From Klenkia marina (lineage in GTDB: Bacteria > Actinomycetota > Actinomycetes > Mycobacteriales > Geodermatophilaceae), in contig NZ_FMUH01000006.1 of NCBI RefSeq assembly GCF_900101025.1, positions 124,001-188,000 on the forward strand: 64,000 nucleotides of DNA. Direction: 5' to 3'. The position numbers and the translations under genes are program-made. Of the stretch, positions 1 through 64,000 are shown piece by piece. How positions within the stretch are numbered: the first letter of the stretch is position 1; every line of letters begins with the position of its first letter. The notes under the pieces are model-generated. The model ran no database searches and was not told where the DNA came from. It was given only the letters and a program-made list of their open reading frames with translations.

Positions 1-1
1 C

Positions 2-772
2 GTGGACCAGAAGCCGATCGGTCGCACGCCGCGGTCGAACCTGGCGACCTACACGGGGCTGTTCGACGTCGTCCGCAAGCTGTTCGCCGGCACCGCCGAG
101 GCGAAGGCCCGGGGCTGGTCGGCGGGGCGGTTCTCGTTCAACGTCGCCGAGGGGCGCTGCCCGACGTGCCAGGGCGAGGGCGCGGTGACCGTCGAGCTGC
201 TGTTCCTGCCCGGCAGCTGGGCGCCCTGCCCGACCTGCCACGGCGCCCGGTACAACGCCGAGACCCTCGAGGTGACCGTCGGCGGCAAGACCGTCGCCGA
301 GGTGCTCGACCTGACCGTGGAGGCGGCGCAGGGGTTCCTCGCCGACGTGCCCGCGGCCGCGCGCAGCCTGCGGGCGCTGCACGAGGTGGGCCTGGGCTAC
401 CTGCGCCTGGGCCAGCCGGCGACCGAGCTGTCGGGCGGGGAGGCGCAGCGGGTGAAGCTGGCCAGCGAGCTGCAGCGCGCCCGGCGCGGGCACACGCTCT
501 ACCTGCTCGACGAGCCGACCACCGGCCTGCACCCCGCCGACGTCGAGGTGCTGATGCGCCAGCTGCAGCAGCTGGTGGACGCCGGCAACACCGTCGTCCT
601 GGTGGAGCACGACGTGGACGTCGTCGCCGAGGCCGACTGGGTGCTCGACCTCGGCCCGGGTGGGGGCGACGCCGGCGGACAGGTGGTGGCGGCCGGGACG
701 CCGGAGCAGGTGGCGGCGGCGGACACGCCCACGGCCCGGTTCCTGACGGGGCGGTTGACACCCGTTGGCTAA
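2..772 (+). CDS. uvrA: UvrA-type excinuclease ABC ATPase, C-terminal part
   Basis: This is the carboxy-terminal 256 codons of a UvrA-family ATPase, the damage-sensing subunit of nucleotide excision repair. The gene enters from the left edge, so no start is visible. Two zinc-binding CPTC pairs (Cys53/Cys56 and Cys76/Cys79) are followed by the ABC signature [15 protein letters not shown], a Walker B ([11 protein letters not shown]) and an H-loop (LVEHD). It may be either the housekeeping UvrA or a UvrA2/drug-resistance paralogue. The neighbouring genes (a hydrolase and a TetR regulator rather than uvrB or uvrC) lean slightly to a paralogue, but the missing N-terminal half prevents a decision. 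The promoter of the next gene starts inside its last codons. Confidence 0.9.
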
Positions 773-784
773 TGCCCTTAGCGT
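755..784 (+). promoter_or_regulatory. Promoter of the hydrolase-TetR unit
   Basis: A perfect TTGACA (755-760) lies 18 bp before TAGCGT (779-784), a TANNNT-type -10. It overlaps the end of the uvrA-type gene. A Shine-Dalgarno sequence AAGGAG (805-810) precedes the ATG at 817. The -10 sits inside the operator region described next. Confidence 0.6.
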
Positions 785-802
785 TGGGACTAACGCCCTT
801 AG
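768..802. promoter_or_regulatory. Tandem palindromic operator, probably for the adjacent TetR
   Basis: Two dyads are visible: GCTAA-TGCCC-TTAGC (768-782) and CTAA-CGCCC-TTAG (790-802). Their centres are 21 bp apart, two helical turns, so bound dimers would lie on one face. The first lies between -35 and -10 and the second at the expected start of transcription, a layout expected for repression. The TetR gene of the same transcription unit (1640-2239) is the obvious ligand; this is inferred. Confidence 0.65.
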
Positions 803-816
803 CCAAGGAGAACGAC

Positions 817-1647
817 ATGACCGAGTTCCTCACCCTCGACGACGGCACGCTGGCCTACGAGGTGACCGGCACCGGCCCGCTCGTCGTCCTGGCGCACGGC
901 ATGGGTGCCGACCGCACCGCCTACCGGCACCTGGCCCCGCAGCTGGTCGCTGCCGGGTACCGGGTCGCCAGCGTCGACCTGCGCGGGTGCGGCGAATCCT
1001 CGGCGGAGTGGCCCACCTACAGCCGGACGGCGATCGCCGGCGACCTGCTCGCCCTGGTGCGCCACCTCGGCGGCCCGGCCGTGCTGGTCGGCCACTCGAT
1101 CTCCGGCGGCGCGGTCACGATCGCCGCGGCCCAGGCGCCCGAGCTGGTCACCGCGCTGGTCGAGCTGACCCCGTTCACCCGCAAGCAGGCCATCTCGCTG
1201 CGGGACCTGCGCTCGGCCCGCTTCCGTCGCGGCATGCGCCACCTGCTCGGCGCGGGCGTGCTCGGCAGCGTGGCTTCGTGGCGGAAGTACCTGGACGTCG
1301 CCTACCCCGGCGCCAAGCCGGCCGACTGGACCGAGCGGCTCGACCACCTCGAGGCCAAGCTGCGCGAGCCCGGCCGGATGAAGGCGCTGAAGGGGATGGG
1401 CACCACCCCGGCCACCGACGCCGGTGCGCTGCTCGGTGGGGTGCGGTGCCCCGTGCTCGTCGTGCAGGGCGGCCTCGACCCCGACTGGGCCTCGCCGCGG
1501 GCCGAGGGCGAGGCGATCGTGGCGGAGCTGCCCGCGGGCCGGGGCCGGCTGGCGGTCATCGAGGGCACCGGCCACTACCCGCACCACCAGGTTCCCGACG
1601 AGGTCGCCGCCGTCGTCCTCCCGTTCCTGGCCGGCGTCGATGCCTAG
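817..1647 (+). CDS. Alpha/beta-hydrolase
   Basis: A 276-residue alpha/beta-hydrolase of the single-domain serine type. The oxyanion segment AHGMG follows the second strand. The nucleophile elbow is GHSISGG with Ser94; note S-I-S rather than the usual S-x-G. The acid is likely in QGGLDPDW and the histidine in GTGHYPHH near the end. The start ATG has an AAGGAG ribosome site at 6 nt. It is the first gene of a two-gene unit: its stop overlaps the TetR start by 8 bp, so the two are translated together. The substrate is unknown. An esterase, lactonase or haloperoxidase-like role would all fit, and TetR control suggests that a small lipophilic substrate or product is the inducer. Confidence 0.85.
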   Translation: MTEFLTLDDGTLAYEVTGTGPLVVLAHGMGADRTAYRHLAPQLVAAGYRVASVDLRGCGESSAEWPTYSRTAIAGDLLALVRHLGGPAVLVGHSISGGAVTIAAAQAPELVTALVELTPFTRKQAISLRDLRSARFRRGMRHLLGAGVLGSVASWRKYLDVAYPGAKPADWTERLDHLEAKLREPGRMKALKGMGTTPATDAGALLGGVRCPVLVVQGGLDPDWASPRAEGEAIVAELPAGRGRLAVIEGTGHYPHHQVPDEVAAVVLPFLAGVDA

Positions 1648-2239
1648 GGCGGGGCTCGACCCCGACGCCGTCGTCGCGGCCGGGGCGCAGCTCGCCGACG
1701 AGGTGGGCTTCGCCGGGCTGACCATGGGCGGGCTGGCCGAGCGGGTGGGGGTGCGCACCCCGTCGCTGTACAAGCACGTGGGCGGGCAGGACGACCTGGT
1801 GCGACGCATCGCCGTCCTGGCGCTGGACCAGGCGTCCGAGGCCATCGGCGGCGCGATCCAGGGGTTGTCCGGGCGCGACGCGCTCGCCGCGGCGGCGAGG
1901 GCGTTCCGCGACTTCGTCCTGGCCCACCCCGGCCGGTACGCCGCGACCATCGGGGTGGAGCCGACCGGCCCCGACGACCCCCTGGCTGTCGCCGGCTCGC
2001 GGGCGCTCGACGCCTTCCGGGCGGTGCTGCGGGGCTACGAGCTGCCTGCCGCCCAGGAGGACCACGCGCTGCGCACGCTGCGCAGCGCGCTGCACGGCTA
2101 CGCGACGCTGCAGTCGGCGCACGGGTTCCAGTGGTCGGCCGACGTCGACGAGAGCTTCGCGTGGCTGGTCGACCTGCTCGACCGGGGCCTGCGCAGCGCG
2201 GCGAGAACGGGGTTCGAGGGGTGTGCGGCCGAGCCATGA
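1640..2239 (+). CDS. TetR-family transcriptional regulator
   Basis: A 199-residue TetR-type repressor. The N-terminal helix-turn-helix reads [21 protein letters not shown] followed by the typical [10 protein letters not shown] turn (about residues 20-50). The rest is an all-helical ligand-binding domain with a TetR_C-like WHG-type region (residues 85-190). The start ATG at 1640 lies inside the end of the hydrolase gene (8-bp overlap), so it is co-expressed. The paired dyads at 768-802 upstream of the unit are the likely binding sites, giving autoregulation plus control of the hydrolase. The last codons run into a hairpin terminator. The effector is unknown. Confidence 0.85.
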
Positions 2240-2253
2240 CCCCGCGAACCCCG
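2208..2253. terminator. Hairpin at the end of the TetR gene
   Basis: CGGGGTTCGAGGGGT (2208-2222) pairs with ACCCCGCGAACCCCG (2239-2253), with one or two mismatches and a 16-nt loop. The left arm lies in the last codons of the TetR gene. The core CGGGGTTCGAGGGG recurs in the hairpin after the next gene (3328-3341). Confidence 0.6.
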
Positions 2254-2298
2254 ATTTCGGTGGGCGGGCACGGGCGGTGGCGCGCCTACATTCGGGTG

Positions 2299-3312
2299 AT
2301 GTCGTCGTACCGCAGGCCGTTGGACGAGCTGCGGGAGACCGTGGGCCGGTTGGGCGAGCAGCTGCCCCGGCCCGGTGGACGCGGGGTCGACGAGCTGGTC
2401 GGCGACCTGTTCGGCGGACGCACCGCCCCCGGCCGACCGCTGCTAGCGATCCAGGCCGACCTCGACGGGCTCATCGGGCTGGAGGCGGTCAAGGAGCAGG
2501 TGCAGGCGTTGGTGGCGTTCCTGCAGGTGCAGGCCCGCCGCAAGGAGCACGGGCTGCCGGAGGCGGCGACGTCCCAGCACCTGGTGTTCCTGGGCAACCC
2601 GGGCACCGGCAAGACCACCGTGGCGCGGTTGCTGGCCGAGATGTACCGGGCGGTCGGGCTGCTGGCCAAGGGGCACCTGGTGGAGGTCGACCGGGCCGCG
2701 CTGGTGGGGCAGCACGTCGGGGCGACGGCGATCAAGACCGACCGGGTGGTGCGCAGCGCGCTGGACGGCGTGCTGTTCATCGACGAGGCGTACTCGCTGG
2801 CCCCCGAGGGTGACGGTCGGCAGGACTTCGGCCCGGAAGCCATCGAGGTGCTGCTCAAGCGCATGGAGGACCACCGCCACCGCATGGTGGTGATCGTCGC
2901 CGGCTACCCGCGGCTGATGGAGGCGTTCCTGTCGTCCAACCCGGGCCTGCGGTCGCGGTTCGGCCGGGAGATCCGGTTCCCCGACTACTCGACGGCCGAG
3001 CTCGAGGCCATCTTCGTGAGCATCGTGGCGCAGCACGAGTACGAGCTCGAGCCGGGCGCGGTCGAGACCCTGCGCGGCACCCTCTCGGGCATCCGCGCCG
3101 GGGAGGAGACCGGCAACGCCCGCTTCGCCCGCACCCTGTTCGAGCAGGCGCTCAACCGGCAGGCACTGCGGCTCACCCGCGACGGCAGCGTGGCCTCGCT
3201 GGGCCGCACCGAGGTGAGCACGCTGACCGCGGACGACGTCGCCGAGGCCGCCGCGTCGTTGCTCGGCGAGCCGGCGCCCAAGCTCCCCACCGGGCCGCGC
3301 TGGATGGGGTAG
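2299..3312 (+). CDS. CbxX/CfxQ (SpoVK)-type AAA+ ATPase
   Basis: A 337-residue AAA+ ATPase of the CbxX/CfxQ/SpoVK group. After a roughly 60-residue N-terminal region, the Walker A motif is GNPGTGKT (residues 99-106) and Walker B is LFIDEA (159-164). An AGYP segment follows, then sensor and arginine-finger regions ([12 protein letters not shown]) and a C-terminal lid ending in a [11 protein letters not shown] tail. ATG 2299 is chosen because TACATT lies 6 nt upstream, the leaderless layout shared by many genes here; earlier in-frame codons overlap the TetR gene. Family members remodel Rubisco (CbbX) or serve type VII secretion (EccA). Neither partner is visible, so the client is unknown. It is a single-gene unit flanked by hairpins. 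Confidence 0.85.
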
Positions 3313-3321
3313 CTCTCGCCT

Positions 3322-3379
3322 CGAGTTCGGGGTTCGAGGGGCCTCAGCGGGGCCGGTGAGCCCCCGAACCCCGAACTCG
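3322..3379. terminator. Bidirectional hairpin terminator
   Basis: A 19-bp stem with one mismatch: arms 3322-3340 and 3361-3379, 20-nt loop. It separates the convergent AAA ATPase and glucosidase genes and can serve both strands. Its core matches the hairpin at 2208-2253. Confidence 0.75.
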
Positions 3380-3387
3380 GCGAGCGG

Positions 3388-5004
3388 TCAGTCCTCGAGC
3401 AGCCAGACGGCGGTGTCGGCGGGCAGCGCAACGGTGCCGTGCGCGCCGCGCACGTGGGTGTTCGACGCCAGCATGACCGAGCCGGCGTGCGGCACGAGGG
3501 CGGTATCGGTGCCCATGTTGAGCACGCAGGTGACGGTCTCGTCGTCCCCGACGCAGCGCACGGTGAGGACGTCGCCGCTCGTGCTCACCGTCGCCCAGCC
3601 CGAGCCCAGCGCCGGGTGGGCGGCGCGCAGGGCGAGTGCCCGGCGGTAGAGGGTGAGCGTGGAGCCGCCGTCGCGGGTCTGCCGGGAGACGGCGTGCTGC
3701 GACCAGCCGTCCGGGATCGGCAGCCACGGCTCGGCTGCGCCGTCGGGGGAGAAGCCGACGCCGTCGGCCTCGTTCCACGGCATGGGCACGCGGCAGCCGT
3801 CACGGCCGGCCCGGGCGCCGCCGCTGCGGTGGAAGATCGGGTCGAGCTTGGCCGCATCGGGGACGACGGCCTGCGGCAGACCGAGCTCGTCGCCGGCGTA
3901 GAGGTAGGGCGAGCCGGGCAGCGACAGCATGAGCAGGGCGGCGGCCCGGGCGCGGGCGGTGCCGAGCGCGCCGCCGCCGAAGCGGGTGACCTGGCGGTCC
4001 TTGTCGTGGTTGCCGAGCACCCAGGAGACCGGGGCGCCGACGGTGGCGAAGGCGTCGAGGGCGGTCTGCACGCCGTCGGCGAAGGCGGCGGCGTCCCAGC
4101 CGGACTTGATGAGCCGGAAGCTGAACGACTGGTGCATCTCGTCGGGGCGGGAGTAGAGGGCGACCTGGTCGAGGTCGGCCAGGCAGACCTCGCCGACGAG
4201 CATGGTGTCGGGGTACTCGTCGCAGATGGCGCGCCAGCGGCGCCAGACGTCGTGGACCTCGGGCTGGTTCCAGGTCATGGCCTGCTCGGGGCCGTGGCCG
4301 AAGAGGGTGGGGGAGTAGGCGCCGGGGTTGTCGCGGAGCTGCTCGTCCTTGATCAGGCCGTAGGCGACGTCGACCCGGAAGCCGGAGACGCCGCGGTCGA
4401 GCCAGAAGCGGAGCGTCGCGTCGAAGTCGTCGGCGACGGCGGGGTCGCGCCAGTTCAGGTCTGGCTGCTGGGGGGCGAACAGGTGCAGGTACCACCGGCC
4501 GTCGGGGGTGCGCGACCAGGCGGGGCCGCCGAAGAGCGACTGCCAGTTGTTCGGGGGCTCTGTGCTGGCTGGTGCGAAGTGGTACCGGCTGGCCTCGGGG
4601 CCGTCGGGGTTCTGGAGTGCTGCCTGGAACCAGGGGTGCTGGTCGGAGGTGTGGTTGGGGACGACGTCGAGAATGACCTTCAGGCCGAGCTGGTTCGCGT
4701 CGGCGATGAGGTCTTCGAGGTCATCGAGGTCGCCGTAGTCGGGGTCGACGGCGCGGTAATCGACGATGTCGTAGCCGCCGTCGGCGCCGCCGGAGGGGTA
4801 GTGCGGGTTGATCCACAGCGCGTCGACGCCGAGCCAGATCAGGTAGGGCAGCCGCGACCGCAGGCCGGCGATGTCGCCGATGCCGTCACCGTTCGAGTCG
4901 GCGAACGACCGCAGGTAGACCTGGTAGACGACCGCGTCGCGCCACCAGTCCTGGGACGGCGCGGGCGCGGCGGGGTTCGGCAGCGCTGCCAGCCGGGATG
5001 CCAT
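3388..5004 (-). CDS. GH13 alpha-glucosidase / alpha-amylase family
   Basis: A 538-residue glycoside hydrolase family 13 enzyme that cleaves alpha-glucosidic bonds of maltose or isomaltose-like sugars. The start of the barrel reads WWRDAVVYQVYLRSFADSNG, the oligo-1,6-glucosidase/alpha-glucosidase signature, with DGIGD just after. Catalytic residues are visible: the nucleophile Asp in GFRVDVAYGL, the acid Glu in LVGEVCL and the third Asp in LGNHDKDR. There is no signal peptide, so it should act in the cytoplasm. The reading frame stays open 27 codons further upstream, but ATG 5004 has a GGTGGA site and the upstream part shows no family similarity. Length is close to the family norm. Exact linkage specificity cannot be read from sequence. 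Confidence 0.9.
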   Translation of the reverse strand: MASRLAALPNPAAPAPSQDWWRDAVVYQVYLRSFADSNGDGIGDIAGLRSRLPYLIWLGVDALWINPHYPSGGADGGYDIVDYRAVDPDYGDLDDLEDLIADANQLGLKVILDVVPNHTSDQHPWFQAALQNPDGPEASRYHFAPASTEPPNNWQSLFGGPAWSRTPDGRWYLHLFAPQQPDLNWRDPAVADDFDATLRFWLDRGVSGFRVDVAYGLIKDEQLRDNPGAYSPTLFGHGPEQAMTWNQPEVHDVWRRWRAICDEYPDTMLVGEVCLADLDQVALYSRPDEMHQSFSFRLIKSGWDAAAFADGVQTALDAFATVGAPVSWVLGNHDKDRQVTRFGGGALGTARARAAALLMLSLPGSPYLYAGDELGLPQAVVPDAAKLDPIFHRSGGARAGRDGCRVPMPWNEADGVGFSPDGAAEPWLPIPDGWSQHAVSRQTRDGGSTLTLYRRALALRAAHPALGSGWATVSTSGDVLTVRCVGDDETVTCVLNMGTDTALVPHAGSVMLASNTHVRGAHGTVALPADTAVWLLED

Positions 5005-5063
5005 GCGTCCACCATCGGCGGCCCGGGAGCCATGCCGTGTGAAGCAGGTCACCAGTGTTCCGC

Positions 5064-5092
5064 GGGCGTTGTGGCGCATCTCCACAACGCCC
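5064..5092. terminator. Hairpin terminator after the TetR gene
   Basis: A perfect 11-bp stem, GGGCGTTGTGG (5064-5074) with CCACAACGCCC (5082-5092), and a 7-nt loop. It follows the leftward TetR gene and insulates the glucosidase gene from it. Confidence 0.75.
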
Positions 5093-5100
5093 GAGCACGA

Positions 5101-5679
5101 TCAGTCGGGGGGCAGAGGTCCGCGGTCGACGGGTGGCGGCAGGGCCCGCAGCGCGGTCCGGGCGATCGCCAGCACGTCCTCGGCGGAGCCGCCGTCCCGT
5201 GCGCAACCGGACATGCCCCGCATGACCGCCAGCAGGAAACCGGCCAGCTCGTCGGTCGGGGTGGCCGCCGGCAGGTCGCCGTCGCGCACGCCGCGGTCGA
5301 GCCGGCTCCGCAGGCGCTCGCGCACGGCGGCGCGTTGGCTGCCCAGCCGGGGTTCGGTGAGCACCAGGCAGCCGGGCGGGGTCGCTGCGTCGGTGTGCGC
5401 CCGCGCCGTGCCGTCGAGCATCTCGGCGATGGCCTCGTGCGCGGTGGGGCGGGTGGCGGCCTCGTCCATGCCCTCGCAGGTGCGCGCGAAGTACGTGCGC
5501 GACGCCTCCTGGAACAGGCGTTCCTTGTCGCCGAAGGCGGCGTAGAGGCTCGGGGGCGTCACGCCCATCGCACTCGTCAGGGTGGCGATGGTGGTCTCGT
5601 CGTAGCCCACCCGCCAGAACTGCTCCACAGCTGCCGCCAGCGCGGCGTCGCGGTCGAAGCTGCGGGGTCGCCCGGTCAC
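5101..5679 (-). CDS. TetR-family transcriptional regulator
   Basis: A 192-residue TetR-type regulator. The DNA-binding part reads TIATLTSAMGVTPPSLYAAF (about residues 30-49), followed by GDKERLF. The C-terminal region, with a PGCLVL segment and a MRGMSGCARDG segment, resembles the TetR subgroup that controls adjacent oxidoreductases. The GTG start has TAAGGT 6 nt upstream (leaderless layout). It is divergent from the SDR gene across 82 bp containing two related dyads, so it probably represses both itself and the SDR. The inducer is unknown. Confidence 0.85.
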   Translation of the reverse strand: MTGRPRSFDRDAALAAAVEQFWRVGYDETTIATLTSAMGVTPPSLYAAFGDKERLFQEASRTYFARTCEGMDEAATRPTAHEAIAEMLDGTARAHTDAATPPGCLVLTEPRLGSQRAAVRERLRSRLDRGVRDGDLPAATPTDELAGFLLAVMRGMSGCARDGGSAEDVLAIARTALRALPPPVDRGPLPPD

Positions 5680-5693
5680 GCCACCACCTTACC

Positions 5694-5748
5694 TAGTGGT
5701 CGCTACAGAAGCTGCTAAGGTCGACGTCATTCCATAGCGATCACTACA
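5694..5748. promoter_or_regulatory. Paired operator between divergent TetR and SDR genes
   Basis: TAGTGGTCGCTACA (5694-5707) and TAGCGATCACTACA (5735-5748) are two copies of an imperfect dyad of the form TAGYG-RY-CRCTA. Their spacing is 41 bp, four helical turns. TAAGGT at 5716-5721 is a possible -10 for the SDR gene; ACCTTA at 5686-5691 gives the leftward -10. AAGGAGG lies just after the second copy. The adjacent TetR is the likely ligand. Confidence 0.6.
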
Positions 5749-5761
5749 CAAGGAGGACGTC

Positions 5762-6481
5762 GTGCAGATCCACGACGCAGTCGTGCTCGTCACCGGAGCC
5801 AACCGGGGCATCGGCGCCCGGTTCGTCGAGCAGCTGAAGGCGCGCGGGGCGGGCAAGGTCTACGCCGCCGCGCGGGACGTGCGCACCATCGAGGCGGACG
5901 GCGTGCACCCGGTCGAGCTCGACGTGACCGACCCCGAGCAGATCGCTGCCGCCGCCCGGGCCGCCGGCGACGTGCAGATCCTGGTCAACAACGCCGGGAT
6001 CTCCACCGGCACCGGGCTGGTCATCGGCGACGAGCAGGCCATCCGGCGCGAGATGGACACCAACTTCTACGGGCCGCTGCTCATGACGCGCGCCTTCGCC
6101 CCGGTGCTGGCCGCCAACGGGGGCGGCGCGGTCGTCAACGTGGTCTCGGCGCTCTCGTGGTTCGCCACCCCGGGGTCCGGGGCCTACGCCGCGTCCAAGG
6201 CCGCGGCGTGGATGCTGACCGACAGCACCCGGCTGGAGCTCGCTGGCCAGGGCACCCACGTCGTCGGCGTCCACATGGGTCTCGTCGACACCGACATGGC
6301 AGCGGAGATCCAGGCACCCAAGATCGCGCCGGCGGAGCTGGCGGACGCGGCGCTGGACGCGGTCGAGTCCGGCGCGCAGGAGGTGCTGGCCGACGATTGG
6401 GCGCGGCTGGTCAAGCGCGGCCTGCACCTGGACCCCGCGCAGCGGTACGAGCAGCTGTTCGCCGCCCTCGGGCAGGGATGA
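5762..6481 (+). CDS. Short-chain dehydrogenase/reductase (SDR)
   Basis: A 239-residue classical SDR with an NAD(P)-binding Rossmann fold. The cofactor loop is TGANRGIG (residues 11-18), the strand-4 motif is NNAG, and the catalytic pair is Tyr142 and Lys146 in YAASK with the preceding Ser in VVNVVSALS. The GTG start is fixed by AAGGAGG 6 nt upstream. It stands alone behind the paired operator and is divergent from the TetR gene, a common inducible oxidoreductase arrangement. The substrate, probably a small carbonyl or alcohol, cannot be read from sequence. Confidence 0.85.
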   Translation: MQIHDAVVLVTGANRGIGARFVEQLKARGAGKVYAAARDVRTIEADGVHPVELDVTDPEQIAAAARAAGDVQILVNNAGISTGTGLVIGDEQAIRREMDTNFYGPLLMTRAFAPVLAANGGGAVVNVVSALSWFATPGSGAYAASKAAAWMLTDSTRLELAGQGTHVVGVHMGLVDTDMAAEIQAPKIAPAELADAALDAVESGAQEVLADDWARLVKRGLHLDPAQRYEQLFAALGQG

Positions 6482-6486
6482 CGACG

Positions 6487-6518
6487 CCGGGGGCGCGACC
6501 GGCAGGTCGCGCCCCCGG
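6487..6518. terminator. Bidirectional hairpin terminator
   Basis: A perfect 14-bp stem, CCGGGGGCGCGACC (6487-6500) and its complement (6505-6518), with a GGCA loop. It lies between the convergent SDR and aminopeptidase genes. Confidence 0.85.
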
Positions 6519-6559
6519 TCGCGCTCGACGCGCTGTGGTGAGCAGTGTCCGCGGGTGGG

Positions 6560-7876
6560 CTAGACCGCCAGGCACCCTCGGAACGCGTCGACCATCAGCG
6601 GTACGTCCACCGCGGAGGCGAGCTCGCGCGCCGCGTGCATGGCCAGCTGCGGTGCACCGACATCGACCGTCGACAGACCAAGGCGGGTAGCGGTGAGCGG
6701 GCCGATGGTGGAGCCGCAGGGGAGGTCGGCGCGGGAGACGAAGTGCTGCACCGGCACCCCGGCCTCCTGGCAGCGCTCGGTGAACCAGCCACCCGACACC
6801 GCATCGGTGGCGTAGGCCTGGTTGGCGTTCAGCTTCAGCACCGGCCCGCCGCCCAGGACCGGCTGGTGCGAGGGCTCGTGCCGCTCCGACCGGGTCGGGT
6901 GCACCGCGTGCGCCATGTCCGCGCTCACCAGCTTGGACGCCGCAATGGTCCGGGCGAACGCCTGCGGCTCGGAGCCGGCCAGCCGGGAGATGACGTCCTC
7001 GAGGAACGACCCCCGCGCCCCCGACGCAGAGCCCGAACCGACCTCCTCGTGGTCGTTGCAGACCAGCACCTGCGTGTGCCGCGTTTCCGCGGAAACACCA
7101 GCGAGCGTTTCCGCGGAAACGCGCAGTAGTGCCAGCAGGCCCGAGTGGCAGCAGGCCAGGTCGTCCAGCCGCGGCGCCGCGATCCACGTGCCGTCGACAC
7201 CCGCCCGCGCGGCCGGCTGGGTGTCGGCCAGCACCAGGTCGTGGCCCACGACGTCCGCCGCCGAGACCCCGGCCTCGGCCGCCAGCGCCTCCAAGAGCCC
7301 CGGCTCGGTCGACAGCTCCGACCCCCACACCGGCTGCAGGTGCCGCTGCGGGTCCAGCGTCAGACCCTCGCGCACCGACCGGTCGAGGTGGATCGCCAGC
7401 GACGGCAGCCGAAGCGGCGCCCCGGGCAGCTTCACCAGCGTCGTCGTCCCACCGCGCAGCGCCAGGCGCCCCGCGACCGTCAGCTCGCGGTCGAGCCAGG
7501 TGTGCCAGAGCCCGCCGCCGTAGGGTTCGACGCCGACCAGCCGGTAGCCGGCCTGCCGCACGTCGTGCCGCGGGCGCACCCGGAACGTGGGGGAGTCGGT
7601 GTGCGCGCCGATGATGCGCAGCCCGGCCTCGGCCACCGGGTCCGAGCCGACCCGGACGGCCACCACGCTCGCCCCGCGCACCGTGAACACCTGGTCGCCG
7701 GGGGACAGGTCCCACACCGCCGTCTCGGACAGCTCGCGGAAGCCCCCCTCGCGCAGCCGGCGGGTGATCTCCGCCGCCGCGTGCGAGGGGGAGGGCGAGG
7801 CGTCCACGAACGCGCGGAGGTCGTCGCCGAGGGAGAGATCGGGAGCTGCCACGTCGTCGTGTCTACCCGACCCCAT
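6560..7876 (-). CDS. apeB: M18-family metallo-aminopeptidase
   Basis: A 438-residue M18 aminopeptidase, a cytoplasmic two-zinc enzyme that removes N-terminal residues. Metal and catalytic motifs are visible: GAHTDSP, LDDLACC, the catalytic CNDHEEVGSGS, SADMAHAVHP, and the late GSTIGPLTATRLGL. ATG 7876 is chosen because the longer frame lies over the divergent gene's promoter; a GTG eight codons later is possible. An odd feature is the stretch VSAETLAGVSAET between LDDLACC and DHEEVG. It is encoded by two tandem copies of a palindrome (7081-7122) and looks like an insertion in a permissive loop. Length is otherwise normal. Confidence 0.9.
   Translation of the reverse strand: MGSGRHDDVAAPDLSLGDDLRAFVDASPSPSHAAAEITRRLREGGFRELSETAVWDLSPGDQVFTVRGASVVAVRVGSDPVAEAGLRIIGAHTDSPTFRVRPRHDVRQAGYRLVGVEPYGGGLWHTWLDRELTVAGRLALRGGTTTLVKLPGAPLRLPSLAIHLDRSVREGLTLDPQRHLQPVWGSELSTEPGLLEALAAEAGVSAADVVGHDLVLADTQPAARAGVDGTWIAAPRLDDLACCHSGLLALLRVSAETLAGVSAETRHTQVLVCNDHEEVGSGSASGARGSFLEDVISRLAGSEPQAFARTIAASKLVSADMAHAVHPTRSERHEPSHQPVLGGGPVLKLNANQAYATDAVSGGWFTERCQEAGVPVQHFVSRADLPCGSTIGPLTATRLGLSTVDVGAPQLAMHAARELASAVDVPLMVDAFRGCLAV
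7081..7122. repeat. Tandem palindromes inside the M18 gene
   Basis: GCGTTTCCGCGGAAAC occurs at 7081-7096 and again at 7105-7120, 24 bp apart. Each contains the perfect 14-bp palindrome GTTTCCGCGGAAAC. The repeat is in frame and encodes VSAET twice. Confidence 0.9.
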
Positions 7877-7938
7877 CGTGATCGGCCTGACCCCCGTACC
7901 GTTCGCGGGCCATCCCTCGCGCGCCAGGAGCACACCGC

Positions 7939-9030
7939 ATGACCGCACAGACCCTCGGCGTCGAGGAGGAGTTCCACCTCGTCGACCCCGCCACCGGGGC
8001 ACTCGCGGCCAGCTCGACCGTCGCCGACGCCGCCGTCCTCGGGCAGGCCGGGCCGCACGTGCAGCCCGAGATCTCCACGACCCAGCTCGAGACCGCCACC
8101 GGCGTGTGCACCACCCTCGCCGAGGTCCGCGCCGCCCTGCAGGAGACCCGCGGGGAAGCGGTGAAGGCGGCCCAGAGCGACGGGCTGACCGTGCTCGCCG
8201 CCTCCACGCACCCGTCGTCCGCGGTCGGCGACCTCGTGCTCACCGACGCCCCGCGCTACCGCGTCATGGTGGAGCGCTGGGCCGGCCTGGCCACCGGTCA
8301 GGACATCTGCGGCACCCACGTGCACGTCGGCGTCGACGACCTCGACACCGCCGTCCACGTCATGGACCGCGCCCGCCCCTGGCTTCCGTTGCTGCTGGCC
8401 ATGACCGGCAGCTCTCCGTTCCACCAAGCCGCCGACACGGGCTACGAGTCGTGGCGCACCGTCTGGTGGTCGCGCTGGCCGGTCTCCGGCCCACCCGACC
8501 AGCTCGGCGACGCAGCGGGGTACCGGGACGTCGTCCGGCAGCTCGTCGCCAGCGGCATGGTGCCCGACGGCTCGCAGCTCTACTGGGACCTGCGGCCCTC
8601 CACCCACGTGCCCACCGTCGAGTTCCGCGGTGCCGATGTCTGCACGGACCTGGACGACGTCGTCCTGCACGCCGCGCTGTGCCGCTCGCTGGTCGCCGTC
8701 CTCGCCCGCGACACCGCCCCGGCACCGCAGATCCGGCCCGAGGTGCTGCGCGCCGCCCGCTGGAAGGCCGCCCGCGCCGGGCTCACCGGTGAGCTGTTCG
8801 ACCCGGCCACCACCGAGCTCGTGCCTGCCGGGACCGCGGTCCGGTCGCTGCTGACCGTCGTCCGCGACGACCTCGACGAGCGCGGCGACCTCGACGAGGT
8901 CACCGCGCTCACCGAGCAGCTCCTGGCCCGCGGGACGTCGGCCGCCCGGCAGCGCCGCACCATGCACCGCACCGGCGACGCGGGCGCCGTCGTCCGCGAC
9001 CTGCTCGAGGTCGGCGGCACCGCCGTCTGA
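7939..9030 (+). CDS. YbdK-type carboxylate-amine ligase (glutamate-cysteine ligase family 2)
   Basis: A 363-residue member of the GCS2/YbdK family, ATP-dependent ligases that join a carboxylate (usually glutamate) to an amine. The diagnostic N-terminus LGVEEEFHLVD carries the metal-binding glutamates. The central CGTHVHVGV and the later YWDLRPSTHVPTVEFR are family signatures. AGGAG lies 8 nt before ATG, and TACCGT (7897-7902) is a likely -10. It is divergent from the M18 gene. Many actinobacteria make mycothiol rather than glutathione, so a simple glutathione role is doubtful; the true product is unknown. Confidence 0.85.
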   Translation: MTAQTLGVEEEFHLVDPATGALAASSTVADAAVLGQAGPHVQPEISTTQLETATGVCTTLAEVRAALQETRGEAVKAAQSDGLTVLAASTHPSSAVGDLVLTDAPRYRVMVERWAGLATGQDICGTHVHVGVDDLDTAVHVMDRARPWLPLLLAMTGSSPFHQAADTGYESWRTVWWSRWPVSGPPDQLGDAAGYRDVVRQLVASGMVPDGSQLYWDLRPSTHVPTVEFRGADVCTDLDDVVLHAALCRSLVAVLARDTAPAPQIRPEVLRAARWKAARAGLTGELFDPATTELVPAGTAVRSLLTVVRDDLDERGDLDEVTALTEQLLARGTSAARQRRTMHRTGDAGAVVRDLLEVGGTAV

Positions 9031-9037
9031 CCACCGC

Positions 9038-9583
9038 TCAGGGCGCGGGCTGCCACCGGAAGCGGTCGACGAACCCGGCCAGGCCCGGCAGGCGGGACGC
9101 GAGCTGGAGCAGACCGAGACCCAGCGCACCACCCGCGACGTTGAACAGCAGGTCGTGCACGTCGGCGATGTGGCCCCCGCCCAGCAGGTGGGCGGTGAGG
9201 TACTGCGTCACCTCGATGGCCAGGCTCGCCGCCGTCACGACGGCCACCACCCGCAGCCACGACGGCCGCGCCAGCACGAGCGCCACCAGTACGCCCAGCG
9301 GCACGAACACCAGCACGTTCATGACGGCGTCGGACACCTCGTACTCCGTGGTCGGGTCCAGCACGAGGTACTCCGTCCAGGGCACGTCGGCTCCCGGCTT
9401 GTCCAGGAACACCGGGAACACGGTGTTCGCGACGATGCCGGCGGCGTACACGCTCAGCGCGACGGCCACGGCGGCACGCGGGACGCTCCACCGGCCGCTG
9501 CGGTGCAGCGACCACAGCAGCAGAGCGAGGACGACCGCGCCCAGCGGGACGACGACCGGCAGCACCGGGACCTGGCGGAACAC
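9038..9583 (-). CDS. VanZ-family membrane protein
   Basis: A 181-residue membrane protein with about four to five hydrophobic segments. The VanZ-like core is recognisable as NVLVFVPLG, followed by a helix ending in SLAIEVTQYL and a final segment with DVHDLLFNVAGGALG. The true start is taken as GTG 9583, which has GAGGAG 9 nt upstream; longer in-frame starts would run into low-complexity Ser/Arg sequence. VanZ itself gives low-level teicoplanin resistance, but most family members have no known function. It is convergent with the YbdK-type gene with only a few bases between the stops. Confidence 0.75.
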   Translation of the reverse strand: MFRQVPVLPVVVPLGAVVLALLLWSLHRSGRWSVPRAAVAVALSVYAAGIVANTVFPVFLDKPGADVPWTEYLVLDPTTEYEVSDAVMNVLVFVPLGVLVALVLARPSWLRVVAVVTAASLAIEVTQYLTAHLLGGGHIADVHDLLFNVAGGALGLGLLQLASRLPGLAGFVDRFRWQPAP

Positions 9584-9707
9584 GTCGGGGGTCTCCTCGC
9601 TCGGGTCATCGGTGCCGGCCCATGATCCCCGACCACGGCCCGGCGGCACCGATGAGTTCCACCCGCGCGCGCCGTCCCCACCCCGAACCCACGACGAGGA
9701 GCAACGC

Positions 9708-10253
9708 ATGCGCAGGGTGGTCGCGTACGAACTCGTGTCCCTGGACGGCGTCGCCGAGGCCCCGGACACCTTCATCACCACCTGGGACGACGTCCTCGAC
9801 GCCAACCTGGCCGACGTCATCGCCACCCAGGACGCCGTGGTGCTCGGCCGGCGCAGCTACGACGAGTGGGCCGGCTACTGGCCGACCAGCGACGTCGAGC
9901 CGTTCGCCACCTTCATCAACGGGGTGGCCAAGCACGTCGCCACCTCCACCCCGCTGACGACCCCGTGGGCGAACAGCACGGTGGTCGACGGCGACCTCGG
10001 GGCCCACGTCCGCGACCTGAAGGCCCAGCCCGGCGGCGACATCGGCGTGCACGCCAGCATCTCGGTGGTGCAGGCGCTGCTGGCGGCCGGCGTGGTCGAC
10101 GAGCTGCGGCTCGTGGTGGCCCCGCACGTCGCCGGTACGGGTCGGCGGCTGCTCGACGAGGTGCCCGCCACCGCGCTGCGGCTGACCAGCAGCACCACGT
10201 CCCCGACCGGCCACCTGGTGCTCACCTACCGCCCCGGGGCCGCCGTCGAGTGA
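9708..10253 (+). CDS. RibD C-terminal / dihydrofolate-reductase-like protein
   Basis: A 181-residue protein of the RibD_C (bacterial bifunctional deaminase-reductase) fold, NADPH-binding and DHFR-like. The start RRVVAYELVSLDGVAEAP, the VLGRRSYDEW segment and the late GGDIGVHASISVVQALL followed by VDELRLVVAP are typical of stand-alone members of this family. ATG 9708 has GAGGAG 6 nt upstream. It is monocistronic and divergent from the VanZ gene. Its substrate is unknown. It is unlikely to be the true riboflavin enzyme because the deaminase domain is absent. A second member of the family is at 16766-17386. Confidence 0.8.
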   Translation: MRRVVAYELVSLDGVAEAPDTFITTWDDVLDANLADVIATQDAVVLGRRSYDEWAGYWPTSDVEPFATFINGVAKHVATSTPLTTPWANSTVVDGDLGAHVRDLKAQPGGDIGVHASISVVQALLAAGVVDELRLVVAPHVAGTGRRLLDEVPATALRLTSSTTSPTGHLVLTYRPGAAVE

Positions 10254-10396
10254 GCAGCCTTCGTCGTCGGCGGGGCCCGGGAACAGCAGTCGGCGCACGG
10301 TGGACGCGCGCGCCGCACGCGCGCAACGCGCGGGCATTGTCAGCGCAACACAGCAGGGCCACAGTGAGCGCCACCCGACCCCGCCGGAGGCAGCTC

Positions 10397-11809
10397 GTGA
10401 CCGCTGAACCGACCACCACGACCGGCACCAGCGAGTACCTCGCCAAGCGCCAACTGCGCACCGGCACCGCGGGCTGGCCACTGCTGGCCGGGCTCGGCGT
10501 CGCCGCGGTCATCTCCGGCGACTACGCCGGCTGGAACTTCGGCCTGGCCGAGGGCGGGTTCGGCGGGCTGCTCATCGCCACCGTGCTCATGGGGATCATG
10601 TACATGGCCATGGTGTTCGGCCTCGCCGAGCTGGGCGCCGCGCTGCCGACCGCCGGCGGTGGCTACACCTTCGCCCGCCGCGCCCTGGGCCCCTGGGGCG
10701 GCTACGCCACCGGCGTCGCCGTCCTGCTCGAGTACGCCATCGCCCCGGCCGCCATCGCCACGTTCATCGGCGGCTACGTCGAGTCGCTGGGCCTGTTCGG
10801 CATCACCGACGGCTGGTGGGTCTACCTCGCCGTCTACGCCCTCTTCATCGGCGTGCACCTCATGGGCGTCGGCGAGGCGCTCAAGGTCATGATGGCCATC
10901 GCGGCGGTCGCCGTCCTCGGGCTCGTGCTGTTCCTGCTCGGCGCGATCCCGGCCTTCGACGCCGCCAACCTCACCGACATCGCGCCCACCGACGCCGCCG
11001 GCGCCTCGGACTGGTTGCCGTTCGGCCTGCTCGGCGTGTGGGCGGCGTTCCCGTTCGCGATCTGGTTCTTCCTCGCCGTCGAGTGCGTGCCGCTGGCCGC
11101 CGAGGAGGCCAAGGACCCCGCGCGCTCCATGCCCAAGGGCATCGTCGCCGCGATGGCGGTGCTGGCCACCCTCGCCGTCCTCATGCTGCTCTTCACCACG
11201 GGCGCGGGCGGCGCGCAGCTCATCTCCGAGTCGGCCAACCCGCCCGTCGACGGGCTCCAGCCGGGCACCCTGCAGACGGTCGTCAACTACATGGGCCTGG
11301 TCGGGCTCGTGGCCAGCTTCTTCTCCATCGTCTACGCCTACAGCCGGCAGACCTTCGCCCTCTCCCGCGCCGGTTACCTGCCGCGCTCGCTGTCGGTCAC
11401 CAACAGCCGCAAGGCCCCGGTGCTCGCGCTGGTCGTGCCCGGCGTCGTCGGCTTCCTGCTCACCCTCACCGGCCAGGGCGCGACCCTGCTCAACATGGCG
11501 GTGTTCGGCGCGGCCCTGTCGTACGTGCTGATGATGACCAGCCACATCGTGCTGCGCCGCCGCGAACCCGACCTGGAACGGCCGTACCGCACCCCGGGCG
11601 GGATGACGACCACCGGGATCGCCCTCGTGCTCGCCGTCCTCGCGGTGCTGGCCACCTTCCTGGTCGACCCGCTCGCCGCCGGGCTGACGCTGGTCGCGTT
11701 CGGCGTCTTCATGGCGTACTTCGCGCTGTACAGCCGGCACCACCTCGTGGCCGCCGCCCCGGAGGAGGAGTTCGCCGCCCTGGCAGCGGCCGAGGACGAC
11801 GTCCGATGA
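10397..11809 (+). CDS. eat: Ethanolamine permease (APC superfamily)
   Basis: A 470-residue, roughly 12-helix transporter of the amino acid-polyamine-organocation superfamily. The N-terminal signature (ISGDYAGWNFGLAEGG, then GELGAALPTAGGGY-like sequence, and LEYAIAPAAIATFIGGYVES) matches ethanolamine permeases closely. The GTG start has GGAGG at 6 nt. It is the first gene of a three-gene unit: its stop overlaps the eutB start (ATGA). Genes for uptake and deamination are thus translated together. The 143-bp leader holds GC-rich repeats but no clear operator. Confidence 0.9.
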   Translation: MTAEPTTTTGTSEYLAKRQLRTGTAGWPLLAGLGVAAVISGDYAGWNFGLAEGGFGGLLIATVLMGIMYMAMVFGLAELGAALPTAGGGYTFARRALGPWGGYATGVAVLLEYAIAPAAIATFIGGYVESLGLFGITDGWWVYLAVYALFIGVHLMGVGEALKVMMAIAAVAVLGLVLFLLGAIPAFDAANLTDIAPTDAAGASDWLPFGLLGVWAAFPFAIWFFLAVECVPLAAEEAKDPARSMPKGIVAAMAVLATLAVLMLLFTTGAGGAQLISESANPPVDGLQPGTLQTVVNYMGLVGLVASFFSIVYAYSRQTFALSRAGYLPRSLSVTNSRKAPVLALVVPGVVGFLLTLTGQGATLLNMAVFGAALSYVLMMTSHIVLRRREPDLERPYRTPGGMTTTGIALVLAVLAVLATFLVDPLAAGLTLVAFGVFMAYFALYSRHHLVAAAPEEEFAALAAAEDDVR

Positions 11810-13218
11810 CCGCGCGCCGGGCAACGGTGGCCGGCCACACCTACGAGTTCCCCACGCTGGTCGAGGTGATGGCGAAGGCCACGCCCGCCCGCTCGGGCGA
11901 CGTGCTCGCCAGCTGCGCCGCGACGTCGGAGGCCGAGCGGGTCGCGGCCCAGACCGTGCTCGCCGACCTGCCGCTCACCACGTTCCTCGACGAGCAGGTC
12001 GTCGGCTACGACGAGGACGACGTCACGCGGCTCGTCCTCGACACCCTGGACGCCGACGCCCTGGCTCCGGTGCGGGCGCTGACCGTCGGCGGGTTCCGCG
12101 AGTGGCTGCTCGCCCGCGCCGCGCTGGGCGACGAACCGGCCATCTCGGGGCTGGCGAAGGGCCTCACGCCGGAGATGGTCGCCGCAGTCTCCAAGCTCAT
12201 GCGCAACGCCGACCTGGTCGCCGTCGGCCGGCGCACCCGGGTGATCACCGGCCTGCGCTCCACCATCGGGCTCCCCGGCCGGCTGGCGTCGCGGTTGCAG
12301 CCCAACCACCCCACCGACGACCCGGTCGGCGTCACCGCCTCGCTGCTCGACGGCCTGCTGCACGGCTCGGGCGACGCCGTCATCGGCATCAACCCGGCCA
12401 CGGACTCCCCGGCGCAGACCATCGCGCTGCTGGAGCTCATCGACGCGGTGATCAGCCGGTACGAGATCCCCACCCAGTCGTGCGTGCTGGCCCACGTCAC
12501 CACCACCTTGCGGGCGCTGGAGAAGGGCGCCCCGGTCGACCTGGTGTTCCAGTCGGTCGCCGGCACGCAGGGCGGCAACGAGGGCTTCGGGGTGACCCTC
12601 GACCTGCTCACCGAGGCCCGCGACGCGGCCCTGGCGTTGAACCGGGGCACCGTCGGGCGCAACGTCACCTACTTCGAGACCGGGCAGGGGTCGGCGCTCT
12701 CGGCCGGCGCGCACCTGGGCGTCGGCGGCCGCCCGGTCGACCAGCAGACACTGGAGTGCCGCGCCTACGGCGTCGCCCGGCACTACGACCCGCTGCTGGT
12801 CAACACCGTCGTCGGGTTCATCGGCCCCGAGTACCTCTACGACGCCAAGCAGGTCATCCGCGCCGGCCTGGAGGACCACTTCTGCGGCAAGCTGCTCGGC
12901 CTGCCCATGGGCGTCGACGTCTGCTACACCAACCACACCGACGTCGACCCCGACGACACCGACACCCTCACCCTGCTGCTCGGCGCGGCCGGGTGCTCGT
13001 TCGTCATCGCCGTCCCGGGCTCGGACGACGTGATGCTGCACTACCAGTCGTTGTCGTTCCAGGACGTGCTCACCACCCGCCAGGTGCTGGGCCTGCGCCC
13101 GGCGCCGGAGTTCGAGGCCTGGTTGCAGCGCATGGACCTGGTCGACCACACCGGCCGGGTGCGCGAGCTGACCGCCGACGCCCCGCAGGCCCGAGCACTG
13201 CTGGCTGCAGCCCGATGA
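11806..13218 (+). CDS. eutB: Ethanolamine ammonia-lyase large subunit
   Basis: A 470-residue EutB, the catalytic subunit of adenosylcobalamin-dependent ethanolamine ammonia-lyase, which converts ethanolamine to acetaldehyde and ammonia. Family landmarks include GINPATDSPAQTIALL, TQSCVLAHVTTT, FQSVAGTQGGNEGFGVTL and YFETGQGSALSAGAH, with DVCYTNHTD late in the barrel. Length is slightly above the enterobacterial protein. It overlaps the permease stop and the eutC start by ATGA junctions. No reactivase (EutA) or shell proteins are encoded nearby, so acetaldehyde must be handled without a microcompartment, at least from this locus. Confidence 0.95.
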   Translation: MTARRATVAGHTYEFPTLVEVMAKATPARSGDVLASCAATSEAERVAAQTVLADLPLTTFLDEQVVGYDEDDVTRLVLDTLDADALAPVRALTVGGFREWLLARAALGDEPAISGLAKGLTPEMVAAVSKLMRNADLVAVGRRTRVITGLRSTIGLPGRLASRLQPNHPTDDPVGVTASLLDGLLHGSGDAVIGINPATDSPAQTIALLELIDAVISRYEIPTQSCVLAHVTTTLRALEKGAPVDLVFQSVAGTQGGNEGFGVTLDLLTEARDAALALNRGTVGRNVTYFETGQGSALSAGAHLGVGGRPVDQQTLECRAYGVARHYDPLLVNTVVGFIGPEYLYDAKQVIRAGLEDHFCGKLLGLPMGVDVCYTNHTDVDPDDTDTLTLLLGAAGCSFVIAVPGSDDVMLHYQSLSFQDVLTTRQVLGLRPAPEFEAWLQRMDLVDHTGRVRELTADAPQARALLAAAR

Positions 13219-13943
13219 GCGACGCCTTCGAGGTGCTGCGGGCGGCCACCCGGGCGCGGGTGGCGCTGGGCCGGGCCGGCGACGGGCTGCCCACCGACCG
13301 GCTGCTGGAGTTCCGCGCCGCGCACGCCGCCGCGCGCGACGCCGTCCACACGCCCCTGGACGTCGACGCGGTCGTGGCCGAGCTCGGGGAGACCGGCCTC
13401 GACGTGCTGACGGTGACCTCCGCGGCGCCGGACCGGGCCACCTACCTGCAGCGTCCCGACCTCGGCCGCCAGCTCGCCCCCGGCACCTCCCTGCCGGCAG
13501 GTGAGCACGACCTCGCGCTGGTGGTGGCCGACGGGCTCTCACCGCTCGCCGTCGCCGAGCACGCCGCGGGCACCGTGGCCGCGGTGCTCGAGCGGCTGGC
13601 CGGGTGGTCGGTGGCCCCGCTGGTGGTGGCCACCCAGGCGCGGGTGGCCATCGGCGACCAGATCGGCGAGGCACTGGGCGCCCGCATCGTGGTGGTGCTC
13701 ATCGGCGAGCGGCCGGGGCTGTCGTCGGCGGACTCCCTGGGGCTCTACCTCACCTGGGGCCCGCGCACCGGCCGGGCCGACAGCGAGCGCAACTGCATCT
13801 CCAACGTCCGCCCGCCGCACGGCCTCGGCTACGCCCAGGCCGCCGAGACGCTCGCCGGTCTGCTGCTGGCCTCGCGCGAGCTGGGCGCGTCGGGCGTGGT
13901 GCTCAAGGACGAGGGGACGGCGCTGCCCCCGGGCGCCGGCTGA
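13215..13943 (+). CDS. eutC: Ethanolamine ammonia-lyase small subunit
   Basis: A 242-residue EutC, which with EutB forms the cobalamin-binding enzyme complex. Recognisable segments are FRAAHAAARDAVH near the N-terminus, TSAAPDRATYLQRPDLGR, VVADGLSPLAVAEHA, GDQIGEALGARIVVVLIGERPGL and the C-terminal SERNCISNVRPPHGLGY. It overlaps eutB by ATGA and ends the operon. It is shorter than the E. coli protein because the N-terminal extension is reduced, which is common outside enterobacteria. Confidence 0.93.
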   Translation: MSDAFEVLRAATRARVALGRAGDGLPTDRLLEFRAAHAAARDAVHTPLDVDAVVAELGETGLDVLTVTSAAPDRATYLQRPDLGRQLAPGTSLPAGEHDLALVVADGLSPLAVAEHAAGTVAAVLERLAGWSVAPLVVATQARVAIGDQIGEALGARIVVVLIGERPGLSSADSLGLYLTWGPRTGRADSERNCISNVRPPHGLGYAQAAETLAGLLLASRELGASGVVLKDEGTALPPGAG

Positions 13944-13956
13944 CAGGATCGGGGGC

Positions 13957-14451
13957 GTGTCCACCAACGCGACCACCACGCTGACGGTCTGGTCGGCCGA
14001 CCGCGGCGCGCTGGCGGCCTACCGCGCCCGGGTCGCCGGCCCGGAGGCGGTCTTCTCGCTGGAAGCGGCCGTGCCCACCGGCCTGGCCCTGGACGCCTGG
14101 GACTGGGAGCGGGCCACCGCGCTGTGGGGGTGCGGGCGCCCCGAGCTCCCCGGGGGAGCGCTCACCGACCTCGGCGACCGGCTGGTCTACCAGGTCGACA
14201 CGCCCTGGGCCCCGCCGCACACGGCCTTCGCCACGCTCAGCGCGGCGTTCCCGGGCACGGTGGCGCACGCGCTCACCACCTGCGAGACCGAGTACGCCAG
14301 CACCGCCTGGTTCGCGGGCGGGCGCACCGTCGACATGCGCGAGACCGAGCTCGACCTGCCCGAGGAGGAGCTCGACGACTGGGACGGCGAGTGGCATCTG
14401 CCCGCCGACTGGTCCTTCGACGTCGCCCGGGCCCGCGCGCTCCTCGGCTGA
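13957..14451 (+). CDS. Api92/YubB-like ferredoxin-fold protein (tentative)
   Basis: A 164-residue protein without signal peptide or membrane segment. The run WGCGRPELPGG, then LVYQVDTPWAPPHTAF, then LSAAFPG resembles the fold of Api92/YubB-like proteins, where a W-G-T-K start and a DTAWSPP loop are typical. This match is from memory of the pattern, so it is tentative. The C-terminus is acidic (LPEEELDDWDGEW). The GTG start has CAGGAT 7 nt upstream, the leaderless layout. It follows eutC by 13 bp but has its own apparent promoter. Function is unknown. Confidence 0.6.
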   Translation: MSTNATTTLTVWSADRGALAAYRARVAGPEAVFSLEAAVPTGLALDAWDWERATALWGCGRPELPGGALTDLGDRLVYQVDTPWAPPHTAFATLSAAFPGTVAHALTTCETEYASTAWFAGGRTVDMRETELDLPEEELDDWDGEWHLPADWSFDVARARALLG

Positions 14452-14484
14452 TGGCCTGTCGGGCGCCCGGTCCGCCGTCGTCGG

Positions 14485-14766
14485 TCAACCGGGTGGGGCG
14501 AACCAGGGTTCGGTGACGACGACGTCGAACCGGCCGGCCAGCGCGGCCCGGACGTCGTGCAGCAGCCGGGCGCCGAGGGCCAGGTAGGCCGGGTCGCCGG
14601 GACCCACGACCGGCAGCCGGTCCTCCGCGTAGGCGGCGGTGAAGGCGTGGAGCTGCTCGACGAGCCCGGTCGGCAGACCGAGCGCGGCGGGGTCGACCGC
14701 CCGGCCGCGGGCGTCCCACAGCGGCCCGGCGCTGCGCTCGGGCCAGAACTCCAGCCGCGGTGTCAT
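14485..14766 (-). CDS. Small hypothetical protein
   Basis: A 93-residue protein that I do not recognise. It starts MTPRLEFWPERSAGPLWD, has a central helical part (LVEQLHAFTAAYAEDRL) and ends VVTEPWFAPPG. No signal peptide, membrane segment or metal motif is visible. The start overlaps the preceding gene by ATGA, making it the last gene of a three-gene leftward unit led by map. Such acidic tail genes after map-like units are probably cytosolic; no function is proposed. Confidence 0.6.
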   Translation of the reverse strand: MTPRLEFWPERSAGPLWDARGRAVDPAALGLPTGLVEQLHAFTAAYAEDRLPVVGPGDPAYLALGARLLHDVRAALAGRFDVVVTEPWFAPPG

Positions 14767-15101
14767 CCGCCGCCGCGGCGGGCACCTGCGCCGTCGGGGC
14801 CCGGCAGCGGGTCGCTGCGCTGCAGCCAGTGGGGGAGGTGACGCAGCTGCCCGCGGGCGCGCTGGGCGAGCCGACCGCGCCGGGTGGTCGGCGCGGGGAC
14901 GACCTCGAGGGACGCCTCGGTCTCCGCGGGGGCGGCCTCCGCGGCCTCGGCTCGGGCGTGCAACCGCGCCCGGACGTCGTCCGGCGTGTACGCGCGGCGC
15001 TGCCGCTCGTCGCGGGCCAGCACCACCCCGGTCGCGGCCACCCCGGCCAGGCCCGCCAGCCCGATCAGCCGGCCGACCGTCGATCGGCTCACCCGGGCCA
15101 T
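14763..15101 (-). CDS. Small membrane-anchored hypothetical protein
   Basis: A 112-residue protein with one N-terminal hydrophobic helix (about residues 10-30, LIGLAGLAGVAATGVVLA) followed by a charged cytoplasmic or exposed region rich in Arg, Ala and Glu, and a C-terminal Gly/Arg tail. The ATG at 15101 lies 2 bp after the map stop, and its own stop overlaps the next gene. It is therefore the middle of the map unit. I cannot assign a family. Confidence 0.6.
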   Translation of the reverse strand: MARVSRSTVGRLIGLAGLAGVAATGVVLARDERQRRAYTPDDVRARLHARAEAAEAAPAETEASLEVVPAPTTRRGRLAQRARGQLRHLPHWLQRSDPLPGPDGAGARRGGG

Positions 15102-15103
15102 CG

Positions 15104-15889
15104 TCAGCGGCCCGACGGCAGGGTCATGACCTCGACGCCGTCCTCGGTGATGGCCACCGTGTGCTCGCTGTGCGCGGTGCGGCAGCCGGTGGCGCTGCGC
15201 AGCGTCCAGCCGTCGTCGTCGGTGACCAGCTCGTCGGTGTCGGTCATGACCCAGGGCTCCAGTGCCAGCAGCTGACCGGGGCGCAGCTTCATGCCCCGCC
15301 CCGCGCGGCCGTCGTTGGGCACGTGCGGGTCCTGGTGCATGGTCGTGCCGATGCCGTGCCCGCCGAAGTCGGTGTTCACCGAGTAGCCGGCCCCGCGCAG
15401 CACCTCGCCGACCGCCGCGGAGATGTCGCCCAGCTTGACCCCGGGACCGGCGGTGGCGATGGCCGTGGCCAGGGCCTTCTCCGTGGTCTGGATCAGCCGC
15501 ACGCTCTCGGCCGGGCGGGCATCGCCCACCACGAAGCTGATGGCCGAGTCCGCGGCGACCCCGCCCAGCACCACGGCCAGGTCGAGGCTCAGCAGGTCGC
15601 CGTCGCGCAGTGCGTAGTCGTGGGGGAGGCCGTGCAGCACGCCGTCGTTGACCGAGGTGCAGATGTAGTGGCCGAACGGGCCGCGGCCGAACGAGGGCGC
15701 GTAGTCGACGTAGCAGGAGGTGGCGCCCGCGCCGAGGATGATCTCCTTGGCCCACTGGTCGATCTCGAGCAGGTTGGTGCCCACCGTCGCGCGGCTCTTC
15801 AGCGACTGCAGGATGTCGGCCACCAGGGCGCCGGTCTCGCGGGCGCGGGCGACCTGGGACGGGGAGAGGATCTCGATCACGCCGGTCAT
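15104..15889 (-). CDS. map: Methionine aminopeptidase, type I
   Basis: A 261-residue type I methionine aminopeptidase that removes the initiator methionine. The five metal ligands are in recognisable contexts: LLSLDLAVVLGGVAADSA (two Asp, the first in the LDLA strand), GHGIGTTMHQDP (His), LLALEPWVM (Glu) and the C-terminal AHSEHTVAIT (Glu). No N-terminal SH3-binding zinc extension is present. The ATG is only 26 bp from the divergent HTH gene, so its leader is very short. It heads a unit with two small genes. It is not next to the ribosomal protein operon, so it may be one of two map copies, as is usual in actinobacteria. Confidence 0.93.
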   Translation of the reverse strand: MTGVIEILSPSQVARARETGALVADILQSLKSRATVGTNLLEIDQWAKEIILGAGATSCYVDYAPSFGRGPFGHYICTSVNDGVLHGLPHDYALRDGDLLSLDLAVVLGGVAADSAISFVVGDARPAESVRLIQTTEKALATAIATAGPGVKLGDISAAVGEVLRGAGYSVNTDFGGHGIGTTMHQDPHVPNDGRAGRGMKLRPGQLLALEPWVMTDTDELVTDDDGWTLRSATGCRTAHSEHTVAITEDGVEVMTLPSGR

Positions 15890-15915
15890 GTTATCCCGGT
15901 ACTAGTATCCCGGTC
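15890..15915. promoter_or_regulatory. 26-bp divergent promoter between map and HTH gene
   Basis: The whole spacer contains two direct copies of TATCCCGGT (15892-15900 and 15907-15915 by register) around the palindrome TACTAGTA. TAGTAT (15903-15908) lies 7 nt before the rightward ATG, so that transcript is probably leaderless. Both promoters must overlap. Confidence 0.6.
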
Positions 15916-16182
15916 ATGGTCCGGTTGCCCCTCACCCCCGACGACGTCGAGCGCGGCCGCCGGCTGGGCGCGCTGCTGCGCCGGGCCCGCGGCGGGCGGT
16001 CGATGCTCGACACCGCCCTGGCCGCCGGCATCTCGCCCGAGACGCTGCGCAAGATCGAGTCCGGCCGGGTGGCCACCCCGGCGTTCACCACGGTGGCCGC
16101 GGTGGCCGAGGTGCTCGGGGTGTCGCTGGACACCGTGTGGGCCGAGGTCGCCCGCCCGGCCGACGCCTCGCTGACCGCCTGA
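15916..16182 (+). CDS. Small HTH (XRE-type) transcriptional regulator
   Basis: An 88-residue protein that is almost only a helix-turn-helix domain: RLGALLRRARGGRSMLDTAL, then AGISPETLRKIESGRVATP and a closing AEVLGVSLDTVW helix (residues 15-75). This is the XRE/Cro fold, with the I-E-S-G-R turn typical of it. The ATG is at a leaderless distance from TAGTAT. It is divergent from map across 26 bp holding a direct repeat, so it could control map and itself. The gene ends in four tandem 8-bp repeats that run over the stop codon. Confidence 0.8.
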   Translation: MVRLPLTPDDVERGRRLGALLRRARGGRSMLDTALAAGISPETLRKIESGRVATPAFTTVAAVAEVLGVSLDTVWAEVARPADASLTA

Positions 16183-16203
16183 CCGCCTGGCCGCCTGACC
16201 GCC
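16172..16203. repeat. 8-bp tandem repeat across a stop codon
   Basis: Four copies of TGACCGCC (third with one change) run from 16172 to 16203. The second copy supplies the TGA stop of the HTH gene. Because 8 is not a multiple of 3, copy-number change would alter the C-terminus. Confidence 0.8.
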
Positions 16204-16238
16204 GTCGGCGCGCACCGGGCCGGCGCTAGGTTGACCCG

Positions 16239-16874
16239 GTGCTCAGCCTGGACGCCGCCGTCGACCTCACCCGCACCGGCGACGTGTGGCTGTTCCGGGG
16301 CGCCTCGGTCGCCGACCGGGCCATCCAGACGCTGACGAACTCGCCGGTCAACCACGTCGGCATGGCCGTCGTGCTCGAGGACCTCCCGCCGCTGCTGTGG
16401 CACGCCGAGCTGGGCAAGTCGCTGCCCGACGCCTGGACCGGGGAGCACCAGCGCGGCGTGCAGCTGCACGACCTGCGCGACGCGGTCTGCGTGTGGCGGC
16501 AGAAGTACGGCCAGCGGGCCTGGCTGCGCCAGCTGGTCGGCCCGGCCGACGACGGCGGCGTCACCCCCGCGATGGAGGACGCCGTGCTGCGGGCGATCGC
16601 CCGCAACGACGGCCGGCCCTTCCCGACCACCGCCCGACTGGCCCGCGGCTGGGCGAAGGGGCTGGTCAACCGCAGCACCGACGCCGAGACGGTCTTCTGC
16701 GCCGAGCTGGTGGCCGCGACCTACACCGCGATGGGCCTGCTGCCGGCCGGGCGACCGCTGAACTCCTACGACCCGGGCAGCTTCTGGTCCGGCGACCGGC
16801 TCGAGCTGGTGGACGCCCGGTTGGGGCCCGAGGTGGCCGTCGACGTGCCGGCCGCCGGGCCCTGGACCCGGTAG
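16239..16874 (+). CDS. Permuted NlpC/P60-like (YiiX-type) cysteine hydrolase, putative
   Basis: A 211-residue protein with the order of motifs seen in permuted papain-like (YiiX/YaeF) hydrolases. The early strand DVWLFRGASVADRAI is followed by the His-containing NSPVNHVGMAV (His about 40), and the Cys comes late in TVFCAELVAATYTAMGLL (about residue 150). Such enzymes cleave amide or ester bonds in lipids or peptidoglycan. No signal peptide is visible, so it is probably cytosolic. The GTG start has TAGGTT 6 nt upstream. Its last 109 bp overlap the end of the convergent RibD-like gene. Function is inferred only from motif order. Confidence 0.65.
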   Translation: MLSLDAAVDLTRTGDVWLFRGASVADRAIQTLTNSPVNHVGMAVVLEDLPPLLWHAELGKSLPDAWTGEHQRGVQLHDLRDAVCVWRQKYGQRAWLRQLVGPADDGGVTPAMEDAVLRAIARNDGRPFPTTARLARGWAKGLVNRSTDAETVFCAELVAATYTAMGLLPAGRPLNSYDPGSFWSGDRLELVDARLGPEVAVDVPAAGPWTR

Positions 16875-17386
16875 GTCGTCTGCACCATGCCGCCGCCGAG
16901 CACCTCGGTGGAGGTGTGCTCGAGGTGCACGTCGCCCGGCAGCGGGCCGAACAGGCTGAAGCCCTCGCCCACCAGCACGGGCACCCGCGACAGGGTGAGC
17001 GTCTGCACCCGGCCGCAGGCCAGCATCGTGCGCACCGTCTGGCCGCCGTCGACGTAGACCCGCCCGTACCCGGCCGCCTCGAGCGCGGCCACCGCCTCGT
17101 CGAGGTCGCGGTGCACCACGACCCGGGGATCGGCCGCCGGGTCGAGGGTGGAGCTGACGACGTGCACGGGCTTGCCCTGGTAGGGCCACTCGCCGTGCGG
17201 CTCGATCACCCGGTACGTGCCGCGACCCATGAGGAGCGCGTCGACGGACTCCACGAACGCGGTGAAGCCGGCGTCGCCGGGGGAGCCCGACCCGTCGGTG
17301 GTCTCGAGGAAGTCGAGGCCGTCGTCGTGGCGGGCGATGAAGCCGTCGACGCTGAGACCCAGGAACACGTGACCGGTGAACGTCAT
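16766..17386 (-). CDS. RibD C-terminal / dihydrofolate-reductase-like protein
   Basis: A 206-residue DHFR-like protein. The N-terminus HVFLGLSVDGFIARHDDGLDFL is typical of stand-alone RibD_C proteins; LLMGRGTYRVIEPHGEWPY and VYVDGGQTVRTML follow in the usual order. The conserved fold ends near residue 175, and the last 30 residues (Ser/Thr-rich) are encoded over the 3-prime end of the opposite gene. That tail may be non-functional read-on. It is a paralogue of the protein at 9708-10253. The substrate is unknown. Confidence 0.8.
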   Translation of the reverse strand: MTFTGHVFLGLSVDGFIARHDDGLDFLETTDGSGSPGDAGFTAFVESVDALLMGRGTYRVIEPHGEWPYQGKPVHVVSSTLDPAADPRVVVHRDLDEAVAALEAAGYGRVYVDGGQTVRTMLACGRVQTLTLSRVPVLVGEGFSLFGPLPGDVHLEHTSTEVLGGGMVQTTYRVQGPAAGTSTATSGPNRASTSSSRSPDQKLPGS

Positions 17387-17460
17387 GGCGGCACCCTCGC
17401 ACGGGCCTCCGACATTTCCCGCCCGGCCGGCGGTCCAACCGTGGCCCCACCCGATGGGGG

Positions 17461-17496
17461 GACGCGGAGAAGGTTGGGCGCAACCTTCCCCGCGTC
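17461..17496. promoter_or_regulatory. Hairpin upstream of the GGDEF-like gene
   Basis: A 16-bp stem with one mismatch: GACGCGG-A-G-AAGGTTG (17461-17476) pairs with 17481-17496 around a GGCG loop. It lies in the 128-bp divergent spacer, 18 nt before the rightward ATG, so it may be an operator dyad or a leader RNA hairpin. Confidence 0.6.
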
Positions 17497-17514
17497 GCGG
17501 CCGACATCGCGGGC

Positions 17515-17997
17515 ATGACCACCACCCTCACCGTCGCGGCCCCGGCCGTCGACCTCGACGCCGCGCTGCTGCCTGGCCCGACCGCGCTCCACCACCGCCT
17601 GCAGGAGCGCCTGGCCGCGGCCGCCGCGCAGCCGGGCTGCCTGGTGGTCGTCGGTCTGCTCCGCAAGGACACCGGGTGGCCACTGGCCGCCGGTGCCCTG
17701 ACCACAGTCACCGCCCTGCTCGCCGGCGCCCTGCGCGGTGAGGACTGGCTGGCCCGGGAGGACCACACCGAGTTCGGCGTGCTGGTGACCGGCAGCCCCG
17801 CGGACGCCGACACCGTCGCCGAGCGGCTCACCGGCGTCGTCACCGGTGCCGTCACCGGCCTGCACGCCTGCGCCGGGGTGGCCACCCTCGAGGACGGGCT
17901 GACCGCCCACGAGGTGACCCGCCGTGCCCTGCTGTGCCTGGACGCCGCCCGGCACCGCGGTCCCAACGCCGTCGTGCACTACTCCGGCACGCGCTGA
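17515..17997 (+). CDS. Stand-alone degenerate GGDEF-like domain protein
   Basis: A 160-residue protein that aligns by pattern to a diguanylate cyclase (GGDEF) domain. The conserved run of a helix ending LRxxDxLAR, then GGDEF, then xVLL reads here LRGEDWLAREDHTEFGVLVTG, so the active-site GGDEF is replaced by DHTEF. A later HACAGVATLEDG corresponds to the usual SxGxA strand and VTRRALLCLDAAR to the final helix. There is no sensor, membrane or EAL domain. It should not make cyclic di-GMP. A role as a receptor or regulatory relic is possible. The ATG lies 18 nt after a strong hairpin. Confidence 0.65.
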   Translation: MTTTLTVAAPAVDLDAALLPGPTALHHRLQERLAAAAAQPGCLVVVGLLRKDTGWPLAAGALTTVTALLAGALRGEDWLAREDHTEFGVLVTGSPADADTVAERLTGVVTGAVTGLHACAGVATLEDGLTAHEVTRRALLCLDAARHRGPNAVVHYSGTR

Positions 17998-18034
17998 CCC
18001 GCTGAGTCGCACCGACGTCGCCGGCCCACCGACT

Positions 18035-18075
18035 CCGCCGGCACCGGGGTGTTCCCCCACCCCCGGTGCCGGCGG
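18035..18075. terminator. Bidirectional hairpin terminator
   Basis: A perfect 15-bp stem, CCGCCGGCACCGGGG (18035-18049) with its complement (18061-18075), and an 11-nt loop. It lies between the convergent GGDEF-like gene and cydDC. Confidence 0.85.
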
Positions 18076-18086
18076 GCATCACCCCG

Positions 18087-21000
18087 TCAGACCCCGACCC
18101 TCACCCTCGCATCGAGGGTGAGGGTCGTGTCGTCGGGGCCGGCGACGGCGTCGTCGTGGGTCACGCAGACCACCACGCGCCCGGCCAGGGCCCGGCGCAG
18201 GTCGGCGACCAGCGCGGCGGCCGTCGGGCCGTCCAGGTGGGCGGTGGGCTCGTCGAGCAGCACCACGTCGCGGTCGGCCAACAGGGCCCGGGCCGCGGCC
18301 AGCCGACGCCGCTCGCCACCGGACAGCGCGGCCCCGCCGGACCCGACTGCGGTGTCCAGCCCGTCGGGCAGCCCGGCGACCAGCGGACCCAGCCCGCACA
18401 CGGTCAGCGCCCCGATCATCGCGACCTCGTCGACCGAGCCCCGTGGCCCGGCCAGCGCCAGGTTGGCCCGGATCGAGGACGCGAAGACGTGCGCCTCCTG
18501 CGGCACCCACGCGATCGCCGTCCGCAGGTCGTCGCCGACGAGGTCGGTGGCCGGCGTCCCGGCGACGTCGTAGCGGCCCGCCCGCGGCCGCAGCGCGGCC
18601 AGCAGCACCGCGAGCAACGTCGACTTGCCCGCCCCCGACGGGCCACGCACCACCAGCCACCCGTCGCGGTCGGCGGTCGACGACACCTCGCGCAGCACGT
18701 CCGGTCCACCGGGCCAGCCGGCGACGAGCGCCTCGGTGGTCAGCCGGTCCACGGGCACCGGGACGGCGGACGGGGTGGCCGGGTCCGGTGCCACCGGTGC
18801 GGTGCGGACGGCGTCCACCCGCGCCCGGACGTCGTCCCAGGCGCCGCGTCGTTGCAGTGACCCGACCCAGCCGGTGAGCGGCTCGGCGAGGGCCAGCGGC
18901 GCGAGGGCGACCACGGCCAGCACGGGTCCGGTGAGCCCGGTGGCCCAGCCGAGGCCGGCGGCCACGACGGCGGCCAGCCCCGTGCCCGCCGACACCACGC
19001 CGTCGGCCAGCGCGCCGGTGCGGGCGGCGCCGAGCGCGGCGGCTCGCTGGGCGGCGGCGATCCCGCGCACCCGGTCGCCGGCGCCCACGGCCAGCCCGTG
19101 CGCCCGCAGGTCGGCGGCGCCCTCGAGCACGGTGCTGGCGCCCTCCAGCGCGGTCACCCGCAGGGTGGCCTCGGCGCGGGCGGCGTCGGCGTCCACCCGT
19201 CGGTGCAGCAGCACGACCGAGCCGGCCACCACGAGCAGCACGGCGAGCACGCCGGCCGCGGCGGCCGGGGACAGGAGCGCGAGCACCCCGCAACCGATCA
19301 GCGCGGTGGCCGCGGCCACGGCCGGCGGGGTCAGCACGCGCACGGAGAGGTCCTGCAGCAGCGCGACGTCGCCGACCACGCGGCCCAGTGCCGTGCCGGG
19401 GGTGCGCTCGGCGGCGATGCCCTGCCGGGCCAGCGCCCGCCACACCGACACCCGGGTGCTCGACGCCAGCCGCAGCGCCGCGTCGTGGGCGGCCAACCGC
19501 TCGGCCCACCGGGCGACCGCCCGCAGCAGCCCGAAGCCGCGGACGCCGACGATGGCCACCAGCAGCGTCAGCACCGGCGGCATCTCGGCGGCCCGCACCA
19601 CCAGCCAGCCCGACAACCCGGTGAGCGCCACGCCGGCCAGCGCGGTGACCGTGCCGGTGCCCACCGCCCGGGCGAGCGCCGCCCGCGGCCACCCGGCAGC
19701 GTCGGTGCCGCCCGACCCGTCCGGAACGCCGGAGGCGTCGGCGGCGGCCGAGTGTGCAGTTGCGGTCGCCGGCGTCGGCGCGGCGGTGCGGGTCGCCGAC
19801 CGCAACTGCACAGTCGCAGGCACGGTCGAAGGCCCGGGCACGGGCGATGCGGGGGCGGGCGGTGCGGCGAGGGCGGGGAGGACCACCTCGCGGTCGGCCA
19901 GGGCGGCCAGCTCCGGGTCGTGGGTGACCAGCACGGTGGTCACCGTGCCGCGCAGGGCCGTGAGGACGGCGGTGACCCGGGCCGTGGCGGCGTCGTCCAG
20001 GTGGGCAGTGGGCTCGTCGAGCAGCAGCAGGCCCGCCCCGCGCCGCACCCGCACCAGCGCGCGGGCCAGGGCGACCCGCTGGAGCTCGCCGGGGGAGAGG
20101 GTGGTGCAGCGACGCCCCGCCAGCGATCCGGCGCCCACCCGGGCGAGGGCGTCGACCACGAGCCCCTCGGCGACGACCGCGTCGAGCGGGTCGGCGACGT
20201 CGATCCCGGCGTGCAGGCGCAGCTCGTCGGCCACGGTGTCGCCGACGGTGCGCGGGTGCTGCGGGACGACGGCGACGCGCGCGGGCACCCCGGCCACGGC
20301 ACCGGTGACCTCCGCCGAACTGGGCAGCGTGCCGGCCAGCGCGGCCAGCAGCGTCGACTTGCCCGATCCCGAGGCGCCGGTGAGCGCCACCAGCTGGCCA
20401 GGGTGCACCCGCAGCGACGTGGGCGGGAGGGCGGAGGCGGTGCGGCCGGGATGGCTCACGGCGAGGTCCTCGACCACGAGGTCGGCCCCGCGGGGGTCCT
20501 CGTCGTGGGACCCGGCGACGGGGGCCGAGGTCGCGGGGGTGCCGACGGGGGCTCCGGAGGTCGCGGTGGCGGCGACGGGAGCTGCGGAGGTCGTGGTGGC
20601 GGCGACCGCTCCGGCGGTCGAGGCGGCAGCGGGGGCGGCGAGCACGGCGCGGGCGTCGGCCGCGGCCTGCCCGGCGTCGGCGTTCGCGTGGTAGGCCGCG
20701 CCCAGCGCGCGGAGGGGGGCGAACGCCTCGGGGGCCAGCAGCAGCGCGGTCAGGCCGATGCCCAGCCCGAGGTGGCCGTGCACCAGGCGCAGGCCCACGG
20801 TCACCGCGACCAGGGCCACCGAGAGGGTGGCGATCAGCTCGAGCACCAGGGAGGAGAGGAAGGCCAACCGCAGCGTGGCCGTCGTCGTCCGGCGGTGGTC
20901 CTCGCCCAGGCGGGCCAGGGCGGCGGTCTGCTCGGCGGCCCGGCCCAGGCCGGTGAGCACCGGCAGGCCGCGGACCAGCTCGGCCACGTGCCCGGCGATG

Positions 21001-21599
21001 CGGTCCAGCGCCCGGGCCGAGTCGGCGGTGCGGTCGGCGGTGTACTTGCCGACCAGCACCATGAACACCGGCACCAGCGGCAGCGTGAGCGCGATGAGCA
21101 CCGCCGAGAGCCAATCGGTGCCCAGCAGCACGAGCAGCAGCACCGGCGGCACGACCAGGGTCTGCGCGAACGCGGGCAGGTAGGTGGCCAGCGCCGGCGC
21201 CAGGTCGTGCAGGCGGGTGGTCACCAGCACGGCGGCCGGCCCGGGTCCGCCGGCGGCCTCGACCGCGGCGGGGGAGGCGGTGAGCCGGTCGAGCAGCCGG
21301 CCGCGCAGCTGGTCCTCGCTGCGCCGGGCGTCGCGGGCGGCGAGCACCGCGCCCACCGACCCGGCCGCGGCGCGCACCAGGGCACCCGCGGCGGCCAGGG
21401 CGAGCGCGGCCAGCGGCGACCGGCCGTCGACCACCGCGGCGACGCCCTGCGCCAGCCCGGCGGCCAGCGCCACCATCCCGACGGTCTGCACCAGGGCGAC
21501 CACCCCGGCCCGGACGACGGCCCCGGTCACCCCGGGGACGCCGTCCAGCGGGGCGAGCGGACCGCGGGCGGTCGTGCCGCCGCTCGTGCCGGAGCTCAT
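18087..21599 (-). CDS. cydDC: CydDC fused ABC exporter for cytochrome bd assembly
   Basis: A 1170-residue fusion of CydD and CydC, the heterodimeric ABC exporter of thiols and haem-related ligands needed to assemble cytochrome bd. The first half holds a transmembrane domain (to about residue 320) and an ABC domain with Walker A TGASGSGKST, signature LSPGELQRVAL and LLLLDEPTAHLD. The second half repeats this with GPSGAGKST, LSGGERRRLAAARALL and LLDEPTAHLDG. The two halves are joined by an Ala/Pro/Thr-rich linker (about residues 580-640). The start overlaps the cydB stop (ATGA). Two repeats are embedded in the low-complexity linkers. The fusion is common in actinobacteria; separate genes are usual elsewhere. 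Confidence 0.93.
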   Translation of the reverse strand: MSSGTSGGTTARGPLAPLDGVPGVTGAVVRAGVVALVQTVGMVALAAGLAQGVAAVVDGRSPLAALALAAAGALVRAAAGSVGAVLAARDARRSEDQLRGRLLDRLTASPAAVEAAGGPGPAAVLVTTRLHDLAPALATYLPAFAQTLVVPPVLLLVLLGTDWLSAVLIALTLPLVPVFMVLVGKYTADRTADSARALDRIAGHVAELVRGLPVLTGLGRAAEQTAALARLGEDHRRTTTATLRLAFLSSLVLELIATLSVALVAVTVGLRLVHGHLGLGIGLTALLLAPEAFAPLRALGAAYHANADAGQAAADARAVLAAPAAASTAGAVAATTTSAAPVAATATSGAPVGTPATSAPVAGSHDEDPRGADLVVEDLAVSHPGRTASALPPTSLRVHPGQLVALTGASGSGKSTLLAALAGTLPSSAEVTGAVAGVPARVAVVPQHPRTVGDTVADELRLHAGIDVADPLDAVVAEGLVVDALARVGAGSLAGRRCTTLSPGELQRVALARALVRVRRGAGLLLLDEPTAHLDDAATARVTAVLTALRGTVTTVLVTHDPELAALADREVVLPALAAPPAPASPVPGPSTVPATVQLRSATRTAAPTPATATAHSAAADASGVPDGSGGTDAAGWPRAALARAVGTGTVTALAGVALTGLSGWLVVRAAEMPPVLTLLVAIVGVRGFGLLRAVARWAERLAAHDAALRLASSTRVSVWRALARQGIAAERTPGTALGRVVGDVALLQDLSVRVLTPPAVAAATALIGCGVLALLSPAAAAGVLAVLLVVAGSVVLLHRRVDADAARAEATLRVTALEGASTVLEGAADLRAHGLAVGAGDRVRGIAAAQRAAALGAARTGALADGVVSAGTGLAAVVAAGLGWATGLTGPVLAVVALAPLALAEPLTGWVGSLQRRGAWDDVRARVDAVRTAPVAPDPATPSAVPVPVDRLTTEALVAGWPGGPDVLREVSSTADRDGWLVVRGPSGAGKSTLLAVLLAALRPRAGRYDVAGTPATDLVGDDLRTAIAWVPQEAHVFASSIRANLALAGPRGSVDEVAMIGALTVCGLGPLVAGLPDGLDTAVGSGGAALSGGERRRLAAARALLADRDVVLLDEPTAHLDGPTAAALVADLRRALAGRVVVCVTHDDAVAGPDDTTLTLDARVRVGV
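18096..18126. terminator. Second perfect hairpin over the cydDC stop
   Basis: GACCCTCACCCTCG (18096-18109) pairs perfectly with 18113-18126 around a 3-nt loop. It encodes the last residues of CydDC (TLTLDARVRV) and sits beside the terminator at 18035-18075. Confidence 0.7.
19753..19812. repeat. 60-bp palindromic element inside the CydD-CydC linker
   Basis: TGTGCAGTTGCGGTCG (19753-19768) and its exact complement (19797-19812) flank a 28-nt loop. It falls in the linker between the two halves (about residues 596-615), a place that tolerates insertions. Arm length, loop length and the TGCAGTTGCGG core resemble the intergenic palindromes at 25.7-27.9 kb and 42.6 kb. Confidence 0.85.
20517..20603. 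repeat. Imperfect 30-bp tandem repeat in cydDC
   Basis: Three in-frame units (27, 30 and 30 bp) encode a VAATxTSxAP decapeptide repeat in a Pro/Ala/Thr-rich linker between the first membrane domain and the first ATPase domain of CydD. Confidence 0.75.
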
Positions 21600-22618
21600 G
21601 CCGCGGCGTGGTCGAGCTCGGGCTCGGCGGTGAGCCGCTTGCGGAACACCCAGTAGGTCCACGACTGGTAGCCCAGCACCACCGGCAGGCCGAACGCGGC
21701 GACCCAGGTCATGACGGTGAGGGTGTAGTCGCTGACCGACGCGGTGCTCACCAGGACGTCGAACGCGGGGTCGACCGTCGAGGCCAGCACCGTGGGGTAC
21801 CCGGCGCCGAAGATGGCCCCCGTCGAGGCCAGCAGCACCAGCGCCCAGCCGAGGAAGGCCTGGCCCTCGCGGTCGACCTTGAGCCGGGTCCAGGTGACCA
21901 CCACGGCCAGCGCGGCCAGCAGCCACAGCACGGTCGAGACCAGCCCGCCCGAGCGCAGCACGACCAGCCCGGCCCAGGCCAGCAGCGGCAGCGCGGCCAG
22001 CGGCGACCAGCGCAGCGCGAACGTCCGGGCCCGCAGCCGCAGCGGGCCCTCGGTCTTCAGCGCCAGGAACACCGCGCCGTGCACCATCGAGTACGCGAGC
22101 ACGGCGACGCCGCCGAGCAGGACCGGCCAGCCGAACCACGAGAACGCACCGCCGACGCGGTACCCGTCCGCGCCGATCGGCAGGCCGAGGGTGGTGGCCC
22201 CCAGCGCCCCGCCGATGCCGACCGCGGCGATGAGCGAGCCGGTGGTGATGACCCGGGTCCAGGCGGCGTCCCACCGCTCGTCGTGCTCCTGGTGCCGCCA
22301 CTCGAAGGCGACGGCCCGGATGATCAGGCCCAGCAGCACCAGCACGAAGGCCAGGTACATCGAGGGCAGCCAGCTGGCGTACCAGCCGGGGAAGGCGGCG
22401 AACACCGCGCCGACGGCGGTGATCAGCCAGACCTCGTTGCCGTCCCAGACCGGGCCGATGGTGCGCAGCATCAGGTTCTTGTCGGCACGCTTCTCGTCGG
22501 CGTCGCCGCGGGCGAGCACGGGCAGCAGCGCGGCGACGCCGAAGTCGAAGCCCTCGAGCAGCAGGAAGCCGGTCCAGAGCACCGCGACGGCGATGAACCA
22601 CAGGGTGGGGAGGTCCAC
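21596..22618 (-). CDS. cydB: Cytochrome bd quinol oxidase subunit II
   Basis: A 340-residue membrane subunit of cytochrome bd oxidase with about eight or nine helices. It starts DLPTLWFIAVAVLWTGFLLLEGFDFGVA, the canonical CydB N-terminus, and contains NEVWLITAVGAVFAAFPGWYA and a final YWVFRKRL. GTG 22618 has a GAGGAG site in the 10-bp gap after cydA, and the stop overlaps cydDC. It pairs with CydA to form the oxidase core used under low oxygen or when the cytochrome c branch is blocked. Confidence 0.95.
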   Translation of the reverse strand: MDLPTLWFIAVAVLWTGFLLLEGFDFGVAALLPVLARGDADEKRADKNLMLRTIGPVWDGNEVWLITAVGAVFAAFPGWYASWLPSMYLAFVLVLLGLIIRAVAFEWRHQEHDERWDAAWTRVITTGSLIAAVGIGGALGATTLGLPIGADGYRVGGAFSWFGWPVLLGGVAVLAYSMVHGAVFLALKTEGPLRLRARTFALRWSPLAALPLLAWAGLVVLRSGGLVSTVLWLLAALAVVVTWTRLKVDREGQAFLGWALVLLASTGAIFGAGYPTVLASTVDPAFDVLVSTASVSDYTLTVMTWVAAFGLPVVLGYQSWTYWVFRKRLTAEPELDHAAA

Positions 22619-22628
22619 GTCTCGCTCC

Positions 22629-24194
22629 TCAGTACGCGAACTGGAGGACGTCGTCGCTGGCGTCGTCGTCCGGTCGGGTGGGGGGTGGGGTGTCGTCGTC
22701 GTCGTTGCTCTTCCCGCCGCCGATGCCCGGGGCGGCGGTGGTGTCGCCCTCGGTCACGCCCTTGCGCACGAAGCGCACGATGAGCCCGACCTCGATGACA
22801 GCCAGCACGCCGTAGAGCACGGCGAGGCTGATGAGCGAGGTCCACACCTCGGCGGCGGTGATGCCCGGTGATACGGCCTGGGCGGTGAAGAAGTACACCT
22901 GCTCGGCCCGTGGCACGTCGGGGTTGGGGTAGACGACGAAGGGCTGGCGGCCCATCTCGGTGAAGATCCACCCGGCCGCGTTGCCGACGAACGGGGCACC
23001 GACGGCCAGCAGCGAGCCGTACACCCCGATGCGCGAGGTGGGCACCCGGCCCTTCCGGGTCGACCAGAGGGCGTAGGCGGCGACCGCGGCGGCCACCATG
23101 CCCATGCCGATCATCAGCCGGAAGCCCCAGTAGGTCACCGCGAGCACCGGCGTGTAGTCGATGGGCTCGCCGGCCTTGTCGCCGAAGCTCGGGTCGTCGG
23201 GGTAGGTGGCGCCGTACTCGGCGGCGTACTGCTCCTGCAGCTGGTTGACCCCGGGCACCGGGCTCTCGAAGTCGCTGTGGGCCAGGAAGCTGAGGATGTA
23301 GGGGATGGTGAACGAGTGCACGTCGTCGCACTCGTTCGAGCCCAGCTTGTTGAACGCGAAGATCGAGAAGGACGCCGGGGCCTCGGTCTCGCACAGCGCC
23401 TCGGCCGAGCTCATCTTGAGCGGCTGCTGCTGGTACATGAGCTTGCCCTGCCAGTCGCCAGTGAGGGCGGTGAGCGCGAAGGCGGCGAGGGCCACCCAGC
23501 CGCCCAGGCGCACCGACCGGCGCCAGACGGCGTGGTCGACGTCCTCGGTGCTCTTCTCGGCGAGCTTGCGCTTGCGCAGGTGCCACAGGCCGATGCCGAC
23601 CAGCAGGGTGCCGGCGACCAGCAGTGCGGCGACCATCGCGTGGGTGAAGGCGGCCAGGGCGGTGTTGTTGGTCAGCACCGCCCAGAAGTCGACCTGGCGG
23701 GGGCGGCCGGTCTCCTGGTCGACGACGACGCCGACCGGGTGCTGCATCCACGAGTTCGCCGCGATGATGAAGTAGGCGCTGATCGCCGAGCCCACGGCCG
23801 CAGCCCAGATGGTGGCCAGGTGCAGCTTCTTGGGGATGCGGCCCCAGCCGAAGATCCACAGGCCCAGGAAGGTCGACTCGAGGAAGAACGCGAGCAGGGC
23901 CTCCAGCGCCAGCAGCGAGCCGAAGACGTCGCCGACGAAGCGCGAGTACTCGCTCCAGGCCAGCCCGAACTGGAACTCCTGCACCAGGCCGGTGGCCACG
24001 CCGAGCACGAAGTTGATCAGGAAGATGCGGCCCCAGAACCGGGTCATGCGCAGCCACTCGGCGCGGCCGGTGCGCACCCACATCGTGTGCATGACGGCGA
24101 CCAGCAGCCCCAGTCCGATGGTCAGCGGGACCATCAGGAAGTGGTAGACGGTCGTGATGCCGAACTGCCAGCGAGCGATCTCGAGCACGTCCAC
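22629..24194 (-). CDS. cydA: Cytochrome bd quinol oxidase subunit I
   Basis: A 521-residue CydA, the quinol-oxidising and haem-carrying subunit. The early ARWQFGITTVYHFLMVPLTIG carries the haem b595 His, THAMVAALL and KLMYQQQPLKM carry further ligands, and GWIFTEMGRQPFVVYP is the family hallmark. The Q-loop is of the short type and has two cysteines 20 residues apart, as in the mycobacterial enzyme, where they form a disulfide. The C-terminus has an unusual Asp-rich tail (KSNDDDDTPPPTRPDDDASDD). The start is GTG 24194; another GTG two codons later is possible. It faces the BlaI gene across an operator pair. Confidence 0.95.
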   Translation of the reverse strand: MDVLEIARWQFGITTVYHFLMVPLTIGLGLLVAVMHTMWVRTGRAEWLRMTRFWGRIFLINFVLGVATGLVQEFQFGLAWSEYSRFVGDVFGSLLALEALLAFFLESTFLGLWIFGWGRIPKKLHLATIWAAAVGSAISAYFIIAANSWMQHPVGVVVDQETGRPRQVDFWAVLTNNTALAAFTHAMVAALLVAGTLLVGIGLWHLRKRKLAEKSTEDVDHAVWRRSVRLGGWVALAAFALTALTGDWQGKLMYQQQPLKMSSAEALCETEAPASFSIFAFNKLGSNECDDVHSFTIPYILSFLAHSDFESPVPGVNQLQEQYAAEYGATYPDDPSFGDKAGEPIDYTPVLAVTYWGFRLMIGMGMVAAAVAAYALWSTRKGRVPTSRIGVYGSLLAVGAPFVGNAAGWIFTEMGRQPFVVYPNPDVPRAEQVYFFTAQAVSPGITAAEVWTSLISLAVLYGVLAVIEVGLIVRFVRKGVTEGDTTAAPGIGGGKSNDDDDTPPPTRPDDDASDDVLQFAY

Positions 24195-24235
24195 CGCGGC
24201 GGCCTCTCTGCCTGTCGTACGATCGGTCGACTTCT

Positions 24236-24276
24236 TTCTACGCCATGTAGAACCAGAATTTCTACTGTGCGTAGAA
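24236..24276. promoter_or_regulatory. Two identical dyads, probable BlaI operators
   Basis: TTCTAC-N5-GTAGAA occurs perfectly at 24236-24252 and again at 24260-24276, with centres 24 bp apart. It lies in the 117-bp spacer between divergent cydA and the BlaI-type gene. TACTGT (24263-24268) inside the second copy could be the -10 of the BlaI gene. A BlaI dimer per dyad would repress both directions; binding is inferred from the TAC/GTA core typical of the family. Confidence 0.7.
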
Positions 24277-24311
24277 GACGCGCCGGTGATGTACGAGACA
24301 GGGGGGCGGAC

Positions 24312-24659
24312 GTGGAGTCGCTGGGGGAGCTCGAACGGGCGGTCATGGACCGGCTCTGGGCGCAGGGGGCCGCGCTGTCGGCGGCCGAGCTGCGCGACGC
24401 GCTGGCCGACCGGGGGCTGGCGCTGACCACGGTGCACACCGTGCTCAGCCGCCTCGAGGGCAAGGGTTTCGTGCAGCACGACGACGCCCGGCCGCGCCGG
24501 TTCGCCGCCGTCGCCAGCCGCGAGGAGCACGCCGCCGGCCTCATGCACGAGGTGCTCGGCCAGGCCGCCGACCGGCAGGCGGTGCTCGCCCGGTTCATCG
24601 GCTCGGCCACCCCGGGCGAGACCGAGATGCTGCGCGCCCTGCTCGCCGACACCCCCTGA
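24312..24659 (+). CDS. blaI: BlaI/MecI-family winged-helix repressor
   Basis: A 115-residue BlaI/MecI-type repressor. It begins SLGELERAVMDRLWAQG, the BlaI signature, has a winged-helix domain with LTTVHTVLSRLEGKGFV (recognition helix, about residues 40-55), and a short dimerisation tail. BlaI proteins are released from DNA by cleavage, classically by the M56 protease BlaR1. An M56 gene follows 69 bp downstream. The GTG start follows a GGGGGG site. The divergent cydA gene shares the two dyads, so control of the bd oxidase is the likely role. The dimerisation region is shorter than in staphylococcal BlaI. Confidence 0.85.
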   Translation: MESLGELERAVMDRLWAQGAALSAAELRDALADRGLALTTVHTVLSRLEGKGFVQHDDARPRRFAAVASREEHAAGLMHEVLGQAADRQAVLARFIGSATPGETEMLRALLADTP

Positions 24660-24728
24660 CGCCGGCTGCCGTGCTGACCCCTTCGATCTCGTCCGCCTTG
24701 GCCGCCTCCACCGTCCGGCGCTGACCCC

Positions 24729-25661
24729 GTGCTGCCGTTGACCGCCGTCCTGCTCGGCCTGCTGGCGTTCGCGCTCGCCTGGCCGGTGCCGGCGGTCCTC
24801 GCCCGGGCGCGCTGGCCGCGCCGGGACCCGGTGTCCGCGCTGGTGCTCTGGCAGGCGATCGGCCTGGCCGGGGGCCTCTCGATGATCGGCGCCCTGCTCG
24901 TGCACGGTCTCTCGCCGTGGGGCGGTTCGCTGCCCGCGGCGTGGTGGGCGTGGGCGCAGCACTGGTTCACCGGCGAGCTGCCCCAGCAGCCCGTGCGCGG
25001 GGACCACTGGGTGGCCCAGACGCTGGCCGCCGTCCTGGCGCTCGAGCTGCTCGGGGTGCTGGTGCTCTCGCTGGTGCGCACCGCCCGCACCCGGGCCCGG
25101 CACCGGGCGCTGCTGGAGCTGATCGTCGACCCGGTGCCCGGCGTCGACGCACGCGTGCTCGAGTCGCCGGTGCCCGCCGCCTTCTGCATCCCCGGGGCGC
25201 GGCCCCTGCTGGTGCTCTCGTCGGGCATGGTGGCCGAGCTGGCCCCCGCGGAGCTGGCGGCGGTGGTCGCGCACGAGCGGGCGCACCTGGGCGAGCGCCA
25301 CCACTTGCTGCTGCTGCCCTTCGTGGCCTGGCGCGAGGCGCTGCCCGTGCTGCCGGCCGCCGACCGCACGCACGACGCCGTCCGCGACCTGGTCGAGATG
25401 CGCGCCGACGACGTAGCCCTCCGGGCGCTGGCCGACCCCGCCCCGCGGCGCACCCTGGCGAGGGCGATCGTCGCCGCCGCCGAGGGTGGTGCCCCACGGG
25501 GTGCGCTGGCGGTGAACGGCGGGGTGCTGACGACCCGGGTCACCCGCCTGCTGGACCCACCCGAGCCCCTGCCGCGCTGGGCGAGGCCGTTGGCGGTGGG
25601 TGCGGCGGCTGCCCTGCTCCTGCTCCCGACCGCCCTGCTCCTGCTCCCCGCCCTGGTCTGA
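24729..25661 (+). CDS. M56-family membrane metalloprotease (BlaR1-like)
   Basis: A 310-residue membrane zinc protease. Helices at the N-terminus and near residues 40-60 and 100-120 precede a cytosolic zinc domain with HERAH (His182-Glu183-His186), and a last helix closes the protein (PLAVGAAAALLLLPTALLLL). The preceding CIPGARPLLVLSSGM is the usual M56 strand. It lacks the C-terminal penicillin-binding sensor of BlaR1, so any signal must be sensed another way. As in bla and mec loci it follows a BlaI repressor and is the likely enzyme that inactivates it. GTG 24729 is the only reasonable start. Confidence 0.85.
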   Translation: MLPLTAVLLGLLAFALAWPVPAVLARARWPRRDPVSALVLWQAIGLAGGLSMIGALLVHGLSPWGGSLPAAWWAWAQHWFTGELPQQPVRGDHWVAQTLAAVLALELLGVLVLSLVRTARTRARHRALLELIVDPVPGVDARVLESPVPAAFCIPGARPLLVLSSGMVAELAPAELAAVVAHERAHLGERHHLLLLPFVAWREALPVLPAADRTHDAVRDLVEMRADDVALRALADPAPRRTLARAIVAAAEGGAPRGALAVNGGVLTTRVTRLLDPPEPLPRWARPLAVGAAAALLLLPTALLLLPALV

Positions 25662-25723
25662 CGCGCGCCGCGTCGAGCTCCCGCGTCGGGCTCCCGCGCC
25701 CCGGCCCGATCCGCCCCCCGTTG

Positions 25724-25788
25724 ACCTTGCAGTTCGGCAACGCCGCCACGCCGACGGACGGCGTGCCGCCGTTGCCGAACTGCAAGAT
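25724..25788. repeat. 61-bp palindromic element, copy A
   Basis: Perfect 17-bp arms (25726-25742 and 25770-25786, CTTGCAGTTCGGCAACG and complement) flank a 27-nt loop, which itself holds CACGCCG/CGGCGTG. It lies between the convergent M56 and DUF559-like genes, so it can terminate both. Copies B and C have the same 17-27-17 geometry. Confidence 0.85.
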
Positions 25789-26684
25789 CACGGAGCGTCG
25801 GGGGTCCACCCGCGGGACAGCAGGGCCCGGCGGCAGCGGTCGACGACGTCCGTGCGCCGGTGCAGGTGCTGCTTGGCGAACCGCAGGACCAGTTCGCCGT
25901 CGGCCGCCATGTTCGTGTACCGGTCGACGTCCCGGCCGAACTGCTCGGGCGAGCGGTGGCCGTCGCCCTCGTACTCCACGCGCACCCGGTAGCGCCGCCA
26001 CCCGAGGTCGTTGTGCGCGACCTCGTCGCCGTTGCGGTCGAGGACCGCAGGTTGGATCTCCGGGTCGGGCAGGTCGCTGTCGAGCAACCACACCCGGATC
26101 AGGCTCTCGGGGCGGGACATGGCGCGCCCGTCGAGCTGCGGTGCCCGGTGGCGGGCCCGGCGCACCCCGCGCACGCGGTCGGAGCGGGCCAGCAGGTCGG
26201 TGAGCTGCTCGGCCGTCATGCGGCCGCTGCGCAGCAGGGCGTCACCGATGGCGACCAGCTCGTCGTCCGGTGTCGTCGCTGCCAGGTCGAGCCAGGTGCG
26301 GGCGCCGGACGTCACCCGCAGCAGGGGAGCTCGGGTCACCCGGTCGACCAGCACCACGACGTCGCTCGGGGTGAGGTCACGGCTGACCGCGACGAGTCCG
26401 CGGTGGCGGGGCGGCGCGGTGCCCGGCAGCACGACGACCTGGGGTCGGGTGGGTGTGCGGACCACCGGCGCCCCGTGCAGGGCCGCCGCGGTCTGCAGAC
26501 CGAACGTCGCGGTCGCGGGGAGCACGGTGGCCCAGGCGCGGCAGGCGTTGAGCAGGGTGGGGTCCACCGATCGCGAGAGCCAAGCACCGCGCCCGACGCG
26601 GACGCCGTCGGCCTGGACGGTCCGCCAGGTCCAGCCGGCGGCGAGGGCCGATCGACGGCTGTAGGCGGTGGGGTGCTCGACCAT
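25788..26684 (-). CDS. AbiEi-like N-terminus with DUF559/Vsr-type nuclease-like C-terminus
   Basis: A 298-residue actinobacterial protein of a common uncharacterised type. The N-terminal part resembles AbiEi-type antitoxins (GWTWRTVQADGVRVGRGAWLS, then ATATFGLQTAAALHG and LLRVTSGARTWLDLA). The C-terminal part looks like a DUF559/very-short-patch nuclease fold, with SLIRVWLLDSDLPDPEIQP, a D/E-rich strand DLGWRRYRVRVEYEGDGHR and the QFGRDVDRY helix. No partner toxin is adjacent. ATG 26684 has CAGGGT 6 nt upstream (leaderless layout). Nuclease activity is possible but not shown. Confidence 0.65.
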   Translation of the reverse strand: MVEHPTAYSRRSALAAGWTWRTVQADGVRVGRGAWLSRSVDPTLLNACRAWATVLPATATFGLQTAAALHGAPVVRTPTRPQVVVLPGTAPPRHRGLVAVSRDLTPSDVVVLVDRVTRAPLLRVTSGARTWLDLAATTPDDELVAIGDALLRSGRMTAEQLTDLLARSDRVRGVRRARHRAPQLDGRAMSRPESLIRVWLLDSDLPDPEIQPAVLDRNGDEVAHNDLGWRRYRVRVEYEGDGHRSPEQFGRDVDRYTNMAADGELVLRFAKQHLHRRTDVVDRCRRALLSRGWTPDAP

Positions 26685-26818
26685 GCCGCGACCCTGGGGC
26701 CACCTTCGCCCGCGACGGGCGCCCAGGCGACATCTGTGGACAGCACCCGGCGATGTGGACGCCGACCAGCGCCCCCGAGCCGAACCTGCTACGCCGTCCG
26801 GGGCCAGACCGACTCGTC

Positions 26819-26887
26819 GACCTTGCAGAACCGCAACGGTGGCTCGCCGGCGGCAGGCGTGTCGGCGTTGCGCTTCTGCAAGATCGA
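26819..26887. repeat. 61-bp palindromic element, copy B
   Basis: Arms 26822-26838 and 26866-26882 (CTTGCAGAACCGCAACG and complement, one mismatch) flank a 27-nt loop. It lies 62 nt after the MerR gene on its strand, in the position of a terminator. Outer GTCGAC/ATCGAC extends the pairing. The rest of this 264-bp spacer shows nothing else I can support. Confidence 0.85.
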
Positions 26888-26948
26888 CGACACCGAGCGG
26901 GCGGATGCGTGCGGGCGGGCAGGAGCGCGGGGTGGGCGGACGGCGGGG

Positions 26949-27224
26949 TCAGGTCTGGGTGTCGAGACGAGCTTGCAGGGTGGCGACGTCGTCCTGGAGG
27001 GCCACGATGACCTCGGCGGAGACCAGGCTGTGGCCGTCGTCCAGGAGCAGGCGGATGCGAGACGCCGTCACCAGCTGGGCGCGCGACCAGCGGCGGTGCC
27101 CACCGGCCGAGCGGGCCGGCTCGACGACGCCGGCGGTGTCGAGACTGCGCAGGAACGCGACCTGGACGCCGAGCAGCTCGGCGGCCTGGCCGATCGTGAA
27201 CGTGGCCCGGTCGGGGTCGTCCAA
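26949..27224 (-). CDS. MerR-family regulator (HspR-like)
   Basis: A MerR-type regulator of about 91 residues. The winged-helix N-terminus reads FTIGQAAELLGVQVAFLRSLD, then GGHRRWSRAQL, followed by a C-terminal coiled coil (VALQDDVATLQARLD). The start is uncertain: no ATG or GTG exists in the non-overlapping part of the frame. I chose TTG 27224; the frame continues to the end of hsp20, and a CTG overlapping the hsp20 stop or a coupled start is possible. It directly follows hsp20, so it is likely an HspR-type heat-shock repressor of that gene. Copy B of the palindrome lies after it. Confidence 0.7.
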   Translation of the reverse strand: MDDPDRATFTIGQAAELLGVQVAFLRSLDTAGVVEPARSAGGHRRWSRAQLVTASRIRLLLDDGHSLVSAEVIVALQDDVATLQARLDTQT

Positions 27225-27286
27225 CCGGGCCAGGGGATCAGGTGCCGGAGGGGCGGGGTGGGCCCGCCCCTCCGACGAGTCGGCGG

Positions 27287-27766
27287 TCAGCTCTCCACGG
27301 CCTGGGGTGCGGCGCCCTCGATCGTGGCGGGCGTGTCGGACCGGCTCACGGTGATCTTGCGGGCCTTGGCCTTCTCGGCCACCGGGATGCTGACGGTCAG
27401 CACGCCGTCGTGGTAGCTGGCCTCGAGGCGCTCGGTGTCCAGGCTGCGGCCGAGCACCAGCTGGCGGGTGTAGCTGCCGAAGGGCCGCTCGGCCACCGAC
27501 CACTCGGCGCCCTCGAGCTGCGGCACCGAGCGCTCGGCCGAGATGGTGAGCGTGGTGCCCTCGATCGACAGGTCGATCGAGCCCGGGTCGACGCCGGGCA
27601 GGTCGAAGTGGGCGACGAACTGGTCGCCGACGCGGTAGGCGTCCATCGGCATGCCGGCCAGAGCGCGGGCGGTGGTGGTGCCGGCGCGCGAGGTGAGCTG
27701 GTCGAGGGCACGGAAGGCCGAGGAGAGCGGGCTGGCGGAGCCGAACGGGTCGTACGCGGTGAGCAT
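27287..27766 (-). CDS. Hsp20/alpha-crystallin small heat-shock protein
   Basis: A 159-residue small heat-shock chaperone that holds unfolding proteins in solution. The alpha-crystallin domain spans about residues 40-140: DAYRVGDQFVAHFDLPGVD, LTISAERS, FGSYTRQLVLG and the closing ASYHDGVLTVSIPVAEKAKARKI. The ATG has GGAGGTG 7 nt upstream. The promoter TTGCCA-16-TATTCT (27852-27857 and 27830-27835) gives a leader of about 57 nt starting with a hairpin. The MerR gene follows in the same unit. Confidence 0.9.
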   Translation of the reverse strand: MLTAYDPFGSASPLSSAFRALDQLTSRAGTTTARALAGMPMDAYRVGDQFVAHFDLPGVDPGSIDLSIEGTTLTISAERSVPQLEGAEWSVAERPFGSYTRQLVLGRSLDTERLEASYHDGVLTVSIPVAEKAKARKITVSRSDTPATIEGAAPQAVES

Positions 27767-27803
27767 CAGGAAGACACCTCCGGAAGAGCTGTGCTGTTGT
27801 CCA

Positions 27804-27857
27804 GTCGCTGAACCTCCAGCGACGACTACAGAATACCTACACCGCGCCGCATGGCAA
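27804..27857 (-). promoter_or_regulatory. hsp20 promoter and 5-prime leader hairpin
   Basis: On the leftward strand TTGCCA (27857-27852) lies 16 bp before TATTCT (27835-27830). Transcription would begin near 27823, where GTCGCTG and CAGCGAC form a 7-bp hairpin with a 6-nt loop (27804-27823). A structured leader on a heat-shock gene could be regulatory. Confidence 0.6.
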
Positions 27858-27873
27858 ACACGGAAAATTCGTC

Positions 27874-27942
27874 GATCTTGCAGAACCGCAACGCCGCAAC
27901 GCCGCACCCCGGCGCGCCACCGTTGCGCTTCTGCAAGATCAA
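27874..27942. repeat. 61-bp palindromic element, copy C
   Basis: Arms 27877-27893 and 27921-27937 (CTTGCAGAACCGCAACG and complement, one mismatch) flank a 27-nt loop. It lies between the end of the glutamine-synthetase-like gene and the hsp20 promoter, so it can separate the two units. Confidence 0.85.
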
Positions 27943-28007
27943 CGGCGGGCAGGCGCGTGAGGGGCGGGGCAGGGCGGAAGGGGGAGGGGTGCGGGCGCGG
28001 TGCGGGG

Positions 28008-29402
28008 TCAGTGCTTCCAGCGCACCGCGCGGCAGACGGCCTCCGGGGAGGCGCCGTCGAACAGGGCGATCTCGCCCCGCCGGACGTCGGCCACCGTCGC
28101 CGACAGCTCCTCGCCGAAGGCCCCGGTGAGCACCTCGTCGGACTCGAAGGCCTGCACCGCCTCCGCCAGGGACGCGGGCAGCGGGCGGATGCCGGCCTCG
28201 CGGCGGCCCTCGTCGGTCAGCGAGGCGGGGTCGACGCCCACCGGGTCGGGCAGCCGCGCCCCCGCCCGCACCCCGGCCAGCCCCGCGGCCAGGCACCCGG
28301 CCATGAGCAGGTAGGGGTTGGCGGCCAGGTCGAGGCTCTTGACCTCGACGTTGGCCGAGGCCTGCCGGTTGCCGTCGGGGCCGGTGACGAACCGCAGCGC
28401 GGCCTCGCGGTTCTCCAGGCCCCACGCGGCGTAGGCGCCGGCCCAGTGCGAGGGCACCAGCCGCAGGTAGGAGGCGACCGAGGGCGCGCCGACGGCCAGC
28501 AGCCCGGGCAGGTGGGCCAGCAGCCCGGCGGTGAAGCCCTCGCCCTCCGGCGTCAGCCCGAAGGTGCCCTCGCCCCCGCTCATGAGGTTCTCCTCGCCCC
28601 GGTTCAGCGACAGGTGGAGGTGCCCGCCGTTGCCCACGCCGTCCGCGGTGACCTTGGGCGAGAACGACACCCGCAGCCCGTGCTGGGCCGACACCGCGGT
28701 GATGGTGGCACGCACCAGGAGGGCGGTGTCGGCCGCGGCCACCGGGTCCTGGGCGGCTACCGAGACCTCGAGCTGGCCGGCGGCGTACTCGGGGTGGAAC
28801 TGGTCGACCGCGACACCCTGCTCGGTGAGGGCGTCGAGCAGGTCGCGCCCGTAGTCGCTGACCTCGGCCAGCCGGGTCATGCCGTACGCCGGGCCGGACA
28901 GCGCGGGCACGAAGGCGTCGGCGTCCTCCGGCGTGCCGTCGGGGCGGGACACGACCCACTCGACCTCGAACGCGGCCCGCACGTGCAGGTCGCCCAGGTC
29001 CGACACCATCCGGCGCAGCAGCGAGCGGGAGCACTGCACGTGCGGCACCCCCGCCTGGGTGTACCGGTCCACCGGCGCCCACGCCCAGCCGGGCTGACCG
29101 GCCAGCACGGTGAGCCGGGCGAGGTCCGGGTGCAGTCGCAGGTCGCCGATCGCCGAGCCGGCGAACCGGCCGGCGACGATCGAGTCGTCGAGCAGGAAGC
29201 CGTCGAACACCGGGCTCATGCCCACGCCCCACTGCGCCGCCGAGGGCAGCTTGGCCAGCGGCACCGTCTTCACCCGGGTGATGCCCGAGGTGTCGACCCA
29301 GGGCAGGGCGACGGCGGTGACCCCGGCGTCCTCGAGCTCGGGCAGCAGGGCCTCGGCGGCCGAGCGGCGGGCGTCCCGGGTGGCGGTGTCGAGCTGGTCC
29401 AT
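28008..29402 (-). CDS. Glutamine-synthetase-like ligase
   Basis: A 464-residue member of the glutamine synthetase I superfamily. The glutamate- and ATP-binding landmarks are recognisable: AFEVEWVV in the first metal site, NGGHLHLSLNRG (the HxH loop) and ENREAALRFV with the later SANVEVKSLDLAANPYLLMAG. It lacks the adenylylation loop of true GlnA. Such paralogues ligate glutamate to amines such as ethanolamine, polyamines or isopropylamine. The ethanolamine operon 15 kb away makes gamma-glutamyl-amine chemistry worth considering, but the substrate is unknown. It is leftward after the IclR gene. Confidence 0.85.
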   Translation of the reverse strand: MDQLDTATRDARRSAAEALLPELEDAGVTAVALPWVDTSGITRVKTVPLAKLPSAAQWGVGMSPVFDGFLLDDSIVAGRFAGSAIGDLRLHPDLARLTVLAGQPGWAWAPVDRYTQAGVPHVQCSRSLLRRMVSDLGDLHVRAAFEVEWVVSRPDGTPEDADAFVPALSGPAYGMTRLAEVSDYGRDLLDALTEQGVAVDQFHPEYAAGQLEVSVAAQDPVAAADTALLVRATITAVSAQHGLRVSFSPKVTADGVGNGGHLHLSLNRGEENLMSGGEGTFGLTPEGEGFTAGLLAHLPGLLAVGAPSVASYLRLVPSHWAGAYAAWGLENREAALRFVTGPDGNRQASANVEVKSLDLAANPYLLMAGCLAAGLAGVRAGARLPDPVGVDPASLTDEGRREAGIRPLPASLAEAVQAFESDEVLTGAFGEELSATVADVRRGEIALFDGASPEAVCRAVRWKH

Positions 29403-29434
29403 GCCGGGAGTCTCACACCTGGGCGCCCGGGGCG

Positions 29435-30094
29435 TCAGAGATCGGCGGCGATCGCCCGGGCGACGGCCACCACGGCGGCGCCCAGCTCGGCCTCGTCGTC
29501 CCGATGCCCGGTCCAGACCACCGCGGCGGCCGCGGCGGCCCCGCGCACCGGCGCCGACAGCGAGCGGACCCCGGGGATGACCTCGCCCTCGCTGACCGCC
29601 CACCCCGTGGCCCGGGCGGTGCGCAGTTCGGGGCGGTCGTGCTCGGCGTCGGGGTCGGGCATGAGCAGCGCGAGCCCGGGGGCACCGCGGCCGATCGGGT
29701 GCCGGGTGCCCGGACGCCGGGTGACGTGGCTGGGCACGTCGCGGGGCTCGACGCTGGTGAGGGTGACGGCGTCGTCCCCGGCCCGGACGACGAGGAACCC
29801 GGTGCACCCGAACCGCTCGACCAGCGGGGCGAGCCGGGCGTTGGCCGCGGCCTGCAGGCTGGTGCGCACGCCGCGGGCCAGCACCGAGACGGTGAGCCCC
29901 AGTCCGAACCGGCCGGCGTCGTCGCGCTCGACGAAGCCGCGGTCCTCCAGCGTGCGCAGCAGCCGGTAGGTGATCGAGCGGTGCAGGTCCACCGCGGTGG
30001 CGATCTCCATGACCGGCCGGGGCGACCCGGTGGCCGCCAGGTGCTCCAGGATGCGCAGACCCCGGTCGAGGGTCTGGGACTGCGGCGCGGTCAC
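29435..30094 (-). CDS. IclR-family transcriptional regulator
   Basis: A 219-residue IclR-type regulator. The winged-helix N-terminus reads LDRGLRILEHLAATGSPRP, then DLHRSITYRLLRTLEDRGFV (about residues 10-50). A GAF-like effector domain follows, here shortened to about 140 residues. The GTG start has CATGCT 6 nt upstream (leaderless layout). It follows the MFS gene by 12 bp and lies beside the homogentisate genes, for which IclR regulators are typical. Control of the transporter and aromatic genes is likely; the ligand is probably an aromatic acid. Confidence 0.8.
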   Translation of the reverse strand: MTAPQSQTLDRGLRILEHLAATGSPRPVMEIATAVDLHRSITYRLLRTLEDRGFVERDDAGRFGLGLTVSVLARGVRTSLQAAANARLAPLVERFGCTGFLVVRAGDDAVTLTSVEPRDVPSHVTRRPGTRHPIGRGAPGLALLMPDPDAEHDRPELRTARATGWAVSEGEVIPGVRSLSAPVRGAAAAAAVVWTGHRDDEAELGAAVVAVARAIAADL

Positions 30095-30106
30095 CGGGTC
30101 AGCATG

Positions 30107-31423
30107 TCAGTGGCCGTCCACACCCAGGTCGGCGCCGCGGGTCTCGCGGATCGCCGTGACCGCGGCGAAGGAGATCGCGGCCAGCACCATCATGTAGACG
30201 CCCACCGAGATGCCGGTCCCGGTCCGCTGCACGAGCAGCTCGCTGATCGCCGGTGTGAACGCCCCGCCGAGGATCGCGCCGAGGGCGTAGCCGATGGAGA
30301 CCCCCGAGTACCGGACGGCGACCGGGAACAGCTCGGCGTACATGGCCGACATCGGCCCGTAGGACAGCCCCAGCCCGATCGTGAGGACGACGACGCCCAG
30401 CCCGAAGGCCCAGATGTTCGCCGAGTCGACGAGCAGGAACATCGGGATCATCCAGACGAACACGAGCGCGTAGCCGATCTGGAAGGTGCGCACCCGGCCG
30501 ATGCGGTCGCTGAGCGCGCCGCCGTACAGGGTGAACACCAGCCAGGACGCCGAGGCCACCACGATCGCGGTGAGCACCGGGCCGCGGGCCAGGCCCAGGG
30601 TCTGGGTGCCGTAGCCGATGAAGTAGGCGATGACGAGGTAGCCGGCGGCGTTGTTGGCCACGAACACCAGCGCGGTCAGCACGACCTGCTTGGTGTTCGT
30701 GGCGAACAGGTCGCGCAGCGGGGCCGAGGACTCGCGCTTGCGCTCCTGCAGCTCGCGGAAGACCGGGCTCTCCTCGACGGAGCGGCGGATCAGGTACCCG
30801 ATGCCGATGAGCGCGATCGAGAGCAGGAACGGCACCCGCCAGCCCCACTCGAGGAACTGGTCGGGCGTGGTCACCGACGTCATGAGCAGCAGCACGCCGG
30901 TGGCCAGGATCAGCCCGAGCGGCACCCCGACGCCGGGGTAGGCGCCGAACAGCCCGCGCTTGGACAACGGCGCGTGCTCGACGGCCATCAGCGCGGCGCC
31001 ACCCCACTCGCCACCGGCGGAGAAGCCCTGCAGCACCCGCAGCACGACCAGGATCACCGGCGCGGCGACGCCGATCGAGGCGTAGGTGGGCAGCAGCCCG
31101 ATGAGCGCGGTCGAGCCGCCCATGAGCAGCAGGGTGAACACCAGCATCTTCTTGCGGCCCAGCCGGTCGCCGTAGCGGCCGGCGACGATCGCGCCCAGCG
31201 GTCGGAACAGGAAGCTGATGCCGATGGTGGCCAGCGACAGCACGGTGGCCAGCGCCTCGTTGCCCTCGCTCACCGGGGCCAGGAACAGCGGCGCGAGCAC
31301 GAGGGTCGCCGCCTGGGCGTAGATGAAGAAGTCGTACCACTCGATGGTGGTGCCGGCGAGGGTGCCGGCCAGGACCTTGCGTTCCTCGCGGGTGGTCGGG
31401 CGGGGGTCGGACGTCGTCGTCAC
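30107..31423 (-). CDS. MFS transporter of the metabolite:H+ symporter type
   Basis: A 438-residue 12-helix major facilitator of the ShiA/ProP-like metabolite symporter group. The conserved cytoplasmic loop reads GRYGDRLGRKKML, preceded by TIEWYDFFIYAQAATLVL, and the second half has YGGALSDRIGR. The GTG start has a GAGGAG site. It lies 65 bp after fahA on the same strand and 12 bp before the IclR gene, so it is most likely the uptake system for the aromatic acid degraded by the upstream genes, though the substrate is unproven. Confidence 0.85.
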   Translation of the reverse strand: MTTTSDPRPTTREERKVLAGTLAGTTIEWYDFFIYAQAATLVLAPLFLAPVSEGNEALATVLSLATIGISFLFRPLGAIVAGRYGDRLGRKKMLVFTLLLMGGSTALIGLLPTYASIGVAAPVILVVLRVLQGFSAGGEWGGAALMAVEHAPLSKRGLFGAYPGVGVPLGLILATGVLLLMTSVTTPDQFLEWGWRVPFLLSIALIGIGYLIRRSVEESPVFRELQERKRESSAPLRDLFATNTKQVVLTALVFVANNAAGYLVIAYFIGYGTQTLGLARGPVLTAIVVASASWLVFTLYGGALSDRIGRVRTFQIGYALVFVWMIPMFLLVDSANIWAFGLGVVVLTIGLGLSYGPMSAMYAELFPVAVRYSGVSIGYALGAILGGAFTPAISELLVQRTGTGISVGVYMMVLAAISFAAVTAIRETRGADLGVDGH

Positions 31424-31488
31424 GGTGCGCTCCTCGGCGGTGGTTCGGCGGTGCTTCGGCGGGGCTCGTCAGGGGCTCGGAGGGGGGA

Positions 31489-32667
31489 TCAGCGGGCGGG
31501 CAGGACGGTGCCGGTCACCTCGCCGAGGCCGATGCGGCCGCCGCCGGTGCCGGGGGCCGTGGCGGTGAGGGTCACCGTGTCGCCGTCCTCGAGGAACGAG
31601 CGGGTGGAGCCGTCGGCGAGCGTCAGCGGCTCGGCCCCGCCCCAGGACAGCTCGATGAACGAGCCCCGCTGGTCGCGACCTGGGCCCGACACGGTGCCGG
31701 AGGCGAAGAGGTCGCCGGTGCGCAGGGTGGCCCCGTTGACCGTCATGTGCGCCAGCTGCTGGGCCGGCGTCCAGTACATCTGCGCGAACGGCGGGCTGCT
31801 GACGTGCTCGCCGTTGAGGTGCACCTCGAGGGCGAGGTCCAGGCCCCAGCGCAGGCCGGCGTCGTCGAGGTAGGGCAGGACGGCGGGCTCCCGCGCCGGT
31901 GGGTCGACCCGGGCGGCCTCCAGCGCGGCCAGCGGCACCACCCACGGCGACACCGAGGTCAGGAACGACTTGCCCAGGAACGGGCCCAGCGGCACGTACT
32001 CCCAGGCCTGCAGGTCGCGGGAGGACCAGTCGTTGACCAGGCAGACCCCGAACACGTGCTCGGCGAACGCGTCGACGGTGACCGGGCCGTCGGAGGGCAC
32101 GCCGACGACGAACCCGACCTCGGCCTCGATGTCCAGCCGCCGGCTGGGCCCGAAGGTGGGCAGGTCGTCCGCCGGCGCCTTCCGCTGCCCGCTCGGCCGG
32201 ACGACGTCGGTGCCCGAGACGGCCACGGTGCCGGCGCGGCCGTGGTACCCGATCGGCAGGTGCTTCCAGTTCGGGGTCAGCGGCGGGGAGTCGGGCCGGA
32301 ACATGCACCCGATGTTCTCCGCGTGGTGCTGGGAGCTGTAGAAGTCGACGTAGTCGGCCACGGTGAACGGCAGGTGCATCGTGACGGCGTCCCGGGGGAG
32401 CAGGTGCGGCTCGACCGCCGCGGCGTCCTCGGTCACCCACCGCACGAGCTGCGCCCGGACGGCGGCCCACGCCTGCGGCCCCCGGGCGAGGAAGGCGTCG
32501 AGGCTGCCCGTGGCGTGCACGCCGTCGCCGGTGGCCGCGGCCAGGTCGAGCACGTGGTCGCCGATCGCCACCCCCGTGCGCGGTGTGCTGCCCGGGGTGG
32601 AGAACACCCCGTACGGCAGGTTGTCGGCGCCGAAGAGCGTGCCCTCGGGCAGGTCGAGCGGGTTCAT
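31489..32667 (-). CDS. fahA: Fumarylacetoacetase
   Basis: A 392-residue fumarylacetoacetate hydrolase, last enzyme of homogentisate catabolism, giving fumarate and acetoacetate. N-terminal DLPEGTLFGADNLPYGVFS is typical, as are YVDFYSSQHHAENIGCMFRP (catalytic His and metal site), DIEAEVGFVVG, NDWSSRDLQAWEY and LGPFLGKSF. The start overlaps the upstream unassigned gene by ATGA, so the two are coupled. There is no recognisable zeta-class glutathione transferase (maleylacetoacetate isomerase) beside it. Confidence 0.95.
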   Translation of the reverse strand: MNPLDLPEGTLFGADNLPYGVFSTPGSTPRTGVAIGDHVLDLAAATGDGVHATGSLDAFLARGPQAWAAVRAQLVRWVTEDAAAVEPHLLPRDAVTMHLPFTVADYVDFYSSQHHAENIGCMFRPDSPPLTPNWKHLPIGYHGRAGTVAVSGTDVVRPSGQRKAPADDLPTFGPSRRLDIEAEVGFVVGVPSDGPVTVDAFAEHVFGVCLVNDWSSRDLQAWEYVPLGPFLGKSFLTSVSPWVVPLAALEAARVDPPAREPAVLPYLDDAGLRWGLDLALEVHLNGEHVSSPPFAQMYWTPAQQLAHMTVNGATLRTGDLFASGTVSGPGRDQRGSFIELSWGGAEPLTLADGSTRSFLEDGDTVTLTATAPGTGGGRIGLGEVTGTVLPAR

Positions 32668-33560
32668 GCGGGGATCCGATCGGGTGCGGGGAGGAGGCCG
32701 AGGGCGCGCAGGTCGCCGGCGGGCTCGGTGACGCTGCAGGTGCCGAAGGAGGTGAAGGCGGCGCGGGCGCGGGGGAGGTCGGCGGCACGCAGCCCCGCGA
32801 CCACCCGCTCGGCGTCGTGCTCGCGCAGCCACGCCTCGGGGTCGCCGCCGGTGGCCGCGGCGTGCGCGGCCAGCAGCACGGTGAGGAACCCGTGGTGGGC
32901 GAAGCCGGTGGCCGGGTCGGTGTGCGGCAGGGCGGCGTGCAGGCCGGCGGTGCACTTGAACGGCACGCCGCGCTGCGCGCAGGCGGTGATGGTGCCGGCC
33001 AGCTCCGCCGCCGACGGGAAGAGGTCGGCGCGCAGGCCGCCGGTGCGCAGCTTGGCCCGCGTGCCCGTCGCGGCGAGGGCGTCCAGGAGGTCGTCGCGCG
33101 CCGCCGTCCGGGGCAGCTCGACGAACACGGGGACGTCGGCCGGCACCCCGTCGAGGGCTCGCTCGGGGTCCGGGTGTCGGGCGCCCCGGGCCGTACGGCC
33201 CCACTGGGCGGCCTCGGTCACCCCGGGCACCTCGACGGCGGCCAGGCGCAGGCCGGCGACGGCGGCGACGCGGGAGACCGCGGCCGGCACGTCGGGCTGC
33301 GCGGCGATCACCGAGACGGCGAGCCTGCCGCCCCCGAGCCTGCCGCCCCCGAGCCCGCCGTCCCCGAGCCCGTCGTCCCCGAGCCCGTCGTCCTGCAGGA
33401 CGTGGGCCAGCTCGTCGAGGCGGGCGGTGGGCACCACGAACGGCCCGACCAGGTCCCCGAGCTCGGCGACCAGCCGGGCGTGCGCCGGCACCGCCACCGC
33501 CATCGGGGCGTCGCCGGGCGGGAACACCGCCGCGTCGTCGAGGAACCCCGCGAACGTCAC
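32664..33560 (-). CDS. Unassigned protein between hmgA and fahA, candidate isomerase
   Basis: A 298-residue protein that I cannot place in a named family. It begins TFAGFLDDAAVFPPGDAP, continues with repeated beta-alpha-like segments (FVVPTARLDEL, LAVSVIAAQPDV, VFVELPRTAARDDLLDAL, AKLRTGGL, ACAQRGVPFKCTAGLHAAL and HHGFLTVLLAA), and looks like a small TIM barrel with late Lys-Leu-Arg and Lys-Cys-Thr strand ends. It overlaps hmgA (GTGA) and fahA (ATGA), so all three are translated together. Homogentisate catabolism needs a maleylacetoacetate isomerase between these two steps; none is visible. The protein may fill this role without glutathione; this is inferred only from position. An in-frame 15-bp repeat lies inside it. 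Confidence 0.7.
   Translation of the reverse strand: MTFAGFLDDAAVFPPGDAPMAVAVPAHARLVAELGDLVGPFVVPTARLDELAHVLQDDGLGDDGLGDGGLGGGRLGGGRLAVSVIAAQPDVPAAVSRVAAVAGLRLAAVEVPGVTEAAQWGRTARGARHPDPERALDGVPADVPVFVELPRTAARDDLLDALAATGTRAKLRTGGLRADLFPSAAELAGTITACAQRGVPFKCTAGLHAALPHTDPATGFAHHGFLTVLLAAHAAATGGDPEAWLREHDAERVVAGLRAADLPRARAAFTSFGTCSVTEPAGDLRALGLLPAPDRIPA
33321..33395. repeat. 15-bp in-frame minisatellite in the unassigned gene
   Basis: Five tandem 15-bp units (33321-33395) encode the pentapeptide series DDGLG, DDGLG, DGGLG, GGRLG, GGRL in the leftward protein. Because the unit is a multiple of three, copy number can vary without a frameshift. Confidence 0.9.
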
Positions 33561-34747
33561 GACGCGGGCCCGCGGCCCGACCAGGTCCAGGCGTAGTGCC
33601 CGTCGTCGGAGGCGGTGCCGGCCTCGCCGAGCGACAACGGCCGGAAGGTGTCGACCATGACCGCGAGCTCGTCGAAGAACTCGGCACCCAGCGAGCCCTC
33701 GATGGCCGAGGGCTGCGGGCCGTGGCTGTGCCCGCCGGGGTGCAACGAGATCGAGCCCTTGCCGATGCCCGAGCCCTTGCGCGCCTCGTAGTCGCCGTCG
33801 ACGTAGAACATGACCTCGTCGCTGTCGACGTTCGAGTGGTAGTAGGGCACCGGGATCGCCAGCGGGTGGTAGTCGACCTTGCGCGGCACGAAGTTGCAGA
33901 TCACGAAGCCCCCGCCCTCGAACACCTGGTGCACCGGCGGTGGCTGGTGCACCCGCCCGGTGATCGGTTCGAAGTCGCTGATGTTGAACGCGTAGGGGTA
34001 GAGGCAGCCGTCCCAGCCGACCACGTCGAACGGGTGCTCGGGCACCACGTGCACCGTGCCGGCCAGCCCGCCGGGCCCGTCGCCGCGGTGCTTGACGTAC
34101 ACCTCGACGTCGGTGCCCTCGACGACCAGCGGCTCGGTGGGTCCGCGCAGGTCGCGCTCGCAGTAGGGCGCGTGCTCGAGCAGCTGCCCGTACTTCGACA
34201 GGTACCGCTTCGGCGGGGCGATGTGGCTGTTCGCCTCGACCGCGTAGGTGCGCAGTTCGCCGTCGGGCACCCAGCGGTGCGTGGTCGCCCGGGGGATCAC
34301 GACGTAGTCGCCGGTGCCGACGGTCAGCGCGCCGAACACGGTCTCGACCACGGCCGAGCCCCGCTCGACGTAGACGCACTCGTCGCCGGTGGCGTTGCGG
34401 TAGTACGGGCTCGGCGACGAGGCGACCGAGTAGTGGATGCGGACGTCGGCGTTGCCGAGCACCAGCCGCCGGCCGAGCACCGGGTCGGCGTCGGTGGCGA
34501 AGGCGAGGTCGTGCAGCTTCAGGTGCCGGGGGAGCAGCGGGGCGTTCGGGGTGAGCGCCTGATCGGGCAGCTCCCAGGTGCGGGCGTCGACGAGCGAGCT
34601 GGGGACGCCGGAGTGGTACAGCAGCGAGGAGTCGGACGAGAAGCCCTCCTCGCCCATCAGCTCCTCGCGGTACAGCGCGCCCTCGGGGGTGCGGTGCTGC
34701 GTGTGCCGCTTGGGCGGGACGCTGCCCACCTGCCGGTAGAACGCCAT
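33557..34747 (-). CDS. hmgA: Homogentisate 1,2-dioxygenase
   Basis: A 396-residue ring-opening dioxygenase that converts homogentisate to maleylacetoacetate with a non-haem iron. The iron site is in HPFDVVGWDG and the later DEVMFYVDGDYEARKG, with HPGGHSHGPQPS carrying further ligands, and PRKVDYHPLAIPVPYYHSN is characteristic. It abuts the FAD hydroxylase stop and overlaps the next gene by GTGA. No 4-hydroxyphenylpyruvate dioxygenase gene is in the window, so homogentisate may come from the FAD enzyme here or from an hppD gene elsewhere. Confidence 0.95.
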   Translation of the reverse strand: MAFYRQVGSVPPKRHTQHRTPEGALYREELMGEEGFSSDSSLLYHSGVPSSLVDARTWELPDQALTPNAPLLPRHLKLHDLAFATDADPVLGRRLVLGNADVRIHYSVASSPSPYYRNATGDECVYVERGSAVVETVFGALTVGTGDYVVIPRATTHRWVPDGELRTYAVEANSHIAPPKRYLSKYGQLLEHAPYCERDLRGPTEPLVVEGTDVEVYVKHRGDGPGGLAGTVHVVPEHPFDVVGWDGCLYPYAFNISDFEPITGRVHQPPPVHQVFEGGGFVICNFVPRKVDYHPLAIPVPYYHSNVDSDEVMFYVDGDYEARKGSGIGKGSISLHPGGHSHGPQPSAIEGSLGAEFFDELAVMVDTFRPLSLGEAGTASDDGHYAWTWSGRGPAS

Positions 34748-36379
34748 CTAGGAGAACTCCAATCGGGTGGTGGCCGACCTCGCTGCAGGGGCCCGGCCCG
34801 AGCCTGCGAGGGCGGGGGTGCAGTGGGGTCCTTCTGCCACGGCGGGGGTCACGATGCGGGCGAGGGCGGCCGGCAGGTCGGCCGGGTCGGTGAGGACGGC
34901 GGCGACGTGGGCGTCCGGGCGCAGCAGCCACAGCTCGTCGGGGCGTGCCCCCAGCGCCGTGGCCAGCAGACCGCCGGCGTCCAGGTCGTCGATGCGGTGC
35001 AGCGCGACGCCGTCGGTCCGGGGCAGGTCGACGTCCCGACCCACCAGCACCGTCAGGCCCTCCCGGGCCAGCTGGCGCAGCCGGGTCAGCTCGGGCCGAC
35101 CGGCGACCACCACCGGGACGTCGGGGGCCAGCACACCGGGCGCGGGCTCGGGGACGTCGCCGCGCGCGGGCCGGCCGGCGAACGGTCGCCGCGGGTCGGG
35201 GGTGGTGAGCGGGGAGTCGACGTACCAGAACGGCTCGGCCAGCCGGCCGCTGTCGACCTGGGCGCGGGCCGCCGGGTCGGTGCCGGCGCGCTCGAGGACC
35301 TCGAGCCGGTGCGCGGCCTCCTCGGGGCTGCCGGGCACCAGGAACCGCATCGTGGCGCCGGTGACGTCGAGGTTCTCCACCGCTGCGGCGTGCCGCTCGG
35401 CCGAGTAGCTCTCCAGCAGTTCGTCGCCGGCCAGCCCGCGCCGCACGAAGGCGATCTTCCAGGCGGCGTTCTCGGCGTCCAGCACCCCGGAGTTCAGCCC
35501 GCGGGCGCCGAACGGCGAGACCAGGTGCGCGGCATCGCCGGCGACCAGCACCCGGCCCACGCGCATGCGGTCCACTACCCGGGAGTGGAACCGGTAGACC
35601 GACTTCCAGACCACTTCGTAGGGCCGGTCGCCGACGACCATCCGGATGCGGGCGTCCAGACCGCCGGAGGCCTCCTCGGCGTCGAGGTCGAAACTGGGCG
35701 GCACCTGCCAGTCGATGCGGAAGGTGGAGTCGGGGCAGGGGTGGATGAGCACCTGCCGGCCGGGGTTCCACTGCGGGTCGAAGTAGAACCTGCGCTCGGT
35801 CTCCCACCCGGGGAGCTCGGTGCGGATGTCGCAGATGAGGAACTGGTCGCCGAAGGTGCGTCCCTCGAACGTCAGGCCCAGCTCCCGGCGCAGCAGCTCG
35901 GCCCGGGCGCCCCCGCACACGACGGCGTGGCTGCCGCGGTGCGTGCTGCCGTCGGTGCAGCGCAGGGTGACGCCGTCCTCGTCCTGGTCGATGCCGGTGA
36001 CCTGCGAGCCCCAGCGCACCTCGACCAGCGGCTGCGCGGCGATCGCGTCGTCCAGCAGCTCCTCGGTGCGGCACTGGCTGACGTTGACGAACGGCGGGAA
36101 CGGCGAGGCGCCGCGGTCGACGAAGTCGAAGGAGAACAGCTCGTGGTCGCGGTGGAAGGTGCGCGCCGTCGTCCAGGTGACCCCGTGCGGGGCCACCTGC
36201 ACCCCGACGGAGTCCCACACGTCGAGCACGTCGCGCTGCTGGCAGATCGCCTTGGACCCGACCAGGTCGCGCTCGGACCGGGCGTCGAGGACGACGACCG
36301 GCAACCCCCACCGGGCCAGCAGCAGGGCGGTGGTCTGCCCCACCGGCCCCGCGCCGACGACGAGAACCGGTGCGGTCAT
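34748..36379 (-). CDS. FAD-dependent aromatic hydroxylase (MhpA/PheA-type)
   Basis: A 543-residue class A flavoprotein monooxygenase. The Rossmann FAD motif VLVVGAGPVGQTTALLLARWG opens the protein, followed by the ribityl site RVLVAGDAAHLVSPFGARG. A C-terminal thioredoxin-like region of about 150 residues is seen in phenol- and hydroxyphenylpropionate-type hydroxylases. It sits directly upstream of hmgA, so an attractive role is to make homogentisate, for example from 3-hydroxyphenylacetate, but another ring hydroxylation is equally possible. Its start overlaps the upstream gene by ATGA. ATG 36379 is the only start that fits this coupling. Confidence 0.85.
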   Translation of the reverse strand: MTAPVLVVGAGPVGQTTALLLARWGLPVVVLDARSERDLVGSKAICQQRDVLDVWDSVGVQVAPHGVTWTTARTFHRDHELFSFDFVDRGASPFPPFVNVSQCRTEELLDDAIAAQPLVEVRWGSQVTGIDQDEDGVTLRCTDGSTHRGSHAVVCGGARAELLRRELGLTFEGRTFGDQFLICDIRTELPGWETERRFYFDPQWNPGRQVLIHPCPDSTFRIDWQVPPSFDLDAEEASGGLDARIRMVVGDRPYEVVWKSVYRFHSRVVDRMRVGRVLVAGDAAHLVSPFGARGLNSGVLDAENAAWKIAFVRRGLAGDELLESYSAERHAAAVENLDVTGATMRFLVPGSPEEAAHRLEVLERAGTDPAARAQVDSGRLAEPFWYVDSPLTTPDPRRPFAGRPARGDVPEPAPGVLAPDVPVVVAGRPELTRLRQLAREGLTVLVGRDVDLPRTDGVALHRIDDLDAGGLLATALGARPDELWLLRPDAHVAAVLTDPADLPAALARIVTPAVAEGPHCTPALAGSGRAPAARSATTRLEFS

Positions 36380-37335
36380 GACTGCAGCTGGTCCCACACC
36401 TGGCGGTCGCGCTCGGCGGTCCAGATGACCGGGCGCTCGACGCCCTCGAACTCGTCCCACAGCCGCGAGACGTCGAAGGGCAGGCAGTGCTCGAAGATCG
36501 GCCAGTGCCCGAACTTCGGGGCCAGCGCGGCGTGGGTGGCGTCGAAGGCGTCCTTGAGGGTGCCGCCCGAGCGGTGCGCGGTGCCGACGGTGTCGTGCAT
36601 CGTGGTGAGGAAGGCGCGGGTCTGCTCGACCGCGGCGTCGACCTCGTCGCGGCCACGGGCGATCGCGCCGCGGCCGCCGATGAGCTGCTGGGCGCCGAAG
36701 GCCTTGACCCGGTCGAGCGTGCCGGCCGCCCAGTCGAAGTGGAACGCGTCGCCGGTGTAGAGCGCGGCCTGGCTCTCGACCAGGTCGCCGGCGAAGAGGA
36801 TCTCGTGCTTCGGGAGCCAGGCCACGATGTCGCCCTCGGTGTGGCCGCGGCCGACGTGCTCGAGCACCAGCTCGCCGCGGTCGCCGCCCAGCTCGATGGT
36901 CAACCTGTCGCGGAAGGTCATCGTGGGCCAGGTCAGGCCGGGGATCGACTCGGGCTCCTCGAACAGCCGCGGCATGCGGCCGTACTCGCTCTCCCAGTCC
37001 TGCTGGCCGCGCTCGGCGATGAGCCCCTTCGTCTGCTCGCTGCTCACGATGATCTCCGCGTCGAACGCGGAGGCCCCGAGCACCCGGACGGCGTGGTAGT
37101 GGCTGAGCACCAGGTAGCGCACCGGCTTGTCGGTGTGCTCGCGGAGCTTGGCCAGCCAGCGGCGGGCGGCGACCGGGGTGGCCAGCGCCTCGAAGCAGAC
37201 CAGGAAGTCCTCGCCCTCGACCGCGCCGAGGTTGGGGTCGCCCTCGGCGGTCAGCGCGTAGACGCCGTCGGCGAGGACCTCGAGGGTCTGCTCCTTCGCG
37301 CCGAGGTCGGCCGACGATGCGAACGGCTTGGCCAC
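36376..37335 (-). CDS. Metallo-beta-lactamase-fold hydrolase with altered metal motif
   Basis: A 319-residue protein with the MBL fold. The second half keeps the usual GRGHTEGDIVAW (His) and LFAGDLVE (Asp) motifs. The first motif, normally HxHxDH, reads HYHAVRVLG, so the Asp-His pair is replaced. This form recurs in MBL proteins beside aromatic catabolic genes, so it is probably a real subfamily, not a broken enzyme. The GTG start has GGAGG, and a paired dyad lies upstream. It is the first gene of the catabolic unit and overlaps the FAD hydroxylase. Substrate unknown, probably a thioester or lactone in the pathway. Confidence 0.8.
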   Translation of the reverse strand: MAKPFASSADLGAKEQTLEVLADGVYALTAEGDPNLGAVEGEDFLVCFEALATPVAARRWLAKLREHTDKPVRYLVLSHYHAVRVLGASAFDAEIIVSSEQTKGLIAERGQQDWESEYGRMPRLFEEPESIPGLTWPTMTFRDRLTIELGGDRGELVLEHVGRGHTEGDIVAWLPKHEILFAGDLVESQAALYTGDAFHFDWAAGTLDRVKAFGAQQLIGGRGAIARGRDEVDAAVEQTRAFLTTMHDTVGTAHRSGGTLKDAFDATHAALAPKFGHWPIFEHCLPFDVSRLWDEFEGVERPVIWTAERDRQVWDQLQS

Positions 37336-37345
37336 AGTGCCTCCA

Positions 37346-37382
37346 TGCTCGTAATGCGAGCAACGCGCTCGCCTGTCGAGCA
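37346..37382. promoter_or_regulatory. Paired dyad upstream of the catabolic operon
   Basis: TGCTCG-N5-CGAGCA (37346-37362) is followed by a near copy CGCTCG-N5-CGAGCA (37366-37382), with centres 20 bp apart. It lies in the 82 bp between the Lrp-type gene and the metallo-beta-lactamase-fold gene. It may bind the Lrp-type or IclR-type regulator encoded nearby; which one is unknown. Confidence 0.6.
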
Positions 37383-37417
37383 CGACCGTAGCTGGTGGGT
37401 GAGCCGGGCCACAACCC

Positions 37418-37888
37418 TCAGTCGGCGCGCTCGTGCAGCAGCGGGGCGATGCGCAGCGGCACCACCTCGACGAGCGCGATCGAGGTGCTGGCCCGCTCGA
37501 CGCCCGGGGCGGCGAGCACCAGCTCGGTGATCCGGTAGAGGTCGGCGGTGTCGACGGCGACCACCCGGGCCAGCAGGTCGGCGTCACCGGTGGTGGCCAG
37601 CACCTCGACCACCTCGGGGATCGCGGCCAGGGCTGCCGCGGTCCCGGCCTGGGCGTCGCGCTGGGTCACCGACAGCGTCATGAACGCCAGCAGGGGGCGG
37701 CCGAGCGCGCCTGCGTCGACCCGGCGACTGTGCGCCTGCAGGGTGCCGTCGTCCTCCAGGCGGCGCAGCCGGGCGTGCACGGTGTTGCGGGCCAGGCCCA
37801 GCCGGGTGGCCAGCGCCATGGTCGAGGCCTGGGGGTCGTCGTCGAGGGCCAGCAGGATGCGGGCGTCGGTGGCGTCGAGGGTGTGCAC
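37418..37888 (-). CDS. Lrp/AsnC-family transcriptional regulator
   Basis: A 156-residue Lrp/AsnC regulator. The N-terminal helix-turn-helix (LDATDARILLALDDDPQASTMALATRLGLARNTVHARLRRLEDDG) is followed by a RAM domain (AFMTLSVTQRD, then VEVLATTGDADLLARVVA, ending LVEVVPLRI) that binds amino acids or keto acids. GTG 37888 starts it. It is divergent from the keto acid decarboxylase gene, with a perfect 17-bp palindrome between them, so regulation of that enzyme by an amino acid is likely. It lies upstream of, and on the same strand as, the catabolic unit. Confidence 0.85.
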   Translation of the reverse strand: MHTLDATDARILLALDDDPQASTMALATRLGLARNTVHARLRRLEDDGTLQAHSRRVDAGALGRPLLAFMTLSVTQRDAQAGTAAALAAIPEVVEVLATTGDADLLARVVAVDTADLYRITELVLAAPGVERASTSIALVEVVPLRIAPLLHERAD

Positions 37889-37937
37889 GGTGCGCAGCTC
37901 GCTCCCTGGTCGGCGGGTCCACGGTGGGCAGATCGCT

Positions 37938-37954
37938 CATCGTGTCGCACGATG
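37938..37954. promoter_or_regulatory. Palindromic operator between Lrp and decarboxylase genes
   Basis: CATCGTG-TCG-CACGATG is a perfect 17-bp palindrome in the 103-bp divergent spacer. Lrp-type proteins commonly bind 15-17 bp dyads such as this. It lies 37 bp before the decarboxylase ATG. Confidence 0.65.
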
Positions 37955-37991
37955 GTTGCGCAGATGGTCGGCGGCGTCGACCGTTCTCCTC

Positions 37992-39683
37992 ATGACTGCC
38001 CTGGACGAGCGACCCGCTGCCGGTTCCACGCCGACCACCACGGTCTCCGTGGCCGGCTACCTCGCGACCCGGCTGCGGCAGCTGGGCGTGGACCACCTGT
38101 TCGGCGTCCCGGGCGACTTCAACCTCGACCTGCTCGACGGGCTCGCCGACGGTGGCCCCGCCTGGGTGGGCTCGCCCAACGAGCTCGGCGCCGGGTACGC
38201 CGCCGACGCCTACGCCCGGGTGCGTGGCCTGGGCGTCGTCGTCACCACCTACGGCGTCGGTGAGCTGTCGGTCATCAACGCCCTCGCCGGCGCCTACGCC
38301 GAGGACGTGCCGCTCGTCCAGGTCGTCGGCGCCCCGCGCCGGGCGGCCGTGCAGGCCGGTGCCCTGGTGCACCACACGCTGGCCGACGGCGAGTTCGAGC
38401 ACTTCTCCCGCGCCGCCGCCGAGGTCACCATGGCCGCCGAGACCCTCACCGCCGACCGCGCCGCCGAGCAGATCGACGCCGTGCTGCTGGCCGCCGTCAC
38501 GCACCGGAAGCCGGGCTACCTCGCCGTCCCGCAGGACCTCGCGCTCGCCGAGATCGACGCCGCACCGCTGGCCCAGCGGCTGGTGCCGGTCTCCGACCCG
38601 GCCGCGCTGGCCGTCTTCGAGGAGCAGCTGACCGCGACGCTGGCCCAGGCGCAGCGTCCGGTGCTGCTGGTCGGCCAGCTGGTGCCGCGCTTCGGCCTGG
38701 CCGCCGAGCTGGCCGACCTCGCCGCGCGGCACGGCGTCGCCGTGGTCACCCAGGTGTCGGCCCGCGGCGTGCTCGACGCCGACCACCCCTGCTCCGCCGG
38801 GGACTACGCCGGCACGATGCTCGGCGGCCCGGCGATCGACGTGGTGGCCGGCGCCGACGTCGTGGTCCACGTGGGCACCGTGCTCACCGCCGAGCTGACC
38901 GGCTTCGGCTCGCACCGCCGCCCCGACGCCGGCACCCCGTTCCTGGCCGCGGCCACCGCCGGGTTCGGCGACGAGCCCGGCGGTCGGGTGCTGCTCCCCG
39001 ACGCGCTCGCGGCGCTGGACCGCGCGCTCGCCGGCCGGGTGGGCCCGCGGTTCGTCCGCCCCGCCGCGTCCACCCCCGCCCCTGTGCCGACGACGGACGG
39101 CGAGCTCACCCAGGCGCAGCTGTGGCACGCCCTCGCCGAGCAGCTGCCCGCCGGCACGGCGCTGCTGGCCGACACCGGCACCGCCTGGTTCGGCGCGCTC
39201 GACCTGCCCCTGCCCGCCGGCACCACCCTGTCGGGCCAGCCGATCTGGAGCTCGATCGGCTACGCGCTGCCCGCGGTGCTCGGGCAGGGGATGGCCGACG
39301 CCCACCGCCGTCCGGTGCTGGTGATCGGCGACGGCGCGGCGCAGATGACCGTGCAGGAGCTCTCCACCATCGCCGCCCGCGGGCTGACCCCGGTCGTGCT
39401 GCTCATCGACAACGCCGGCTACACGATCGAGCGGGCGCTGCAGTCACCGCGTGCGGCCTACAACGACGTGGCCGCCTGGGACTGGGGGATGCTCCTCGCC
39501 GGCTTCACCGGGGGCCGGGCCGCCTACGCCGAGGCGACCACCGGTGCCGAGCTGACCGCCGCCCTGGAGGCCGCGTTCGCCGACACCGGGCGGATGCACG
39601 TCGTGCGGGCGGTGCTCGACGCCGACGACACCCCGCCGATGATCGACGCCCTCGCCCGCCTGGCCACGGCCGCGAAGGGCTGA
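37992..39683 (+). CDS. ipdC: TPP-dependent 2-keto acid decarboxylase (indolepyruvate/phenylpyruvate type)
   Basis: A 563-residue thiamine diphosphate-dependent decarboxylase that converts 2-keto acids to aldehydes, most likely indolepyruvate, phenylpyruvate or branched-chain substrates. HLFGVPGDFNLDLLDG and the catalytic Glu in PNELGAGYAADAYAR are typical. The HHTLADGEFEHF segment marks the decarboxylase subgroup. The cofactor motif is GDGAAQMTVQELSTIAARG, ending LIDNAGYTIE. ATG 37992 starts it. It faces the Lrp gene. Together with the homogentisate genes it suggests amino acid and aromatic turnover; ipdC is tentative, and a phenylpyruvate or branched-chain enzyme is possible. Confidence 0.85.
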   Translation: MTALDERPAAGSTPTTTVSVAGYLATRLRQLGVDHLFGVPGDFNLDLLDGLADGGPAWVGSPNELGAGYAADAYARVRGLGVVVTTYGVGELSVINALAGAYAEDVPLVQVVGAPRRAAVQAGALVHHTLADGEFEHFSRAAAEVTMAAETLTADRAAEQIDAVLLAAVTHRKPGYLAVPQDLALAEIDAAPLAQRLVPVSDPAALAVFEEQLTATLAQAQRPVLLVGQLVPRFGLAAELADLAARHGVAVVTQVSARGVLDADHPCSAGDYAGTMLGGPAIDVVAGADVVVHVGTVLTAELTGFGSHRRPDAGTPFLAAATAGFGDEPGGRVLLPDALAALDRALAGRVGPRFVRPAASTPAPVPTTDGELTQAQLWHALAEQLPAGTALLADTGTAWFGALDLPLPAGTTLSGQPIWSSIGYALPAVLGQGMADAHRRPVLVIGDGAAQMTVQELSTIAARGLTPVVLLIDNAGYTIERALQSPRAAYNDVAAWDWGMLLAGFTGGRAAYAEATTGAELTAALEAAFADTGRMHVVRAVLDADDTPPMIDALARLATAAKG

Positions 39684-39684
39684 G

Positions 39685-39702
39685 CGTCACGGCTGTGTGA
39701 CG
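39685..39702. terminator. Small hairpin after the decarboxylase gene
   Basis: CGTCAC and GTGACG (39685-39690 and 39697-39702) form a 6-bp stem with a 6-nt loop directly after the stop codon. It is weaker than the other hairpins here. Confidence 0.45.
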
Positions 39703-39795
39703 GCTGCGCGGCGGACCCGCGCACCTCTTCCGCCCGGGGCCGACGACCCGCACACTCCCGTTGCCTGGTGCAACGTCGTGCGAGGAGTGCAGCGA

Positions 39796-41295
39796 ATGGC
39801 CGTTCCGGTGGAGTCGACGGGCGGCCTGCGCCGCTCGCTGTCGGTGTGGCAGGCCATCGGCCTGTCCGTGGCGCTCATGGCGCCGTCGATGGCGGCCAAC
39901 ATCAACCCCCAGGCCACGGCCGGCACGGTCGGCCGGGCGGTGCCGCTGGCCTTCCTGCTCGCCGCGGTCGGTGTGCTGCTGGTGGCCTACGGGTTCGTGC
40001 GGCTGTGCCAGCACTTCCAGCACGCCGGCTCGGTGTACGCCTTCGTCGGCGCCACCCTCGGCCCGCGCGCCGGGCTGTTCTCCGGCTTCGGGTTGCTGGG
40101 CACCTACTGCTTCTACGGCGTGGTCACCGCCTCGGCCACCGGCATCTTCGGGACGGCGTTCCTGCAGGAGGTCGGCATCTGGCCGAACCCGCCGGCGTGG
40201 GGACCCTTCGTGCTGGTCGCCCTGGCGCTGGTGTGCGCCTTCCTGCTCACCGTCGTCCCGGCCAAGCGCGGCACCAGCGTGCTGCTCACGGTCGAGGGCG
40301 TCACCGTGGCACTGATCCTGGTGATCGTGGCCGTCGTGCTGGTCCGGCTGCTCGGCGGCTCCACGCCGGACGAGGGGACCTTCGGCGGCGGGTCGTTCAC
40401 CTTCGACGTCTTCACCGTCGCGCCGGGCACCGACCTCTCGGCGGTGTTCCTGGGCGTGGTGTTCGGGTTCCTGTCCTTCGCCGGGTTCGAGGCCGCGGCG
40501 ACACTGGGGGAGGAGGCCCGCAACCCGCGCCGGGACATCCCCCGCGCCATCCTCGGGACGGCGCTGTTCGGCGGCGTGTACTTCGTGGTGGTCACCGCGG
40601 TCGAGATGATGGCCTTCGGCACCGACGACGCCGGGGTGGCCGCGTTCGCCGCCTCGCCGTCGCTGCTGGGCGACATCGGCACCGCCTACATCGGCTCCTG
40701 GATCGGCGACGTCATCACCCTGGGTGCGGCGATCAGCGCCTTCGGCTGCTGCCTGGCCTGCGTGGTCGGCGCCTCGCGGCTGGTCTTCGCCTTCGCCCGC
40801 GACACCGCTCCGGCCGGCCGTTCGGCATCGGGCCTGGCCGCGGTCAACGGGGAGGGCGTGCCGGCCCGGGCCGCCCTCGCCTCGGTCGTCGTGATGGGGC
40901 TGATCGTGCTGGTGAGCGCGCTGGTGTTCGGCGCCGAGGCCGGCGACACGTTCTTCTGGTCGGGCACGATCGGCACGCTGATCCTGCTCGTGGCCTACGT
41001 GCTCACCACGGTCGGGGCGATCCGCCTGGTGTTCGTGCAGCGCCGGATGCCGCACGTGCCGATGTGGCAGGTGGTCGTCCCGGTCGCGGCGCTGGTGGTG
41101 CTCGGCTACACGATCGTGCGCAACGTCGTCCCGTACCCGGCCTACGCCGACGGGGCGCCGTTCTGGTTCCCGGTGGTGGCCGGGGTGTGGCTGCTGGCCG
41201 GTCTGGTCGTCGTCCTGGCGGTGCCGGCGGTCGCGCGACGGGCCGGCCAGGCGCTGATGGCCGCCGAGCTGGGCGACCGGCAGCCGGTTCGGTAG
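39796..41295 (+). CDS. APC-superfamily amino acid permease
   Basis: A 499-residue amino acid/polyamine transporter with 12 to 14 predicted helices. The N-terminal SLSVWQAIGLSVALMAPSMA opens the first helix and LSFAGFEAAATLGEEARNP is the typical sixth-helix region, followed by IPRAILGTALFGG. ATG 39796 has GAGGAG at 8 nt. It follows the keto acid decarboxylase with a small hairpin between, so it may be co-regulated but could be a separate unit. The substrate is an amino acid or amine; which one is unknown. Its stop codon is the beginning of a large palindromic hairpin. Confidence 0.85.
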   Translation: MAVPVESTGGLRRSLSVWQAIGLSVALMAPSMAANINPQATAGTVGRAVPLAFLLAAVGVLLVAYGFVRLCQHFQHAGSVYAFVGATLGPRAGLFSGFGLLGTYCFYGVVTASATGIFGTAFLQEVGIWPNPPAWGPFVLVALALVCAFLLTVVPAKRGTSVLLTVEGVTVALILVIVAVVLVRLLGGSTPDEGTFGGGSFTFDVFTVAPGTDLSAVFLGVVFGFLSFAGFEAAATLGEEARNPRRDIPRAILGTALFGGVYFVVVTAVEMMAFGTDDAGVAAFAASPSLLGDIGTAYIGSWIGDVITLGAAISAFGCCLACVVGASRLVFAFARDTAPAGRSASGLAAVNGEGVPARAALASVVVMGLIVLVSALVFGAEAGDTFFWSGTIGTLILLVAYVLTTVGAIRLVFVQRRMPHVPMWQVVVPVAALVVLGYTIVRNVVPYPAYADGAPFWFPVVAGVWLLAGLVVVLAVPAVARRAGQALMAAELGDRQPVR

Positions 41296-41361
41296 TCCTC
41301 GGGGCACCGGTCGTGCTCTGCGTCGCCTGGGTGCGCAGAGCACGAGCTGCGCCCCGAGGAC
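41295..41361. terminator. Large two-stage hairpin terminator
   Basis: Outer arms 41295-41305 and 41351-41361 (11 bp) and inner arms 41311-41322 and 41334-41345 (12 bp) pair perfectly; each side of the junction has 5 unpaired bases and the loop is 11 nt. It begins at the last base of the permease stop codon and ends 42 nt before the epoxide hydrolase gene. Confidence 0.85.
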
Positions 41362-41403
41362 CTCCGGCGGGCGGGGCGGCAGGGCAGCGGGCAGGGTCGT
41401 GCC

Positions 41404-42516
41404 ATGACCGACAGCGACGTCGTCCCGTTCCGCGTCGAGGTGCCGCAGGCGGAGGTCGACGACCTCCGCCTGCGGCTGGCCCGCACCCGCTGGGCCCCCG
41501 CCCAGGACCTCGACGGCGAGCGCGGCATCACCCAGGACGAGGTGCGCCGGCTCGTCGAGCACTGGTCCGGCGCGTGGGACTGGCGCGAGCACGAGGCCGC
41601 GCTCAACGCCTTCCCCCAGGTCGCGACCACGATCGACGGCACCCGCATCCACGCCGTCCACGTGCGGGCTGCACGTGAGGACGCGCCCGTGGTGGTGCTG
41701 CTGCACGGGTGGCCGGGGTCGGTGGTGGAGTTCCTGCGGGTCATCGGTCCGCTGTCGGGGACCGCGCACGTCGTCGTCCCGTCGCTGCCCGGGTACGGGT
41801 TCTCCGGGCCGACCCCGACCGGCGGCTGGACGTCGCAGCGCATGGCCGCCGCCGTCGCCGAGCTCATGGCCCGGTTGGGGTACACCCGCTACGTGGCCCA
41901 CGGCGGGGACTGGGGTTCGCGGGTGGCGCGCGACCTCGCCGTCGTGGACCCCGACCACGTGGCCGGGATCCACGTGACGATGACGAACGGTCTCGAGCCG
42001 GCGGACGGCGGTGACGAGCGGGCGGCCGAGCGGGCGCGCCGGTACGCCGAGGAGCTCTCGGGGTACTTCAAGACGCAGGCCACCAAGCCGCTGTCGCTTG
42101 CCTACGGGCTCACCGACTCCCCGGTCGGGCAGCTGGCCTGGATCGCCGAGCGGTTCCGCGACTGGACCGACCCGGCGTCCGACGTGCTCGGGCCGCAGCT
42201 GCTGGACCTGGTGCTGGCGAACGTGGCGGTCTACTGGTTCACCGGCACGGCGGGGTCGTCGTCCCAGCTGTACTGGGAGCGCCGGGCGCACCCGGGCGAC
42301 GAGTGGTCGACCACCGTGCCGACGGGGGTGTGCGTGCTGCCGCACGACCTGCGCCTGCCGGTGCGCGCGGCGGTGGAGCCTGCGGTCAACCTGGTGTCGT
42401 GGACCGAGCTGCCCCGCGGCGGCCACTTCCCCGGCATCGAGGTCCCCGACCTCCTGGTGGACGAGCTCCGGAGGTTCCTGGCCCAGGTCTGGCCCGGCGC
42501 ACCGACTGACGGCTGA
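41404..42516 (+). CDS. Epoxide hydrolase
   Basis: A 370-residue alpha/beta-hydrolase of the microsomal epoxide hydrolase type. The long N-terminal region (FRVEVPQAEVDDLRLRLARTRW) belongs to the EHN domain that precedes the hydrolase fold. The oxyanion hole is LLHGWPGS, the nucleophile Asp lies in VAHGGDWGSRVARDLA, and a late Tyr/His pair is in ELPRGGHFPGIE. It should open small epoxides to diols. ATG 41404 has CAGGGT 6 nt upstream. It is a single gene between two hairpins. Confidence 0.9.
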   Translation: MTDSDVVPFRVEVPQAEVDDLRLRLARTRWAPAQDLDGERGITQDEVRRLVEHWSGAWDWREHEAALNAFPQVATTIDGTRIHAVHVRAAREDAPVVVLLHGWPGSVVEFLRVIGPLSGTAHVVVPSLPGYGFSGPTPTGGWTSQRMAAAVAELMARLGYTRYVAHGGDWGSRVARDLAVVDPDHVAGIHVTMTNGLEPADGGDERAAERARRYAEELSGYFKTQATKPLSLAYGLTDSPVGQLAWIAERFRDWTDPASDVLGPQLLDLVLANVAVYWFTGTAGSSSQLYWERRAHPGDEWSTTVPTGVCVLPHDLRLPVRAAVEPAVNLVSWTELPRGGHFPGIEVPDLLVDELRRFLAQVWPGAPTDG

Positions 42517-42573
42517 TCGCGCTCGAGGGGACCCGGGGACGACGCAGACGCGCCGCTCTTCGGTCGAGACCCC

Positions 42574-42622
42574 CGACTGCACGGTTGCGGTGGTCTCCCG
42601 GCCACCGGGACCACCGCAGTCG
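42574..42622. terminator. Interrupted palindrome after the epoxide hydrolase gene
   Basis: GCGGTGGTC (42587-42595) pairs with GACCACCGC (42609-42617), and the flanking GACTGC/GCAGTC extends it with a 6-nt bulge. The left arm ACTGCACGGTTGCGGT resembles the outward sequence of the cydDC element (ACTGTGCAGTTGCGGT), so it may be a diverged member of the same family. It lies between convergent genes. Confidence 0.6.
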
Positions 42623-42634
42623 CGCGCTCGGTGC

Positions 42635-43201
42635 TCAGTCCAGCAGGTAGTGACGCAACGTCGGGCCGAGCCAGGCCTCGGCCCGGTCGCGGGTCATGTC
42701 CACCAGGGGTGGCAAGCGCAGCACGTAGCGAGCCATCGCGAAGCCGAGCACGGTGGCGGCGACCAGGGCGGCGCGCTCGGGGGCGCGGTCGTCGGTGACC
42801 GCGGCCAGCGCTGGACCCACCTGCCGGGCGAACACCCCCCGCATCGCCTCGGCCGCCACGTCGCTGGTGGCGGCCGCCCGCAGCAGCGCCAGGAACGTGG
42901 GGTCGTCCTCCCACACCGCGAAGAAGCGGCCCACCAGGACCTTCGAGAGGTCGCCGGCCCGCACGCCGGTCAGGTCGGGCAGCCCCAGGTCGAGGTCGGC
43001 GGCCCGGGTGAACAAGCCCTCCTTGCTGCCGAAGTACCGGATGACCAGCGCGGCGTCGACGCCGACGTCGCCGGCCACCGCGCGGATCGTCGTCCGGTCG
43101 TAGCCGTCGGCGGCGAACCGGCGCCGCGCGGCGGCCAGCAGGTGCTGCTGGGTCGCGGCGCCGTCGCGGGGCCGAGCAGGCATGTCATCGCTCGTGGACA
43201 C
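42635..43201 (-). CDS. TetR-family transcriptional regulator
   Basis: A 188-residue TetR-type regulator with TTIRAVAGDVGVDAALVIRYFGSKEGLF as the DNA-binding region (about residues 38-65). The C-terminal domain is of the TetR_C type with conserved AAATSDVAAEAMR and VLGFAMARYVLRLPPL. I use GTG 43201 because TAGCCT lies exactly 7 nt upstream, matching the leaderless layout here; ATG 43183 is the alternative. It is divergent from a FAD monooxygenase with three copies of TCATCG-type repeats in the region, one of which overlaps the start of this gene. Likely a repressor of that enzyme. Confidence 0.85.
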   Translation of the reverse strand: MSTSDDMPARPRDGAATQQHLLAAARRRFAADGYDRTTIRAVAGDVGVDAALVIRYFGSKEGLFTRAADLDLGLPDLTGVRAGDLSKVLVGRFFAVWEDDPTFLALLRAAATSDVAAEAMRGVFARQVGPALAAVTDDRAPERAALVAATVLGFAMARYVLRLPPLVDMTRDRAEAWLGPTLRHYLLD

Positions 43202-43264
43202 GGAGGTGAGGCTAGGTCATCGATCGTTGACACGGAAGCTAGCCTCGGAGTCATCGAGCGATGA
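43185..43264. promoter_or_regulatory. Three operator-like repeats between TetR and FAD monooxygenase
   Basis: A repeat of about 20 bp, TCATCG-N2-CGATGA then CACGGA, occurs at 43185, 43217 and 43251 (32 and 34 bp apart). The third is a perfect dyad, the second has one mismatch, the first is diverged. GAGGCTAG (43208-43215) and CTAGCCTC (43239-43246) surround the middle copy and carry a TAGCCT -10 for each direction. The TetR is the likely ligand. Confidence 0.65.
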
Positions 43265-43278
43265 CACGGAGGCGGGCC

Positions 43279-44536
<1,258 letters not shown>

Positions 44537-44547
<11 letters not shown>

Positions 44548-45412
44548 TGCCGGTGAGGCGTTCGGACGCCGTCCACAGGTCCTTCGCGAGCTGGACGTCG
44601 GAGGCCGCGCGCGAGCGGCCGACCAGCGTCGGGGCCCCGCGCATCTCCTGGAACCCCGACGGGCCGGCGTAGCTGCCGCCGGGCAGGTCGGCGGTGGCCG
44701 CGAAGAGGGTGGGCAGCGCGCCGTCGGCGTCGGACTGGGCGACGAACCGGTTGCTCACCTTCATGACGGCGTCCTTGAGCCGGTTCCCGGTGTGCGACTG
44801 CAGGTTGGTGGCGGCGTACCCGGGGTGTGCGGCCATCGAGCGCACGGTCGAGCCGGCGGCGGTGAGCCGGCGCTGCAGTTCCAGGGCGAACAGCAGGTTG
44901 GCCAGCTTCGACGCCCCGTAGGCGCCGGTGTCCGAGTAGGGGCGCCGCTCCCAGTTGAGGTCGTCGAGCACGATCGTGCCGCTGCGGTGCAGGCCCGAGG
45001 AGACGGTGACGACCCGGTCGGTGACGTGCGGCAGCAGCAGGTTGGTCAGCGCGAAGTGGCCCAGGTGGTTGGTGCCGAACTGCAGCTCGAAGCCGTCGGC
45101 GGTGCGCCCGGCCGGCACCATCATGATCCCGGCGTTGTTGACCAGCAGGTCCAGGTCGCCGGTCCACGCGTCGGCGAACTCCCGCACCGAGGAGAGGTCG
45201 GCCAGGTCGAGCCGGCGCACCTCGACGTCCCCGCTGATCGAGCTCGCCGCGGCCGAACCGCGGCCCACGTCCCGGACGGCGAGCACGACGTGCGCCCCGG
45301 CGGAGGCCAGCGCGCGGGCGGTGGCCAGGCCCAGGCCCGAGTTGGCCCCCGTGACGACGGCCGTGCGGCCGGCCTGGGAAGGGATGTCGGCGGTGCTCCA
45401 CGGGGTGCTCAT
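44537..45412 (-). CDS. Short-chain dehydrogenase/reductase (retinol-dehydrogenase-like)
   Basis: A 291-residue SDR of the long, WW-domain oxidoreductase/retinol dehydrogenase-like type often found in actinobacteria. The cofactor loop is TGANSGLG, with LVNNAGIM, then VTVSSGLHR and the catalytic YGASKLANLLFA. The ATG has TACCGT 6 nt upstream. The 25-bp gap to the divergent amidohydrolase must carry both promoters. The substrate is unknown. Confidence 0.85.
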
Positions 45413-45437
45413 GCCACCACGGTAGGAGGATGCGCCC

Positions 45438-46535
45438 GTGGACCTCTCCGAGCTCGACCTCGTCGACCACCACTGCCACGGCCTGGTCACCCGGGACCTC
45501 GACCGGCCGGAGTTCGAGTCGCTCATGACCGAGGCCGCCGCGCCGAGCGCGCTGGGTGGGTCGCTGTTCGACTCCCAGATCGGGTTCGCGCTGCGCCGGT
45601 TCTGCCCGCCGGTGCTCGACCTCGAGCCGCACGCCGACCCCGACGCCTACCTCGCCCGCCGCGCCGAGCTGGGCGCTACCGAGGTCAACCGCCGGATGAT
45701 GGCGGCCGCCGGCACGCAGACCTTCCTGGTCGACACCGGCTACCTGCCCGAGCCGATCACCACCCCGACCGAGCTGGCCGCGCTGACCGGCGGGCGCGGG
45801 CACGAGGTCGTGCGTCTCGAGCTGGTCGCCGCCGAGGTGCTCGAGGACGGTGCCGGGTCGTTCCCGGAGCGGTTCCGCACCGAGCTGGCCCGCCGCTGCG
45901 CCACGGCCGTCGGGGTCAAGTCGATCGCCGCCTACCGGGCCGGGCTGTCCCTGGGCGGGCAGCGCCCCACCGACGTCCAGGTCGTGGCCGCGGCCGACCG
46001 GTTGCTGCGGTCGGGCAGCACCCGGGTGGCCGACCCGGTGCTGCACGAGTTCCTCGTCTGGTCGGGCATCGACCTGCAGATGCCGGTCCAGTTCCACATC
46101 GGGTACGGCGACGCCGACACCGACCTGCACCGCGGCGACCCGCTGCTCATGACCGACCTGCTGCGGGCCACCGAGCCGCACGGCGTGCCGATCATGCTGC
46201 TGCACACCTACCCGTTCCACCGCAACGCCGGCTTCCTGGCCCAGGTGTTCGGCCACGTCTTCGTCGACGTCGGCCTGGCCACCCACAACCTGGGCGCCCG
46301 CTCGGCCGCGCTGATCCCCGAGCTGCTGGAGCTGGCGCCCTTCGGCAAGGTGCTGTTCTCCTCCGACGCCTTCGGCCTCGCCGAGCTGTACCTGCTCGGC
46401 ACGGAGCTCTTCCGCCGCGGACTGGCCGGGTACCTGCAGCAGGGCACGGACGACGGCGCCTGGACGGCGGCAGACGCCCACCGGGTCGCCCGGCTGGTCG
46501 GCGCCGAGAACGCCCGCCGGGCCTACCGCCTGTGA
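45438..46535 (+). CDS. Amidohydrolase-fold protein (FluG N-terminal type)
   Basis: A 365-residue TIM-barrel amidohydrolase. The N-terminal metal motif is LVDHHCHG (His-x-His), a Lys in GVKSIAAYRAG can be the bridging residue, MPVQFHIGYGDAD and LLHTYPFHRNAGF carry later histidines, and FSSDAFGLAELY holds the Asp on the last strand. This pattern matches the amidohydrolase half of FluG-like proteins, whose other half is glutamine-synthetase-like. A glutamine-synthetase-like gene is in this window at 28008-29402 but is not adjacent. It precedes an M20 hydrolase gene. Substrate unknown, perhaps a gamma-glutamyl or N-acyl compound. Confidence 0.75.
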   Translation: MDLSELDLVDHHCHGLVTRDLDRPEFESLMTEAAAPSALGGSLFDSQIGFALRRFCPPVLDLEPHADPDAYLARRAELGATEVNRRMMAAAGTQTFLVDTGYLPEPITTPTELAALTGGRGHEVVRLELVAAEVLEDGAGSFPERFRTELARRCATAVGVKSIAAYRAGLSLGGQRPTDVQVVAAADRLLRSGSTRVADPVLHEFLVWSGIDLQMPVQFHIGYGDADTDLHRGDPLLMTDLLRATEPHGVPIMLLHTYPFHRNAGFLAQVFGHVFVDVGLATHNLGARSAALIPELLELAPFGKVLFSSDAFGLAELYLLGTELFRRGLAGYLQQGTDDGAWTAADAHRVARLVGAENARRAYRL

Positions 46536-46597
46536 CGCCCCGCCCGTGACCCCCCGCCCGTGACGCCCGCGCACCGGGCCACCGGCACCATGGCGGG

Positions 46598-47800
46598 GTG
46601 ACCGACCTCGACAGCTGGTACGACCGCCTGCACGCCGCCGTCCTCGAGGAGCTGCCGGCCGCGGTCGACCTGCGGCACGCCCTGCACGCCGACCCCCGCC
46701 GCTCCGGCGACGAGGCCGACACCGCCGCCGCCGTGGTCGCGGCGCTGGGGCAGGGCGAGGGCCGCGAGGTCGCCGGCACCGGTCGCCTGGTGCGCATCCG
46801 GCCAGCCGGCGGCACCGCCTCCGGGCCCACCGTCGCGCTCCGCGCCGAGCTCGACGGGCTCGCCGTGCAGGAGCGGACCGGCATCGACTGGGCGTCCACC
46901 GGCGGGGTCATGCACGCCTGCGGCCACGACGCCCACCTCGCCGGGCTGGTCGCGGTGTGCCGGGCGGTGGCCCGGGTCGGGGGGCCCGCGCCGCTGCTGG
47001 CGCTGCTGCAGCCGCGCGAGGAGTCCGCGCCGTCGGGCGCCCGGGACGTCGTGGGGTCCGGGCTGCTCGCGCAGGAGCAGGTCACCGCCGTCGTCGCCGC
47101 GCACGTGCAGCCGGCGCTGGCCGCCGGCGTGGTCAACGCCACGCCCGGCCCGGTCAACGCCGCCACCGACGAGTTCACGATCACCGTCACCGGGCACGGC
47201 GGCCACGGCGGCTACCCGCACACCACGCACGACCCGGTGCTCGCCCTGGCCGCGGTCGTGGTGAACCTGCAGCAGCTGGTGAGCCGGCGGGTGGACCCGA
47301 CCGTCGGCGCCGTCTTGGCCGTGACGCAGCTGGACGCCGGGAGCAGCTTCAACGTCGTCCCCGTCACCGCCCGCGCCCGCGGGGGCCTGCGGGTCATGCG
47401 CGAGAGCGACCGGACGGCGCTGCTCACCGCGCTGAGCGAGGTCGCCGAGCACACCGCGGCGGCGTACGGCTGCACGGCGGAGGTGCACACCGAGAGCAAC
47501 GAGCCGGTGCTGGAGAACGACGCCGAGCTGGCCCGTGCGGCGCTGCCGTGGCTCGAGCGGGCCGGGGTGGCCGTCGACGACACCTGGCGCTCGTTCGGCG
47601 CCGACGACTTCAGCCACTACTGCGCCGACGCGCGCGGGCTGATGCTCTTCCTCGGGGTCGACGGCGGACCGGCCGACGACCGCGGTCGCCGTCCGGGCCT
47701 GCACTCGCCCCGGTTCCTGCCCGGCGACGACGCCGTGGGCCAGGTGGCCACGGCGCTGCTGGCCGGGTACCTCGCGGGTGCCGAGCTGATCGGCACCTAG
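46598..47800 (+). CDS. M20-family amidohydrolase/peptidase
   Basis: A 400-residue M20 metallo-hydrolase, a two-metal enzyme that removes acyl or amino-acid groups. Characteristic are HALHADPRRSGDE in the N-terminal helix, ACGHDAHLAG with the first ligands, LLQPREESAPSGARD with the catalytic Glu, the dimerisation-domain HGGHGGYPHTTHDPV and the final LHSPRF. GTG 46598 has CACCAT 6 nt upstream. It follows the FluG-like amidohydrolase by 62 bp, so the two may act on related compounds. The exact substrate is unknown. Confidence 0.85.
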   Translation: MTDLDSWYDRLHAAVLEELPAAVDLRHALHADPRRSGDEADTAAAVVAALGQGEGREVAGTGRLVRIRPAGGTASGPTVALRAELDGLAVQERTGIDWASTGGVMHACGHDAHLAGLVAVCRAVARVGGPAPLLALLQPREESAPSGARDVVGSGLLAQEQVTAVVAAHVQPALAAGVVNATPGPVNAATDEFTITVTGHGGHGGYPHTTHDPVLALAAVVVNLQQLVSRRVDPTVGAVLAVTQLDAGSSFNVVPVTARARGGLRVMRESDRTALLTALSEVAEHTAAAYGCTAEVHTESNEPVLENDAELARAALPWLERAGVAVDDTWRSFGADDFSHYCADARGLMLFLGVDGGPADDRGRRPGLHSPRFLPGDDAVGQVATALLAGYLAGAELIGT

Positions 47801-47810
47801 CCTGACCGAC

Positions 47811-49064
47811 GTGCCGGCCCACTCCCACTCGCACGTCCACGACGACGAGACCCCGCCGACCCCCGAGATCCTCACCCGCCGCCGCCGGGCCACCTGGCTG
47901 ATGCTGCTGGTGCTCGTCCCGATCGCGCTGGCGACGGTCGTGGGGTTGATCGCGCTGTGGCCCTCGGGCGACGCCTCGCGTGCCCAGCAGGCCGCCGAGT
48001 CGTTCCAGCCGCCGGGCACCACCTACCCCGACGCCACGGTGCAGTCGCTGCAGACCTACGACTGCTCCGACGGATCGGCCTCGGGCCAGCAGCTGACCTG
48101 CGGCACCGCGGTGGTCGAGGTGACCGAGGGCGACGGCGAGGGCGACTTCGTGTCGGTCGACCTGCCGGCCGAGGTGGTGGCCACCGACGTCGAGCAGGGC
48201 GACGGGTTCGTGCTGACCCGCACGATCGACACCACGACCGGCGACGCCAGCTACCAGTTCTCGGACTTCCAGCGCGACACCCCGATCATCACGCTGGCGC
48301 TGGCCTTCGTGCTGGTGGTCGCGGCCGTGGCCCGGCTGCGCGGCATCGCGGCCCTGGTCGGGCTGGGCGTCGCGTTCGTCGTCCTGCTGCAGTTCATCCT
48401 GCCCGGGATCCTGACCGAGGAGTCGCCGACCCTGGTCACGCTGGTGGGCAGCGCGGCGATCATGTTCGTCGTCCTGTACCTGGCGCACGGGTTCAGCGCC
48501 CGGACGACGACCGCGCTCATCGGCACGCTGTTCGGGCTGATCCTGGTCGCCGTGCTGGGCGCGGTGTCGGTGTCGGCGGCCAAGCTGCTCGGGTTCAGCA
48601 GCGAGGAGACCGTCCAGCTGCTCACCTACGACCCGACGCTCGACTTCTCCGGTCTGCTGCTGGCCGGCATCACGGTCGCCGGGCTCGGCGTGCTCAACGA
48701 CGTGACCATCACGCAGGCGTCGGCGATCTGGCAGCTGCACGAGGTCGACCCCACGATGACCGCCCGGCAGCTGTTCGCCCGGGGCATGACGGTGGGCCGC
48801 GACCACATCGCCTCGACCATCTACACGATCGTCTTCGCCTACGCGGGCGCCTCGCTGCCCGTGCTGCTGCTCATCGAGATCTACGACCGGCCGCTGTGGA
48901 CCGTGCTCACCGGCACCCAGGTGGGCGAGGAGGTCATCCGCACGCTGGTCGGCGCCATCGCGCTGGTGCTCGCCGTCCCGGTGACGACGGCGGCCGGCGC
49001 GTTCTTCGCCAAGGCCGCCGGCGACAAGCCGGCGCCGAAGCTGCTGGCGAGGTTGGGCCGGTGA
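47811..49064 (+). CDS. YibE/F-family membrane protein
   Basis: A 417-residue membrane protein of the YibE/F-like family. A His-rich N-terminal tail (SHSHVHDDE) precedes the first helix, an exposed domain of about 110 residues, and then about seven helices (ITLALAFVLVVAAVARLRG, LVTLVGSAAIMFVVLYLAHG and others). The conserved GLGVLNDVTITQASAIWQLHE lies in the membrane core. The GTG start has TAGCCT 7 nt upstream, with the TAG also being the stop of the M20 gene. The family has no firm function; metal or small-solute export has been suggested. It overlaps the methyltransferase gene by GTGA. Confidence 0.8.
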   Translation: MPAHSHSHVHDDETPPTPEILTRRRRATWLMLLVLVPIALATVVGLIALWPSGDASRAQQAAESFQPPGTTYPDATVQSLQTYDCSDGSASGQQLTCGTAVVEVTEGDGEGDFVSVDLPAEVVATDVEQGDGFVLTRTIDTTTGDASYQFSDFQRDTPIITLALAFVLVVAAVARLRGIAALVGLGVAFVVLLQFILPGILTEESPTLVTLVGSAAIMFVVLYLAHGFSARTTTALIGTLFGLILVAVLGAVSVSAAKLLGFSSEETVQLLTYDPTLDFSGLLLAGITVAGLGVLNDVTITQASAIWQLHEVDPTMTARQLFARGMTVGRDHIASTIYTIVFAYAGASLPVLLLIEIYDRPLWTVLTGTQVGEEVIRTLVGAIALVLAVPVTTAAGAFFAKAAGDKPAPKLLARLGR

Positions 49065-49681
49065 GCCGGGCCGACGAGCTGCTCGCCGCGGCTGCTGCCG
49101 CCCCGGGCTTCATGCCGCCCGACGAGGGCCGGGCGCTGCACGAGGCCGCCCTGGCCGTCGGGGTGCCCGGACCGCTGCTGGAGATCGGCAGCTGGATGGG
49201 CAAGTCCGCGCTGTACCTGGCCGCGGCGGCCGTGCAGACCGGCCGCACGGTGGTCACCGTCGACCACCACCGCGGTTCCGAGGAGCACCAGCCCGGCTGG
49301 GAGTACCACCAGCCCGAGCTGGTCGACCCGGGCACGGGGCTGCTGGACACGCTGCCGTCGTTCCGGCGCACGGTGCACCCCGCCGAGGGCGTCGTCGTCG
49401 CGGTCGTCGCCCGCTCCGAAGTCCTCGCCCCCCTCTGGACGACGCCGCTCGCGCTGCTGTTCCTCGACGGGTCGCACACCGAGGAGAGCGCCCGCCGCGA
49501 CCAGGACGCCTGGGTCGGGAAGCTCGCCGTCGGCGGCACCCTGGCGATCCACGACGTGTTCCCCGACCCCGCCGACGGCGGCCAGGCACCGTTCGGGGTC
49601 CACCAGCGGGCGATGGCCACGGGGGAGTTCACCGAGCTGCCGGGCACCGGTTCGCTGCGCCTGCTGCGCCGCGACCGCTGA
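49061..49681 (+). CDS. Class I SAM-dependent methyltransferase-like protein
   Basis: A 206-residue protein with the fold of cephalosporin hydroxylase/CmcI-like methyltransferases. LLEIGSWMGKSALYLAAAA is the SAM loop, VVTVDHHRGSEEHQPGWEYH the second strand, and LLFLDGSHTEESARRDQDAW and GGTLAIHDVF follow. Its GTG overlaps the YibE/F stop, which suggests co-translation. No N-terminal signal is visible. Target unknown; a methyltransferase role is inferred. Confidence 0.75.
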   Translation: MSRADELLAAAAAAPGFMPPDEGRALHEAALAVGVPGPLLEIGSWMGKSALYLAAAAVQTGRTVVTVDHHRGSEEHQPGWEYHQPELVDPGTGLLDTLPSFRRTVHPAEGVVVAVVARSEVLAPLWTTPLALLFLDGSHTEESARRDQDAWVGKLAVGGTLAIHDVFPDPADGGQAPFGVHQRAMATGEFTELPGTGSLRLLRRDR

Positions 49682-49702
49682 GCAGGCGGGCACGATGGGG
49701 CG

Positions 49703-50035
49703 ATGACCGCCCCCGAGGAGCTGCTGTGCCGGGCCCGCGCCGAGACCCGCGAGCAGATCGCCGCGCTCACGGCCGACTACGCCTCCGTCGTCGAGGCGTC
49801 CCGGGGGTCCAACGCCGACGACGAGCACGACCCCGAGGGCCAGACCATCGGGTTCGAGCGGGCCCAGCTGGCCTCGGTGCTCGACCAGGCCCGCACCCGG
49901 CTGGCCGAGCTCGACGCCGCGGTCTCCCGGGTCGCCGACGGCAGCTACGGCCGCTGCGAGGTCTGCGGCGCCCCGATCGGCGAGGCCCGCCTGCAGGCCC
50001 GTCCCGCCGCCCGCACCTGCATCGCCCACGCCTGA
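49703..50035 (+). CDS. DksA/TraR-type zinc-finger protein
   Basis: A 110-residue protein of the DksA/TraR fold. The N-terminal half is a coiled coil (RAETREQIAALTADYASVVE and LDQARTRLAELDAAVSRVADG), and the C-terminal zinc site begins CEVCGAPIGEARL, but the second pair is TCIAHA, where the last Cys is replaced by His. DksA-type proteins bind the RNA polymerase secondary channel. The ATG has CACGAT 6 nt upstream. It is a short single gene; the target process is unknown. Confidence 0.8.
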   Translation: MTAPEELLCRARAETREQIAALTADYASVVEASRGSNADDEHDPEGQTIGFERAQLASVLDQARTRLAELDAAVSRVADGSYGRCEVCGAPIGEARLQARPAARTCIAHA

Positions 50036-50037
50036 CC

Positions 50038-50337
50038 TCAGCGGGTCGGCAGGCCCACCGCCGTGGAGACCAGCACCACCGCGCCGAGCCCGCGCCGGAA
50101 CGGGTTGACCCCGCGCAGCAGCTCGTCGCCGGCCCACCACACCAGCGCGACACGGGTGCCGACGAACACCGCGGTGCCCCACGGCCCCTCGTCGGCCACC
50201 TGCTGCAGCAGGGTCAGGGCCAGGAACGCCCAGGCCGCGGCGTTGGGCCACTGCGCGACCGTCCACCGCCGGTCGGCCCGCGTCCGGTCGGCGAGCGACC
50301 AGTCCAGCGCCCGCCGCAGCCCGCCCGGGTCGCTCAC
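50038..50337 (-). CDS. Small membrane protein, hypothetical
   Basis: A 99-residue protein with two likely helices (NAAAWAFLALTLLQQVA and GLGAVVLVSTAVGLP), plus a less hydrophobic one near WGTAVFVGTRVALVWW. It belongs to no family I recognise. The GTG start overlaps the upstream gene by GTGA, so it is the last of a four-gene leftward unit with a glycosyltransferase and a methyltransferase. It is probably a membrane component of whatever surface compound that unit makes. Confidence 0.6.
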   Translation of the reverse strand: MSDPGGLRRALDWSLADRTRADRRWTVAQWPNAAAWAFLALTLLQQVADEGPWGTAVFVGTRVALVWWAGDELLRGVNPFRRGLGAVVLVSTAVGLPTR

Positions 50338-51362
50338 CGGGGTTCGGCGGCCAGGAACGCGGGGTCGGTGAACAGGGCCGCACCGGGGGTCGCGCCGGCC
50401 AGCGCGTCGGCGGCCAGGACGACGGCGGCCGCCGTCCAGGTGGTGCGCTCGACCGGCCAGACGGCGTCGTCGGCGAAGACGTAGCCGGTCCAGTAGCCGC
50501 CGTCGTCGTGGCGCAGGTGCTGCATCGCGGCCAGCTGCTCGGTCGCCGCGTCGGGCTGGCCCGCCGCCGCCAGGGCCATCGCGAGCTCGCAGGTCTCGGC
50601 GCCGGTGACCCACGGCCGGTCGGCCACGCAGCGCACCCCCAGCCCGGGGACGACGAACGCGTCCCAGGAGGCGGCCAGGCGCGCGAGCGCGGCGGGCCCG
50701 GTCAGCGCGCCGCCGAGCACGGGGTAGTACCAGTCCATCGAGAACCGGGCGCGGTCGGCGAACGCCGCGGGTCGGTCGGCCACCGCGTCCTGCAGCCGGG
50801 CCGCGGTCGCCGTCCAGTGCGGGCGGTGCTCGCCGACCCGGGCGGCCAGGGCGAGCCCGCAGCGCAGCGCCTGCAGCAGCGAGGACGAGCCGGTGAGCAG
50901 GGCGGTGTCGTCGGGGGTGCCGTCGGGGCGCAGCGCCCAGCCGATGCCACCGGTGGGCAGCTGCATGCCGCAGACGAGGTCCAGTGCCCGGGACACCGGG
51001 GTCCACCACCGGGTGCCGGAGGTGCCCGTCACGAGGGCGTGGTGCAGGGCGCCGACGGCCAGGTAGCCGGCGTGGTTGGCCTCGACGCCCGGGGCGGTCA
51101 CCGCGCCGTCCCGCCACTGGGAGGGGAAACCGCCCGAGGGCAGCTGCCGGGCGCCGAGCCAGTCGAGCGCGGCGGCGGCCTCCTCGACCCGGCCGCCGAC
51201 CGTCAGGGCCATCGCGGCCTCGACGGCGTCCCAGGCGTCGAGCTGGCCACCGCGCCACCACGGCAGCATGCCGTCGGGGGCCTGCTCCGCGGCGATCGCG
51301 GCGACCGTGGCGGCCACCTGGTCCCCGGACAGCACGCCGGGCACCTCGGGCAGCAGGGTCAC
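50334..51362 (-). CDS. Alpha/alpha-barrel (prenyltransferase/squalene-cyclase-like) protein
   Basis: A 342-residue protein whose repeated helix pairs resemble the alpha/alpha-barrel of prenyltransferases and terpene cyclases: PDGMLPWWRGGQLDAWDAVEAAMAL, GARQLPSGGFPSQWRDG, VCGMQLPTGGIGWALRPDG and HDDGGYWTGYVFADDAVWP each hold a Gly-Gly-x-(Phe/Ile/Tyr) turn. No DXDD cyclase motif is clear, so the enzyme may act on sugars instead. The start GTG overlaps the methyltransferase stop, and its own stop overlaps the small membrane protein. Activity unknown. Confidence 0.65.
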   Translation of the reverse strand: MTLLPEVPGVLSGDQVAATVAAIAAEQAPDGMLPWWRGGQLDAWDAVEAAMALTVGGRVEEAAAALDWLGARQLPSGGFPSQWRDGAVTAPGVEANHAGYLAVGALHHALVTGTSGTRWWTPVSRALDLVCGMQLPTGGIGWALRPDGTPDDTALLTGSSSLLQALRCGLALAARVGEHRPHWTATAARLQDAVADRPAAFADRARFSMDWYYPVLGGALTGPAALARLAASWDAFVVPGLGVRCVADRPWVTGAETCELAMALAAAGQPDAATEQLAAMQHLRHDDGGYWTGYVFADDAVWPVERTTWTAAAVVLAADALAGATPGAALFTDPAFLAAEPR

Positions 51363-52069
51363 CAGGGCTTGGTCGCGTAGACGACGAGGCTCTTGCCGAT
51401 GACCGGGTCGAGCACCGTCTCGGCGGCCCGGGTCGCCCAGGGCCGGTGCACCAGGTCCCAGACCAGCAGGCGGTGGTAGGCGCGCACGGGCGCGACGTCG
51501 CGGTCGACGCCGACCGCGCACTTGAGCCACCAGTACGGCGCGTGCAGCGCGTGGGCGTGGTGGCTCGAGCCCGGCACGAGGCCGGCCGCGGCCAACCGCT
51601 CGCGCACCTCGGTCTGCCGGTAGATGCGGATGTGCCCGCCCTCGTTGGCGTGGTAGGCGTCCGACAGGGCCCAGCACACGCGCTCGGGGCCGTACCGCGG
51701 CACGGTCACCGCCACGCGGCCGCCGGGCTTGAGCACCCGGGCGATCTCGGCGAAGGCGGTCGCGTCGTCGGGGATGTGCTCGAGCACCTCGGAGGCGATC
51801 ACCCGGTCGACCGAGCCCGTGGGCACCGGGAGGTGCAGCAGGTCGCCGCGCACGGCGGTCGCGGAGGCCCCGACCGGCGCCTCGCCCGCCGCCCCGATCG
51901 CCCCCAGCCAGTGCTGGGTGGTGGCGACCTCGTCGCGCCCCCAGTCCAGGGCGACCACCCGGGCGCCGCGCCGGTAGGCCTCGAAGGCGTGCCGGCCCTC
52001 GCCGCAGCCCAGGTCGAGCACGGTGTGCCCGGCTCGGACGTCGAGCCGGTCGTAGTCGACGGTCAGCAC
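51359..52069 (-). CDS. Class I SAM-dependent methyltransferase
   Basis: A 236-residue methyltransferase of the Rossmann type. VLDLGCGEGRHAFEAYRRG is the SAM-binding loop, VVALDW the second strand, SVDRVIASEVLEHIPDD the fourth and RVLKPGGRVAVTVP the fifth. GTG 52069 overlaps the glycosyltransferase stop by 7 bp. With the other three genes it forms a leftward unit. It could methylate a glycan or a lipid carrier; nothing in the sequence decides which. Confidence 0.85.
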   Translation of the reverse strand: MLTVDYDRLDVRAGHTVLDLGCGEGRHAFEAYRRGARVVALDWGRDEVATTQHWLGAIGAAGEAPVGASATAVRGDLLHLPVPTGSVDRVIASEVLEHIPDDATAFAEIARVLKPGGRVAVTVPRYGPERVCWALSDAYHANEGGHIRIYRQTEVRERLAAAGLVPGSSHHAHALHAPYWWLKCAVGVDRDVAPVRAYHRLLVWDLVHRPWATRAAETVLDPVIGKSLVVYATKPW

Positions 52070-53298
52070 GGCACCGGACTCCCGGCCAGCACCCGCTCGT
52101 ACCAGGCGGCGGTGCGCTCGGCGGTGGAGCGCCAGGTGAAGTGCTCGAGCACCCGGGCCCGCCCGGCCCGGCCCAGCTGCTCCTGCAACCGGGGCTGGTC
52201 GAGCACGAGGCCCAGGGCGCCGGCCAGGCGGTCGACGTCGCCGGCGGGCACCTGCACGGCCGCGTGCGACCCGACCACCTCGGGCAGGGCCCCGGCGTCG
52301 GTGGTCACCAGCGGCGTCGCGCAGGCCATGGCCTCGACCGCGGGCAGGGAGAAGCCCTCGTACAACGACGGGACGACGGCGACGGTCGCCCGCTGCAGCA
52401 ACCCGACCAGCTCGGACTGCGGCAGCGGACCGGTGAACCGCACCGCGTCGGCCAGCGACAGCCGCTCGACGGTCGAGGCGGCCGGCCCACCCGGGCGCGC
52501 CGAGCCGACGACGGTCAGCCGCACCTCACGCTCGGTGCGCAGCTTGGCGAGGGCCTCGAGCAGCGGCACCAGCCCCTTGAGCGGGACGTCGGCCGAGGTG
52601 GTCACCACGACGTGGTCGGCGTCGCGCGGCCCGTCGGCGGGGGAGAAGACCCCGGGGTCGATGCCCACCGGGATGACCTCGGTGCGGGCCGCCGGCACCC
52701 CCATCAGCCGCTCGATGTCGCGCTGCGAGCTGGCCGACACGGTGGTGATCGCCGGCAGCCGGCGGGCGACGCGGGCCTGCATGCGGGTGAAGGCGTACCA
52801 GCGGCGCAGCGTGATCGAGCGGCGGAACCCGGCGGCGGCCAGCTCGAGGTCGCGGTCGACGGCGACGGGGTGGTGGACGGTGGCCACGGTGGGCAGCCCG
52901 GTGCGCAGCAGGCCGTACCCCAGGCACTGGTTGTCGTGGACGACGTCGAACTCCCCCCGGCGCGCGCGCAGCATGCCGGCGGCCCGCAGCGAGAAGGTGA
53001 GCGGCTCGGGGAACGCCGCGGTGCACATGGCGGCGTACTCGGCGACGTCGACCCAGTCGCGGAACTCGCTGCGGTGCGGGCGCCGGAACGGGTCGGGCTC
53101 GCGGTAGAGGTCGAGGCTGGGCAGCCGGGTGAGCGGGACGCCGGGGTCGAGCTCGGGGTAGGGCTGGCCGCTGACCACCTCGACCCGGTGACCCAGCTCG
53201 CGCAGCTCACGGGACAGCGCCCGCACGTAGACGCCCTGGCCCCCGCTGTGCGGCTTGGAGCGGTAGGACAGCAGTGCGATGCGCAGCGACCGTCCCAT
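52063..53298 (-). CDS. Glycosyltransferase family 4
   Basis: A 411-residue GT-B glycosyltransferase of family 4. The N-terminal domain opens with LRIALLSYRSKPHSGGQGVYVRALSREL (glycine-rich acceptor loop). The C-terminal domain has TSADVPLKGLVPLLEALAK, RFTGPLPQSELVGLL and the EX7E-type SLYEGFSLPAVEAMACATPLV. ATG 53298 has TACAGT 7 nt upstream, so it leads the four-gene unit. It is divergent from a lipoprotein gene across 57 bp. Sugar and acceptor are unknown. Confidence 0.9.
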   Translation of the reverse strand: MGRSLRIALLSYRSKPHSGGQGVYVRALSRELRELGHRVEVVSGQPYPELDPGVPLTRLPSLDLYREPDPFRRPHRSEFRDWVDVAEYAAMCTAAFPEPLTFSLRAAGMLRARRGEFDVVHDNQCLGYGLLRTGLPTVATVHHPVAVDRDLELAAAGFRRSITLRRWYAFTRMQARVARRLPAITTVSASSQRDIERLMGVPAARTEVIPVGIDPGVFSPADGPRDADHVVVTTSADVPLKGLVPLLEALAKLRTEREVRLTVVGSARPGGPAASTVERLSLADAVRFTGPLPQSELVGLLQRATVAVVPSLYEGFSLPAVEAMACATPLVTTDAGALPEVVGSHAAVQVPAGDVDRLAGALGLVLDQPRLQEQLGRAGRARVLEHFTWRSTAERTAAWYERVLAGSPVPC

Positions 53299-53355
53299 GC
53301 CGCGGACTGTAGCCAGCGCGTGCGACAGCTCTGCGCGAGCGCCTACCGTGGGGTG

Positions 53356-54063
53356 ATGCGCCGCACCCCGCTCCTCGTCGCCACCGCCTCCGCGTCGTTG
53401 CTGCTGGCCGGGTGCGGCGCCGCCGACACCGCGGTCACCCCGGCCGCCGCCACCCAGGAGGCCGTGCCGCTGGCCGACGGGCTGCTGCCGGCCGCGCAGT
53501 TCGCCCCCGGCGGCGGCGCGGTCACGCAGGTGACCCCCGGCGATGTCACCGCCGCTCTGGGCCACGACCACCAGGTGGACCCCGCGCAGTACACCGTGAC
53601 CCCGACCGCGTGCACCGACGCCCTCGAGGTGGCCCGCACCGCCCTCGGCGACCCGGCCGACGTCGACGACGCCGCGGGGCAGTACACCCGCAGCGGTCTC
53701 GGCGGCACCGCCGAGCTCCTGGGCACCGGCGGGCCGGCCGCCACCGTCGTGGGCACCCTGACCGACGCGGTGGCGGCCTGCCCCACGGCGACGGTCGACG
53801 GCCCGCAGGGCCAGGCCGTGGTCACGTTCGGCGCCGTCACCGAGCCGGCCCTCGGCGACGCCGCGGCCGTCGTCCCCGTGACCGTGTCGGTGACCCGCGG
53901 CGAGGGTCCGCCCCTCACCGGCGCGGCGCTGGTCGGCGTGGTCTCCGACGGCGAGCGCATGCTCGCCCTGGGGACCGCGGGGCTGGGCACCGCGCCCGAC
54001 CGGGCTGCGTTCGAGGCGCTGCTGGCCCAGGCGCACCAGCACGCCGCGGACACGCTGGACTGA
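53356..54063 (+). CDS. Lipoprotein with PknH-type sensor-like domain (tentative)
   Basis: A 235-residue secreted lipoprotein. The signal peptide ends in the lipobox LLAGC (Cys about residue 20). The mature part has pairs of cysteines (PTACTDALEVART and AVAACPTATVDG) in positions like those of the PknH sensor family, but this is a loose match. ATG 53356 has TACCGT 6 nt upstream. It is the first of two related genes; the second starts 58 bp later. It is divergent from the glycosyltransferase gene. Function unknown; envelope location is clear. Confidence 0.7.
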   Translation: MRRTPLLVATASASLLLAGCGAADTAVTPAAATQEAVPLADGLLPAAQFAPGGGAVTQVTPGDVTAALGHDHQVDPAQYTVTPTACTDALEVARTALGDPADVDDAAGQYTRSGLGGTAELLGTGGPAATVVGTLTDAVAACPTATVDGPQGQAVVTFGAVTEPALGDAAAVVPVTVSVTRGEGPPLTGAALVGVVSDGERMLALGTAGLGTAPDRAAFEALLAQAHQHAADTLD

Positions 54064-54121
54064 CGCGCCCGCGGGGCGGGCACTGCGGGCGGGCCGCGGG
54101 CATCCGTGGTCGGATGGCCCG

Positions 54122-54883
54122 GTGAAGCCGATCCGCCGCGCCCCGTTCGCCCTCGCCGCCGCCGGTCTCCTCCTCGCCGGGTGCAGCTCCACCGTCGAGG
54201 GCACGGCGTCGCCGTCCCCGACCGGCGAGGGCGGTTCGTCCTCGTCGAGCAGCAGCTCGTCCGCGCCGAGCTCGTCGGGCGGGTCGAGCGGGTCGGGTGA
54301 CCTGAGCGCGGGGTTGCTCCCGGAGGACGCCTTCGGGGCCGGCGCCACGGTGGCCCCGGTGACCGAGGCGGACGTCGCCGCCGGCAGCGCGGCCGGGAGC
54401 CTGGACGGTGCCACCGTCACCCCGGAGGCGTGCGCGGCGGCGGTGCAGAAGAGCCAGCCCTCCGTCGAGGACCTCGACGGCTTCGCGGCGCAGGCCGCCA
54501 CCACCGGCACCACCGGCACGACCATCACCGTGCAGGTGATCACCGAGGGTGCCCCGGGTGACCCCGCGGCGGACCTGGCGTCGGCGGTGCAGAGCTGCCC
54601 GCAGGCCACGGTCACCTCGCCCGAGATCGGCACCGCCACGATCACCTTCGCCGTGCTCGACGTGCCCGACATCGGCGACGGCTCGGCAGCGCTGAGCTAC
54701 ACCACCACCGTGACCGGGCCGGACGGCACGCAGCTGGCCATCCCGGCGCAGGTGGGCGTGGTGCGGGACGGCGACCGCGCGGTCACCCTGCTCAGCACCA
54801 CCGTGGGCGGCACGCTCGACCCCGCGTCCTTCGCCGCGCTGCTGCAGCAGGCCTACGACTACCAGGCCGAGCAGCTCGACTGA
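54122..54883 (+). CDS. Second lipoprotein, paralogue of the preceding one
   Basis: A 253-residue lipoprotein with lipobox LLAGC (Cys about 21). A Ser/Gly-rich linker (residues 35-60) precedes a domain with LLPEDAFGAGATVAPVTEADV, TPEACAAAVQKSQP and SAVQSCPQATV, which matches the order LLPAAQF, TPTACTDALE and ACPTATV in the neighbour. The two probably arose by duplication, with the Ser linker added here. The start is GTG 54122. Spacing of 58 bp suggests co-expression. Function unknown. Confidence 0.7.
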   Translation: MKPIRRAPFALAAAGLLLAGCSSTVEGTASPSPTGEGGSSSSSSSSSAPSSSGGSSGSGDLSAGLLPEDAFGAGATVAPVTEADVAAGSAAGSLDGATVTPEACAAAVQKSQPSVEDLDGFAAQAATTGTTGTTITVQVITEGAPGDPAADLASAVQSCPQATVTSPEIGTATITFAVLDVPDIGDGSAALSYTTTVTGPDGTQLAIPAQVGVVRDGDRAVTLLSTTVGGTLDPASFAALLQQAYDYQAEQLD

Positions 54884-55000
54884 CGGCGGCCTAGCAGGCG
54901 GCACCGACATCCCGCTCGCCGTCGTCCACATCGGGGGGCCCGATCCACAGGCGGTGCCCGAGCGGATCCGCGGCGCCGTACCGCGCGGCATCGTGCCGGC

Positions 55001-56152
55001 ATGGCTCCCCACGCGTCCCCGGACGACCTCCCCATCACCCTCGCCGGCGGTGCCGAGCTGGCCGCGGCGCTGCCGTACCTCATCGGCTTCGTCCCGCACG
55101 AGTCCCTGGTGCTGGTCGCGCTGACCGGCGACCACGAGGCGCGGGTCGGCGTCACCCTGCGGGTCGACCTGCCCGCGCCCGGCCCGGCCGCCGACGTGGT
55201 CGCCGAGGCCGTCGCCCGGCTGGGTCCGAGCCGGCCGGCCGCAGTCGCGGCACTGGTGGTCACCGAGGCCGACGACGTCCCCGCACCGGTCGAGGCGGGG
55301 GCGGACCTGCTCGACCGCCGGGTCGACGAGCTGGACGCCGTCGAGCTCCGGGCGCTGCGCACGAGCACCGACCTGCCGGGCCGTGCCGTCGTGGGCGAGG
55401 TGGCCCGGGTGCTGGCCGGCGCGGGGGTCCCGCTGCTGCACACGCTGCTGGTGCGCGCCGGACGCTGCTGGGACTACGACTGCCCCGACGCCTGCTGCGA
55501 CCCCGGCGCAGGGGAGGTGCTGCCCGGTGGCACCAGCCGACTGGCGGCGGCCACCGTGCTGGATGGACGGGCCGTGGCCGCCGACCGCGACGAGGTGGTC
55601 ACCCGCCTGGCCCCGCCCACCGGGGCCGCCCTGCTGGCCATGGGCCGGGCCTGCGCCCAGGTGGGCGTCGAGCAGGCCGACGACCTGCGCCGGCTGGGCT
55701 GGGACCGGCTGGCCGAGCGGTCCTGGCGACGGGTGCTGGAGGCCGTCGCCCGGCACCGGCCGGGCACGACGGCGGCGCTCACCGACGTCGAGGTCGCCCG
55801 GCTGGGGTGGGCGGTGACCGCGATCGAGGTGCGCGACCGGGCACTGAGGCTCTCGGCCGGACCCTCGGCGTCGGCCGCCGAGGCCGTGTGGACCGAGCTG
55901 GTCCGGCGGCTGCCGGTGCCCCTGGACGCCACGCCGGCCACGCTGCTGGCCGCCGCCGCGCACGTCCGCGGGGACGGCGCCACGGCCGCCATCGCGCTGT
56001 CCCGGGCGCTGGACAGCCAACCCGCCTGCACGCTGGCCCGGCTGCTGGAGCGGGCCCTGCACACCGGCTTCCCGCCGTCGGCCCTGCGCGGCCTGCTCAC
56101 CCGGGCCGGCGAGCAGGCCGGCGCGGGAGCCTCAGAGCAGCTCGGGGCGTGA
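55001..56152 (+). CDS. DUF4192-family protein
   Basis: A 383-residue actinobacterial protein of the DUF4192 type. LAAALPYLIGFVPHESLVLVAL near the N-terminus and the Cys-rich CWDYDCPDACCDPGAGEVLP (Cys-x4-Cys-x3-CC) in the centre are family hallmarks; the C-terminal half is helical and TPR-like (AAHVRGDGATAAIALSRALD). No signal peptide. The ATG has CATCGT 6 nt upstream. The 117-bp spacer before it has no other feature. Its last 21 bp overlap the convergent peptidase gene. Function is unknown. Confidence 0.85.
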   Translation: MAPHASPDDLPITLAGGAELAAALPYLIGFVPHESLVLVALTGDHEARVGVTLRVDLPAPGPAADVVAEAVARLGPSRPAAVAALVVTEADDVPAPVEAGADLLDRRVDELDAVELRALRTSTDLPGRAVVGEVARVLAGAGVPLLHTLLVRAGRCWDYDCPDACCDPGAGEVLPGGTSRLAAATVLDGRAVAADRDEVVTRLAPPTGAALLAMGRACAQVGVEQADDLRRLGWDRLAERSWRRVLEAVARHRPGTTAALTDVEVARLGWAVTAIEVRDRALRLSAGPSASAAEAVWTELVRRLPVPLDATPATLLAAAAHVRGDGATAAIALSRALDSQPACTLARLLERALHTGFPPSALRGLLTRAGEQAGAGASEQLGA

Positions 56153-58228
56153 CCAGCCCTGCCCGAGCACGTGCTCGGAGAGGAAGGCCAGCACCGTTTC
56201 GTACCAGACCACCGCGTTGCCGGGGGAGAGCACCCAGTGGTTCTCGTCGGGGAAGTAGAGGAACTTCGAGGGCACCCCGCGCTTCTGCAGGTCGTACCAG
56301 AGCCGCAGGCCCTCGCCGATCGGCACGCGGTAGTCCTTGTCGCCGTGGATCACCAGCACCGGCGTGGTGATGGCGTCGGCGAAGCGGTGCGGCGAGTTCT
56401 GCTCGTAGCGCGCCGGCGAGGTCAGCGGGTCGCCGAACTCCTTCTCCCAGTAGTAGGCCGCGTCCGTCGCGCCGATGAACCCGTCGAGGTGCCACAGGCT
56501 GGCGTGGGTCACGATCGCGTCGAAACGGTCGGTCTGGGTGGCCACCCAGTTGGCCATGTAGCCGCCGAACGAACCACCCATCGCCGCCGTGCGGGTGCCG
56601 TCGACCTCCGGCAGCTCGACCGCGGCGTCGGTGGCGGCCATGAGGTCGGTGTAGGGCGCCCCGCCCCAGCTGCCCCAGCCACGGCGGACGAAGTCCTGCC
56701 CGAAGCCCTGCGACAGGGCCGGGTTGGGCAGCAGCACCGCGTAGCCCTGGGCGGCCATGACCCACGGCAGCCACCGCCACGACCAGGAGTTCCAGCTCAT
56801 GAGCGGGCCACCGTGGATCCACAGCAGCAGCGGAGCCGGCGAGGTGGCGGATGCCCCGGAGGGCAGCACCAGCCACGACTGCACCTCGACGCCGTCGGGC
56901 GCGGTGGCCCGCAGCTCGCGCAGGGTGCCGGGCAGCTCGGGCACCGTGCCCGGGTTGGGCAACGGGTCGGGCTGCTGGTCGGTGGCCCGCGGGTCCAGGC
57001 GCACCGGGGCCGACGGGTGGTCGAAGGCCGACCGCAGCGCGTAGAGGGCCGAGCCGTCGCGGGCGACCTGCAGGTCGGAGTAGGCGCCGTCGCGGGTCAG
57101 CCGCACCGGGGCCTGGCCCGGCACGACCCGGAACACCGCGTGCCGGCCGTCGTCGTCGGCCAGGAAGTACACGGCCTCCCCGTCGGCGGCGAACTGCGGG
57201 GCCGACGGCCAGCGGTCGAACCCGGCGGTGAGGTCGCTGCTGGAGCCGGCGGCGACGTCGACCAGCAGGAGCGTGTAGTCCGGCGGTTCGGCCTGCGTGG
57301 TGGTGGACTCGCGGACGCACACCACCTGCGTCGAGTCCGGCGACCAGGCCGGCGAACCGAGGTCGGCGGCCCCGTCGTCCACGAGCACCCGGGTCTCCCC
57401 GGTGGCGGTGTCGGTGACCACCAGCCGGTTGCGCCACGAGGCCGGGCCGTCGGGCACCTCCTCGGCGCGGGCCAGCCACCGGCCGTCGGGGGAGAGCGCG
57501 ACGTCGGAGCCCGAGCCGTTCGGCGGACCGGCGTCGGGGGTGAGGTCACGCCAGGTGCCCTCGGCCCCCTCGGCGGGGAGCTGCCCGACGAACAGGGCGT
57601 GCGGCACGGCCGGGCCCAGGTCGTGGTCCCAGTACCGCACCGGGTAGCTCTCGTGCAGGATCGCCGTCACGCCGGCGTCCTTGCGGGCGCTGCGCCGGGC
57701 GGCGTCGGCCTCGTCGTCGGCCGCGCCCGGCGTGGTCGAGGCCACCACCACGACGTCGCCGGTGTCTGCGGCGACGGACACGCCGGCGATGCCGTGCCGG
57801 CGGCGGAGCACCAGCCGCGCCTCGCCGCCGGCGGCGTCCAGCGCCCAGAGCGCCGGCGTGGGCTCGCCGGCGTCCTTGCCGGCGTCGGGGTCGGGCCGGG
57901 CGGAGGTGAACAGCAGGCTGCCGTCGGGGGCGAAGACGGGGGAGGACTCACCGGGGCTGCTGCGCGTCAGGCGCCGTGCGTCGCGCCGGCCGGTCGGGTC
58001 GAGCTCCCACAGCGCCGTCCGCCACGCGGTGCGGTCGGGCGAGAGCGTCGCCACGGACGTCACCAGCCGGGTGCCGTCGGCCGACAGCGCCAGCCCGGAC
58101 AGGCGGGGCACCGCCATGACGTCGGCCAGCCGGCCGAACGGGGTGCCGGCGTCCAGCGGTTGGGCGGTGATCTCGTCGACCATGCCCACGGGGGCGTCGA
58201 CCGGTGCGTCCTGCGGTGGCTGCGTCAC
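56132..58228 (-). CDS. S9-family prolyl oligopeptidase-like peptidase
   Basis: A 698-residue serine peptidase of the S9 (acylaminoacyl/dipeptidyl peptidase) type. A beta-propeller (about residues 30-410, with repeated DGxxxF-type blades) is followed by the alpha/beta-hydrolase domain. The triad is Ser553 in GGSFGGYM, Asp632 in HGDKDYRV and His664 in DENHWV. There is no signal peptide, so it acts in the cytoplasm. The GTG start has TAGGCT 7 nt upstream. Overlaps DUF4192 by 21 bp at the 3-prime end. Substrates are probably short peptides. Confidence 0.93.
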   Translation of the reverse strand: MTQPPQDAPVDAPVGMVDEITAQPLDAGTPFGRLADVMAVPRLSGLALSADGTRLVTSVATLSPDRTAWRTALWELDPTGRRDARRLTRSSPGESSPVFAPDGSLLFTSARPDPDAGKDAGEPTPALWALDAAGGEARLVLRRRHGIAGVSVAADTGDVVVVASTTPGAADDEADAARRSARKDAGVTAILHESYPVRYWDHDLGPAVPHALFVGQLPAEGAEGTWRDLTPDAGPPNGSGSDVALSPDGRWLARAEEVPDGPASWRNRLVVTDTATGETRVLVDDGAADLGSPAWSPDSTQVVCVRESTTTQAEPPDYTLLLVDVAAGSSSDLTAGFDRWPSAPQFAADGEAVYFLADDDGRHAVFRVVPGQAPVRLTRDGAYSDLQVARDGSALYALRSAFDHPSAPVRLDPRATDQQPDPLPNPGTVPELPGTLRELRATAPDGVEVQSWLVLPSGASATSPAPLLLWIHGGPLMSWNSWSWRWLPWVMAAQGYAVLLPNPALSQGFGQDFVRRGWGSWGGAPYTDLMAATDAAVELPEVDGTRTAAMGGSFGGYMANWVATQTDRFDAIVTHASLWHLDGFIGATDAAYYWEKEFGDPLTSPARYEQNSPHRFADAITTPVLVIHGDKDYRVPIGEGLRLWYDLQKRGVPSKFLYFPDENHWVLSPGNAVVWYETVLAFLSEHVLGQGWSRPELL

Positions 58229-58282
58229 GCAGCCGAGCCTAGTGCCGAGATCGTGAGCCGGGCGAAGGATTCCGCCCAGGGC

Positions 58283-58972
58283 TCAGCCGACCGGCACCGT
58301 CTCCTCCGCGGGGGCGACGAACACGTGCTGCGCGACCCCGGTCGGCAGCACCGTGCCGTCGATGCTCACCGAGCCGTTCACCAGGGTGGCCCGCACGGTC
58401 GTGCCCGGCCGCACGCCCTGGTCGGCCAGCGAGCGCAGCAGGTCCTGGTGCTCCTGCAGCTGCTCGCTGATGCGGCGCACCACGACCGGGGCGCCCTCGG
58501 GGGTTGCGGCGGTCGAGAGCAGCTGCAGGGCGTCGGGCTGCGAGGTGGTGGTCGCGCCGAGCTCGGCCAGGCCGGGGATCGGGTTCCCGAACGGGGACAC
58601 CTGCGGGTTGCCGAGCAGGGTGAGCAGCTTGCGCTCGACGGCCTCGCTCATCACGTGCTCCCAGCGGCAGGCCTCCTCGTGCACGTCGGCGTAGTCCAGC
58701 CCGATGACGTCGACGAGCAGGCACTCGGCCAGCCGGTGCTTGCGCATGACCGCGGTGGCCAGGGCCCGACCCTCCTCCGACAGCGCGAGGTGCCGGTCGC
58801 CCTCGACCGAGAGCAGGCCGTCGCGCTCCATGCGGGCCACGGTCTGGCTGACGGTGGGGCCGCTCTGGTGCAGGCGCTCGGCGATGCGGGCGCGCAGGGG
58901 CGTGATGCCCTCCTCCTCCAGCTCGAAGATCGTCCGCAGGTACATCTCGGTGGTGTCGATGAGGTCGTTCAC
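58283..58972 (-). CDS. ideR: IdeR/DtxR-type iron-dependent repressor
   Basis: A 229-residue iron-dependent repressor close to mycobacterial IdeR in length and sequence. The helix-turn-helix lies in TPLRARIAERLHQSGPTVSQTVARMERDG. Metal ligands are recognisable: Met10 in TTEMYLRTI, His in RKHRLAE, and the Cys-x2-Glu-His in EEACRWEH, with NPIPGL just after. The SH3-like C-terminal domain is complete. GTG 58972 has GGAGGAG 6 nt upstream. In iron-rich cells it should repress siderophore uptake and activate iron storage. A SigB-like gene is close by (62981), a known neighbourhood in mycobacteria. Confidence 0.95.
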   Translation of the reverse strand: MNDLIDTTEMYLRTIFELEEEGITPLRARIAERLHQSGPTVSQTVARMERDGLLSVEGDRHLALSEEGRALATAVMRKHRLAECLLVDVIGLDYADVHEEACRWEHVMSEAVERKLLTLLGNPQVSPFGNPIPGLAELGATTTSQPDALQLLSTAATPEGAPVVVRRISEQLQEHQDLLRSLADQGVRPGTTVRATLVNGSVSIDGTVLPTGVAQHVFVAPAEETVPVG

Positions 58973-59105
58973 GCCAGGCTCCTCCGTGCAGGGGTCTGCC
59001 ACGAGCGTACGGGCACCGCGCCACCGGACCGGGCGCGGCGAACCGCGCCGGGCGGTAGCGTCGCGGGGGTGATCAGGCGATGAGGCCGGCTCCGCAGGGC
59101 GCACC

Positions 59106-60290
59106 ATGAGCGATGCCGTCAGCGTCGTCTGGGACGACGCCTACCTCGGCTACACGTGGGGCGGGGACCACCCCATGCACCCGGTGCGGCTGGACCTCAC
59201 GATGCGGCTGGCCGACACGCTCGGCGTGCTGTCGGGTCCGCGCATCGAGGTGGTGCGGCCCGAGACGGCGGGGGAGGACCTCCTCACCCTGGTCCACGAC
59301 CCGGCCTACCTCGACGCCGTCCGCCGGGCGCCGGGCGACCCCACCGGCGTCGGGCACGGGCTGGGCACCACCGACAACCCGGTCTTCGACGGCATCTACG
59401 AGTCCTCCGCGCTCATCGCCGGCGGCTCGGTCACCGCGGCCCGGTTGATCCACGAGGGCAAGGCGCAGCACGCGGTGAACATCGCCGGCGGCATGCACCA
59501 CGCCATGCGTGACGCCGCCAGCGGGTTCTGCGTCTTCAACGACGCGGCCATCGCCATCGCCTGGCTGCTGGGCCAGGGCTACGAGCGCATCGCCTACGTC
59601 GACCTCGACGTGCACCACGGCGACGGCGTCCAGGCCGCGTTCTGGAGCGACCCCCGGGTGCTGACCGTGAGCATCCACCAGACCCCGCTCACCCTGTTCC
59701 CGGGCACCGGGTACGCCGAGGAGACCGGTGACCCCGAGAAGGCGCCCGGCTCGGCCGTCAACCTGGCGCTGCCCAACGGCACCGACGACTCCGGGTGGCT
59801 GCGCGCCTTCCACGCCGTCGTGCCGGGGGTGGTGCGCGCCTTCGCCCCGCAGATCCTGGTCACCCAGTGCGGCTGCGACACCCACCACGAGGACCCGATG
59901 GCCGACCTCGGCCTCACCGTCGACGGCCAGCGCGCGGCCTACAAGGCCATGCACGAACTCGCCCACGAGGTGAGCGAGGGCAGGTGGCTCACCCTGGGCG
60001 GGGGCGGCTACGGGCTCGTGCGGTGCGTGCCCCGGGCCTGGACCCACCTCATCGCCGAGGCCGCCGGCACGCCGGTGCCGCCGAGCACGCCGATCCCCGA
60101 CTCGTGGGCTCGCGACGTGCTGTCCCAGGGCCTGCGCATCGAACCCCCGGGCTCCATGACCGAGGGGGGCTGGACCGGTTTCCAGCACTGGGACCCCTTC
60201 ACCGAGAACCGTGTCGACCGGGCGATCTCGCGCACCCGCACCGCTGCCTACCCCCTCTTCGGCCTCGACCCGGACGATCCCCGTGACTGA
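59106..60290 (+). CDS. acuC: AcuC-type histone-deacetylase-like lysine deacetylase
   Basis: A 394-residue zinc-dependent deacetylase of the AcuC/class I HDAC fold. Key segments: YLGYTWGGDHPMHPVRL at the start, the active-site His pair in GGMHHAMRDAASGFCVFND, the zinc ligands in YVDLDVHHGDG, QCGCDTHHEDP and GGGGYGLVRCVPRAW. ATG 59106 is the only plausible start; GTG ATC AGG CGA TGA (59069-59083), a four-codon frame at leaderless distance from TAGCGT, lies upstream. It overlaps the acetyltransferase gene by 8 bp. AcuC removes acetyl groups from lysine in acetyl-CoA synthetase. Confidence 0.92.
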   Translation: MSDAVSVVWDDAYLGYTWGGDHPMHPVRLDLTMRLADTLGVLSGPRIEVVRPETAGEDLLTLVHDPAYLDAVRRAPGDPTGVGHGLGTTDNPVFDGIYESSALIAGGSVTAARLIHEGKAQHAVNIAGGMHHAMRDAASGFCVFNDAAIAIAWLLGQGYERIAYVDLDVHHGDGVQAAFWSDPRVLTVSIHQTPLTLFPGTGYAEETGDPEKAPGSAVNLALPNGTDDSGWLRAFHAVVPGVVRAFAPQILVTQCGCDTHHEDPMADLGLTVDGQRAAYKAMHELAHEVSEGRWLTLGGGGYGLVRCVPRAWTHLIAEAAGTPVPPSTPIPDSWARDVLSQGLRIEPPGSMTEGGWTGFQHWDPFTENRVDRAISRTRTAAYPLFGLDPDDPRD

Positions 60291-62979
60291 CGCCGAGGAC
60301 ACCGCCCCGGACACGTCCGCCGCCCCGGCGCCCCCGCCCGGGTGGGAGGCCGACGTCGTGGCCGCCGACGGCGGCACCGTGCACCTGCGCCCGATCACCC
60401 CCGCGGACGCCGACGGCCTGCAGGGGCTCATGGAGCGCAGCTCCGACCAGACCCGCTACTACCGCTTCTTCGGGCCGATGAAGCGGCTCAGCGACAAGGA
60501 CCTGCACCGCTTCACCCACGTGGACCACGTCGACCGGGTGGCCTTCGTCGTCCTGCTGGGCGACGTGCTCATCGGGGTCGGGCGCTACGACCGCTACCCC
60601 GACACCTCCGACGCCGAGGTCGCCTTCCTCGTCGAGGACGCCCACCAGCGGCGCGGTCTGGGCTCGGTGCTCCTCGAGCACCTGGCCGCCGCCGCCCGCG
60701 AGCGCGGCATCACCCGGTTCGTCGCCGAGGTGCTCAGCCAGAACTCCGGCATGGTGCGGGTCTTCCTCGACGCCGGCTACGAGGCCCGCCGCTCCTACGA
60801 GGACGGCGTCGTCCACCTCACCTTCCCGATCGCGCCCACCGAGCAGGCCCTCGCGGTCACCTACGAGCGCGAGCAGCGCAGCGAGTCCCGCTCCATCGGC
60901 CGGCTGCTCAACCCCACCTCGGTCGCGGTCGTCGGCGCCAGCAACGACCGCAGCAAGATCGGGCACGCCGTGCTGCGGCACCTGCTCGACCAGGGGTTCG
61001 CCGGGCCGATCTACCCGGTCAACCCCGCCGTGCGGCACGTCGCGGGCGTGCCCGCGCACGCCACCATCGAGGACATCCCCGACGACGTCGACCTCGCGGT
61101 GCTCGCCGTCCCGGCCACCGAGGTGCCCGGGGTGGTGGAGGCCTGCCGGCGCAAGCAGGTCAAGGGCCTGGTGGTCATCTCCGGCGGGTTCGGCGAGACC
61201 GGGCCCGAGGGCCGGGCCGCCGAGCGCGAGTTCGTCGCAGCCGCCCGCGCGTCGGGCATGCGCGTGGTGGGTCCCAACTGCCTGGGCCTGGTGAACACCG
61301 ACCCCTCGGTCAATCTCAACGCCAGCCTCGCCCCGCGGGTGCCGGGCCGGGGCCGCATGGGGTTCTTCGCCCAGTCCGGGGCGCTGGGCGTGATGCTGCT
61401 CGAGCGGGCCAGCAACCGCGGCATCGGCCTCTCGAGCTTCGTGTCGGCCGGCAACCGCGCCGACGTCAGCGGCAACGACATGCTGCAGTACTGGGCCACC
61501 GACCCCGGCACCGAGGTCGTGCTGCTGCACCTGGAGAGCTTCGGCAACCCGCGCAAGTTCGCCCGGCTGGCCCGCCGGGTCGGCCGCGACAAGCCGGTGG
61601 TCGCGGTCAAGAGCGGGCGGCACGTCGGCATGACCGCCGGGCTGGCCGGCACCAGCGTCACCGTGCCCGAGGAGTCCGTCGCCGCGCTGTTCGCCTCGGC
61701 GGGGGTGATCCGCGTGCAGACGTTGGCCGAGCTGTTCGACGTCGGCACCCTGCTCGCCCACCAGCCGCTGCCCGCCGGTCCCCGTGTCGCGGTCGTGGGC
61801 AACTCGACGGCGGTCGGCGTCCTGGTGGCCGACGCCGTCCTGGAGCAGGGCCTCGAGCTGGCGCACGAGCGCCCGGTCGACATCGGCACCTCGGCGCCGC
61901 CCGAGGAGTTCCGTGCGGCGCTCGAGGCGGCCCTGGCCGACGAGCAGGTCGACGCCGTCGTGGCGGTCTACCTGCCGGCCCTGGCCCACGACACCGAGCC
62001 CTTCGGCCGGGTGCTGCGCGAGGTGTCCGCCGGGGCGGAGAAGCCGCTGGTCGCCAACTTCCTGTCCACCGACGGCATCCCCGACGTCCTGGTGGTGCGG
62101 GGCGAGGACGGCATGCCCGCCCGCGGCTCCGTGCCGTCGTTCTCCACCCCCGAGCGGGCGGTGATCGCCCTCTCGCGGGTGTCGGAGTACGCGGCCTGGC
62201 GGCGGCGTCCGGCCGGCACGGTGCCCGAGCTGGAGCACGTCGACGAAGCCGCCGCCCGTGACGTCGTGGAGCCGGCTCTGGCCGACGGCGGGCGCGAGCT
62301 CACCGACGACGAGGTCATCGCCCTGCTGGGCGCCTACGGCGTGCCGCTGCTGCGCACCCGACGGGCCGACGACGCCGAGGCGGCCGTGGCCGCCGCCGAG
62401 GAGGTCGGCTACCCGGTCGTGCTGAAGTCCACCGCCCCGTGGCTGCGGCACCGGGCCGACCTGGGTGGCACCCGGCTCGACCTGCGCGACGCCGACGACG
62501 TGCGCGCCGGGTTCGCGGCCATCCCCGCCGACGACCCGGTCATCGTGCAGGAGATGGCCGCTCCCGGGGTGACCGTGGTGGTCGAGGTGCTCGACGACCC
62601 GTCGTTCGGTGCCCTGGTCAGCTTCGGGGTCGGCGGGTTCGCCAGCGACCTGCTGGGCGACCGGGCGCTGCGCACGCTGCCGGTCACCGACACCGACGCC
62701 CGCGAAATGGTCCGCGAGATCCGGGCGTGGCCGCTGCTCGACGGCTACCGCGGCGCCGAGCGGGTCGACGTCGAGGCGGTCGAGCAGTTGCTGCTGCGGG
62801 TCGCCCGGCTGGCCGACGACCTGCCCGAGGTGCTCTCGCTGTCGCTGGAGCCGGTGATCGTCGGCCCGCCCAACCCGTGGCACGGCGGCCGGTCGCTCGT
62901 GGTGGCCGGCGCCGCCGTGCGCGTGGGCCCGCCGACGGCCCGGGTCGACCCCGGGCCTCGGCGGATGTTCACCGCGTGA
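60283..62979 (+). CDS. pat: Pat-type protein lysine acetyltransferase with acyl-CoA synthetase domain
   Basis: An 898-residue fusion. An N-terminal GNAT domain (about residues 25-185, with FLVEDAHQRRGLGSVLLEHLA as the acetyl-CoA loop and VFLDAGYEARRS) is followed by an NDP-forming acyl-CoA synthetase-like part: CoA-binding (VAVVGASNDRSKIGHAVLRHL, then GPIYPVNP), a ligase segment (GPNCLGLVNTDPSVNLNAS, MGFFAQSGALG), and an ATP-grasp end (YPVVLKSTAPWLRHRADLGG). GNAT first is the order known for Streptomyces PatA; in Salmonella Pat it is last. GTG 60283 overlaps the acuC stop, so writer and eraser of lysine acetylation are translated together. Confidence 0.88.
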   Translation: MTDAEDTAPDTSAAPAPPPGWEADVVAADGGTVHLRPITPADADGLQGLMERSSDQTRYYRFFGPMKRLSDKDLHRFTHVDHVDRVAFVVLLGDVLIGVGRYDRYPDTSDAEVAFLVEDAHQRRGLGSVLLEHLAAAARERGITRFVAEVLSQNSGMVRVFLDAGYEARRSYEDGVVHLTFPIAPTEQALAVTYEREQRSESRSIGRLLNPTSVAVVGASNDRSKIGHAVLRHLLDQGFAGPIYPVNPAVRHVAGVPAHATIEDIPDDVDLAVLAVPATEVPGVVEACRRKQVKGLVVISGGFGETGPEGRAAEREFVAAARASGMRVVGPNCLGLVNTDPSVNLNASLAPRVPGRGRMGFFAQSGALGVMLLERASNRGIGLSSFVSAGNRADVSGNDMLQYWATDPGTEVVLLHLESFGNPRKFARLARRVGRDKPVVAVKSGRHVGMTAGLAGTSVTVPEESVAALFASAGVIRVQTLAELFDVGTLLAHQPLPAGPRVAVVGNSTAVGVLVADAVLEQGLELAHERPVDIGTSAPPEEFRAALEAALADEQVDAVVAVYLPALAHDTEPFGRVLREVSAGAEKPLVANFLSTDGIPDVLVVRGEDGMPARGSVPSFSTPERAVIALSRVSEYAAWRRRPAGTVPELEHVDEAAARDVVEPALADGGRELTDDEVIALLGAYGVPLLRTRRADDAEAAVAAAEEVGYPVVLKSTAPWLRHRADLGGTRLDLRDADDVRAGFAAIPADDPVIVQEMAAPGVTVVVEVLDDPSFGALVSFGVGGFASDLLGDRALRTLPVTDTDAREMVREIRAWPLLDGYRGAERVDVEAVEQLLLRVARLADDLPEVLSLSLEPVIVGPPNPWHGGRSLVVAGAAVRVGPPTARVDPGPRRMFTA

Positions 62980-62980
62980 G

Positions 62981-63964
62981 CTACGCCAGGTAGTCGCGCA
63001 GGGCGTCGGCGCGCTCGGGGGAGCGGAGCTTGCTCATCGTCTCGCGCTCGATCTGGCGCACCCGCTCGCGCGACAGGCCGAACTGCTTGCCGATCTGCTC
63101 CAGCGTGCGGGGCTGGTTGCCGTCGAGACCGAACCGCATGACCACGACGTCGCGCTCGCGGTCCTCCAGCGTGCCGAGCACCGTGCGGACGTCGCCCTTC
63201 ATCATCTGGAAGGCGACGGCGTCCTCGGCGACGGCGGCGTCGGTGTCCTCGATGAAGTCTCCGAGCCGGGACTCCTCGTCGGCACCGACGGTCTGGTCGA
63301 GCGACACCAGGTCGCGGCTGTACTCCAGCAGCTCGGTGATCCGCTCGGGGGTCATGTCGAGCTCGAGGCCGAGCTCCTCGGCGGTGGGCTCGCGCTCGAG
63401 CTCCTGGTGGATGCGGCGGCGGGTGCGCACCACCTTGTTGACCTGCTCGGCCAGGTGGACGGGCAGCCGGATCGTGCGGCCGCTGTCGGCCATGGCCCGG
63501 GTGATCGCCTGGCGGATCCACCACGTGGCGTACGTGGAGAACTTGAAGCCCTTGGTGTAGTCGAACTTCTCCACCGCACGGATCAGGCCGACGTTGCCCT
63601 CCTGGATGAGGTCCAGGAACGTCATGCCGTGACCGGTGTAGCGCTTGGCGACCGAGACCACGAGGCGGAGGTTGGCCTCCAGCAGGTGCTGCTTGGCGGC
63701 CTTGCCGTCGGCGGCGAGCAGCCCGTAGTCGCGCTTCACCGCGGGGGTGAGCTTCTTCTCGGCCAGCAGCCGGCCGGCGTACAGCCCCGCCTCGATGCGC
63801 TTGGCGAGCTCGACCTCCTGCTCGGCGGTCAGCAGCGCGGTCTTGCCGATGGTGTTGAGGTAGACGCGCACCAGGTCGGTGGACACCAGGCCGCTGGTGT
63901 CGGCGGCGCGACGGGGCGCACGCACGCTCAGGGTGTCGGTGGGGGAGGACTGCAGCAGCGTCAC
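62981..63964 (-). CDS. sigB: SigB-like group 2 sigma-70 factor
   Basis: A 327-residue primary-like sigma factor of group 2. Region 1.2 ([29 protein letters not shown]), region 2 ([54 protein letters not shown]) and region 4 ([29 protein letters not shown]) are all complete; the long acidic N-terminus of the housekeeping factor is absent. Length and nearness to ideR match mycobacterial SigB. The GTG start is 36 bp from the window edge, so its promoter is not visible. It is convergent with pat with 1 bp between the stops. Likely role: stress and stationary-phase transcription. Confidence 0.92.
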
Positions 63965-64000
63965 GGTGAGTCTTCGTCCTTGCCTCGGGAGTCGGATGGC

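Follow-up and report, generated by a model that had tools for sequence, protein, structure and literature searches.

The breakdown of homogentisate to fumarate takes three steps, the middle one of which is normally carried out by a zeta-class glutathione transferase. To our knowledge, actinobacteria generally lack glutathione. Rhodococcus ruber is described as growing on homogentisate, and the legend to the cluster comparison with R. jostii RHA1 in the same paper names hmgA and hmgB and no hmgC (PMC6498646). In its account of its own Bacillus, another report calls the fate of maleylacetoacetate unclear (PMC4457819).

The window analysed here is a stretch of 64,000 nt from Klenkia marina (GCF_900101025.1, NZ_FMUH01000006.1, positions 124,001-188,000, forward strand). 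It contains a TIM-barrel gene that we put forward as the best candidate for the missing isomerase, because the gene adjoins that of fumarylacetoacetase (FAH) in many actinobacteria devoid of the usual middle enzyme. Judged by sequence and genomic company, the gene reasonably likely encodes a maleylacetoacetate isomerase unrelated to the glutathione transferases.

The gene between a dioxygenase-like gene and fahA

The homogentisate gene cluster of the window combines FAH, scoring over its cut-off, with a gene resembling homogentisate 1,2-dioxygenase (HGD) that falls far below the TIGR01015 cut-off. The features are as follows.

29435..30094, minus strand: IclR-type regulator; PcaR/BhcR-like matches below cut-off
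30107..31423, minus strand: MFS metabolite/H+ symporter; TIGR00883 392.2 bits, below the cut-off of 443.45
31489..32667, minus strand: fumarylacetoacetase fahA, 392 aa; TIGR01266 433.4 bits (cut-off 375.3), PF01557, PF09298
32664..33560, minus strand: unnamed TIM-barrel protein, candidate maleylacetoacetate isomerase, 298 aa, GTG start; no Pfam or NCBIfam family
33320..33393, minus strand: 15-bp tandem repeat, 4.9 copies, within the TIM-barrel gene, coding for a low-complexity insert (block-mean pLDDT 53-64)
33557..34747, minus strand: short-type HGD-like protein (hmgA-like), 396 aa; PF20510 and PF04209 over gathering score
34748..36472, minus strand: FAD-dependent aromatic hydroxylase, open frame whose true start probably lies slightly inside; NF006002 445.1 bits (cut-off 416)
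36376..37530, minus strand: metallo-beta-lactamase-fold hydrolase, open frame; PF00753
37418..37888, minus strand: Lrp/AsnC-type regulator; PF01037

The TIM-barrel gene shares four bases with each neighbour, its GTG overlapping the hmgA-like TGA and its own TGA the ATG of fahA (at 32667), which confirms the initial annotation's placement of the gene exactly between hmgA and fahA with stop-start overlaps on both sides. We regard the frame as coding and not a product of chance, because open homologues with 39-67% identity (17 aligned) keep the same place in many genomes. The gene had also been called unrecognised, and a scan of its product indeed returned 0 Pfam and 0 NCBIfam families. A PDB sequence search gave no credible relative either (best E 0.17), and membership of a known family by sequence was rejected on these grounds. 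The family comprises at least 584 homologous stretches and has no Pfam or NCBIfam model; among the families matched by 62 of its members there was no maiA model and no MDMPI family, and plasmid records annotate the relative as "hypothetical protein" in 15 of 17 cases.

The neighbour previously named hmgA is HGD-like, with His304, Glu311 and His342 aligned to the His, Glu and His of canonical HGD that we take to be its iron ligands, but we assign it to a distant short type because it scores 63.5 bits with TIGR01015 against a cut-off of 510.75. A second hmgA elsewhere in the genome was rejected, as the search found only the short type of the window. An ordinary maiA elsewhere was likewise rejected when the curated model TIGR01262 found none in the 99.97% complete assembly (0/1). 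HPPD over its cut-off was not found in this genome (best match 39.1 bits, cut-off 277), which gives no support to tyrosine as the feedstock; homogentisate therefore probably derives from another aromatic acid. The FAD-dependent aromatic hydroxylase is a possible homogentisate maker.

Predicted fold and conserved residues

The protein had been described as TIM-barrel-like, and AlphaFold2 agreed in two models: that of the window protein has eight strands in beta/alpha order forming a TIM barrel (pLDDT 90.4, pTM 0.89), and that of the R. jostii homologue is an eight-stranded beta/alpha barrel (pLDDT 96.2, pTM 0.93). Neither has the glutathione-transferase fold (thioredoxin-like plus helical). The conserved residues at the barrel mouth are D8, E110, E148, K170, R172, K202, H208, H223 and C275. 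Among 118 distinct homologues K170 is kept in 116, R172 in 118, K202 in 117 and C275 in 116, and this conservation favours a catalytic over a structural role. In the model of the window protein K170 lies in strand 168-172 and K202 in strand 201-204 (strands 6 and 7), and C275, the single near-invariant cysteine, comes just after strand 8. Two divergent members beside FAH, L159 and L173, lack C275 and K170, and L173 also lacks K202.

Structural searching returned generic TIM barrels with low TM-scores, with aldolases, transaldolase and CitE among the weak matches; for the R. jostii model the top Foldseek matches were archaeal Schiff-base FBP aldolases, again with low TM-scores. Kinship with DeoC was rejected, since hhalign found no profile similarity between the family and 20 DeoC sequences (probability 0.2%, E 0.27); in the lone weak alignment, two lysines of DeoC fall opposite K170 and K202. 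Dihydropteroate synthase was discarded after a profile comparison without similarity. Sequence and structure searches detected no homology to any isomerase.

Occurrence with fumarylacetoacetase

Within a sample of 296 Actinomycetota genomes, the window's own included, the TIM-barrel family occurs in 18 of 41 genomes with FAH versus 2 of 255 without (Fisher p 1.2e-15), or in 17 of 40 versus 2 of 255 when the window genome is left out (p 7.6e-15). The alignment search behind these counts scored 8 candidates per genome, and the FAH matches in 6 of the 41 genomes, at 263-359 bits, fall short of the curated cut-off, three of them starting at model position 60 to 113. In 17 of the 18 FAH genomes bearing it, the gene lies directly beside FAH. 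No maiA scored over the cut-off in any of the 41 or in the 50 named family-bearing genomes searched (50 of 80 named loci). In the sampled FAH genomes (0/41), homogentisate breakdown, and with it that of tyrosine, phenylalanine and hydroxyphenylacetate, has no recognised gene for its middle step. Weak maiA-like matches in two family-bearing genomes, G258 and G406 (50 and 58 bits), and in R. jostii (60 bits) remain below the curated cut-off of 171. Neither the TIM-barrel gene nor maiA over cut-off was present in 23 of the 41 FAH genomes. Canonical HGD exceeds its cut-off in 8 of the 18 family-bearing FAH genomes, one of which (G225) has the order HGD, TIM-barrel gene, FAH; the family is thus found with both types of HGD, canonical and short. 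In another genome (G382) the gene stands behind a flavin hydroxylase and apart from both FAH and HGD.

The 80 named loci are the best 80 of at least 584 relatives, and their taxa, all Actinomycetota (Rhodococcus, Amycolatopsis, Nocardioides, Geodermatophilus and some Streptomyces), represent the range of the closest relatives. This set overlaps the genome sample (e.g. G011:C12 and L032), and the two are not independent. FAH adjoins the TIM-barrel gene in 73 of the 80, always on the same strand and at most 139 bases away, with a median overlap of 4 bases, and all of the remaining seven genomes (7/7) carry a full-length FAH elsewhere. The examined flanks include HPPD in 14 of the 80. FAD-hydroxylase matches at 60% identity or more occur in 13 loci, the same 13 that have the metallo-beta-lactamase-fold hydrolase, and weaker ones (32-38%) in 4 more; 29 of the 80 have a homologue of the IclR-type regulator.

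An HGD-like match lies near the gene in 67 of the 80, so the link to FAH is the tighter one, and seven loci with gene and FAH (L053, L054, L057, L071, L076, L085, L089) show no HGD-like match in the flanks examined. Together with the weak structural resemblance to aldolases, transaldolase and CitE, and with the 23 FAH genomes that do without the gene, this would fit a protein with some other FAH-linked job, be it an aldolase-like, decarboxylase-like or clean-up enzyme (acting on a by-product or acetoacetate) or an FAH stabiliser, while isomerisation is spontaneous or due to FAH. We give this view a small chance, as the textbook route from homogentisate to fumarate and acetoacetate needs no aldol or decarboxylation step and the barrel-mouth residues are conserved over the 118 members.

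On a Streptomyces plasmid HGD, the TIM-barrel gene, fahA and CoA transferase A and B stand together, and a cyanobacterial plasmid unites HPPD, an HGD-like gene, the TIM-barrel gene, FAH and an acetoacetate-CoA-ligase-like gene. The latter bears on a further reading, that the TIM-barrel protein isomerises maleylacetoacetate with mycothiol or another low-molecular-weight thiol as cofactor, to which we assign a slightly smaller chance. It would suit the confinement of the named loci to Actinomycetota, which make mycothiol, but in a gene cluster of this type the cyanobacterial homologue retains the conserved Cys and Lys, and cyanobacteria are not known to make mycothiol. The sister gentisate pathway is described as using a mycothiol-dependent maleylpyruvate isomerase (PMC6498646), but the TIM-barrel protein has no similarity to that family.

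The 23 negatives were rechecked by a profile search around FAH only. Eleven of them, all of family f18, form one clade in the FAH tree, so that the 23 stand for roughly ten events; f18 is probably Streptomyces, given its place beside Kitasatospora and Streptacidiphilus. An apparently complete homogentisate cluster can do without the TIM-barrel gene, since seven loci of family-lacking genomes have HGD-like gene and FAH close together and four of these (L136, L150, L155, L156) also have HPPD. Clustering the neighbours in 43 loci (23 FAH regions from family-lacking genomes and 20 HGD regions, 16 of them family-lacking) yielded no new isomerase candidate next to HGD or FAH that could stand in for the gene: recurrent clusters besides HGD and FAH are mainly confined to f18 loci or look like general genes, and one cluster, comprising four loci (L150, L153, L155, L156), is the HPPD locus. 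The FAH tree (73 proteins, rooted at midpoint for drawing only) has 10 label changes, at least 8 of them forced by starred branches, against a shuffled mean of 19.8, and does not support a different FAH class as the explanation of family-lacking genomes.

These negatives would suit direct cleavage of maleylacetoacetate by FAH to maleate and acetoacetate, with the TIM-barrel protein acting afterwards on maleate as an isomerase to fumarate or as a hydratase, and PMC4457819, whose authors state that they too identified no isomerase gene in the organism they studied, cites a maleylacetoacetate hydrolase forming acetoacetate and maleic acid in some Bacillus species; yet the window FAH passes the fumarylacetoacetase equivalog cut-off, family-bearing and family-lacking FAH are about equally near to it (median identities 61.9% and 60.4%) and give no hint of a distinct class of hydrolases, and Pfam places the TIM-barrel protein in neither a maleate isomerase nor a hydratase family, so this reading is about as improbable as a thiol cofactor.

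The proposal of the initial annotation that the gene is the missing isomerase thus gains from the absence of maiA by the curated model and from a family almost confined to FAH genomes and nearly always beside FAH, but is weakened by the FAH genomes without both and by the two members that have lost Cys and Lys.

Proposed reaction and comparison with known isomerases

We infer both the reaction and the chemistry as follows. The short HGD-like dioxygenase would open homogentisate to maleylacetoacetate, the TIM-barrel protein would convert this to fumarylacetoacetate by cis-trans isomerisation, and the fahA product would cleave fumarylacetoacetate to fumarate and acetoacetate. Strands 6 and 7 carry K170, R172 and K202, which may grip the carboxylates while polarising the carbonyl at C4; alternatively, one lysine could react as in class I aldolases and make a Schiff base. 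The thiol of C275 would add across C2=C3, allow rotation about the resulting single bond in the adduct and then depart, so that a residue of the protein itself would take the part played by glutathione in MaiA. The chances seem about even that an undescribed TIM-barrel family, ranging from Actinomycetota to Cyanobacteria, isomerises maleylacetoacetate by its own cysteine and lysines and is a glutathione-free, non-homologous replacement of MaiA/GSTZ1. If so, there would be a cis-trans isomerase free of any thiol cofactor on a TIM barrel, and a function for a family that domain models have passed over. For the actinobacterial genera listed above the family offers a testable gene for the gap, in a survey that covered one phylum plus one cyanobacterial plasmid.

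MaiA/GSTZ1 (TIGR01262) shares with the TIM-barrel protein the proposed reaction and the position in the pathway, after homogentisate dioxygenase and before fumarylacetoacetase, but the two are unrelated in sequence and fold, and the TIM-barrel protein has no TIGR01262 match. The mycothiol-dependent maleylpyruvate isomerase performs a comparable cis-trans isomerisation, likewise on a product of ring cleavage and in bacteria that lack glutathione; its substrate is maleylpyruvate, however, its fold is not known to be a TIM barrel, and its MDMPI domains, like any Pfam or NCBIfam similarity, were not found in the TIM-barrel protein. Maleate cis-trans isomerase, of the Asp/Glu racemase superfamily, is cofactor-free, thought to use an enzyme cysteine and of another fold; the TIM-barrel family differs in its single near-invariant Cys and has no Pfam match to it. 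Class I Schiff-base aldolases of the DeoC and archaeal FBP aldolase type, in which the DERA lysines K167 and K201 sit on strands 6 and 7, resemble the family in the predicted TIM barrel and in conserved lysines on the same strands, whereas DeoC profile similarity is absent, TM-scores are low, and the near-invariant Cys275 is an addition of the TIM-barrel family.

The gene and its predicted protein

The gene between the hmgA-like gene and fahA was found where the initial annotation had placed it:

33560..32664, minus strand: candidate isomerase gene, GTG start, 298 codons

It shares four bases with each neighbour, GTGA where its start meets the stop of the hmgA-like gene and ATGA where its stop meets the start of fahA. 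The protein had been described as unrecognised, and neither Pfam nor NCBIfam has a model that matches it. With 62 family members as queries the same two collections returned stray families only, each weakly and in one or two members, and a PDB sequence search gave no credible relative of the window protein (best E 0.17). The suspected TIM-barrel fold was borne out by the AlphaFold2 model (62 sequences), a confident eight-stranded barrel with a pLDDT of 90.4 and a pTM of 0.89. The Rhodococcus jostii homologue, without the repeat insert of the window protein, was modeled from 34 sequences with a pLDDT of 96.2 and a pTM of 0.93. Foldseek matched both models to generic TIM barrels, with TM-scores of at most 0.60 among the matches listed. 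Dihydropteroate synthase, transaldolase, an aldolase (1mzh) and CitE were among the best for the window protein, and archaeal Schiff-base FBP aldolases and aldo-keto reductases among the best for the R. jostii model.

A 15-bp tandem repeat of 4.9 copies (window 33320-33393) lies within the gene and encodes the insert, which is rich in Gly, Asp and Leu. In 17 aligned sequences this position is mostly empty, and two loci (L024 and L027) carry an unrelated insert; the repeat probably arose by slippage in a loop that tolerates expansion.

Across 118 distinct homologues R172 and D8 are invariant, and K202 is conserved in 117, C275, K170, E110, E148 and H208 in 116 each, and H223 in 115. Position 227 is Asn in 116 homologues and Thr in the window protein. 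In the predicted model K170 lies within strand 168-172, K202 within strand 201-204, and C275 just past strand 269-274, positions that fit the face on which TIM barrels usually have their active site. K170 and K202 are on the strands that bear the lysines in DeoC-type class I aldolases. A comparison with the DeoC profile was not significant (probability 0.2%), its sole alignment pairing K170 and K202 with two DeoC lysines. In a possible mechanism, the thiol of C275 would add to the cis double bond of the substrate and Lys/Arg would activate the diketo acid, with a Schiff base on one Lys as a conceivable variant. Loss of key residues in two members adjoining fumarylacetoacetase (FAH) counts against an isomerase: L159 has lost C275 and K170, and L173 has lost C275, K170 and K202.

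Association with fumarylacetoacetase and the search for maiA

The phylum sample comprised 296 genomes, that of the window included. In 41 of these FAH is complete or almost so, scoring over the cut-off in 35 and at 263-359 bits in six. The family occurs in 20 genomes, 18 of the 41 with FAH against 2 of the 255 without (Fisher p = 1.2e-15), and in 17 of 40 against 2 of 255 when the window's own genome is left out (p = 7.6e-15). The two FAH-less cases are a contig-edge fragment (G376) and a marginal match (G148, E 8.8e-4).

The gene adjoins FAH in 17 of the 18 genomes. In the other (G382) it directly follows metallo-beta-lactamase-fold (MBL) and flavin hydroxylase genes; this 12-kb stretch (L162) contains no match to FAH or a homogentisate dioxygenase (HGD)-like gene, which lie together on another contig (L161). 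A contig scan gave at least 584 relatives, and of the best 80, kept as named loci, 73 have FAH next to the gene, on its strand in every case and no more than 139 bases away (median overlap 4 bases), and 67 have an HGD-like gene there (same strand in 61, opposite in 6). The seven genomes with a copy not beside FAH all have a full-length FAH elsewhere, in five of them over the cut-off. Among relatives of the window, 50 of 146 genomes have the family, and within 1.5-kb flanks of the 30 loci listed, the window included, FAH was found in 30 and an HGD-like gene in 28. The cluster looks accessory in the window's genus, since the gene was found in none of the eight other genomes (one of them only 73% complete).

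The zeta-class isomerase maiA (TIGR01262), presumed absent in the initial annotation, was indeed not found over the curated cut-off in the window's own genome, in any of the 41 genomes with FAH in the phylum sample, or in any of the 50 named family-bearing genomes, where the R. jostii match reached 59.7 bits. Weak matches (at most 58 bits, cut-off 171) occurred in three of the 41, two of which (G258 and G406) bear the family. In a control with 14 well-known genomes maiA was over the cut-off in one, and the model gave a signal in three. This strong genomic evidence makes the gene the best candidate for the missing isomerase step.

Neighbouring genes and the possible source of homogentisate

The curated model identifies fahA as a fumarylacetoacetase (433 bits, cut-off 375). 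The neighbour called hmgA in the initial annotation is not canonical, scoring 63.5 bits on the HGD model against a cut-off of 510.75, and is 26-27% identical to two canonical HGDs; it does retain His, Glu and His at the positions aligning with the canonical iron ligands. The HGD model found no other match in the genome.

Upstream lie genes for a flavin hydroxylase, an MBL-fold protein and an Lrp-type regulator, and divergent from these an amino acid permease gene and a TPP-dependent decarboxylase gene, closest to indolepyruvate decarboxylases but, at 421 bits, short of the cut-off (946). The best match to HPPD in the genome reached just 39 bits (cut-off 277). We infer that homogentisate is derived here from a hydroxyphenylacetate via the flavin hydroxylase rather than from hydroxyphenylpyruvate. 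The clustering of flavin hydroxylase, keto-acid decarboxylase-like enzyme and permease at 34748-41295, in a genome with no HPPD over the cut-off, may provide a path by which aromatic amino acids yield homogentisate independently of HPPD.

The MBL-fold protein (36376-37530) weakly resembles SoxH-related quinoprotein relay hydrolases and accompanies a flavin hydroxylase in 13 of the 80 named loci, the best of at least 584 relatives. A glutamine-synthetase-like protein (28008-29807), near IclR and MFS genes and closest to gamma-glutamylputrescine synthetase but, at 305 bits, short of the cut-off (650), perhaps reflects amine use feeding the same pathway.

Elsewhere, canonical HGD is over the cut-off in 8 of the 18 family-bearing FAH genomes, one of which (G225) has canonical HGD, the gene and FAH in a row, and HPPD lies in the flanks of 14 of the 80 named loci (query from L040, 416.7 bits on the HPPD model). 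The gene was also found in 17 plasmid records, as "hypothetical protein" in 15 and without annotation in two, and its neighbourhood was examined in five. On one Streptomyces plasmid HGD, the gene and fahA form a single run with genes for two CoA-transferase subunits, by gene content a ready-made set for taking homogentisate to acetoacetyl-CoA; a second pairs the gene with fahA. HGD (labelled "cupin" in pNit), the gene and fahA are also present on R. rhodochrous pNit and on a Pseudonocardia plasmid. In the cyanobacterium Kovacikia minuta, one plasmid has HPPD (432.8 bits, over the cut-off), a short HGD-like gene, a homologue 29% identical, FAH (532 bits, over the cut-off) and an acetoacetate-CoA-ligase-like gene (below the cut-off). 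From these plasmid and canonical-HGD loci, the partnership with FAH crosses phyla and both dioxygenase types.

FAH genomes without the gene, and known pathways

The glutathione-independent isomerase proposed initially stands as the best candidate by co-occurrence with FAH and absence of maiA; against it, both the gene and a maiA over the cut-off are missing from 23 of the 41 FAH genomes. A profile search around FAH in the 23 genomes found no family member, and the neighbours at loci without the gene yielded no new candidate isomerase. HGD-like and FAH genes are close neighbours at seven of these loci (L134, L135, L136, L148, L150, L155 and L156). Four of them (L136, L150, L155 and L156) also have HPPD, in genomes with no maiA over the cut-off, and are good places to look for another isomerase or direct cleavage of maleylacetoacetate.

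A midpoint-rooted tree was built from 73 FAH proteins (family-bearing genomes 50, family-lacking 23). The family-bearing proteins fall in both deep groups; the label changes 10 times (at least 8), compared with 19.8 for shuffled labels, and 11 negatives from one genome family (f18, probably Streptomyces) form one clade. In our reading the family has long accompanied FAH and has been lost or replaced on several occasions; equally, the step may need no dedicated enzyme in the genomes that lack it. The 11 f18 genomes (L137-L147, L179-L189) have canonical HGD and FAH at different loci, and neither the family nor maiA over the cut-off.

Among the open-access papers listed, no description of a TIM-barrel or glutathione-independent maleylacetoacetate isomerase was found. 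In Bacillus, one paper reports that no isomerase gene was identifiable and cites a maleylacetoacetate hydrolase (PMC4457819). For Streptomyces albidoflavus, a figure legend on tyrosine catabolism includes a mycothiol-dependent enzyme of the maleylpyruvate isomerase family among the pathway genes, a rival assignment for the step in that organism (PMC11012174). Papers on rhodococci report that homogentisate dioxygenase increased in R. opacus on lignin (PMC6662401) and that HmgA and HmgB proteins were detected in R. globerulus on phenylalanine or 2-hydroxyphenylacetate (PMC11889516). R. ruber Chol-4 is reported to grow on homogentisate, and the legend comparing its cluster with that of R. jostii RHA1 names hmgA and hmgB but no isomerase gene, although the accompanying text has hmgABC (PMC6498646).
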